This document shows, one piece after another, positions 1 through 32,618 of a DNA stretch of 32,618 nt. The DNA lies in the NCBI GenBank assembly GCA_947474435.1, contig CANJII010000039.1, forward strand, positions 1-32,618. Direction: 5' to 3'. The position numbers and the translations under genes were made by a program. Origin of the DNA: Chitinophagaceae bacterium (GTDB lineage Bacteria; Bacteroidota; Bacteroidia; Chitinophagales; UBA10324). Below the pieces are notes generated by a model that was not told where the DNA came from, searched no databases, and worked only from the letters and a program-made list of their open reading frames with translations. Every line of letters starts with the position of its first letter. Positions within the stretch are counted from its first letter, which is position 1.

Positions 1-661
1 CGCTGATAACTGCTTTCTTAAACAGCCCGGTGAGAATGAGGAACACTGCAGCGGCGCGGTCGTCCTTCGTGATTTTTATATCGGTATGAATCTGCGGAAG
101 AAAAAGCGAAGCGCGCACAATGGGTCCCGCCACGAGGTGCGGAAAGAAACTGATGTAAAAACCAAAGTCGAAAATATTTTTTGCGGGCTTCAGCAATCCG
201 CGATACACATCAATGGTGTAACTGAGCACCTGGAAAGTGTAAAACGAAATGCCGACAGGCAGCACAATATCCACCACATGAAAATGCCCGAGCTGCAAAT
301 CGTTTGCAATGCCGAGTAAAAAATTAGTGTACTTGAAGTAAGCGAGAAACCCGAGATTGATAACCAAACTCAGCACGAGCCACGCGGTGCGGTCGCGTTT
401 CGAATTTGATTTGTAAATGAAATTGGCAATGGCATAATCAATTATAGTAGATAAAATGAGCAGCAGAAAAAACCATCCGCCGCACTTGTAATAAAAATAA
501 AGCGAGAAGAGTGTGAGGTAAGTGATGCGCGCATTTTCTTTTTTGTAAACGAACTGATAAAAGAACAGCAACACCAGAAACAGGAACAGAAATATTCCGG
601 TGTTGAAGAGCATTGGCTCATTCTTATGATAAGTAAGCTGATGAAGAATTTTATCGAACAT
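1..661 (-). CDS. MBOAT family O-acyltransferase (AlgI/PatA-like), N-terminal part, cut by left edge
   Basis: Reading the minus strand from an ATG at 661 gives 220 open codons that run off the left edge. The protein is strongly hydrophobic, with membrane segments near residues 20-38, 45-80, 93-117 and 130-150. It carries two stretches typical of AlgI-like membrane-bound O-acyltransferases, LPVGISFYTFQ (about 134-144) and FFPHLVAGPI (about 172-181). The catalytic histidine of the family lies further downstream and is not in the window. The family moves acetyl groups across the inner membrane to modify cell-surface or exported polysaccharide. The gene starts only 3 bases after the stop of the upstream SGNH gene, so the three minus-strand genes look like one operon. 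The family call is firm; the acceptor polymer is unknown. Confidence 0.88.
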   Translation of the reverse strand, partial: MFDKILHQLTYHKNEPMLFNTGIFLFLFLVLLFFYQFVYKKENARITYLTLFSLYFYYKCGGWFFLLLILSTIIDYAIANFIYKSNSKRDRTAWLVLSLVINLGFLAYFKYTNFLLGIANDLQLGHFHVVDIVLPVGISFYTFQVLSYTIDVYRGLLKPAKNIFDFGFYISFFPHLVAGPIVRASLFLPQIHTDIKITKDDRAAAVFLILTGLFKKAVIS

Positions 662-664
662 CTT

Positions 665-1897
665 TTACTGAACTCTGTTCTTGTTGTATGAATCCATTAA
701 TGCGTTGAACAACAAGTGCCCTTCAATTTCATAACCTGCCTTGGTTAAGTGCAGGTAATCCCGTTGCGCTAAACCTTTCAGGTACCATTTATAAATGGAA
801 CCATAGCCACCCATCAAATGATAAAAATCCCAGAAGGCAGCATTGTTATGCTCGCAGAAATATTTTTGAACAGCAACTGCTTTTGCCACACTTGCATTTT
901 TGTACTTGCGATAACGATAACCATCAGGCGGCGATGTCAGTAAAAAATTTGCATCTGGCAATACCGTTCGGATTTTTGAAATCACATTGGTGATATTCTC
1001 GCCAAATTCTGCTTCGTTAAAATATTTTGTGAAAGCTTCGTTTGTTCCGAGCGAAACAATTATCAGATCAGGATGCAGTGAAACCAACTGGTCAACAAAG
1101 TACACCGAACTATCATAGTGCGCGAACATGGCGCCGTTCACACCAATCATATCGTACACCAAACCCTTGTGCGAATTTTCCAACTCCACTCCGTAAATCA
1201 TGGATTGCAATTGTGTGCTGTCGCTCTTAATCATGTGCAATTGAAAACTGTGCATGGTATCGTGCAACGAAATTTCTGTTGTAAAAAAATCAGGACTGGT
1301 GATGCGCGAATTGATGTAAGCGAGATTGGTTTGCGTTTCGTCTGTTACGGCTAAATCAAAAGCATCGGGTGCTTTGTAGTGAAACACTTTTATTTTATTA
1401 AAAGCATAATTCAAACTATCAGCATCTGAAATATTAAAATCGAGATATGCCGATGAATCATAAGTGCGGATGGTGATACCGCTGATACCAATGGGCAATG
1501 GAAGTTTCGGAAAAACATTTCGTTTGGCTTCCCATGTCACATTTGTTCTGGTTGTGTAATTTCTTGGCTCGTTTGTTTTTGCAGCACGATACGGAAACAC
1601 TAAACCTCTTCCGGCATTACCGAATTTCCGCTGCAACTGTTCGCGCATCATTCCTGAAAAATAATCTGCCTGAATGTGTGAGTCGCCGATTTGAACGACC
1701 ACTACTTTGTCGCGTGTTCCGTTTTGCAGTTCATCCAGCTTTTTATAAAAACCATTCAGCGCCGAATCGTTAATCAGATAATTTAATGTATCACGAATGA
1801 AAGTATAAGGACGAGTAATCTCTTCAGTGGTTTGCGCTTTTGAATCAGCACACACGAAAATCAAAATGCTAAATGAGAGCGATAAAAATTTTTTCAA
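665..1897 (-). CDS. SGNH/GDSL hydrolase-like protein, AlgJ/AlgX-like partner of the MBOAT protein
   Basis: About 410 residues with an N-terminal signal peptide (KKFLSLSFSILIF, then CADSKAQ), so the protein should be exported. SGNH landmarks are visible: GDSH with the likely nucleophile Ser73, the block-III segment SLGTNEA, and a C-terminal DYLH with Asp380 and His383. Such proteins next to AlgI-type acyltransferases take acetyl groups in the periplasm and pass them to a polysaccharide. The reading frame extends upstream to a TTG at 1933. I chose the TTG at 1897 because it overlaps the stop of the preceding gene as TTGA and places the signal peptide at the true N-terminus. No ATG is available. 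The stop is 3 bases before the MBOAT start. Substrate is not predictable. Confidence 0.82.
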   Translation of the reverse strand: MKKFLSLSFSILIFVCADSKAQTTEEITRPYTFIRDTLNYLINDSALNGFYKKLDELQNGTRDKVVVVQIGDSHIQADYFSGMMREQLQRKFGNAGRGLVFPYRAAKTNEPRNYTTRTNVTWEAKRNVFPKLPLPIGISGITIRTYDSSAYLDFNISDADSLNYAFNKIKVFHYKAPDAFDLAVTDETQTNLAYINSRITSPDFFTTEISLHDTMHSFQLHMIKSDSTQLQSMIYGVELENSHKGLVYDMIGVNGAMFAHYDSSVYFVDQLVSLHPDLIIVSLGTNEAFTKYFNEAEFGENITNVISKIRTVLPDANFLLTSPPDGYRYRKYKNASVAKAVAVQKYFCEHNNAAFWDFYHLMGGYGSIYKWYLKGLAQRDYLHLTKAGYEIEGHLLFNALMDSYNKNRVQ

Positions 1898-3318
1898 ATT
1901 GCTTTTTTGTTTTCCGGCTGTGATAAATACCAATTGTATTCGAACAATAATGATTGCACAAAAAGATTTGCAATCACTTTTCCGCCACTCGATTTAAAGT
2001 GTGTGTAATCTTTATTCGCCAATGCAGGTTTTGCATCCGCCATTTTTATCATTGAACCTTCGCCACCCATGGCAGTAAATAAATCCCAGAAAGAAGAATG
2101 GGTGTTCGATGCAGTTTCTCTTTGTGATGCAATGAAGGAAGGAATGGTTGGCATCGTTACATAATTTCCATCCTGCTTAATGCTTCTGTCGCTGCAACCA
2201 ACAATTAAAATCGGAGTGTTGGTGAAAATTGTTTCGAGGTAATTAATGGTTTTCGTAATGCTTCTTGAGTACCAACTGTAGTCGTCTGTTTTCTCAGTCG
2301 CCACATTCACTCCATACTGTAACACTATTAAATCATAATCGAGTTGTTGCTGCATCTGACTTAACACATTGTTTTTTACTCCTGATAAATGAATGCCAGA
2401 AGAACCACGCAAGGAATAATTGTCAACTAAAATTCCCTTGCCCGATTCAATGGAGAAACCATAAACAAACAAAGTATCCTGCGGTACAAACCGAACTTCA
2501 ATGGAATTGATTGGATTATTCTGATTGATAGTTATGCGATTGATTTTGTCACCCGATTTCAATTCCATTTTTTGTTCAGCACCATTATTCAGTTTGTATA
2601 AAATATAATCGCCCGAATCAGCACGACTATATAACAACGACACATTGTAAAGCGGACTCAATCCATTCAATGTGGTTGAATACACACCACTGTATTTTAC
2701 TTTGCTCGCTTCCTTTTCAATCGCAACAGAATCTGTTACACCTCTCATATTTCGCGGAACATAAACCTGTCCGTACGGACCATAAGGAACTTTGTGCTTT
2801 ACAGAATCGGTGAGCGAATAAGTTTTCCAGTTGTCAGAAAAAGTCCAGCCAATTGTTTGTCTGAACCCGGGAACATGTGTGGTGATTGGAACAAATCCAA
2901 CTCCCTTTCCTCCGAATTTTTTCTGTAATTCATTTCGCACATCCTGTGTGATGATGTCACCTTCAATCAACGAATCACCAAACCACGCAATCCGCACCAA
3001 AGTTTTATCTCCCTTCTCAACCCGTTGAAGTTTTGCAAAAAAATGTTTCCATTCAGTTGATGTATCGCCTTCATATTGTTCGAACATTAACACAGCTGCT
3101 TTTTTTGCGAGCGAATCTTTTGCAGGTGGTTTTGGGGGCGGCGCAATTTTTTTAATCTTTTTCACCGGCTTAGTTTTCAAATCGCTGAAGAAGTCAATTT
3201 TTTTCGCTTTGAAATTTCCTATTGAAAAATCAGTTTTTATAAATGACAAACATGAAACAATAATGGCAACAAATAATATCAGCTTGAACGATTGCTGCAC
3301 TGGTTTATCACTATCCAC
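1894..3318 (-). CDS. Membrane-anchored SGNH/GDSL hydrolase-like protein
   Basis: 474 residues from a GTG start. Residues 11-27 form one hydrophobic segment, probably an uncleaved anchor. A Lys/Pro-rich linker follows (KIAPPPKPPAK, about 57-67), then an SGNH domain: WFGDS with Ser116, LQYGVN as the block-III equivalent, and DYTH with Asp437 and His440 near the C-terminus. It is distantly related to the next gene in the operon and probably arose by old duplication. The layout suggests a periplasm-facing acetyltransferase or esterase working with the second SGNH protein and the MBOAT protein. A good minus-strand promoter lies just upstream (3344-3373), making this the first gene of the operon. 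A second GTG at codon 7 is an alternative start. Confidence 0.8.
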   Translation of the reverse strand: MDSDKPVQQSFKLILFVAIIVSCLSFIKTDFSIGNFKAKKIDFFSDLKTKPVKKIKKIAPPPKPPAKDSLAKKAAVLMFEQYEGDTSTEWKHFFAKLQRVEKGDKTLVRIAWFGDSLIEGDIITQDVRNELQKKFGGKGVGFVPITTHVPGFRQTIGWTFSDNWKTYSLTDSVKHKVPYGPYGQVYVPRNMRGVTDSVAIEKEASKVKYSGVYSTTLNGLSPLYNVSLLYSRADSGDYILYKLNNGAEQKMELKSGDKINRITINQNNPINSIEVRFVPQDTLFVYGFSIESGKGILVDNYSLRGSSGIHLSGVKNNVLSQMQQQLDYDLIVLQYGVNVATEKTDDYSWYSRSITKTINYLETIFTNTPILIVGCSDRSIKQDGNYVTMPTIPSFIASQRETASNTHSSFWDLFTAMGGEGSMIKMADAKPALANKDYTHFKSSGGKVIANLFVQSLLFEYNWYLSQPENKKAI

Positions 3319-3343
3319 GCTGAATGTTTTTTTTTGAAGTGGT

Positions 3344-3373
3344 CAAAAATAGAATGACACTTTGTGTTGCAAC
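3344..3373 (-). promoter_or_regulatory. Bacteroidota-type promoter for the SGNH-SGNH-MBOAT operon
   Basis: On the minus strand GTTG (3373-3370) is followed by 18 bases and TATTTTTG (3351-3344), matching the -33/-7 form of Bacteroidota housekeeping promoters with one mismatch at -33. It ends 25 bases before the GTG start. Assigned by motif only. Confidence 0.55.
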
Positions 3374-3540
3374 CAACGGTTTTCAACAGAATGAATTGTA
3401 TAGTCTTGAAAAAATATTTTAATCCTGAAAACAAAATGATTTAAACTGGTTTTGATGAACATAAAGGACAAATGGTCTTCACTGTTTTTTATGAACCCTT
3501 ATTGCAATTCTTTGCCTTTTTTTTTGTTAATTTGCTATAC

Positions 3541-4527
3541 ATGCATCGCAAAAGATTTATATCCATTTCCGGCTTTGTTGGGCTTTTGCTCATGGTAGGA
3601 TTATTTATCGGTGCTAAGAAGATTGATACCATGGGGCGTTCCATTAATTATCGGTACAGCAATATGCGTTCGCCATTCGACAATAAAACTTATCCTGTTA
3701 AAATTCCGGATAGTCTTGATTTTTCAGGTGAGTCGGTTCCGCTTTTTGATTTTGATGTGGTGGAGCGTTTAGACCGCGAGTTGATTGTGAATACCTACTG
3801 GCATTCGCGCACCATTCTTATTTTAAAAGAGATGAAACAGATTGGTTCCATCATTCGCCCCATTATGAAACGCAATGGATTGCCCGATGATTTTATTTTT
3901 TTAGCTGTAGCTGAAAGCGGTTTGCAAAATGATGTGGTATCACCAAGTGGGGCAACCGGAATCTGGCAATTTGTTCAGGGCACCGGAAAAAATTATGGGT
4001 TGCAGATTGATGAGTATGTTGATGAACGATTGAATTATGAAAAGGCAACCGAAGCGGCCTGTAAATATTTAAAAGAATCAAAAGAAAAATTTGGTAATTG
4101 GACATTGGCTGCTGCAAGTTATAATATGGGTCAGGGCGGATTGTCGCAATCCATCAAAAATCAAAAAGTGGGTTCGTATTATGATTTGTATCTGAATAAT
4201 GAAACAAGCAGATACATTTTCAGGATACTTGCATTGAAAGAAGTGATGAAAAATCCGCAGACTTATGGATTTAATGTTAGTTCCATTGATTTGTATCCGG
4301 TATTGAAATTCCATATGGTTTCAGTGGATTCCAGTATTAACAATCTTTATGACTTTGCAATTTCACACGGTACTACTTATAAATATCTGAAAGTTTTTAA
4401 TCCTTGGATGATCAATACCTCACTTCCGAATCCGGATAAGAAAATTTATTCAATCAAAATTCCTGAGCCTGAAATGGTATCGGATGAACTGGAAGTTACT
4501 GAGCCGGATAATACACCCGGTCAATAA
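3541..4527 (+). CDS. Membrane-bound lytic transglycosylase, SLT domain (MltD-like)
   Basis: 328 residues from the ATG at 3541. The frame is open back to 3472, but the ATG at 3541 starts a clean basic-then-hydrophobic signal/anchor (MHRKRFISISGFVGLLLMVG) and sits 6 bases after a -7-like TAATTTG. The SLT domain spans about residues 100-215. It has the catalytic glutamate in AESG (Glu125), then GATGIWQF, a segment around YVDERLNYEKAT, and AAASYNMGQGG. These enzymes cleave the MurNAc-GlcNAc bond of peptidoglycan with formation of 1,6-anhydroMurNAc. The C-terminal 60 residues (HGTTYKYLKVFNP, then KKIYSIKIP) resemble a diverged LysM-like wall-binding module. It is shorter than E. coli MltD, which has clear LysM repeats. 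Confidence 0.85.
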   Translation: MHRKRFISISGFVGLLLMVGLFIGAKKIDTMGRSINYRYSNMRSPFDNKTYPVKIPDSLDFSGESVPLFDFDVVERLDRELIVNTYWHSRTILILKEMKQIGSIIRPIMKRNGLPDDFIFLAVAESGLQNDVVSPSGATGIWQFVQGTGKNYGLQIDEYVDERLNYEKATEAACKYLKESKEKFGNWTLAAASYNMGQGGLSQSIKNQKVGSYYDLYLNNETSRYIFRILALKEVMKNPQTYGFNVSSIDLYPVLKFHMVSVDSSINNLYDFAISHGTTYKYLKVFNPWMINTSLPNPDKKIYSIKIPEPEMVSDELEVTEPDNTPGQ

Positions 4528-4547
4528 TTTTTTCAGAAATTTATTTA

Positions 4548-4576
4548 TTGAAAACAAATTTGCCTTTGCTACTTTG
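4548..4576 (+). promoter_or_regulatory. Putative promoter for rnhB
   Basis: TTG at 4548-4550, exactly 19 bases, then TACTTTG at 4570-4576. The -7 box is one base shorter than TAnnTTTG. It ends 9 bases before the ATG at 4586, which would give a nearly leaderless transcript. Confidence 0.45.
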
Positions 4577-4585
4577 GTGATGCAA

Positions 4586-5191
4586 ATGCTGAAATCATAC
4601 ATCATAAAAAATCGTTTGGAAGCCGGATGCGATGAAGCCGGTCGCGGTTGTTTGTGCGGGCCTGTGTTTGCGGCTGCAGTAATTCTTCCTCCGGCATTTC
4701 ATCATCCGTTGTTGAACGATTCAAAAAAAATGAATGAAGCAAACCGGTACGAAGTGCGGGAGTTCATTGAGGAAAATTCATTGTCGTGGGCGGTTGCTTT
4801 TGTTGATCATAAAAAAATTGATAGCATAAATATTTTGCAGGCATCGTTGCTTGCCATGCATCGGGCGCTTAGTAAATTGGAGCGACAACCGGAATTTATT
4901 TTAATAGATGGAAATAAATTTAAACCGTATGGAAAAATTCCGCATCAGACTTTTGTGAAGGGTGATGGAATTTATGGTTCCATAGCTGCGGCAAGTGTGC
5001 TCGCTAAAACTTATCGAGATGATTATATGAAGAAGTTACACAACAAGTATCCGCAATATGGTTGGGATCACAATAAAGGTTATCCCACTGAAGAACATCG
5101 TCGTGCCATTGTTGAATTCGGAATTACTCCTGTGCATCGCCGTTCATTCCGGTTGTATGGCGATCAGGGAGAACAAGGAGAATTGTTTTAA
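4586..5191 (+). CDS. rnhB: Ribonuclease HII
   Basis: 201 residues. RNase HII nicks RNA in RNA-DNA hybrids and removes single ribonucleotides left in DNA. The family signature GCDEAGRG is at residues 14-21, with the catalytic Asp16-Glu17. Other matching motifs are LNDSKKM, ILIDGN, KGDGIYGSIAAASVLAK, RDDYM and the C-terminal HRRSFR. The frame is open back to 4484, overlapping the transglycosylase gene, but the first 34 residues of that version do not resemble the family. The ATG at 4586 (or 4580) gives the usual length and follows a promoter-like element. The 3' end overlaps the convergent ycxB-like gene by 4 bases. Confidence 0.95.
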   Translation: MLKSYIIKNRLEAGCDEAGRGCLCGPVFAAAVILPPAFHHPLLNDSKKMNEANRYEVREFIEENSLSWAVAFVDHKKIDSINILQASLLAMHRALSKLERQPEFILIDGNKFKPYGKIPHQTFVKGDGIYGSIAAASVLAKTYRDDYMKKLHNKYPQYGWDHNKGYPTEEHRRAIVEFGITPVHRRSFRLYGDQGEQGELF

Positions 5192-5697
5192 TTAGTCTCT
5201 GCTACTTTCTCTTTTACCAATGAAGTGAATAGTTCAAATTCATTTCCTTTAAAATTCTCTTTCGGAAAAATATAAAACGACATCTTGCTGATGTATAACA
5301 GCACAATGTTTTCATTCATGGTGGCTTTCAATATTTCATTCCATTTTACTTTGGCTCTGTTTTCATTCGCAGTTAGTTGAATAAATTGATCGGTGATTTC
5401 AATGTCAATGGGCAGCACATGATTCTTGTGTTTTTTGAAAAGCCTTTTTCCCAAAGTGTTCATAATGTAAAAGTGAATTCCAATGACAAGAACTCCGTAG
5501 GCAATGAAAGTGTAAATCATCAACTCGTGTCCTTCAATTCCCTTCATCATCATAAAAAGAACGCCGGTCCATATCAGCAAAATTCCGAACCACAATAAAA
5601 TGCGACCGCGAACCGGATAATTTTTTTTGTAGTGAAGTTTGTTAGCTGCCTGCAAATTTTCAGCAGAGTAAGTAAACTGAATGTTAATTGGATTCAT
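5188..5697 (-). CDS. YcxB-like membrane protein
   Basis: 169 residues. Two membrane segments at about 33-52 and 58-80 are followed by a soluble C-terminal domain whose pattern (VKWNEILKATMNENIVLLYI, then FYIFPKENF) matches YcxB-like proteins. In this family the tail folds as a small pleckstrin-like beta domain beside the membrane. No enzymatic residues are evident and the role is unknown. It converges on rnhB with a 4-base overlap and diverges from thiL. The inverted heptamer array at 5714-5788 lies directly upstream of its start. Confidence 0.7.
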   Translation of the reverse strand: MNPINIQFTYSAENLQAANKLHYKKNYPVRGRILLWFGILLIWTGVLFMMMKGIEGHELMIYTFIAYGVLVIGIHFYIMNTLGKRLFKKHKNHVLPIDIEITDQFIQLTANENRAKVKWNEILKATMNENIVLLYISKMSFYIFPKENFKGNEFELFTSLVKEKVAETN

Positions 5698-5713
5698 GGG
5701 GCGAATATAAATT

Positions 5714-5788
5714 CAGTTGGCAGTTTACAGTATGCAGTATGCAGATTTGTCGCGGCTGTTTCACTGCCAACTGCATACTGCCAACTGC
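5714..5788. repeat. Inverted array of heptamers TTGGCAG/TATGCAG
   Basis: Left arm (about 5715-5744) reads as TTGGCAG, TTTACAG, TATGCAG, TATGCAG in direct order. The right arm (about 5762-5787) read on the opposite strand gives TTGGCAG, TATGCAG, TTGGCAG. The arms can pair into a long hairpin around a loop of roughly 20 bases. The array fills the gap between the divergent ycxB-like and thiL starts and abuts the thiL -7 box. It resembles small intergenic repeats I associate with Bacteroidota genomes; copy number elsewhere cannot be seen here. Confidence 0.7.
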
Positions 5789-5792
5789 TTAC

Positions 5793-5800
5793 TATTTTTG
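5793..5800 (+). promoter_or_regulatory. -7 promoter box of thiL
   Basis: TATTTTTG fits TAnnTTTG exactly and ends 4 bases before the thiL ATG at 5805. The -33 region, 19 bases upstream, reads only ACTG and lies inside the heptamer array, so that box is weak. Confidence 0.45.
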
Positions 5801-5804
5801 CCGC

Positions 5805-6845
5805 ATGGAAGAACAACAAAACAGAACTGAAATAAGCGAACTCGGCGAATTCGGATTGATAAAATACCTGACAAAAAATTTTGAATTACAAAATGTAACA
5901 AGCAAAGTTGGAGTAGGTGATGATGCTGCTGTACTTGATTTGCAAGGAAAACAAACCGTAGTTACAACTGATTTGTTAATGGAAGGAATTCATTTTGATC
6001 TGGCTTATGTTCCATTGCGACATCTTGGATATAAAGCAATTGTTGTGAATTTATCAGATGTGTATGCAATGAATGCGGAACCACAACAGGTAACAGTTTC
6101 TATTGCAATGAGCAATCGTTTTTCATTGGAAGCTTTGCACGAATTATACGAAGGCATTCATCATGCATGCGAGCATTACAAAGTTGATTTGGTTGGCGGC
6201 GATACCAGCAGCAGCAAATCAGGATTGGTAATTTCTGTTACTGCAATTGGTTTGGTTGATGAAAATAAAATCACATTGCGCAGTGCTGCCAAAGAACACG
6301 ATTTGATTTGTGTGAGTGGCGATTTGGGCGGAGCATATCTTGGATTGCAAATATTAGAAAGAGAGAAAAGACTTTTTTTAGAAAACCCGAATATTCAACC
6401 CAACTTAGAAGATCAGCAATACATTATCGGGCGGCAACTGAAACCCGAAGCACGAAAAGATTTAATTGAATTATTGGAGAAGATTGATGTGCTGCCAACT
6501 TCCATGATTGATATTTCCGACGGACTTTCTTCTGACCTGCTACACATCTGCGACCAATCGAAAGTGGGATGCGCGGTGTACGAAGAAAAAATTCCCATCT
6601 CGGAAGAAGCATACCAGCAGGCAATTAATTTTAAACTCGACCCAGTTACATGTGCGCTGAATGGCGGTGAAGATTATGAATTGCTGTTTACGATTAAGCA
6701 ATCTGATTTCGAAAAAGTAAAAGACCACCCAGATATTTCAGTTATCGGTCACATAACTGATGCATCGCTTGGAACAAAACTGATTACCAAAGCAAACAAC
6801 ATTCACGACCTGACTGCGCAGGGGTGGAATGCGTTTAAGAAATAA
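5805..6845 (+). CDS. thiL: Thiamine-monophosphate kinase
   Basis: 346 residues. ThiL phosphorylates thiamine monophosphate to thiamine pyrophosphate with ATP. Signatures are the N-terminal GEFGLI, VGVGDDAAV (metal/ATP site), TTDLLMEGIHFD, NLSDVYAMNA, VGGDTSSS, then SGDLGGAYLGLQ, MIDISDGLSSDL and NGGEDYELLFTI, all in the expected order. The frame is open back to 5688. The ATG at 5805 is preferred because it follows a -7 box and starts just before the conserved N-terminus, while the extra 39 residues would be read through the heptamer repeat. No other thiamine genes are nearby. Confidence 0.95.
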   Translation: MEEQQNRTEISELGEFGLIKYLTKNFELQNVTSKVGVGDDAAVLDLQGKQTVVTTDLLMEGIHFDLAYVPLRHLGYKAIVVNLSDVYAMNAEPQQVTVSIAMSNRFSLEALHELYEGIHHACEHYKVDLVGGDTSSSKSGLVISVTAIGLVDENKITLRSAAKEHDLICVSGDLGGAYLGLQILEREKRLFLENPNIQPNLEDQQYIIGRQLKPEARKDLIELLEKIDVLPTSMIDISDGLSSDLLHICDQSKVGCAVYEEKIPISEEAYQQAINFKLDPVTCALNGGEDYELLFTIKQSDFEKVKDHPDISVIGHITDASLGTKLITKANNIHDLTAQGWNAFKK

Positions 6846-6886
6846 GTTGATGGTTGGGTGAAACTGCGTTTTCAGCAAATTTTAAG

Positions 6887-7054
6887 CTATCCGAACCCAT
6901 TCCGAGCCTATACCTGTCGAATCCGAGCCTATCTGAACCCTTCACTAACCTATATTTTCGGAATCGGGGTCTATCCGAAGCTCTCACTAATCTATACTTT
7001 GCTTAGCGGGGTATGTCGGAATGGTTCCCGAACCTATATTTTCTGAATCGGGGT
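6887..7054. repeat. Eight tandem diverged 21-base repeats (four 42-base pairs)
   Basis: The stretch divides without gaps into eight 21-base units, nearly all starting CTAT. From the third unit on they alternate between an odd type (CTATC.GAA...TCACTAA) and an even type (CTATAYTTT...GCGGGGT or ATCGGGGT), so the higher-order period is 42 bases. Units 5-8 are more diverged than a fresh duplication would be. An incidental plus-strand open frame through it has Tyr every seventh residue, a product of the period rather than evidence of coding. 21 bases is two helical turns, so sites would face one side of the DNA. It lies about 30 bases upstream of the promoter of the 7139 gene. Confidence 0.85.
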
Positions 7055-7087
7055 ATGATGGGAGGCTTCCTGAGGGTGTGAGGGGTG

Positions 7088-7118
7088 TTGACTTTTTCAA
7101 AAACTCTTTTAAAATTTG
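7088..7118 (+). promoter_or_regulatory. Putative promoter for the 7139-8080 gene
   Basis: TTG at 7088-7090, 19 bases, then TAAAATTTG at 7110-7118, one base longer than TAnnTTTG. It ends 20 bases before the ATG at 7139. Confidence 0.4.
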
Positions 7119-7138
7119 TGGCACAAAACCAATTAAAC

Positions 7139-8080
7139 ATGGCAACCACAAAATTAGTTATCAGTGGGCGCATCGAAGAGATTCCAACTCTCGGGCAGTT
7201 CACGAAAGATGCCTACAACAGAGACATCTTAGATTTTCAGGGCTACAAACCATTAAAGTATGTAGCCGGATTTTTAACCAACTTCGATTTAAAAGCAACG
7301 GCGGTTAACAACCTGATTAATCCGCTTGCACTGCTGAGCGAGTTGGGAATTATTACTCTGCGCATTGACACGAACATGCTTGCGCTTCGTCCGTTGATGG
7401 ACAAGCTGGAAGGTTATGTGAGAGATGCAACAGGGCTGACTGTTCAGAAAAAAGATTTCGGAATGAGTCAGGTTAGAAAAGCAGTGAACAAGGGCGACCA
7501 AGAAAAATTAAACAGTGCTCTTGCTTTACTGTTACAGAACATTACTGCGAATAATGCTGCACTGACAACAGCAGGTATGCCTGCAAGTATTGTGACGGAT
7601 GTTACATCACTGAAAACAAGTTTGTTTAATGATAATGCTTCTCAAAATTCTAAAATGACTCAGAAGGCATTGCTTGTGACAGATAACATGGATAAGATAA
7701 ATGAGTTCTGTAAAATTCTGAAGGACATCTGGGCTGACGGAAAAAGTTTGTACAAGACGAGCAACAAAACAAAACTCAAGGATTACACCAACGCACAACT
7801 GATAAACAGAATAAGACAGGAAGAATTAAAAACTACTATCACGGGAGTAGTGAAAGGTTCTGATGGTCCTGCGAAAAAAGCTAAGGTGGTTGCGAAACCA
7901 GTTGGCGGTGGCAGAACAAAAACTGTTTACACTAACAAGGACGGACAGTATGAATTGAAGGGATTGAAACCTGTTGCTCATAATATTACTGTTACAACTA
8001 CTGATGGTAAGACTGCGATTGTGCAAGCGACTGCTGTTACACTACAGACTGTTACAGTTGACCCGATTGCGATTCCGTAG
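7139..8080 (+). CDS. Uncharacterised protein: helical domain plus carboxypeptidase-regulatory-like (Ig-like) tail
   Basis: 313 residues from the ATG at 7139; the open frame reaches back to 7085 but the added 18 residues overlap the promoter. There is no signal peptide or membrane segment. Residues about 1-225 look mostly helical, rich in Leu/Asn/Lys, and I do not recognise a family. Residues about 232-300 match a carboxypeptidase-regulatory-like beta domain (TGVVKGSDGPAKKAKVVAKP, then TNKDGQYELKGLKPVAHNI). That fold is common in secreted Bacteroidota proteins, so its presence in a protein without a signal is odd. A strong terminator follows. The 21-base repeat array upstream is its most striking context. 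Function unknown. Confidence 0.7.
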   Translation: MATTKLVISGRIEEIPTLGQFTKDAYNRDILDFQGYKPLKYVAGFLTNFDLKATAVNNLINPLALLSELGIITLRIDTNMLALRPLMDKLEGYVRDATGLTVQKKDFGMSQVRKAVNKGDQEKLNSALALLLQNITANNAALTTAGMPASIVTDVTSLKTSLFNDNASQNSKMTQKALLVTDNMDKINEFCKILKDIWADGKSLYKTSNKTKLKDYTNAQLINRIRQEELKTTITGVVKGSDGPAKKAKVVAKPVGGGRTKTVYTNKDGQYELKGLKPVAHNITVTTTDGKTAIVQATAVTLQTVTVDPIAIP

Positions 8081-8123
8081 TTGTCTGAATTAAGATTACA
8101 GGATTTGAAGATGATAGGATGAA

Positions 8124-8152
8124 AGCCCTGAAGATTTTCTTCGGGGCTTTTT
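8124..8152 (+). terminator. Rho-independent terminator
   Basis: Arms AGCCCTGAAG and CTTCGGGGCT (one G-T wobble) enclose the loop ATTTT and are followed by TTTT. It lies 43 bases after the stop at 8080. Confidence 0.85.
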
Positions 8153-8180
8153 CGCTTCGCAGCCCCGTTGGAACAAAATA

Positions 8181-8561
8181 CTATTCATCCATTTGAAAAT
8201 AAAAACCAATTTCCGCATTTCTCTCACTCCTCGAAATCTTAACAGAGCTACTACCACTAACATTTTGCATAGACAAACTATCATAACCATTTACATAAAA
8301 AGAGTATTTTCCAATACGAAGTCCTTCAACCCGAATATGCGGTTCATCTGGGTTACCAACAATTTTTAAATCGAAGTTTTTAGTTGGATCTGCCGGAACT
8401 TCTGATGCGTTAAATTTTATATACACTGTTGCCCCTCGAATTGTGTCCTGGTTATGTTCTGGATAAAAAATAATTGTTGTTCCTCCACCCAAGCCACTTT
8501 TTTTACATGAAGCAAATGAGAGAAAAGAAAAAACTATAAAAATTAAATAAATTTTTTTCAT
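8181..8561 (-). CDS. Small predicted lipoprotein
   Basis: 126 residues from the ATG at 8561; an in-frame ATG 5 codons upstream is less likely. A short basic start and hydrophobic core lead to the lipobox FASC with Cys19, then KKSGLGGG, so it should be lipid-anchored. The rest is beta-rich (TVYIKFNASE, GKYSFYVNGYD, ISRSERNAEIGFYFQMD) and may be a single Ig-like sandwich that displays a ligand or binds a partner; no named family is recognised. It stands alone on the minus strand, converging on the 7139 gene across the terminator. Confidence 0.7.
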   Translation of the reverse strand: MKKIYLIFIVFSFLSFASCKKSGLGGGTTIIFYPEHNQDTIRGATVYIKFNASEVPADPTKNFDLKIVGNPDEPHIRVEGLRIGKYSFYVNGYDSLSMQNVSGSSSVKISRSERNAEIGFYFQMDE

Positions 8562-8871
8562 CCTTTTTTCTTTCAAAATTAATTTTCTTTCTCATAATTC
8601 TTCAAAATAAAAAGACGGAAAAAATTACAATCGCTCTGCACAGTTGTATCCGTGCTGCTGTAACAGCGAGTTGAGCGTAAATTACTGCTCAAACGAAAAA
8701 CCTAATTTTTGAGGTTTGACTTTGACTGTTAGTAGGCGCTCCATCAAAAAAGAATATATAGCTGTTCGCATCGTTCCGGAGACCCGCTCAGATGCTTAAG
8801 AGATATTTTTTTGCTTCGGGATTTAGTTGTGGGCTAAAGAGATGGATCTTTTTTCCAAACAAAAAAAACTA
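8562..8871. other. 310-base intergenic stretch with a decayed-looking reading frame
   Basis: No intact gene is seen. On the minus strand from about 8795 to 8625 one frame is open except for a single internal TAA, with pieces such as ERVSGTMRTAIYSF, MERLLTVKVKPQ and LLQQHGYNCAERL. This could be a gene remnant or a dispersed repeat; I cannot identify it. Two weak hairpins also occur: TTGAGC/GCTCAA near 8675-8696 and AAACCT/AGGTTT near 8699-8718. Confidence 0.35.
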
Positions 8872-9402
8872 TCAGTTCTTTTCAATCGCCGCCACCAAAA
8901 CCGAATCAAACGGTTTCACTTTCGAGCCATAGTGAGCAATGTAATTTCCATGCTCATCAATTAAATATTTATTGAAGTTCCAGCTTACATCAGTTGTTTC
9001 TACTCCGTTCAATTCTTTTTTAGTCAGCCATTCATAAATCGGCGCCTGGTCTTTTCCTTTCACATTAATCTTCGCCGCTAACGGAAATGTTACACTGTAT
9101 TTTTCAGTACAGAATTTTTTTATCTCCTCAGCAGTTCCCGGTTCCTGAAATCCAAACTGATTGCACGGAAAACCAATGAGCACCATTTTGTCTTTGTATT
9201 TTTCATAGAGTTTTTCCAAGTCTTCGTACTGATAAGTATAACCACATTCTGAAGCCACATTCACAATCAGAATTTTCTTTCCCTTGTATTGTGCGAGGTC
9301 AATGGTGCCGCCATTCAGTCCTGCAACTTTAAAATCGTAAATGTTTTTGTTGGTTTGAAAAGCGGTCATCATCATTATTGTTCCAATCAAAAGTGTTTTC
9401 AT
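8872..9402 (-). CDS. Glutathione peroxidase family protein (thiol peroxidase, Cys type)
   Basis: 176 residues, with a short hydrophobic N-terminus that may export it. It reduces hydrogen peroxide and organic peroxides. The three family blocks are present: NVASECGYT with the peroxidatic Cys53, FPCNQFG with Gln82 and the likely resolving Cys80, and WNFNKYLID with Trp141 and Asn142. The Cys53/Cys80 arrangement indicates a non-selenium, thioredoxin-dependent enzyme rather than a glutathione-dependent one. It diverges from the pterin synthase gene. No clear promoter was found on its strand. Annotators often call this gene bsaA or gpo. Confidence 0.9.
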   Translation of the reverse strand: MKTLLIGTIMMMTAFQTNKNIYDFKVAGLNGGTIDLAQYKGKKILIVNVASECGYTYQYEDLEKLYEKYKDKMVLIGFPCNQFGFQEPGTAEEIKKFCTEKYSVTFPLAAKINVKGKDQAPIYEWLTKKELNGVETTDVSWNFNKYLIDEHGNYIAHYGSKVKPFDSVLVAAIEKN

Positions 9403-9445
9403 TTCTATCGTTTGTAATTAGTTAACAATACTACTCGATAATTTG

Positions 9446-9476
9446 TTTGGATAGCAACTTCTAATTTTCAACTTTG
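9446..9476 (+). promoter_or_regulatory. Promoter for the pterin synthase-EEP gene pair
   Basis: TTTG (9446-9449), exactly 19 bases, then CAACTTTG (9469-9476), one mismatch to TAnnTTTG. It ends 22 bases before the ATG at 9499. Confidence 0.55.
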
Positions 9477-9498
9477 CGCCGCCAATTCAAAACACCCG

Positions 9499-9906
9499 AT
9501 GAAAACAACTGTAATGCGCGTGGAGCGGTTCAATGCTGCACACCGCCTTTACCGCAAAGACTGGAGCGATGAACAAAACCGAAAGGTGTTTGGCTTGTGC
9601 GCCAATCCTAATTATCACGGACACAATTATAAACTGACTGTGAAAGTGACCGGAGAAATTGATGATGAAACCGGTTATGTAATTGATTTGGGTTGGTTGA
9701 GCACTCTGGTGAATAATGAAGTGCTCGAAAAATTTGACCATCAGAATCTGAATCTCGACACAAAAGAATTCAGCAACTTAAATCCGACAGCAGAAAATAT
9801 TGCAGGTGTGATTTATGATTTGTTACGCCCGCATCTCGATAAAAAATTTGACCTGCAGATTTTGCTTGCCGAAACTGAAAGAAACATTGTTCAATTCCCT
9901 GCTTAA
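9499..9906 (+). CDS. 6-pyruvoyl-tetrahydropterin / 6-carboxytetrahydropterin synthase family protein
   Basis: 135 residues, the usual family length. Zinc ligands are visible: His15 in NAAHRL, and His40 and His42 in YHGHNY. The catalytic Cys34 (GLCANPNYHGHNY), the Asp80-His81 pair (FDHQN) and Glu125 (AETERN) are all present. QueD makes 6-carboxytetrahydropterin for queuosine, while PTPS makes 6-pyruvoyl-tetrahydropterin. The wording around VFGLCANPNYHGHNY and the Cys-to-His spacing look more like animal-type PTPS than E. coli QueD, so the exact product is uncertain. No other queuosine gene is nearby. It overlaps the next gene by one base (TAATG). Confidence 0.88.
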   Translation: MKTTVMRVERFNAAHRLYRKDWSDEQNRKVFGLCANPNYHGHNYKLTVKVTGEIDDETGYVIDLGWLSTLVNNEVLEKFDHQNLNLDTKEFSNLNPTAENIAGVIYDLLRPHLDKKFDLQILLAETERNIVQFPA

Positions 9907-10925
9907 TGAAATCCATAAAAATTATTTCGTGCCTTCTCGTTGTGTTTGTTTTTGCTTCGTGGAAAAATTACAGCTATAAAAAAATACCGACTTTCAGAGT
10001 TGCATTTTATAATCTTGAAAATTTATATGATACCATTAATGATCTGGATGTGCAGGACGAAGAGTTCACTCCGGCCGGAAAAAATCATTGGACAAGTGAG
10101 CGATATAAAACCAAGCTGAATCAAATGGCAAAAGTTATTTCGTCCATCACGCCTGATTTTATTGGTTTGGCAGAAATTGAAAACAAAGGAGTATTGCAAG
10201 ATCTGATCAGTAATTCACAATTAATTTCGTTTGGATATGAAATCGTTCATGTCAATTCACCTGATGTTCGTGGGATTGATGTGGCTTTTCTATACCGGAA
10301 AAATAAATTTACGGTTACCGGATTTCATGCAATAAAAATTTCACTTGCTGATGATACTGCCTTTTTAACAAGAGATATTTTACAGATTGAAGGTGTTTTG
10401 CCCAATAAAGATTCTGTTTGTTTTTTCATTAATCACTGGCCATCGCGCAGGGGTGGTACTGAACAATCAGAAGCAAAAAGATTGGCTGCTGCATCAACTT
10501 TGCGAACTGCTTTGAATCAATTTACCATGAAACATCCGAACAGCAATGTGGTTTGCATGGGTGATTTGAATGACAATCCAAACGATAAAAGTGTTTCATC
10601 AATTCTTAAAGCCGATACTGTTGCAAGCAATTCAACCAACGATTTATTTAATCCGATGCTGATTCTTTACAGTCGTCTTCACATCGGTTCGCTTTATTAC
10701 AAAGGCAATCAGGATTTATTTGACCAGATAATTATTTCGGACAGATTGGTGGAGAAGAACGGAGGCAAAGAAAAATTGATTTCGAACACAAGTATTTACA
10801 AACCCGACTGGCTTTTTAAAATTAACAAGTACAAGGAAAATGCACCTTGGCGCACCTTTGAAGGCGCAGATTATTCAGGCGGATACAGCGACCATTGTCC
10901 TGTATTGATAAATATCAGATTGTAG
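9906..10925 (+). CDS. Exported endonuclease/exonuclease/phosphatase (EEP) family protein
   Basis: 339 residues with an N-terminal signal peptide (KSIKIISCLLVVFVFASW). EEP landmarks appear in order: FYNLENLYD (Asn near the metal site), DFIGLAEIENK (metal-binding Glu), RGIDVAFLYR, FINHWPSRRGG (catalytic His), MGDLNDNPND (Asp/Asn pair) and the terminal SDHCPVL (catalytic Asp-His). The family ranges from nucleases to phosphodiesterases acting on lipids or nucleotides, and the substrate cannot be read from sequence. The signal peptide indicates a periplasmic or secreted enzyme. It is translationally coupled to the pterin synthase by TAATG. The korA promoter begins at its stop codon. Confidence 0.85.
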   Translation: MKSIKIISCLLVVFVFASWKNYSYKKIPTFRVAFYNLENLYDTINDLDVQDEEFTPAGKNHWTSERYKTKLNQMAKVISSITPDFIGLAEIENKGVLQDLISNSQLISFGYEIVHVNSPDVRGIDVAFLYRKNKFTVTGFHAIKISLADDTAFLTRDILQIEGVLPNKDSVCFFINHWPSRRGGTEQSEAKRLAAASTLRTALNQFTMKHPNSNVVCMGDLNDNPNDKSVSSILKADTVASNSTNDLFNPMLILYSRLHIGSLYYKGNQDLFDQIIISDRLVEKNGGKEKLISNTSIYKPDWLFKINKYKENAPWRTFEGADYSGGYSDHCPVLINIRL

Positions 10926-10949
10926 CTTCGCGGCTGCGATTTACTTTTG
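10920..10949 (+). promoter_or_regulatory. Promoter for korAB
   Basis: TTG (10920-10922), exactly 19 bases, then TACTTTTG (10942-10949), a full match to TAnnTTTG. The -33 box overlaps the end of the preceding gene. The leader to the ATG at 10993 is about 40 bases. Confidence 0.65.
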
Positions 10950-10992
10950 CAAAAATGAATTTACTTTCACCCGCAATTAATAAATAATAAGT

Positions 10993-12837
10993 ATGGCAGA
11001 ACAAACCACTATTACTGAATTAGAAGAAGCAGTCATAAAATTTGCCGGCGACTCAGGCGATGGAATGCAACTCACCGGAACTCAGTTCACCACCAATGCA
11101 GCTTTATTCGGAAACGATTTAGGAACCTTTCCTGATTTCCCCGCTGAGATTCGTGCCCCGATAGGAACAGTTGCAGGAGTATCAGGTTTTCAATTACACT
11201 TTGGTTCAAAAGAAATTTTTACCCCCGGAGATATTTGCGATGTGTTGGTGGTAATGAACAGCGCCGCATTGAAATCCAATATCAGAAATATTAAGAAGGG
11301 AGGAATAATCATTGCGAATACTTCAGGTTTCGATGCAAAAAATCTGAAACTCGCGAACATGACCAGCAATGCATTGGAAGACGATTCACTCGGTAATTAT
11401 CAGGTAATAAAAATGGATGTTACACGGATGACGCGTGAAGCGCTTACTGATATTCAACTTGGGATGAAAGAAAAAGACCGTTGCAAAAATATGTTTGTGC
11501 TCGGTTTCCTTTATTGGATGTTTAACCGCGAAATGGATAACACCATTAAATTCTTAACCGATAAATTCGGAAAGAAACCGGAAGTGTTGGAAGCAAATCT
11601 TCGCGTGTTAAAAGCCGGATATTCTTACGGTGATACAACAGAAACTTTTACCACAAGATACAAAGTAGAAAAAGCTGTGATGCCTGCAGGAACTTACCGC
11701 AGCATCATGGGCAATCAGGCAACTGCGCTTGGTTTGGTGGCAGCATCAAAAAAATCCGGCTTACCATTATTTCTGGGTTCTTATCCTATCACACCGGCAT
11801 CAGATATTTTGCACGACCTGGCGAAGTACAAGAGTTTTGGTGTAAAAACTTTTCAGGCAGAAGATGAAATCGCCGCAATCACATCAGCAATTGGTGCATC
11901 GTTCGGTGGAAGTTTAGCAGTGACCACTACATCAGGACCGGGTATGGCTTTGAAAACAGAGGCACTTGGTTTGGCAACAGTTTTAGAAATTCCATTGGTA
12001 ATTATAAATGTTCAGCGTGGCGGACCATCAACCGGTCTTCCAACAAAAACCGAACAGGCAGATTTATTTCAGGCATACTACGGACGAAATGGTGAGTGCC
12101 CGATTCCGATTGTTGCGGCGCAATCTCCTTCTGATTGTTTCAATGCAGTGTATGAAGCTTGCCGCATTTCTGTTCAGCACATGATTCCTGTAATTCTTTT
12201 AACCGATGGATACATTGCCAATGGTGCTGAGCCATGGCGCTTCCCGAAAGAATCAGAACTGGAAGAAATTAAAATTGAATTCGCAAAGCCAATGGCAGAA
12301 GGCGAAAAATTCATGCCTTATGCGCGTGACGAAAAACTCTCTCGCCCTTGGGCAATCCCCGGAACAAAAGGTTTGGAGCATCGCATTGGTGGGCTGGAAA
12401 AACAAAACATCACTGGAAATATTTCTTACGAACCGGAGAATCATGAATTCATGGTGAAGCTTCGTGAAGAAAAAGTGGAGCGCATTGCCAATTACATTCC
12501 GGAACAAAAAATTGACAGCGGTCCGGCGAAAGGAAAATTATTAGTGCTCGGTTGGGGCGGAACTTACGGCGCGTTGAAAGCTGCGGTGCGTGAATTGAAT
12601 GAAGAGGGATTTGATATTGCACACGCGCACTTGCGTCACATGCGACCATTCCCGAAAAACCTCGGAGAGATCTTAAACAACTACGATAAAGTTTTGATTC
12701 CTGAAATCAACAATGGTCAGTTGGTGAAAATCATTCGAGATAAATATTTTATTGATGCCATGGCATACAATAAAATTCAGGGGCTTCCATTCTTCAAATC
12801 AGAATTGATGGATAAAATCAGAGAGATTCTTAAATAA
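10993..12837 (+). CDS. korA: 2-oxoglutarate:ferredoxin oxidoreductase, alpha subunit with fused gamma domain
   Basis: 614 residues. With KorB it forms the complex that oxidatively decarboxylates 2-oxoglutarate to succinyl-CoA and reduces ferredoxin, or runs in reverse. Residues about 11-200 are the gamma domain (FAGDSGDGMQLTG, then APIGTVAGVSGFQ). The alpha domain follows, with YPITPASDILHDL, FQAEDEIAAITSAIGASFGG, TTTSGPGMALK and NVQRGGPSTGLPTKTEQADL. The fused gamma-alpha form with a separate short beta subunit is usual for Bacteroidota Kor-type enzymes. Related 2-oxoacid enzymes for pyruvate or isovalerate cannot be fully excluded. It is 25 bases upstream of korB in the same operon. Confidence 0.9.
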   Translation: MAEQTTITELEEAVIKFAGDSGDGMQLTGTQFTTNAALFGNDLGTFPDFPAEIRAPIGTVAGVSGFQLHFGSKEIFTPGDICDVLVVMNSAALKSNIRNIKKGGIIIANTSGFDAKNLKLANMTSNALEDDSLGNYQVIKMDVTRMTREALTDIQLGMKEKDRCKNMFVLGFLYWMFNREMDNTIKFLTDKFGKKPEVLEANLRVLKAGYSYGDTTETFTTRYKVEKAVMPAGTYRSIMGNQATALGLVAASKKSGLPLFLGSYPITPASDILHDLAKYKSFGVKTFQAEDEIAAITSAIGASFGGSLAVTTTSGPGMALKTEALGLATVLEIPLVIINVQRGGPSTGLPTKTEQADLFQAYYGRNGECPIPIVAAQSPSDCFNAVYEACRISVQHMIPVILLTDGYIANGAEPWRFPKESELEEIKIEFAKPMAEGEKFMPYARDEKLSRPWAIPGTKGLEHRIGGLEKQNITGNISYEPENHEFMVKLREEKVERIANYIPEQKIDSGPAKGKLLVLGWGGTYGALKAAVRELNEEGFDIAHAHLRHMRPFPKNLGEILNNYDKVLIPEINNGQLVKIIRDKYFIDAMAYNKIQGLPFFKSELMDKIREILK

Positions 12838-12862
12838 TTAATTTCAACTTACACATAAAGAA

Positions 12863-13903
12863 ATGGCTGAAACATTAACAGCAACAAACGGAGAAGTGCT
12901 TACCGCAAAAGATTTTGCAACCGACCAGGAAATTCGCTGGTGTCCCGGTTGTGGCGATTATTCTATTCTGAAACAAGTGCATACTATTCTTCCGCAATTA
13001 GGATTGAAGCAGGAAGACATTGTTTTCATTTCCGGAATCGGGTGTTCATCGCGCTTTCCATACTACACCGAAACTTTCGGCATGCACAGTATTCATGGTC
13101 GTGCAACTGCGGTTGCTTCTGGATTGAAAGCTGCGCGTCCTGAACTCAGCGTTTGGATTGTAACAGGAGATGGCGACGGACTTTCCATTGGAGGAAATCA
13201 CACCATTCATTTGTTGCGGCGCAATTTTGATATGAATATTCTTTTGTTCAACAACGAAATTTATGGTTTAACAAAAGGACAATATTCTCCCACTTCCCCT
13301 GAAAATAAAGTGGCGAAGTCAACTCCATTCGGTTCCATTGATCATCCGTTCAACCCGATTGCTTTGGCTCTTGGTGCTGATGCAACTTTTGTTGCGCGCA
13401 GTATGGATCGTGATCCTGCTCACTTGCAGAATATGTTGTTGCGCTCTTACAAGCATCATGGTTCTTCGTTCTTAGAAATTTATCAGAACTGTAACATCTT
13501 TAACGATATGGCTTTCGAATCTTATACTGAAAAGTCAACCAAGAAAGATGAAGCATTATTTATGGTACAAGGTCAGCCACTTGTGTTCGGTGCGAATAAT
13601 GAAAAAGGAATTAAGCTCGATGGTTTCAAACCTGTAATTGTAAATCTGGAAGAAGGTGCATCGAAAAATGATTTATGGATTCACGACGAACACGATATGG
13701 TGAAAGCAAATATTATTTCACGCTTCTTCGATCATGTGGATGTGGAAGGTCACTTGCCACGACCATTCGGAGTATTCTATCAAACTACACGACCTACTTA
13801 TGAAGATATGATGAGTCAGCAGATTGCGCAGGTGATTACTGCAAAAGGCGAAGGCAAATTGGATAAGTTACTTGCAGGTAGCGAGACTTGGGTGATTGAA
13901 TAA
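12863..13903 (+). CDS. korB: 2-oxoglutarate:ferredoxin oxidoreductase, beta subunit
   Basis: 346 residues. It binds thiamine pyrophosphate and a [4Fe-4S] cluster. Cluster ligands visible are Cys27 and Cys30 (RWCPGCGDYS), Cys61 (SGIGCSSRFPYY) and Cys210 (IYQNCNIF). The TPP/Mg site is GDGDGLSIGGNH (about 102-113) followed by NNEIYGLTKGQ (about 130-140). It follows korA closely and ends at a strong terminator, so korAB is a two-gene transcription unit. Identification as a Kor-type beta subunit is firm; the oxoacid specificity is inferred from family resemblance. Confidence 0.9.
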   Translation: MAETLTATNGEVLTAKDFATDQEIRWCPGCGDYSILKQVHTILPQLGLKQEDIVFISGIGCSSRFPYYTETFGMHSIHGRATAVASGLKAARPELSVWIVTGDGDGLSIGGNHTIHLLRRNFDMNILLFNNEIYGLTKGQYSPTSPENKVAKSTPFGSIDHPFNPIALALGADATFVARSMDRDPAHLQNMLLRSYKHHGSSFLEIYQNCNIFNDMAFESYTEKSTKKDEALFMVQGQPLVFGANNEKGIKLDGFKPVIVNLEEGASKNDLWIHDEHDMVKANIISRFFDHVDVEGHLPRPFGVFYQTTRPTYEDMMSQQIAQVITAKGEGKLDKLLAGSETWVIE

Positions 13904-13923
13904 GTTCAATGGAAACTTTACTT

Positions 13924-13954
13924 AAAAACCGCTCAAAATTTTGTGCGGTTTTTT
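13924..13954 (+). terminator. Rho-independent terminator of korAB
   Basis: Arms AAAACCGC and GCGGTTTT enclose a loop containing CAAAATTTTG, itself partly self-pairing, followed by a run of T. It lies 20 bases after the korB stop. Confidence 0.85.
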
Positions 13955-14112
13955 ATTTTAATTCAATTCTAAATACCTTCAGAAATTTTATTTGAACAAA
14001 TAAATTTTCCTTCATTCTCATTAATGCATTACGGTAATTCTTATTTTCTTTGCCAACAAATAAAAAAACATCATTTCTTCTTTGGATGTGAATGGAATTA
14101 ATTCAGTAATAA

Positions 14113-15051
14113 ATGAGCAAACGAATTTTAATAACAGGCGCTGCAGGTTTCATTGGTTCGCATTTGTGCGACCGTTTTGTGAACGAAGATTTTGAAGTGG
14201 TGGGAATGGATAACCTCATTACCGGCGACCTGAAAAACATCGAGCACCTTTTCCCAAAAAAAAACTTTGTATTCTATCATCACGATGTATCGAAGTTTGT
14301 GCATGTGCCTGATAAGCTCGATTATATTTTACACTTCGCTTCTCCGGCAAGCCCGATTGATTACCTGAAATGGCCTATACAGACTTTAAAAGTTGGTTCA
14401 CTCGGCACTCATAATTTATTGGGATTAGCAAGAGTGAAAAATGCGCGCATATTGGTTGCTTCCACTTCCGAAGTTTATGGCGATCCATTGGTGCATCCGC
14501 AAACTGAAGAGTACTGGGGAAATGTAAATCCGGTTGGTCCGCGTGGAGTTTATGATGAAGCGAAAAGATTTCAGGAAAGTATCACAATGGCGTATCACAC
14601 CTATCACGGATTGGAAACTCGCATCATTCGGATCTTCAATACTTATGGTCCGCGTATGCGATTGAATGATGGTCGTGTTTTACCGAATTTTTTCTACCAG
14701 GCATTGTCAGGAAAAGATTTAACAATTTATGGCGATGGAAGTCAGACCCGTTCGTTTTGTTATGTAACTGATTTGGTGGAAGGAATTTATCGCTTGCTAT
14801 TTAGTGATTATGCGCAGCCGGTGAACATGGGAAACCCAGATGAAATTACCATCACGCAATTTGCCGATGAAATAATTAAACTGACAGCAACCACACAAAA
14901 AGTTATTTACGAACCGTTGCCGAAGGATGACCCGAAGCAACGGCAACCCGATATTACCAAAGCAAAATCGTTGCTGGGTTGGGAACCCAAAGTGCAGCGA
15001 GCCGAAGGATTAAAAATTACTTACGACTACTTTAAAAAAATAATGAAATGA
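14113..15051 (+). CDS. UDP-glucuronate decarboxylase (UDP-xylose synthase, extended SDR)
   Basis: 312 residues. It is an extended short-chain dehydrogenase that converts UDP-glucuronate to UDP-xylose. It shows the NAD-binding GAAGFIGS (9-16), TSE with the family's Glu120, Tyr147 and Lys151 in GVYDEAKR, and FNTYGPRM. The [11 protein letters not shown] and [15 protein letters not shown] segments are characteristic of UXS rather than of RmlB or GalE. It is the first gene of the polysaccharide block and overlaps the next gene by 4 bases (ATGA). No convincing promoter was found in the 158 bases after the korB terminator. The enzyme needs UDP-glucuronate, but no UDP-glucose dehydrogenase of the usual kind is in the window. 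Confidence 0.9.
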
Positions 15052-16343
15052 GTTTGTATGATCAACTGATTAAGAAGGAAGCAAAACTCGCCGTCATCGG
15101 ATTAGGATATGTTGGATTACCAATTGCGTTGGAGTTTGCACGAAAAATTTCGGTCATCGGATTTGATATTAATGCTAAGCGTGTTGAGATGATGAAGAAT
15201 GGGATCGATCCGAGTAATGAGTTGGAAAAATCTGCCTTCGAAGGTTGCGATATTCAGTTCACTGCTAACATGGAAGATTTAATGCAGGCGAAGTTTTTTA
15301 TAGTGGCAGTTCCAACTCCGGTTGATCAGCACAATGTTCCTGATTTGAAACCGGTGCTGTCTGCATCTGAAGCAATCGGAAAAGTTTTGAAGAAAGGAGA
15401 TTATGTAGTGTTCGAATCCACAGTTTATCCGGGTTGCACCGAAGATGATTGCAATCCTGTTCTTGAAAAAATTTCCGGTTTAAAGAATATTACGGATTAT
15501 AAAATTGGGTATTCTCCGGAACGAATTAATCCCGGAGACAAAGAACACACACTTGCAAAAATTATAAAAGTGGTTTCAGGTTGTGATGACGAATCGTTGG
15601 ATGTGATAGCAAAAACATACGAGATAGTAGTGAAAGCCGGAGTACATCGTGCAGCAAGCATAAAGGTTGCCGAAGCAGCAAAAATTATTGAGAACACTCA
15701 GCGCGATGTAAACATTGCATTGATGAATGAACTCTCGCGTATCTTCGATAAAATCGGAATCAACACTTACGATGTATTGGAAGCTGCAGGAACCAAGTGG
15801 AATTTTCTGAAATTTTTTCCGGGATTAGTTGGCGGTCACTGCATTGGTGTTGACCCATATTATCTCACTTACAAAGCGAATGCACTCGGTTATGACCCGG
15901 AAGTAATTTTATCGGGAAGAAGAATTAATGATGACATGGGTCCTTATGTGGCTCGCCGTACAGTTCAAAAATTAACAAAGGCGCATATTGATGTAAGTAC
16001 TTCACGCGTATTAATTATGGGTGCCACATTTAAAGAAAATGTGAGTGACATACGCAATTCAAAAGTTGCTGATATAGTAAATGAATTAAAAAATTATTCG
16101 GTGAATGTTGAAGTTATTGATCCGAATGCTGATGGTGAAGAGTTACAGCATGAATATGGTTTTGGATTAGTAACGCAACCCACCGGAAAATACGATGCAG
16201 TAATTATTGCTGTTAATCACAAAGAATATTTAGAGTTGAATGAAGATTATTTCAAAGCCAATATGAATGCGAAAGGAATAGTTGTGGATGTGAAAGGAAT
16301 TTTTAGAAATAAAATAAAATCATTTACCTACTGGGGACTTTAA
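15048..16343 (+). CDS. UDP-N-acetyl-hexosamine 6-dehydrogenase (VipA/TviB/WbpO type)
   Basis: 431 residues. It oxidises C6 of a UDP-sugar to the uronic acid with two NAD. Visible are GLGYVGLP (18-25), [12 protein letters not shown], the Lys212 region [19 protein letters not shown] and the catalytic Cys265 in [13 protein letters not shown]. The VipA/TviB branch typically acts on UDP-GlcNAc or UDP-GalNAc. A role making UDP-GlcNAcA or UDP-GalNAcA is favoured by the TviC/WbpP-type epimerase two genes away. UDP-glucose as substrate cannot be excluded, and its partner UXS would make sense of that. It is coupled to the upstream gene by ATGA. Confidence 0.88.
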
Positions 16344-16401
16344 TTGATTTGATGATTTTATAATACAATACAATTGAACAATTTTATTTGAGACGATAAT
16401 A

Positions 16402-17457
16402 ATGGCAACAAGAAAAATATTAATAACAGGGGGTGCAGGTTTCATTGGTTCGCATGTGGTGCGCCGGATGGTGAATCGCTATTCCGATTATCACATTTAC
16501 AATCTTGATAATCTCACCTACGCGGGCAATCTGGAAAATCTTCGTGATGTGGAATTGAAACCGAATTACAGTTTTATCAAAGAAGATATTGTTGATGGCG
16601 AAAAAATGCAATCGCTTTTTCAGAAACATAATTTTGATGGAGTGATTCACCTTGCTGCCGAAAGTCATGTTGATAGAAGCATCAGTAATCCGATGGATTT
16701 TATCATGACGAACATTGTCGGAACTGTTTCATTACTAAACGCAGCGAAAGCAAACTGGAAAAATTTTGATGGAAAATTGTTCTATCATGTATCAACTGAT
16801 GAAGTGTATGGTTCATTGGGAGAAGAAGGATTTTTTACAGAAGAAACCAAGTACGATCCGCATTCACCCTACTCAGCTTCGAAAGCAAGTTCCGATCATT
16901 TGGTGCGCGCCTATCACGACACTTATGGTTTGCCAATAAAAATTTCGAACTGCTCCAACAATTACGGCGCAAATCATTTCCCTGAAAAATTAATACCGCT
17001 TGCCATTCACAATATCAAGAACAGCAAACCCATTCCGGTTTATGGCATGGGCGAAAATGTGCGCGATTGGTTGTATGTGGAAGATCATGCATCAGCCATT
17101 GATTTAATTTTTCATAAAGGAAAAGTCGGCGACACTTACAACATCGGCGGATTCAACGAATGGAAAAACATAGACCTCATTCATCTGCTTTGCAAAATCA
17201 TGGATCAGAAATTAAGAAGAGCAGAAGGCACTTCAGCAAAACTGATTACTTATGTGAAGGACAGAGCCGGTCATGATTTGCGTTATGCTATTGATGCTAC
17301 AAAACTGAATAAAGAATTAGGATGGAAACCTTCGTTGCAATTTGAAGAAGGACTGGAAAAAACAGTTGACTGGTACTTGTCGAATGAAGAGTGGCTCAAT
17401 CATGTGACAAGTGGCAACTACAAAAATTATTATACAGAACAATACGAGAAAAGATAA
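16402..17457 (+). CDS. rfbB: dTDP-glucose 4,6-dehydratase
   Basis: 351 residues. It makes dTDP-4-keto-6-deoxyglucose, the second step of dTDP-L-rhamnose synthesis. It shows GGAGFIGS (10-17), the Thr132-Asp133-Glu134 active-site triad in VSTDEVYG, Tyr157 and Lys161 in YSASK, and the RmlB-typical HLAAESHVDRSI, NCSNNYG and ENVRDWLYVEDH. RmlC and RmlD homologues lie 5.5 kb downstream in the same direction, and RmlA is not in the window. It sits between the TviB-type and TviC-type genes. The symbol rmlB is equivalent. Confidence 0.95.
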   Translation: MATRKILITGGAGFIGSHVVRRMVNRYSDYHIYNLDNLTYAGNLENLRDVELKPNYSFIKEDIVDGEKMQSLFQKHNFDGVIHLAAESHVDRSISNPMDFIMTNIVGTVSLLNAAKANWKNFDGKLFYHVSTDEVYGSLGEEGFFTEETKYDPHSPYSASKASSDHLVRAYHDTYGLPIKISNCSNNYGANHFPEKLIPLAIHNIKNSKPIPVYGMGENVRDWLYVEDHASAIDLIFHKGKVGDTYNIGGFNEWKNIDLIHLLCKIMDQKLRRAEGTSAKLITYVKDRAGHDLRYAIDATKLNKELGWKPSLQFEEGLEKTVDWYLSNEEWLNHVTSGNYKNYYTEQYEKR

Positions 17458-17473
17458 AATGATCTCGAACAAA

Positions 17474-17498
17474 CTCCGTGCTCTTCGTGCCTCCGTGC
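17474..17498 (-). repeat. Short dispersed CRCRGAG-type repeat
   Basis: Read on the minus strand this is CACGGAG, GCACGAAG, AGCACGGAG. A related element on the plus strand is at 29990-30014. I have seen such purine-rich near-8-mers between genes in Bacteroidota. It occupies most of the gap between rfbB and the epimerase. Confidence 0.45.
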
Positions 17499-17526
17499 GA
17501 AATAATTTTTTCTCAAATAATTTTTG

Positions 17527-18498
17527 ATGTACGAAACAAAATATCATCACTCCGATTTATCAAATCAAAAAATATTAATCTCCGGCGGCGCAGGTTTTAT
17601 TGGTTCACACTTGGTTGAATATTTATTAAAGTTCGGTGCTGAAAAAGTTCGTGTCATTGATAATTTCATCACCGGCAGAAGAGAAAATATCGAACTCTTC
17701 AAAAACAACCCGCGCTTCGAATTTATTGAAGGCGATATATGCAACAAGGCCGATTGCGATCGCGCGTGCGATGGAATGAATGTATTGTTACACCAGGCAG
17801 CACTTGGATCAGTTCCGCGCTCTATCAAAGATCCGGTTGCTACAAACAGAATTAATGTGGATGGATTTTTAACCATGATGGTTGCGGCGCGAGATGCAGG
17901 AATTCAGCGGGTAGTCTATGCATCTTCATCGTCAGTTTATGGCGATCATCCCGGATTGCCGAAGGTGGAAGACAAAATCGGAAAGCAACTTTCGCCGTAT
18001 GCGGTTTCGAAATACACCAACGAATTGTATGCGCATGTTTTCGGTTTGAATTACGGAATGAAAATTATCGGGCTTCGATACTTCAATATTTTCGGTCCGC
18101 GACAAGACCCGAACGGACAGTATGCCGCTGTGATTCCGAAGTGGATTGACATGATAAAAAAAAATGAGCGCCCGATTATCAATGGCGACGGAAGCAACAC
18201 ACGCGATTTCACTTTTGTAGAAAATGCAGTGCAGGCAAACATCAAAGCCATGACCACCGAAAACGAAAACGCATTCAGTCAGATTTATAACATTGCCTGT
18301 GGTTATCAGTTTTCGTTAATGGATTTATTCAATTCACTGAAAGAAATTATTGGTTCTTCATTAGAACCTGTTCATGGCCCATCGCGCGAAGGTGATATTC
18401 CGCAATCGCTTGCTGATGTGAGCAAGGCAAAAAATTATTTCGGTTATTCACCTGATTTTACCTTCAGAAAAGGGTTGGAGATTACTGTGAACGGATAA
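17527..18498 (+). CDS. UDP-N-acetylglucosamine 4-epimerase-like SDR (TviC/WbpP family)
   Basis: 323 residues from the ATG at 17527 (a TTG one codon upstream is also in frame). It shows GGAGFIG (20-26), HQAALGSVPRSIKDP, SSSSVYGD, Tyr158 and Lys162 in SPYAVSK, and RYFNIFGPRQDP. The HQAALGSVPRS segment is characteristic of TviC/WbpP enzymes that interconvert UDP-GlcNAc and UDP-GalNAc, or their uronic acids. With the TviB-type dehydrogenase it could supply UDP-GalNAcA, as in Vi antigen and O6-type pathways. It ends abruptly at ITVNG, about 15 residues shorter than typical relatives, but the fold is complete. Exact sugar is inferred. Confidence 0.85.
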   Translation: MYETKYHHSDLSNQKILISGGAGFIGSHLVEYLLKFGAEKVRVIDNFITGRRENIELFKNNPRFEFIEGDICNKADCDRACDGMNVLLHQAALGSVPRSIKDPVATNRINVDGFLTMMVAARDAGIQRVVYASSSSVYGDHPGLPKVEDKIGKQLSPYAVSKYTNELYAHVFGLNYGMKIIGLRYFNIFGPRQDPNGQYAAVIPKWIDMIKKNERPIINGDGSNTRDFTFVENAVQANIKAMTTENENAFSQIYNIACGYQFSLMDLFNSLKEIIGSSLEPVHGPSREGDIPQSLADVSKAKNYFGYSPDFTFRKGLEITVNG

Positions 18499-18576
18499 TT
18501 TATTTTTCCACTAATTTTTTTGATTGTCTTATTTCTTCCGAATACTAAGAATATTAGTTATTGAGCACAGGAAGTT

Positions 18577-18584
18577 TATTTTTG
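18577..18584 (+). promoter_or_regulatory. -7 promoter box for the wza-like gene
   Basis: TATTTTTG fits TAnnTTTG and ends 23 bases before the ATG at 18608. The -33 region, 19 bases upstream, reads TTAG, a partial match. Confidence 0.45.
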
Positions 18585-18607
18585 CGCCCACTTTTTCAAC
18601 CACCGAT

Positions 18608-21049
18608 ATGAAAATTCTCAGTTGCCTTTGTTTATCTCTGGCATTGATTTCTAACAATCCAAGTGCAAGTGCACAGAATACTATTTTAAAGCAGAACTCT
18701 GGTATCTCAACATCATCATCGTTAAGCAGCACTAATGTTCAGGCACTTATACAAGCTAATGCAAGTAAATTACAAATGCTTGGAATCAGCACTACCGATG
18801 CGCAGAATATAGCCAATCAGGTTTTGCCGCAAATTCAAAGTGGAAGTATAAGTGTAAATCCATCTGTAACACCAACAGTGCCGGTTCAATCACCTGTTCT
18901 GGATAATCCAAATCCTGTTTCGGTTAATGCAAATGTGCTTGCGAATTTGCCCGACAATTTTTCCAACAATAATCAACCTGAAAATAAAGATGTACCTGAA
19001 TTGCCCCATGCAATAATATTTGGACAATCATTTTTTCGCGATAAAAATATTTCAACCTTCAATCGTTCAACCGATATGCAGGCACCCGATAATTACATAG
19101 TAGGAGTGGGAGATCAATTAACGATAAACATTTGGGGATACAGCAGTTATAGCGGTAGTTATACGGTTGATCAGTCAGGCGCCATACTTCCAACACAAAC
19201 CGGACGGATTTATGTAAAAGGGCTTGCGTTCGACGATGTAAAAAAATTAATTAGAGGGCGCTTTTCTACCGTTCTTGATATGGGTAACTCTAACCTGGAT
19301 GTTGCACTTGTTTACAGCAGAGTTATTGCGGTGAATATTGTAGGCGAAGTTTTTGAACCCGGGAGCTACACCATGCCAGCTACCAATACAGCATTCAATG
19401 CATTGATGTCAGCATCAGGACCAACTAATATAGGGTCGCTCCGGAAAATTTACATAAAGCGCGATGGGCAAACAATTAAAACACTGGATGTATATGCATT
19501 TCTTTTAGACCCGGATTCTAAACAGGATTTCTACCTGCAGAATAACGACTACATATTTGTTCCGCCAAGCAGTAAAGTTGTTTTTATAAATGGTGAAGTT
19601 TTACGACCAACCGGTTTTGAATTACTGGATAATGAAAACATGGTTGCACTTTTAAAATTTGCAGGTGGTGTAACACCCAAAGCATACATGAATAACATAA
19701 TTATTCAACGATATGAAGGAATGGAAAATAAACTGATCAGCTTAAACCTGGATAGCTTATTAAAAACCAAGGGCGATTTTATTTTAAAAAACGGCGATCA
19801 GATTACCATCAATACAGTTCCTGATTTAATTATTAATCAGATAAAAATTATTGGGCCTGTAACTGCTCCCGGTGTTTATAGTTTTAAAAACGGACAACGC
19901 ATTTCTGATATTCTTGCGCAGAACCCATTGCGCAACGACGCTTTATTTAACAAAGGATATATTATCAGAACCAACGACGATTTTACAAAACAATACATTT
20001 CATTTTCACCATTAGCAATTATTCAAAGTAAAAATTCACCCGATAATATTTTATTGAAAAACGAAGATGTTATAAATTTTTTCGCGAAATCTTCTTTCAA
20101 TGATAATTTAACTATCACAGTTTCAGGTTCAGTAAGAACTCCGGGAGATTATTTGTTTGGCAATGGGATGAGTTTGAATGATGCCTTGTATTTTGCCGGA
20201 GGCCTAAAACCTGAAGCCGCAAATAACCGAATAGAAATTGCTCGTATTATGGAGGTGCAGCAAGGCAACGGTGTGTCAGCAATTCCGGTTATAATAAAAT
20301 CAATTTCAATCAATAAGGATTTATCGCTGGATGAAGCATCAGCAGGGTTCCATTTGCAGCCCTCTGACCAGGTAATTGTTCGAGTATCTTCTGATTTTGA
20401 TAAACAAAACATGGTAATTGTTTCAGGTGAAGTACAATACCCTGGAAACTATGTTATGATAAATAAGCTTGAAACCTGGACATCAGTAATAAACAGGGCA
20501 GGTGGTTTAAACACAGCCGCTTATTCAGATGATGGATTTATTTTCAGAAAAGAAAACGGAAAAGGAATAATTCTGTCGCACTTAGACAGAGCATTGAAAA
20601 AACCAAATTCAAAATACGATTACATTTTAAAACCGGGTGATGAGATATCAATACCTAAACAATCAAACATTATTACTATCACCGGTCTTATTCGTTTTCC
20701 TTATATTGATTCACTAAAGCAAATTAATGTTCCATATACAAAGGGCAAGCGTGCAAAATTTTATATAAAACATTATGGGCTTGGCTTTGAGAAAAGAGCC
20801 ATCCGAAGCAGAACCTATGTTGTAAATCCGGGTCAAAATGTGAACGGATGCCGAAAGTTTATTTTGTTTAATGTGTATCCCAAAGTTAAAAATGCATCGA
20901 CGGTTGTAGCCACTGCAATTCCTCCTAAAGAATTAAAAACACGAACCGGTACCAAGGAACCAATAAACTGGAATCAGGCAATATCAACCTTTACTATTAG
21001 TTTAACCGGAGTTGCTACACTGTTTATATTGCTCACTCGAATTCAATAA
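18608..21049 (+). CDS. Polysaccharide export outer-membrane protein with multiple SLBB domains (Wza-like)
   Basis: 813 residues from the ATG at 18608, chosen because it begins a signal peptide (MKILSCLCLSLALISN, then SASAQ) after a -7 box. A low-complexity Ser/Asn/Gln-rich region (to about residue 130) precedes the poly-export domain (about 155-245: DNYIVGVGDQLTINIWGY, then GRIYVKGLAFDDVKKLI). Successive SLBB-like beta-grasp repeats follow (VNIVGEVFEPGSY, VFINGEVLRPTGF, IKIIGPVTAPGVY, ITVSGSVRTPGDY, IVSGEVQYPGNY, ITGLIRFPYI), about six in all. A final hydrophobic helix (FTISLTGVATLFILLT) is near the C-terminus. It is over twice as long as E. coli Wza, as in many Bacteroidota. It should form the outer-membrane channel for the polymer. 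The start of the Wzz-like gene is 6 bases after its stop. Confidence 0.9.
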   Translation: MKILSCLCLSLALISNNPSASAQNTILKQNSGISTSSSLSSTNVQALIQANASKLQMLGISTTDAQNIANQVLPQIQSGSISVNPSVTPTVPVQSPVLDNPNPVSVNANVLANLPDNFSNNNQPENKDVPELPHAIIFGQSFFRDKNISTFNRSTDMQAPDNYIVGVGDQLTINIWGYSSYSGSYTVDQSGAILPTQTGRIYVKGLAFDDVKKLIRGRFSTVLDMGNSNLDVALVYSRVIAVNIVGEVFEPGSYTMPATNTAFNALMSASGPTNIGSLRKIYIKRDGQTIKTLDVYAFLLDPDSKQDFYLQNNDYIFVPPSSKVVFINGEVLRPTGFELLDNENMVALLKFAGGVTPKAYMNNIIIQRYEGMENKLISLNLDSLLKTKGDFILKNGDQITINTVPDLIINQIKIIGPVTAPGVYSFKNGQRISDILAQNPLRNDALFNKGYIIRTNDDFTKQYISFSPLAIIQSKNSPDNILLKNEDVINFFAKSSFNDNLTITVSGSVRTPGDYLFGNGMSLNDALYFAGGLKPEAANNRIEIARIMEVQQGNGVSAIPVIIKSISINKDLSLDEASAGFHLQPSDQVIVRVSSDFDKQNMVIVSGEVQYPGNYVMINKLETWTSVINRAGGLNTAAYSDDGFIFRKENGKGIILSHLDRALKKPNSKYDYILKPGDEISIPKQSNIITITGLIRFPYIDSLKQINVPYTKGKRAKFYIKHYGLGFEKRAIRSRTYVVNPGQNVNGCRKFILFNVYPKVKNASTVVATAIPPKELKTRTGTKEPINWNQAISTFTISLTGVATLFILLTRIQ

Positions 21050-21055
21050 TTAACA

Positions 21056-22171
21056 ATGAGTGAAAAACCAATTCGGCAAGTTGTTGAGGAAACAGATATT
21101 AACTACAGCAATATTCTTGGAAAATTAAAAACCATTTGGAAATATTTAATTCGCAAATGGTGGGTTTTATTAATTGCGCTCATGTTAGGCGGTGGTACAG
21201 GTTGGTTAATTCAATATTTGTATGGAGTTAGCTATACCGCCAATTGTACTTTTACCATTCAAGGTCAGTCGGCTTCATCATCGTTATTAAATTCTGCCTT
21301 ATCACTTGCTTCATCTATAGGCATATCAGCTAAACCGGGCACCGGAAGTTATGATAATAATTATTTTGCCAATTTAATGAAGTCGCGCAGAATACTGAAA
21401 CAAACCCTGCTCGAAGATGGAATGATCAATGGCAAAAAAGATTTAATGATCAATCATTTTATTCATGTTACAGAATTAGATGATGATTGGAAAGATGATA
21501 AAAGATTAAGTGGTTTTAAATTCAAACACAATCAATTTGCAGGCCTTACCCGACTTGAAGATTCGGTGCTGACACTTTTATACAATTCAATTCTTGAGAA
21601 TTATTTATCGGTGACTTATGATGAAAGCTCCCCGTTTAATCAGGCGAAATTTACAACACCTGATTATTCTTTTTCAAGTAACATGATGCAAAAATTGCTG
21701 AAAAACACAAGCAACCATTACATCAATGAAATGTTCAAATTGAACAACGACAACATGCGGATTGCAGAAAAAAGAGTTGACTCATTGGCAAATGCAATCA
21801 GGGAGCTGGATGTAAAAGTTGCTTCTTTAAAAGACAATGTAAATAATGTAATAAAGCAAAGCGGTTTTGTTGCATTAAACGCAGCCATTCGTGATCAGGG
21901 TTTATTAAGTATTCAATATTCATCAGCAGTAAATAATTTTGAACTGGCAAAAGTTACAATGACCACCGATACTCCGATTTTGGAAGTAATTGACGATCCG
22001 CAATTTTCAACCGAAGTTTCATTTATACCAATAGTAATTGCTATTGCCGGTGGGGCACTCGGGTTTTTCTTTGTTGCTTTAATTGGTTTAGTTGCATGGA
22101 ATTTTATCGGTAAAACAATTGAAAATGAAAACAAAGCAACAAGCAATACTTCTGAACCTTTAATCAACTAA
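21056..22171 (+). CDS. Wzz-like polysaccharide co-polymerase, no kinase domain
   Basis: 371 residues. An N-terminal membrane helix at about 36-56 (KWWVLLIALMLGGGTGWLI) and a C-terminal one at about 322-345 (IPIVIAIAGGALGFFFVALIG) flank a large periplasmic part with helical, coiled-coil-like character near residues 215-270. This is the two-helix layout of Wzz/Wzc chain-length regulators. No Walker A/B or tyrosine-rich tail follows the second helix, so the BY-kinase part of Wzc is absent here or coded elsewhere. The tight spacing to the upstream export gene fits a joint role in polymer export and length control. Confidence 0.78.
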   Translation: MSEKPIRQVVEETDINYSNILGKLKTIWKYLIRKWWVLLIALMLGGGTGWLIQYLYGVSYTANCTFTIQGQSASSSLLNSALSLASSIGISAKPGTGSYDNNYFANLMKSRRILKQTLLEDGMINGKKDLMINHFIHVTELDDDWKDDKRLSGFKFKHNQFAGLTRLEDSVLTLLYNSILENYLSVTYDESSPFNQAKFTTPDYSFSSNMMQKLLKNTSNHYINEMFKLNNDNMRIAEKRVDSLANAIRELDVKVASLKDNVNNVIKQSGFVALNAAIRDQGLLSIQYSSAVNNFELAKVTMTTDTPILEVIDDPQFSTEVSFIPIVIAIAGGALGFFFVALIGLVAWNFIGKTIENENKATSNTSEPLIN

Positions 22172-22197
22172 AAGGGGTAAATTATTTATAAAAAAAC

Positions 22198-22943
22198 ATG
22201 ACCTTTTTTTCCGGTTTATTCAGTAAAAAAAAAACTTCATCAATCCCATAAAGGTTGATATTCATTCGCATTTTATTCCTGGCATTGATGATGGGGTGAG
22301 TACAGCAGATGAATCGCTCGATATTTTAACAGGACTTTACCACCTCGGGTATAAAAAAATTATCACCACGCCACACATTTATAACGGAGTTTATAATAAT
22401 TCATATGATACCATACTTCCGGGATTAGAAAGAATGAAAACAGTAATTAAACAATCAGGTATTAAGCTGGAACTGGAAGCCGCCGCCGAATATTATTTTG
22501 ATGAGTATTTTCTCAGTTATATTGAAAATGAAACGCTGTTGACTTTTGGCGACCGATATGTTTTATTTGAATTACCAGCCATGAGTAAACCACAACAGGT
22601 AGAAGATGCTGTTTTTGAAATGACTTTGAAAGGCTACAAACCAATTTTGGCGCACCCCGAACGCTACTCTTATTATCTGGAACCGGGATTTGAATCGTTG
22701 GAAAAATTAAAAAGCATGGGCGTATTATTTCAACTGAATGTGCTTTCACTTGCAGGTTTTTATTCACCAAAAGTTCAGAAGTTTGCCCATCAGTTAATAA
22801 AAAATAACTGGATCGATTGGGTAGGGAGTGATATGCATAATCATCGTTACTTTGAAGCGTTTAATAATGCAATTCAGAATAAGTATTATGAAAAACTTTG
22901 TTCATCAGGTCAACTTTTAAATAACACTTTAACCGAATTATAA
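22198..22943 (+). CDS. CpsB/YwqE-type PHP tyrosine-protein phosphatase, frame broken at an A10 tract
   Basis: The body (from about 22227 to the stop at 22943) is a CpsB/YwqE phosphatase with PHP metal-binding motifs in order: VDIHSHFIPGIDDG, TPHIYNG, EAAAEYYFD, LAHPERY and GSDMHNH. The first motif has no in-frame ATG. An ATG at 22198 begins MTFFSGLFSKKK, a typical N-terminus of these proteins, in another frame. It joins the body exactly if the A10 run at 22225-22234 had 11 (or 8) bases; as given, it ends at TAA 22249-22251. Without recoding, the only in-frame start is a GTG at 22296, which loses the metal-binding HSH. The enzyme dephosphorylates BY-kinases that control exopolysaccharide export. 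It overlaps rfbC by one base. Confidence 0.8.
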
Positions 22944-23515
22944 TGGCTTTTACTGAAACCGGATTTCCGGGCTTACTCGTTTTTGAACCAAGGATTTTTC
23001 GCGATGACAGAGGATATTTTTTTGAAAGTTTTAACTCAAATGGTTTTGCCGAAAAGGGAATTACCCGGAATTTTGTTCAGGACAATCAGGCATTTTCTTC
23101 ATACGGAATTTTAAGGGGACTGCATTACCAGCTTGATCCGCATGCGCAGGCAAAACTGGTTCGTGTTATTCAGGGTGAAGTGCTGGATGTGGTTGTTGAT
23201 TTGCGTGTCGGATCTCCAACATTCGGAAAACAATACAGCATTTTATTATCAGAAGAAAACAACAAGCAATTGTATGTGCCCCGTGGTTTTGCTCATGGTT
23301 ATGCAGTGTTAAGCGCTACGGCTTTATTTTTTTATAAATGTGATAACTTTTATAACAAGCAAGCCGAAAGCGGAATTTCATACAATGACCCTTCATTAAA
23401 TATTGACTGGAAAATTCCAACAGATAAAGTAATTCTTTCAGAAAAAGACAAGCTGAATAAATCATTCACTCTAGCGGAGAAGAATTTTATTTTCAATCCG
23501 GAAAATCCATTTTAA
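22943..23515 (+). CDS. rfbC: dTDP-4-dehydrorhamnose 3,5-epimerase
   Basis: 190 residues, usual length. It epimerises dTDP-4-keto-6-deoxyglucose at C3 and C5 to the rhamnose form. Visible are the catalytic His61 in RGLHYQ, QAKLVRVIQGEVLDVVVD with its conserved acid, VGSPTFGK, YVPRGFAHGYAVLS and YKCDNFYNK. The start overlaps the upstream stop (TAATG). RmlD follows 39 bases later. It is equivalent to rmlC. Confidence 0.93.
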   Translation: MAFTETGFPGLLVFEPRIFRDDRGYFFESFNSNGFAEKGITRNFVQDNQAFSSYGILRGLHYQLDPHAQAKLVRVIQGEVLDVVVDLRVGSPTFGKQYSILLSEENNKQLYVPRGFAHGYAVLSATALFFYKCDNFYNKQAESGISYNDPSLNIDWKIPTDKVILSEKDKLNKSFTLAEKNFIFNPENPF

Positions 23516-23554
23516 TGGTATGAATATTTTTTACAAATTGTATTCAGCTTCACT

Positions 23555-24418
23555 ATGAAAAAAACAATTTTAGTAACCGGAGCCAATGGACAATTAGGAA
23601 ACGAAATCCGAGCATTCGCCTCTCACTTTCCTACATTGAATATCTTATTCACCTCTCGAAACGAATTGGATATTACTGATAACGATGCGGTTAAAAAATA
23701 TTTTCCGGAGCATGAACCAAAAGCAGTAATTAATTGCGCCGCCTACACAGCTGTTGACAAAGCTGAGTCGGAACCGGAACTGGCCCAACTTATAAATGCA
23801 ACCGCAACAGGATATTTAGCTGATGCTTGCAGGCTCATTGATATTCCGTTCATTCATATCTCTACTGATTTTGTTTATGATGGAAATAAAACAATTCCGC
23901 TTTTCGAAACTGATGCAACAAATCCATCAGGCGTTTATGCTAAAACAAAACTGGAAGGTGAACAATTAGCATTGCAAAAACACAAGAAGACAATTATTAT
24001 TCGCACCTCGTGGGTTTACTCATCGTTCGGAAATAATTTTGTGAAAACAATGCTTCGTTTAGGAAGAGAAAAGCCTGAACTTAAAGTGGTGAACGACCAA
24101 ACCGGAAGTCCGACTTATGCACGCGATTTAGCTGAAGCACTTTTAAAAATTACTTTATTGTGTGAGGCGCTTAAGCCATGGGGCATTTATAATTTCAGTA
24201 ATGAAGGAGCCATAACATGGTATGAATTTGCCAAAGAAATATTATTGCTGAAAGGAATTGAAACACCTGTGCATCCAATTACAACAGCGCAATTTCCAAC
24301 ACCGGCAATGCGGCCTGCATACAGTGCGATGAGTAAAGAAAAAATTATTAAAACATTTGGAATTCGACCGCAACCATGGAAACATAGCTTGGAAGAATGC
24401 CTGAAATTGATTCCATAA
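23555..24418 (+). CDS. rfbD: dTDP-4-dehydrorhamnose reductase
   Basis: 287 residues. It reduces the RmlC product to dTDP-L-rhamnose with NAD(P)H. It shows GANGQLG (9-15), NCAAYTAVDKAE, STDFVYDG (103-110), Tyr128 and Lys132 in YAKTK, RTSWVYS and NDQTGSPTYARDLA. All are typical of RmlD. It lies between rfbC and the cysQ-like gene, which starts 3 bases after its stop, so the three are almost certainly co-transcribed. It is equivalent to rmlD. Confidence 0.94.
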   Translation: MKKTILVTGANGQLGNEIRAFASHFPTLNILFTSRNELDITDNDAVKKYFPEHEPKAVINCAAYTAVDKAESEPELAQLINATATGYLADACRLIDIPFIHISTDFVYDGNKTIPLFETDATNPSGVYAKTKLEGEQLALQKHKKTIIIRTSWVYSSFGNNFVKTMLRLGREKPELKVVNDQTGSPTYARDLAEALLKITLLCEALKPWGIYNFSNEGAITWYEFAKEILLLKGIETPVHPITTAQFPTPAMRPAYSAMSKEKIIKTFGIRPQPWKHSLEECLKLIP

Positions 24419-24421
24419 ATA

Positions 24422-25204
24422 ATGATAGCTGATAAAATTGATTTGAAACTGATAGAACAGATTGCACGCAAAGCAGGTGATGCAATTATGGAAATTTATA
24501 AAACAGAATTTACAGTGGAGATGAAAGAAAACAAATCGCCACTGACCGAAGCCGATAAAGTTTCTAATAAAATTATTCTGGATGAGTTGAAATTGCATTA
24601 TCCCGCTATTCCATTTATATCTGAAGAAACCAAAGCAATTGAATTCAGCGAACGAAAAACCTGGACACATTGCTGGCTTATTGACCCAATTGATGGCACA
24701 AAGGAATTCATAAAAAAAAACGGTGAGTTTACGGTGAACATTGCATTGGTTGAAAATGGTAAACCTACTTTAGGAGTTGTGCTTGCTCCTGCACTGAAAA
24801 AAATGTGGAGCGCAAAATCCGGCGAAGGTTGTTTTAAAATAAATGAATTAGGCGAGCGGATACAATTGAAAAAAGGAGTTGAGTTTAGCCGATTAAATAA
24901 AGTTCGTGTAATAGGCAGCCGCAGTCACATGAGTACAGAAACTGAATCTTTTATTCAGCAATTAAAATCAGAAGGAAAAGAAATTGACTTTGTATCAGCC
25001 GGCAGTTCAATAAAATTTTGCTTGCTTGCCGATGGCAGTGCCGATGTATATCCGCGTTATGCACCAACTATGGAATGGGATACCGCAGCCGGGCAGGCAG
25101 TTCTTGAAATTGCAGGCGGAGTAGTAAATGAAGCCGGAACTTTAAAGCACTTATGCTACAACAAAGAAAATTTATTGAATCCTTTTTTTCTTGCCTCGTG
25201 GTAA
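24422..25204 (+). CDS. cysQ: 3'(2'),5'-bisphosphate nucleotidase (CysQ)
   Basis: 260 residues, an inositol-monophosphatase-fold enzyme. It hydrolyses 3'-phosphoadenosine 5'-phosphate (PAP), the by-product of sulfate transfer from PAPS, to AMP. Visible are SPLTEADKVSN, ISEETKAIEF, the metal motif WLIDPIDGTKEF, GSRSHMS and GSSIKFCLLADGSADVYPR, then MEWDTAAGQAVLE. This last pattern is characteristic of CysQ rather than of inositol monophosphatase. It follows the rhamnose genes directly. Its placement in the polysaccharide operon could hint that the polymer is sulfated, but CysQ is also general housekeeping. The stop abuts the convergent arsR-type stop with no gap. Confidence 0.9.
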   Translation: MIADKIDLKLIEQIARKAGDAIMEIYKTEFTVEMKENKSPLTEADKVSNKIILDELKLHYPAIPFISEETKAIEFSERKTWTHCWLIDPIDGTKEFIKKNGEFTVNIALVENGKPTLGVVLAPALKKMWSAKSGEGCFKINELGERIQLKKGVEFSRLNKVRVIGSRSHMSTETESFIQQLKSEGKEIDFVSAGSSIKFCLLADGSADVYPRYAPTMEWDTAAGQAVLEIAGGVVNEAGTLKHLCYNKENLLNPFFLASW

Positions 25205-25552
25205 TCAGCTAAGCATCTCTTTTACTTTGATCATGTAATGCGCTATCCGTTCGTGATTGATTGTATATAGTATTTGTTTCCCCGTTCTGGTGGTTGATAC
25301 AATTTTGGCGCGGCGCAAAATGGCTAAGTGTTGCGAAGCCACCGACTGTTCAATGTTTAATTGCTTGTAAATTGAAGTAACATTTGTGGAACCGCTTTTA
25401 TCAATTACAGATAAAATGCTGCGGCGCAATTTGTGATTCATGGCCCGTAAAATGGCTGCCGCTTTTTTTGTTTGGTCGGCATTATAAAGCATGAATTCAT
25501 TAGGCATATTTTCAAAATCGGAAACTTGAATTTCCATTGGTAGTGTATCCAT
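25205..25552 (-). CDS. ArsR-type winged-helix transcriptional regulator
   Basis: 115 residues. The winged-helix domain (about residues 28-112) shows ILRAMNHKLRRSILSVI, then TNVTSIYKQLNIEQSVASQHL as helix-turn-helix and RTGKQILYTINHERI as wing, typical of ArsR/SmtB. No cysteine-rich metal site (such as ELCVCDL) is visible, so it is probably not a classical metal sensor. Related Bacteroidota regulators often have unknown ligands. The 25-residue N-terminal extension is acidic. A -7-like box lies upstream. There is no spacer to the convergent cysQ. Confidence 0.82.
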   Translation of the reverse strand: MDTLPMEIQVSDFENMPNEFMLYNADQTKKAAAILRAMNHKLRRSILSVIDKSGSTNVTSIYKQLNIEQSVASQHLAILRRAKIVSTTRTGKQILYTINHERIAHYMIKVKEMLS

Positions 25553-25580
25553 TAGTGTTTAGTATTTAGGAAGAAAGCTT

Positions 25581-25588
25581 CAAATATA
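25581..25588 (-). promoter_or_regulatory. -7 promoter box for the ArsR-type gene
   Basis: On the minus strand TATATTTG matches TAnnTTTG and ends 28 bases before the start codon. No clear TTTG -33 box is present at 19 bases (TATT is found). Confidence 0.35.
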
Positions 25589-25693
25589 ATTGCATCCAAT
25601 GTTTAATAATAAGTATCTGATCGATTTTATTAAAGGGGAATTTTGATAAATGAGTTTTTTGTTTCACGCAGCTAAATGTTTTATAAAAGTTTT

Positions 25694-25717
25694 CTGAAAT
25701 TGAAATATTTATTTCAG
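25694..25717 (-). terminator. Weak hairpin after gpsA, possible terminator
   Basis: Inverted repeat CTGAAAT and ATTTCAG with a 10-base AT-only spacer, 12 bases past the gpsA stop. Low GC makes it a weak terminator. The remaining 25553-25728 stretch holds only the arsR-type promoter. Confidence 0.3.
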
Positions 25718-25728
25718 AATTTTAAAAA

Positions 25729-26730
25729 TTATTTCAATCGTTCAGTCAGCAACCTTATTTCAAGTACCGGCGAAAATTTCTGGTACAGAATATTATAGGT
25801 TGCATTTGCAATGGGCATATCTACATTGTATTTTTTATTCACGGCATTTATACATGCGGTTGCATAATAACCTTCGGCAACCATGTTCATTTCCAATTGC
25901 GCACTCTTTACCGAATAACCTTTCCCAATCATATTTCCAAAATTCCGGTTACGGCTGAACTGAGAGTAAGCAGTTACCAATAAATCGCCGAGATAAGCCG
26001 AATCTTTAATATCGCGTGTAATAGGATGAACTGCTTTTACAAACCGTTCAATTTCTTCAATGGCATTACTGATCAGAACAGCTTGAAAATTATCACCATA
26101 AGCCAGCCCGTTACAAATTCCGGAAGTGATGGCGTAAACATTTTTAAGCACGGCAGAATATTCAGTTCCGAAAATATCATCGCTCGTATTTGTTTTCATA
26201 TACCGGCAATGAAGCCACGAGGCAATCATTTTGGCATTTGAAGCATCCGGACACGCAATTGTAAGGTACGATAATTTTTCAAGAGCCACTTCCTCTGCAT
26301 GACAAGGGCCGCTTACTACAATGAATCTATTATTTGGAACATCATAATGTTGCTGAAAAAAATCTGCCATCACAAGATTATCTCCTGGAATCATTCCCTT
26401 CACCGCTGAAACAATTACTTTATTTTTAAAATCCTGTGGGTGAAGTACACTTAAAGTTTCTTTCACAAACGCAGATGGTGTGGCAAGAAAAATTACATCC
26501 GCTTTTCTAGCCGTATCAATCAAATCTTCCTGAACAGAAATTAAATTTTTTTCAAAAAATATTGAACTGATATAACGGGAATTATTTCCGTGTTCTTTCA
26601 ACGATTTTCGAATCTCAGAATTTCTGATCCACCAATTCACAATGTGCTTGTTTTCGTTTAGCACCTTTACAAGCGCGGTAGCCCAACTTCCGCCTCCAAT
26701 CATTGCAATCTTTGGATTATTGTTTAGCAT
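25729..26730 (-). CDS. gpsA: NAD(P)+-dependent glycerol-3-phosphate dehydrogenase
   Basis: 333 residues from the ATG at 26730; a TTG at 26739 is also in frame but less likely. It reduces dihydroxyacetone phosphate to sn-glycerol 3-phosphate for phospholipid synthesis. It shows the NAD site MIGGGSWATAL, SAVKGMIPGDN, SGPCHAEEVALEK, a catalytic Lys in AVLKNVYAI, and DSAYLGDLLVTAYSQFSRNRNFG. All are standard GpsA motifs. It is a single gene, with 150 empty bases on its upstream side. Confidence 0.93.
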   Translation of the reverse strand: MLNNNPKIAMIGGGSWATALVKVLNENKHIVNWWIRNSEIRKSLKEHGNNSRYISSIFFEKNLISVQEDLIDTARKADVIFLATPSAFVKETLSVLHPQDFKNKVIVSAVKGMIPGDNLVMADFFQQHYDVPNNRFIVVSGPCHAEEVALEKLSYLTIACPDASNAKMIASWLHCRYMKTNTSDDIFGTEYSAVLKNVYAITSGICNGLAYGDNFQAVLISNAIEEIERFVKAVHPITRDIKDSAYLGDLLVTAYSQFSRNRNFGNMIGKGYSVKSAQLEMNMVAEGYYATACINAVNKKYNVDMPIANATYNILYQKFSPVLEIRLLTERLK

Positions 26731-26890
26731 AATTGTCAATTACCGAGCGAACATAAGTAAAAGGCAGGTGACACTTATAAATTGAATGAATTAATTGAAG
26801 CGAATATTTAATTAATACCAAAAACAACAGGAAAAAAAATATTTTTATATCAGTGTTTTCGTAAATAAAAAACTCTATTAAGATATAAAA

Positions 26891-27508
26891 TTAAGGTTTG
26901 GTATAAAGTACCTGTCGCACATATAAATTTTTTCCGACATGAATTTTCAATAAGTAAGCTCCCGATGGAATAGTATTATCAAGTGTAAATACTTCGTTAA
27001 TCATTTTACCCTGAACTTGTGGTACACGCGTTTCAATTAACTCCCCTTTTCGGTTTATCAGTTCGATTGATGTGGCGCCGGTTTGTGATAAAGGAATTTC
27101 AAAACTCACTTCAAAAACTCCGGTTGTTTGTTTGGGAGAAATGGAAACCAGATCCTGATAAGGGGTGTTTCTGTCGGCATTCGAATTCGATTTTTTCCTG
27201 ACTTTTTTAGAAATTAAATCGGCATCATTTAAAAGATGACTCTGATCTTCGGAGTGAATTCCGTTTTGAGATGAATTATTGTTAACCAAACTATCGCCTC
27301 TGTCAATATTGGGTGCTGAAAAGAGAGAATCTGTATTCTTTTTTTCATTTGCTTTTACATCAGTACTATTCGTCATATCCTGAGTAAAAACAAATAACCC
27401 CACAATAAGCGCCGCTATCGAAAGTCTGGCTCCGGTTAATTGAATTGTGCGTTTAACAGAAACTACCTGCTTAACTTTTACTGTTGTTTGAAAATTTAAC
27501 CTTCCCAT
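26891..27508 (-). CDS. Small membrane/secreted protein ending in a type IX secretion sorting-like domain
   Basis: 205 residues. A basic 30-residue start precedes one hydrophobic helix (LSIAALIVGLFVFTQ, about 29-43), then a polar, Ser/Asn-rich, probably disordered stretch to about residue 115. The last 85 residues fit the beta-sandwich of type A sorting domains: VSISPKQTTG, TGATSIELINRKGEL, TIPSGAYLLKIHVG and LYVRQVLYTKP. Such tails send proteins through PorU-type attachment to the surface. There is almost no cargo between the helix and the tail, which is unusual. The long basic leader is also unusual for a signal peptide. The final residues differ from the repeated tails at 27.9-29.8 kb. Confidence 0.6.
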   Translation of the reverse strand: MGRLNFQTTVKVKQVVSVKRTIQLTGARLSIAALIVGLFVFTQDMTNSTDVKANEKKNTDSLFSAPNIDRGDSLVNNNSSQNGIHSEDQSHLLNDADLISKKVRKKSNSNADRNTPYQDLVSISPKQTTGVFEVSFEIPLSQTGATSIELINRKGELIETRVPQVQGKMINEVFTLDNTIPSGAYLLKIHVGKNLYVRQVLYTKP

Positions 27509-27791
27509 GATTTATAGAATATCAAAGGCTTTTACTTAGGCAAACTAAAAAAGTTTTGAGGGTATATGAATAGAATATCTTGAAACATTCTATTGATATA
27601 TAAATACCAGTCACTCAGTGGATTTATTTCAAAAAAAGGCACATCCACTATCTTCATCTTTTATGGTTTGATTCGCTGATTTTTAAATTCACTGATTTGG
27701 TTTGCAATTATGCCGTTGAAGTTTTATAAAATAAATTTCTTAGAGCAACGACTCTCCTGCGTCAACTATGAATCAGAATTAACGCACATCT

Positions 27792-27815
27792 TTCCTCTCT
27801 TTAGCAAGGGAGGAA
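27792..27815. repeat. Palindrome TTCCTCTC...GGGAGGAA
   Basis: Imperfect inverted repeat around TTTAGCAA. It pairs as sequence type with the better one at 27856-27878 and may mark one end of a small mobile repeat. The 300 bases between 27509 and 27791 hold no gene that I can support. Confidence 0.45.
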
Positions 27816-27855
27816 TGCGAGATATAAACGATAGAGTTTTTTGTTTTGAAAAACT

Positions 27856-27878
27856 CCCTCCCATTTTTCAAGGGAGGG
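27856..27878. repeat. Palindrome CCCTCCC/GGGAGGG
   Basis: Seven-base perfect arms CCCTCCC and GGGAGGG with the spacer ATTTTTCAA, and further CT/AG-rich flanks. It resembles the partial palindromes inside the 333-base units (CCCTCTC type), so the elements may share an origin. Confidence 0.55.
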
Positions 27879-27926
27879 TGGAAATATCATATCCCGAATG
27901 TTAGTTGTGCTTGGGAGAGTTATAAT

Positions 27927-28318
27927 TTCACAAACCTTCTCACCTCCCAGCTTCCATCGTGCAGTTGAAGTTTTATAAAATAAACGCCTTCAACTCACCC
28001 AAGCACAGCTAACATTTAAAGTTTACTAAACACCCCCTCTCTGATTTCAGAGAAAAAAATATATCAGAGTTAAACAGGAAATCAAAGAGGGAATTGAAAA
28101 AACAATGACGAAAAATTTCTCTGACTGAAAAGTGTTTCCCTCTTTTTTTTCCAACTAAAACTTTTACTTCTGTTTATCGCTTGAAAAAAGAGAGGGTGTA
28201 AACGCTTTAAGTCTGACTGCACGCTTTTGGTGGGTGAGTTTATGTGGTTGCGCTACTCATTCACAAACCTTCTCACCTCCAAACTTCCTTCGTGCAGTTT
28301 AAGTTTTATAAAATAAAC
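27927..28318. repeat. 333-base unit, copy 1, with an extra tail piece
   Basis: Copy 1 spans 27927-28259 and is followed at 28260-28318 by a second copy of the first 59 bases. The unit starts with a stretch that on the minus strand encodes the last residues of a type IX sorting domain (GVYFIKLQLHDG, EVRRFVK, stop). In this copy the stop is TAA at 27920-27922. Next comes a 247-base part bounded by ACTCACCCA and TGGGTGAGT inverted repeats and holding two CCCTCT/AGAGGG hairpins. Copies 2 and 3 lie at 29095-29760. Confidence 0.85.
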
Positions 28319-28331
28319 TCCAGTAGAAAAG

Positions 28332-28352
28332 CCTGCCTGCCGGTCAGGCAGG
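28332..28352. repeat. Palindrome CCTGCCTG/CAGGCAGG
   Basis: Eight-base perfect arms with the loop CCGGT, between the stop of the kinase-like gene and a sorting-domain tail piece. Such GC-rich palindromes recur in many AT-rich bacterial genomes. Confidence 0.6.
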
Positions 28353-28361
28353 GATTTGAGA

Positions 28362-29029
28362 TTATTGATTCCTTGTTACGATGTCATCTATCACATGAAC
28401 ATTTCCTTCTCCGTCTTTTAATACATTGCGTGGTCGCATGTCTGCGACAGTGTATTTCCCATTTGTATAAGTGAAGTCCTTTGCTTTTTCAAACCCTAGA
28501 TCTTTCATAAAGGAATCTATTTCTGCTATCGTGGTCTGCACAACATCAGGAATATATTTTTGCTTTATGATGGGCTCGATATGAGGCGCTCTTTTTGTGC
28601 CTTCATTTTTCAATCCTGTAAATCCGATTAAATCATATTTGTTTTCAGGAAATACTTCGTTGTGGTTTTTAAGTTGCTCAAGAAATTGCATGACACTATA
28701 TCCGGCATTAAATAAATTGTTGGCTTTGTAAACAGTTCCTGTTTCTACATCGTAAGCTAATGTGTGTTCATTGCCTCCTCCTGTTAATGGGTTTCCAAGT
28801 GAATATAAATCTTCCACCCAAATATTATTTTGTTGGGCATAATCAAGCGCAGCTTTGTTTTCTACTTCCCGTTTTTCGTTTCCGGTAAGTGGTCTTTGCT
28901 GTTCCTTTTCTGCTGCTTCAATGCTTCTTCTAATGAAAGCGGATGCTTCTCCCATTTTTTTATGTAGTTCATTGCCCCTTCTGAATTTTTCTTGTGGGCT
29001 TCGCTGAAATATTTTCGTTCGTTCTCCAT
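28362..29029 (-). CDS. Small polyvalent-type protein kinase-like protein, frame broken at an A7 tract
   Basis: The body (about residues 60-220) reads NPLTGGGNEHTLAYDVETGT, VYKANNLFNAG, a stretch around LKNHNEVFPENKYDLIGFTG, HIEPIIKQKYI, DLGFEKAKDFTYTNGKYTVA and DMRPRNVLKDGEGNVHVIDD. This matches, from memory, the putative polyvalent protein kinase domain of phage and mobile-element proteins. Expected kinase features are a Gly-rich GGGNEH, a Lys in VYKANN, DMRPRN as catalytic loop and VIDD as metal site. The given frame starts only at a GTG (29066) inside the promoter. An ATG at 29029 starts MENERKYFSEAHKKNSEGAM in another frame, and the two join exactly if the seven-A run (28955-28961 on plus) had eight. 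It sits between sorting-domain tail repeats. Confidence 0.62.
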
Positions 29030-29038
29030 TTATGTCTG

Positions 29039-29069
29039 CAAAGTTATTATTCTTTGCGGGCAACACAAA
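29039..29069 (-). promoter_or_regulatory. Near-perfect promoter for the kinase-like gene
   Basis: Minus strand: TTTG (29069-29066), exactly 19 bases, then TAACTTTG (29046-29039). This fits both boxes of the Bacteroidota consensus and is the best promoter in the window. It ends 9 bases before the ATG at 29029. Confidence 0.7.
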
Positions 29070-29094
29070 AGGAGTTGTTGGTGTTTTTCACTCC

Positions 29095-29819
29095 TTCACA
29101 AACCGCCTCACCTCCAAACCACCATCGTGCAGTTGAAGTTTTATAAAATAAACGCCTTCAACTCACCCACGCACAGCTAACATTCAAAGTTTACTAAACA
29201 CCCCCTATCTGATTTCAGTGAAAAAAATAAATAAGAGTTAAACAGGAAATCAAAGAGGGAATTGAAAAAACAATGACGAAAAATTTCTCTGACTGAAAAG
29301 TGTTTCCCTCTTTTTTTTCCAACTATAACTTTTACTTCTGTTTATCGCTTGAAAAAAGAGAGGGTGGAAACGCTTTAAGTCTGACTGCACGCTTTTGGTG
29401 GGTGAGTTTGTGTGGTTGCGCTACTCCTTCACAAACCGCCTCACTTCCAAACTTCCATCGTGCAGTTGAAGTTTTATAAAATAAACGCCTTCGACTCACC
29501 CGCGCACTGCTAACATTCAAAGTTTACTAAACACACCCTCTCTGATTTCAGTGAAAAAAATAAATCAGAGTTAAACAGGAAATCAAAGAGGGAGTTGAAA
29601 AAACAATGACGAAAAATTTCTCTGATTGATTTATGCATCCCTCTTTTTTTTCCAACTATAACTTTTACTTCTGTTTATCGCAAGAAAAAAGAGAGGGTGG
29701 AAACGCTTTAAGTCTGACTGCACGCTTTTGGTGGGTGAGTTTGTGTGGTTGCGCTACTCCTTCACAAACCTTCTCACCTCCCAACTTCCATCGTGCAGTT
29801 GAAGTTTTATAAAATAAAC
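29095..29819. repeat. 333-base units, copies 2 and 3 in tandem, with a tail piece
   Basis: Copy 2 is 29095-29427, copy 3 is 29428-29760, and a third tail piece is 29761-29819, all with an exact 333-base period and no indels. Copies 2 and 3 differ by scattered substitutions. In copy 2 the inner part is bounded by ACTCACCCAC (29161-29170) and its exact inverse GTGGGTGAGT (29398-29407). Each tail encodes a sorting-domain end on the minus strand. Short open frames inside are incidental. Confidence 0.88.
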
Positions 29820-29978
29820 TCCGGGAGAAAGGGGTTTTAGATTGATGATTTTGGATTTGAGATTCAGTGAACCCGAAACTCCAAACCCGTAACTCGTAAC
29901 TGTTTTACCCATCAAATCAAAAACCGCAATTGTATTTATTGACTGCTGCGAACTGGTTATTGTTAACTCGCTGCTTGC
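29754..29978 (-). pseudogene. Decayed gene end: complete type A sorting domain without its protein
   Basis: From an in-frame stop (TAA at 29979-29981) to the TAG at 29754-29756 the minus strand is open for 74 codons and encodes a full type IX sorting domain: ELTITSSQQSINTIAVFDLM, GKTV, a stretch rich in Ser/Gly, LSPGVYFIKLQLHDG and EVRRFVKE. The first 10 codons include no ATG or GTG start. No matching upstream part of a secreted protein exists before the AT-rich gene at 30130, so it is a truncated remnant, not a gene. It is probably the parent of the tail pieces in the repeat units. Confidence 0.75.
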
Positions 29979-29989
29979 TTATACATTTT

Positions 29990-30014
29990 ACCGCAGAGAC
30001 GCAAAGGCGCAGAG
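29990..30014 (+). repeat. Short dispersed CGCAGAG-type repeat
   Basis: Reads CGCAGAG, ACGCAAAG, GCGCAGAG. It is related to the element at 17474-17498 on the other strand. It lies just beyond the 5' break of the decayed sorting-domain gene. The 115 bases from here to the next start hold a lone TAAGTTTG box (30051-30058) with no -33 match. Confidence 0.4.
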
Positions 30015-30129
30015 AAAAATTTTCTTCTGTGATTTTGTTTTGGAGAAAGTTAAGTTTGTGAACGCGAGAAAACCTGCTGGTTAAAACACACAGGCAAGGG
30101 CGCGGAGGAGAATCGCCAAAACACTAAAA

Positions 30130-30942
30130 ATGGTCATAGAAAAACTTTCTAAACTTTGGGTAGACTATGGCGGCATTAGGGTTAATCACTTAATTAAATT
30201 TTTTATTTTATTTTCATTATCAGGTTCAATTATAATTCTTATTAATGATTTAGGAGAGTATTCGGCAGCTAGTTTACAAGGATATTCATCTGCAATTACT
30301 GTAAATTATGGTGTGCGATGGCCTTGTAAAGCGGGTCCTTGTTTTACTGAATCTAATCACGACTATCCTTGTTTTCAAATGCATGAAATGAAAAAAAAAT
30401 ATTTCTCTGAAATTGAGAATAATTCATCTTTCCCTGCAAAAAATCAGTATGGAAAGTTGCTACAAGAAGTTCAAATAAAATCTCCTTTCCCTGCAAAAAA
30501 TCAGTATGAAAAGTTATTGAAAGAGGTCCATATAAAATCTGCAATAATTAGGGGGAGCGCTTTATTATCCGTCTTGCTTCTATCTACTATTTGTTTCTTC
30601 CTTATTTTATTTAATTCATTTAAGCCCGGCTTTTTGCTTTATCTTAATTCAGTTATTGCATTTTATTGGGTTATGGAACCCTGTAAGTTTTGTTTAAACC
30701 TTTTTTTTAATTCATATCAATCTCACGAATTTTTCATTGCTCAAGATTTAAATTTATCCTATCTATTTATTTTATTGATTCTGTCTACAATTGGAACTGT
30801 GGTATGCAGTTATATTTTTTTCTTTCGCATTCCGAAATCACTCAGAATTTCATTCCTATTGGCTTTTATTTTAGGATTTCCTTTCGGTTTTTTAATATGG
30901 TTCAAATTTATTGGTTTATTATTTTTTAAAGCCAATATTTAA
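30130..30942 (+). CDS. AT-rich multi-pass membrane protein with 19-residue tandem duplication, function unknown
   Basis: 270 residues, no recognised family. There are about five membrane helices: residues about 22-39, 138-158, 165-182, 207-228 and 240-262. A polar extracytoplasmic or cytoplasmic part at about 55-137 contains four Cys (CKAGPC, YPC nearby and later). Residues 100-118 and 119-137 are near-identical 19-residue repeats beginning FPAKNQY. The coding DNA is markedly more AT-rich than its neighbours and lies at the edge of the repeat region, which suggests recent acquisition. A hairpin at 30966-30998 follows. The start at 30130 is the first ATG; no good promoter was seen. Confidence 0.6.
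   Translation: MVIEKLSKLWVDYGGIRVNHLIKFFILFSLSGSIIILINDLGEYSAASLQGYSSAITVNYGVRWPCKAGPCFTESNHDYPCFQMHEMKKKYFSEIENNSSFPAKNQYGKLLQEVQIKSPFPAKNQYEKLLKEVHIKSAIIRGSALLSVLLLSTICFFLILFNSFKPGFLLYLNSVIAFYWVMEPCKFCLNLFFNSYQSHEFFIAQDLNLSYLFILLILSTIGTVVCSYIFFFRIPKSLRISFLLAFILGFPFGFLIWFKFIGLLFFKANI
30427..30540 (+). repeat. 57-base tandem duplication inside the membrane-protein gene
   Basis: 30427-30483 and 30484-30540 are near-copies, keeping the frame (19 codons each) with a few substitutions. This is an in-frame duplication. Confidence 0.85.
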
Positions 30943-30965
30943 ACATAGACTTACTTAACAAAATG

Positions 30966-30998
30966 AGACCGACGCGGTTTCCAAAACCGCGTCGGTCT
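30966..30998. terminator. Perfect 15-bp hairpin between convergent genes
   Basis: Arms AGACCGACGCGGTTT and AAACCGCGTCGGTCT with the loop CCA. It lies between the convergent 30130 gene and the S41 protease gene, so it is a likely bidirectional stop signal. There is no T-run after it, and it could instead be a REP-type element. Confidence 0.65.
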
Positions 30999-31013
30999 GC
31001 AAGTGTAACAGCT

Positions 31014-32618
31014 CTACTTACTCTTATCAGGAAATAGCGGAACGGGTGGAATGTTTTTCTCCTGTGTTTTGAGTTGGTCGAGTAATTCTTTTATGGCGGC
31101 ATCTAACTGCTCATCAATGCCGGCGTATTCCTTTGCGGGGTCGTTATCTACCACCACATCGGGGTCAACGCCGTGACCTTCGATGGCGAAACCGTCGGCG
31201 GTGTAGCTGGTGAATTCGGGGCGGTCCATGAAGCCGCCATCAACAAACGGAAGGGAGCCGCGGATGCCGACAATGCCGCCCCATGTGCGTTTGCCTATAA
31301 TTTTGCCGAGGTGGAGCGCGCGGAAACGATAGGGAAATATATCACCATCGCTCGCGGAGTATTCGTTCACGAGGCAAACCTTGGGACCATAAAAAACTTC
31401 GGGGTTGGTGGTGCCGACTGTTACATTTCGCACCATGCTGAAGTAAACCAACTGCTCGCTGAGGCGGTCGGCAATGAGCGGCGACACAAAGCCACCGCCG
31501 TTTCCGCGGTCGTCAACAATGAGTGCCTTGCGCGTGATTTGCGGATAGTAGTGCTTGATGAATTCGTTGAGCCCATCCACGCCCATGTTGGGAATGTGGA
31601 GGTAACCGATTTTTCCGTTGCTCACCGAATCAACATAATGAATGTTGTGCTCCACCCAATTGTAATAGCGCAATTGTTTTTCGTCGGCGATGGGAACCAC
31701 TAAAACTTTTCGGCTGCCGGTGGTGCTCGCCGTGGAATTAATGGTGAGTTCGGTTTGCTTGTCGGCAGTGCCCACTAACAGTTGATTGATGTCGATGACT
31801 TTGTTGGTGGGTTGTCCGTTGATGGCGATAATGAATTCGCCGGCTTTGATATTGACACCGACTTCGGTGAGCGGCGAGCGCAGCGCATCGCTCCAGTTTG
31901 CGCCCTGCAATATGCTTGTGATTTTAAAGTAGCCGCTTGCATCGCGCACATAGCTTGCACCAAGCAATCCCATTTTTATGCGCTCGGGTTTCGGCATGTC
32001 GCCGCCGCCCACATAGGAGTGCCCGGTAGTGAGTTCGCCAATCATTTCGCCAATAATGTAAGTGAGGTCGGCGCGGTGCTTCACATACGGCACGAGCACT
32101 GCATACTTTGTTTTGATGGCATCCCAGTCAACACCGTGCATGTTGGGCGCATAAAAAAAATATTTCATCTGCCGCCAGCTCTCGTTGAAAATCTGAGCCC
32201 ACTCATCGGTGTGATTGACATACACTTTTAGTCCGCTGATGTCAACCTTCTCATCCACATCTGCTTTGCCACCCGGAATATCAATGACATAATAATTGCT
32301 GCTCTTGGTGACAACCATTTTTTCTCCGTTGGCAGTGATGCGGTAAGTGTTGTAATCGCCGATGGCAGTTTCTTTTTTCTTCTTCAAATCATATACATAG
32401 AGTTGCGCATCCTTGCCCTGCGAATTTTTCTGGTAGTAAACTTTGTTGTTCAGCATTTCGATGTTCCAGTAATTGCCTGCATCGCCGGGGAGTGCGATTA
32501 AGCGATCCTGAATTCCGGCGGCATCAATTTTTACTGTAACAGTTTCTTCTTTTTTATCAGCAGGTTTATCGGCAGTGGATTTTTTGTCGGAAGTTTTTGC
32601 ATCAGTAACAGTTTCGTC
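31014..32618 (-). CDS. Tricorn-like S41 family protease, C-terminal part, cut by right edge
   Basis: The frame is open to the right edge: 534 residues are seen and the start lies beyond. The N-terminal part in view has a charged Lys/Asp/Glu stretch, then the end of a beta-propeller-like part (GNYWNIEMLNNKVYY, YRITANGEKMVV). The tricorn core follows, with TGHSYVGGGD holding the catalytic His. A PDZ-like domain comes next (VNIKAGEFIIAINGQPTNK), then the tail-specific protease domain: DDRGNGGGFVSPLIADRLS, NEYSASDGDIFPYRFRAL with the nucleophilic Ser, and AIEGHGVDPDVVVD with Glu. Such proteases degrade peptides and are probably periplasmic. The DNA here is more GC-rich than the centre of the window. 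Confidence 0.88.
   Translation of the reverse strand, partial: DETVTDAKTSDKKSTADKPADKKEETVTVKIDAAGIQDRLIALPGDAGNYWNIEMLNNKVYYQKNSQGKDAQLYVYDLKKKKETAIGDYNTYRITANGEKMVVTKSSNYYVIDIPGGKADVDEKVDISGLKVYVNHTDEWAQIFNESWRQMKYFFYAPNMHGVDWDAIKTKYAVLVPYVKHRADLTYIIGEMIGELTTGHSYVGGGDMPKPERIKMGLLGASYVRDASGYFKITSILQGANWSDALRSPLTEVGVNIKAGEFIIAINGQPTNKVIDINQLLVGTADKQTELTINSTASTTGSRKVLVVPIADEKQLRYYNWVEHNIHYVDSVSNGKIGYLHIPNMGVDGLNEFIKHYYPQITRKALIVDDRGNGGGFVSPLIADRLSEQLVYFSMVRNVTVGTTNPEVFYGPKVCLVNEYSASDGDIFPYRFRALHLGKIIGKRTWGGIVGIRGSLPFVDGGFMDRPEFTSYTADGFAIEGHGVDPDVVVDNDPAKEYAGIDEQLDAAIKELLDQLKTQEKNIPPVPLFPDKSK

Follow-up and report, generated by a model that had tools for sequence, protein, structure and literature searches.

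A structured quasi-palindromic repeat and duplicated gene ends at secreted-protein loci of one genus of Bacteroidota

The 333-nt units described here join the end of a type IX sorting-domain gene to an interspersed, structured, non-coding, quasi-palindromic repeat of ~248 nt, the inner part of the unit, which we call E. We hold with moderate confidence that E is a MITE/REP-like repeat that is mobile or was formerly mobile, and that the gene-end duplications beside it have been multiplied by recombination in exchange-prone secreted-protein loci. The evidence comes from the anatomy of these loci, the covariation within E, related sites with and without E, copy numbers that differ between species, and the exchange of gene bodies at one locus.

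The repeated units of the window

The window, i.e. the whole stretch of DNA analysed (32,618 nucleotides), is contig C39 of its genome (G000; 3.5 Mb, 98 contigs, 99.9% complete). Three 333-nt units start at 27927, 29095 and 29428 and align over the full 333 nt without indels, with a tail-to-tail spacing of 333 in every unit. A preliminary description had reported three copies with an exact 333-base period and no indels; the period is indeed exact, with sequences that differ pairwise at 16, 19 and 27 positions (92-95% alike). All the parts that it had assigned to the unit, a sorting-domain tail followed by an inner part with inverted ends and two hairpins, are present as well. Five full tails occur in the window, which translate on the minus strand as VYFIKLQLHDGSWEVRRFVKE and a stop with at most four residue changes, and the inner part is bounded by ACTCACCC and GGGTGAGT and encloses the two hairpins. 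The unit at 29423-29755 (minus strand) folds with z = -3.2, and none of 100 shuffled sequences was equally stable; for the tail pattern and the E-end pattern alike, the expected number of chance matches is 0.00. There were no Rfam matches over the gathering score in the window. Tail and inner part have diverged to a similar degree, a comparison that had been proposed at the outset: the E copies of the window differ by 8, 15 and 19 of 248 nt and the full tails by 3-10 of 67. Because the units diverge by 5-8%, it is unlikely that they represent an assembly duplication; the array may instead have been collapsed to fewer units in the assembly, since another E array of the same genome (C32/C69) ends two contigs.

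Read along the minus strand from 29990 to 27711, the locus consists of the orphan sorting domain with tail T4, W3, T3, W2, T2, the Kinase-PolyVal ORF, the second remnant with T1, W1, T0, W0 and a partial tail (Table 1). The window thus holds two sorting-gene remnants, each with its own run of E copies and tails, and the Kinase-PolyVal ORF lies between them. The orphan domain scores 33.1 bits against PF18962 (Por_Secre_tail), over the cut-off of 27, and the second remnant has no Pfam match; a palindromic insert, GCCTGCCTGCCGGTCAGGCAGG, at 28331-28352 inside this second remnant leaves its frame open. The idea that the tails could be attached to new proteins finds no example in the window, where none of the tail copies is joined to a new gene: the Kinase-PolyVal ORF ends ahead of the sorting-domain remnant that follows it, and by their coordinates the two are in different frames.

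Table 1. Features of the repeat region, in window positions; T, sorting-domain tail; W, copy of E.
Feature	Position	Strand	Basis
E copy W3, full length, quasi-palindromic structured repeat	29494..29741	+	194 bits against model R1 (W3 among its building copies)
E copy W2	29161..29408	+	192 bits
E copy W1	27993..28240	+	189 bits
W0, short degenerate E, hairpin loops absent	27753..27921	+	alignment; 19.5 bits, partial
Orphan type IX sorting domain, 74 aa, remnant of first sorting gene	29757..29978	-	PF18962, E-value 6.9e-8
Tail T4, end of the 74-aa orphan sorting domain	29756-29822	-	stop just below 29757
Tail copy T3, between W2 and W3	29423..29489	-	tail sequence
Tail copy T2, far end of first array	29090..29156	-	tail sequence
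Kinase-PolyVal ORF, 234 aa, GTG start, between two tails	28362..29066	-	PF18762, E-value 5.7e-23
Second sorting-domain remnant, 37 codons, with palindromic insert, ends in T1	28256..28366	-	reading frame
Tail T1, end of second remnant	28255-28321	-	tail sequence
Tail copy T0, between W1 and W0	27922..27988	-	tail sequence
Sixth tail, partial, without stop, behind W0	27711..27735	-	pattern and flank comparison

Next to this region, a leader repeat of ~85-95 nt (window 30036-30129), which begins with GTTAAGTTTGTGA and ends near CAACACACTAAAAA, stands directly before a 270-aa ORF (30130-30942). The same repeat precedes small orphan ORFs on C83 (three times, one of them partial) and C60 and is present in 1.5 tandem copies on C25, and it may mark a kind of gene cassette. 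Inside the 270-aa ORF lies a 57-nt tandem repeat (30428-30540; two copies, 85% matches).

Structure and distribution of the repeat

When one unit plus the next tail was searched against its own genome, the inner part was found on C4, C32, C69, C5, C24 and C64; three more sorting-gene ends matched through their tail only, at 77-83% identity. The earlier caveat that copies might be found only here can therefore be set aside, as they exist elsewhere. With a sequence-only model built from 12 copies, and 150 of 4126 first-look candidates scored, so that weaker relatives may be missed, the genome holds at least 11 full-length copies of E: three on C39, two each on C4, C32 and C5, and one each on C69 and C24. 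C32 and C69 are the two ends of one array, their outer flanks being reverse complements, and the full copies occupy five loci, with a truncated copy on C64 as a sixth. Omitted from the counts are weak model matches on C36, C21 and C61 (E-values 0.003-0.01), a copy cut by a contig end (C69:9766) and a copy at the start of G002:C203 that has no left flank.

We call E quasi-palindromic because all 11 full copies match over their full length on both strands. Its length is 233-254 nt in 23 aligned copies, within the 50-1000 bp of MITEs, and it has terminal inverted repeats, with the outer stem paired in 98.1% of cells. The two long hairpins and the outer ends covary in the alignment, where 96.5% of cells are paired; double-changed cells in the stems number 53, against 14.8 in shuffles (reached in none of 500) and 6-11 when the structure is slid. 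One of five covariation measures, further pair types, does not rise above the shuffles (19 vs 19.3; 360 of 500), and the test used the alignment from which the structure had itself been derived, which favours that structure. Copies are 84-98% alike within a locus and 53-80% alike between loci, and mostly group by locus; an exception is C4a, which is placed with the copy of this locus in G004 and apart from its neighbour C4b.

Among the 40 genomes scanned, own genome included, E is present in three of the five other congeners (G002, G004 and G005) and in none of ten further genomes of the family, and the 24 genomes of the order gave two weak matches (E-values 1.4e-4 and 5.2e-4). A GTDB-wide scan for the pattern of the left end and first hairpin of E returned 12 loci, of which seven are attributed to the same three congeners; the other five, in unrelated phyla, are taken as chance. 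No E was found in phages or plasmids (blastn), or in the viral contigs of IMG/VR (pattern). E has so far been found in one genus only, with no convincing copy outside it.

Two further features adjoin E copies or resemble their surroundings. A DUF559 endonuclease-like gene lies beside E at two loci in three genomes (L065 on C69, ~9090-9470; L057, from ~5494; L055, 216-602), with a Pfam E-value of 2.4e-26 at L055 and the other two judged by eye from the start of the gene. On C64 of the own genome (L067, 10062-11057), a repeat of ~114 nt occurs three times, 483 and 399 nt apart from start to start with short other DNA between, and its end resembles, by eye, the duplicated flank of the C5 array.

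Duplicated gene ends and exchanged gene bodies

To describe the surroundings of E, we compared 120 nt on each side of 28 copies, full and partial, of which 27 were testable, one having no left flank. Direct similarity of the two flanks exceeded that in all 200 shuffles at 16 of the 27 copies: four in the window, two each on C4 and C5, one on C24, G4_C5, three at G2_456, G2_203b, G5_C58 and, marginally, G2_203a (30 vs 27). These 16 are not independent, as C4 and G4_C5, and likewise C24 and G2_456, are the same loci in two species. The duplicated flank is 25-86 nt long and, at all copies but those of C5, W0 and G2_203a, extends to the stop codon of the preceding gene. The genes whose ends are duplicated are sorting genes or their remnants in the window and at C4, C24, G4_C5 and G2_456, and a 122-aa protein with no Pfam match over the cut-off at G2_203b and G5_C58, in two congeners; at C5 the E copies with flank duplicates lie in an intergenic site. 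The duplicated flank is absent at 11 of the 27 copies (C32a, C32b, C69a, C64, G4_C35, G2_C269, G2_255, three at G4_C2, and G5_C49).

The expectation that copies sit at the ends of sorting genes holds for five of the six own-genome loci, where E lies behind a sorting gene or remnant (C39, C4, C32, C24, C64); it fails at C5 and at the non-sorting gene of the congeners. The genome has at least 150 sorting-domain matches, and we estimate that sorting genes make up ~5-10% of its genes, a base rate that is high yet far under five in six. At all six loci E starts at most ~50 nt past a stop codon, and in the congeners some copies lie far from a stop codon or near a 5' end. General duplication of sorting tails was rejected: none of 40 sampled sorting genes has an orphan tail copy downstream, and the single tail-like copy found ends another ORF. 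Among 491 ORF ends (ORFs of at least 90 aa, in 69 sequences leaning to E loci), orphan end copies of at least 35 nt occur only at E loci, at the syntenic locus of G002 and at the MBOAT gene by the C4 array; two further matches were judged to be spurious ORFs, one antisense in the window and one running backwards through the G2_203b repeat. At C5, the orthologous gene is present in G002 and G003, and the DNA downstream of it does not align. The earlier view of the sorting tail as the amplified agent does not survive these results: the dispersed family is E, duplicates also occur at a non-sorting gene and at the intergenic C5 site, 11 of 27 copies have no duplicate, and orphan tails are seen at none of 40 sorting genes.

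The duplicated ends are of more than one type. In the 122-aa family, genes end in DWLKEVV in G003 (two genes) and G005 (two genes), and MLKEIL is found in the copy behind E in G005 and in both the gene end and its copy in G002. In G005 the copy behind E ends in MLKEILLKK like the G002 gene, whereas the gene itself ends in DWLKEVVGKK, the two ends being 69% alike. The segment on the far side of E is thus not necessarily copied from the end that the gene has now. The window tails might show mixed types too, judging by the codon pairs AGA AGG vs AGG CGG in T4 and T2/T3. Coding constraint on the end copies was dropped as an argument, the substitution statistics being mixed: three pairs with far copies gave P = 0.013, 0.035 and 0.42 and other pairs 0.0033 to 1, in weak tests on hand-picked pairs. 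T4 and T1 differ by no synonymous and four other changes, and the far C4 end copy of G004 differs in two adjacent codons and at one position elsewhere.

The locus of the window can be followed in congeners. Its peptidase side is 94-95% alike in G002, G003 and G004, and positions 22001-27700 of the window do not align with the stretches compared from these three genomes. G002 has an intact 799-aa sorting gene (PF18962) here, followed by end copies of ~80, 210 and 105 bp. The first two ends enclose an Unstab_antitox/ParE pair and the next two a PIN-domain gene, and a weak remnant of E (13.8 bits, E-value 0.002) also lies behind the sorting gene. G003 and G004 each retain one sorting-domain end, with the rest of the gene missing and E absent; beside the lone end of G003 runs a series of 21-nt iteron-like repeats (L101, 8932-9152).

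The exchange of gene bodies is clearest behind a conserved MBOAT gene (the C4 locus), where G000, G002, G003 and G004 carry a sorting gene with a related sorting domain. Between G002 and G004 the sorting domain is 93% identical over 285 nt and the 59 nt around the start 81% identical, and outside the sorting domain blastp finds no match (E-value up to 0.01). Similarity runs along the length of the G003 and G004 genes (36%), and those of G000 and G002 are distantly related (34% over 299 aa). The start region is common to G002, G003 and G004, as well as a fragment in G001, and is not shared by G000; G001 has only start-like and tail-like fragments. The counts here are two E copies and three ends in G000, one E and two ends in G004, and a single end with no E in G002 and in G003. 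Past the sorting gene, the DNA of G000, G002 and G004 differs, and that of G001 and G003 agrees over 4.7 kb. The C32 locus has the same neighbours in G000 and G004, but the gene body of 2 kb present in G000 is missing from G004, where the sorting domain and E are present. Thus gene bodies have been exchanged or lost while the sorting domain was kept, by exchange at the C4/MBOAT locus and as truncations at the window locus and C32. This exchange of bodies involves the sorting domain as a whole (about 77-94 aa), not the ~22-aa tail of the 333-nt unit. The proposal that gene ends serve as recombination joints therefore stands in part: a sorting domain 93% alike on bodies without detectable similarity at C4, the tails that flank toxin-antitoxin genes in G002 and the mixed end types agree with it, but the joint would be the domain and not the tail.

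The MBOAT gene of G000 itself has its last 78 nt present twice. Between the two ends lies a basic 57-aa ORF (MKKRIELDVDTIGEQGRG...; L063, 8546-8719, on G000:C4) that has no Pfam match. Four synonymous changes and a different stop codon separate the two ends, and of the two it is the far copy that lies closer to G002, G004 and G005 (2 vs 6 differences). Both copies share a CAA codon that is absent from all five congeners, and this speaks for their local origin.

Origin of the units

To account for these patterns, we propose that E is a non-coding, non-autonomous element, mobile or formerly mobile, whose arrival, or a later recombination, would leave a copy of the last few dozen nt of a gene on the far side, so that the gene keeps an intact end and E comes to lie between direct repeats. 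The duplication may have been made by the insertion itself, as reported for IS1549/IS1634, or carried in by homology with a related gene end. Homologous recombination between the duplicated ends, and between E copies, would then multiply units of gene end and E into arrays, and the same recombination would also remove E and swap end types; we infer array growth, removal and swaps because copy numbers differ between species and end types are mixed. If E has a role, it might be that of a hairpin-forming 3' UTR kept by selection, as its covariation suggests. Several observations count against this explanation. The search of the Y1/RAYT and IS1634 families gave no enzyme with E ends; E copies of different loci are only 53-80% alike, so that no recent jumping is seen; the association with sorting genes is based on six loci, and the genome has at least 150 sorting domains; 11 of 27 copies have no duplicated flank, and in congeners some copies are not close to a stop codon; at C4, C4a is placed with the copy from G004; and the measure of further pair types is flat.

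Somewhat unlikely, in our judgement, is plain transposition with long, variable target duplications as in IS1634/IS1549, in which E inserts near the 3' end of a gene and a staggered cut duplicates a few dozen bp, without any need for homology. This would explain why duplicated loci have n copies of E per n+1 ends, why ends are alike within a locus (85-96% at most loci) when other ends match the window tail at only 77-83% (n = 3), the sites with one end and no E, and the CAA codon shared by the MBOAT ends, and it has a precedent in the repeats of 8-514 bp reported for IS1549/IS1634 (PMC2266710). Yet the end copies are not simply decayed (MLKEILLKK vs DWLKEVVGKK in G005; the far C4 copy of G004), E starts close behind stop codons more regularly than random insertion suggests, and no transposase with E ends was found. 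Alternatively, the arrays could be remnants of tandem paralogous sorting genes, each end of which had its own E, with the bodies deleted and ends and E left. Tandem sorting genes each followed by E do occur in G002 (L054), the window locus of G002 has an intact gene followed by end fragments of ~80, 210 and 105 bp, and lone sorting-domain ends remain there in G000, G003 and G004. Random deletions should leave longer and ragged pieces, but the piece behind E is only 25-86 nt long and E is intact to its end, and the intergenic C5 case is unexplained, which makes this origin improbable.

We consider it very improbable that the tails are amplified as an adaptive device, i.e. as handles that attach sorting tails to new proteins: a sorting domain is kept on different bodies at one locus, and tails flank toxin-antitoxin genes in G002, but the same anatomy is seen at a non-sorting gene, fusions of tail copy and ORF are absent in the window, none of 40 other sorting genes has an orphan tail, and the exchanged joint is the whole domain rather than the tail unit. 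That E is chiefly an RNA element (a terminator or mRNA-stabilising 3' UTR) spread by gene duplication, not mobility, is barely credible, for the covariation of its stems, its position behind stop codons at many loci and its clustering by locus are set against its occurrence in distinctly different surroundings, intergenic in one case and near 5' ends in others, and a quasi-palindrome that reads on both strands.

A more general reading, doubtful though possible, is homology-anchored addition of cargo behind genes. Cargo such as E, a toxin-antitoxin pair or a small ORF would enter with a copy of the 3' end of the host gene; the gene would be restored and its old end left behind the cargo, repeats of the process would build end-cargo-end arrays, and secreted-protein genes would swap bodies at the same joints while the sorting domain stays constant. 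Beyond E, this anatomy is seen at the C4 locus, where the MBOAT gene has an end, the 57-aa ORF and a second end.

Comparison with known systems places E as a new MITE/REP-like variant, not a proven MITE. As to target-site duplication, a MITE trait, the testable copies are divided: 16 of 27, one of them marginally, have duplicates that are long and of variable length, and 11 have none. REP sequences and REPINs are palindromic hairpins that occur outside genes and in arrays, and their RAYTs are Y1 transposases; E shares the palindromic structure, the position outside genes and the arrays, and differs in its length of ~248 nt and its outer inverted ends. No enzyme with E ends was found among the Y1/RAYT and IS1634 families searched. 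An origin from a RAYT/REPIN system was rejected: the three Y1 transposase matches are on C23, C83 and C60, where flanks read by eye, and the 150 of 4126 candidates scored, gave no E. Rejected likewise was an IS1634 origin, as no transposase over the cut-off was found in six genomes; the inverted ends of the two weak matches are different ones, and their stretch lacks the E-end motif. IS1634/IS1549 elements are 1.5-2 kb long and carry a DDE transposase, which E lacks, and the ends of the nearest transposase here are different.

The MITEs of Porphyromonas gingivalis, namely BrickBuilt, MITEPgRS, MITE239 and MITE700 (PMC4596501), resemble E in being small and non-coding, with inverted ends, in a host of the Bacteroidota. 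That study reports that five of 19 BrickBuilt copies lie beside genes with a sorting domain (PorSS CTD), and that in W83 MITEs accompany 29% of these genes (PMC4596501); MITEs beside sorting-domain genes are thus already on record in P. gingivalis, and the neighbourhood is not new. BrickBuilt is described there with a minisatellite core of 23 nt, ends like those of IS5 and short duplications, printed as 2-5 letters (PMC4596501), whereas E has paired covarying hairpins, other ends and flank duplicates of 25-86 nt. In the Neisseria tpsA/tpsC islands, partial 3' gene copies with interleaved small ORFs follow a secreted-protein gene (PMC3848433). The tpsC cassettes described there carry variable toxin ends, whereas the window tails are near-identical and only ~21 codons long, and we rejected a silent-cassette (tpsC-like) system because the full window tails differ by only 3-10 of 67 nt and few residues. 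Neither E itself nor the gene-end duplications of this genus were met in searches of the open-licence literature.

Long variable direct repeats of 8-514 bp at insertion sites of IS1634/IS1549 had no mechanistic model as of 2008 (PMC2266710). The genus studied here bears on such duplications: it offers a set of E copies in which what is duplicated is mostly the end of a gene, and related genomes in which sites have or lack E. The C4/MBOAT locus, in turn, is a concrete case of body exchange under a conserved sorting domain, and makes it a testable question how repertoires of type IX cargo are put together.
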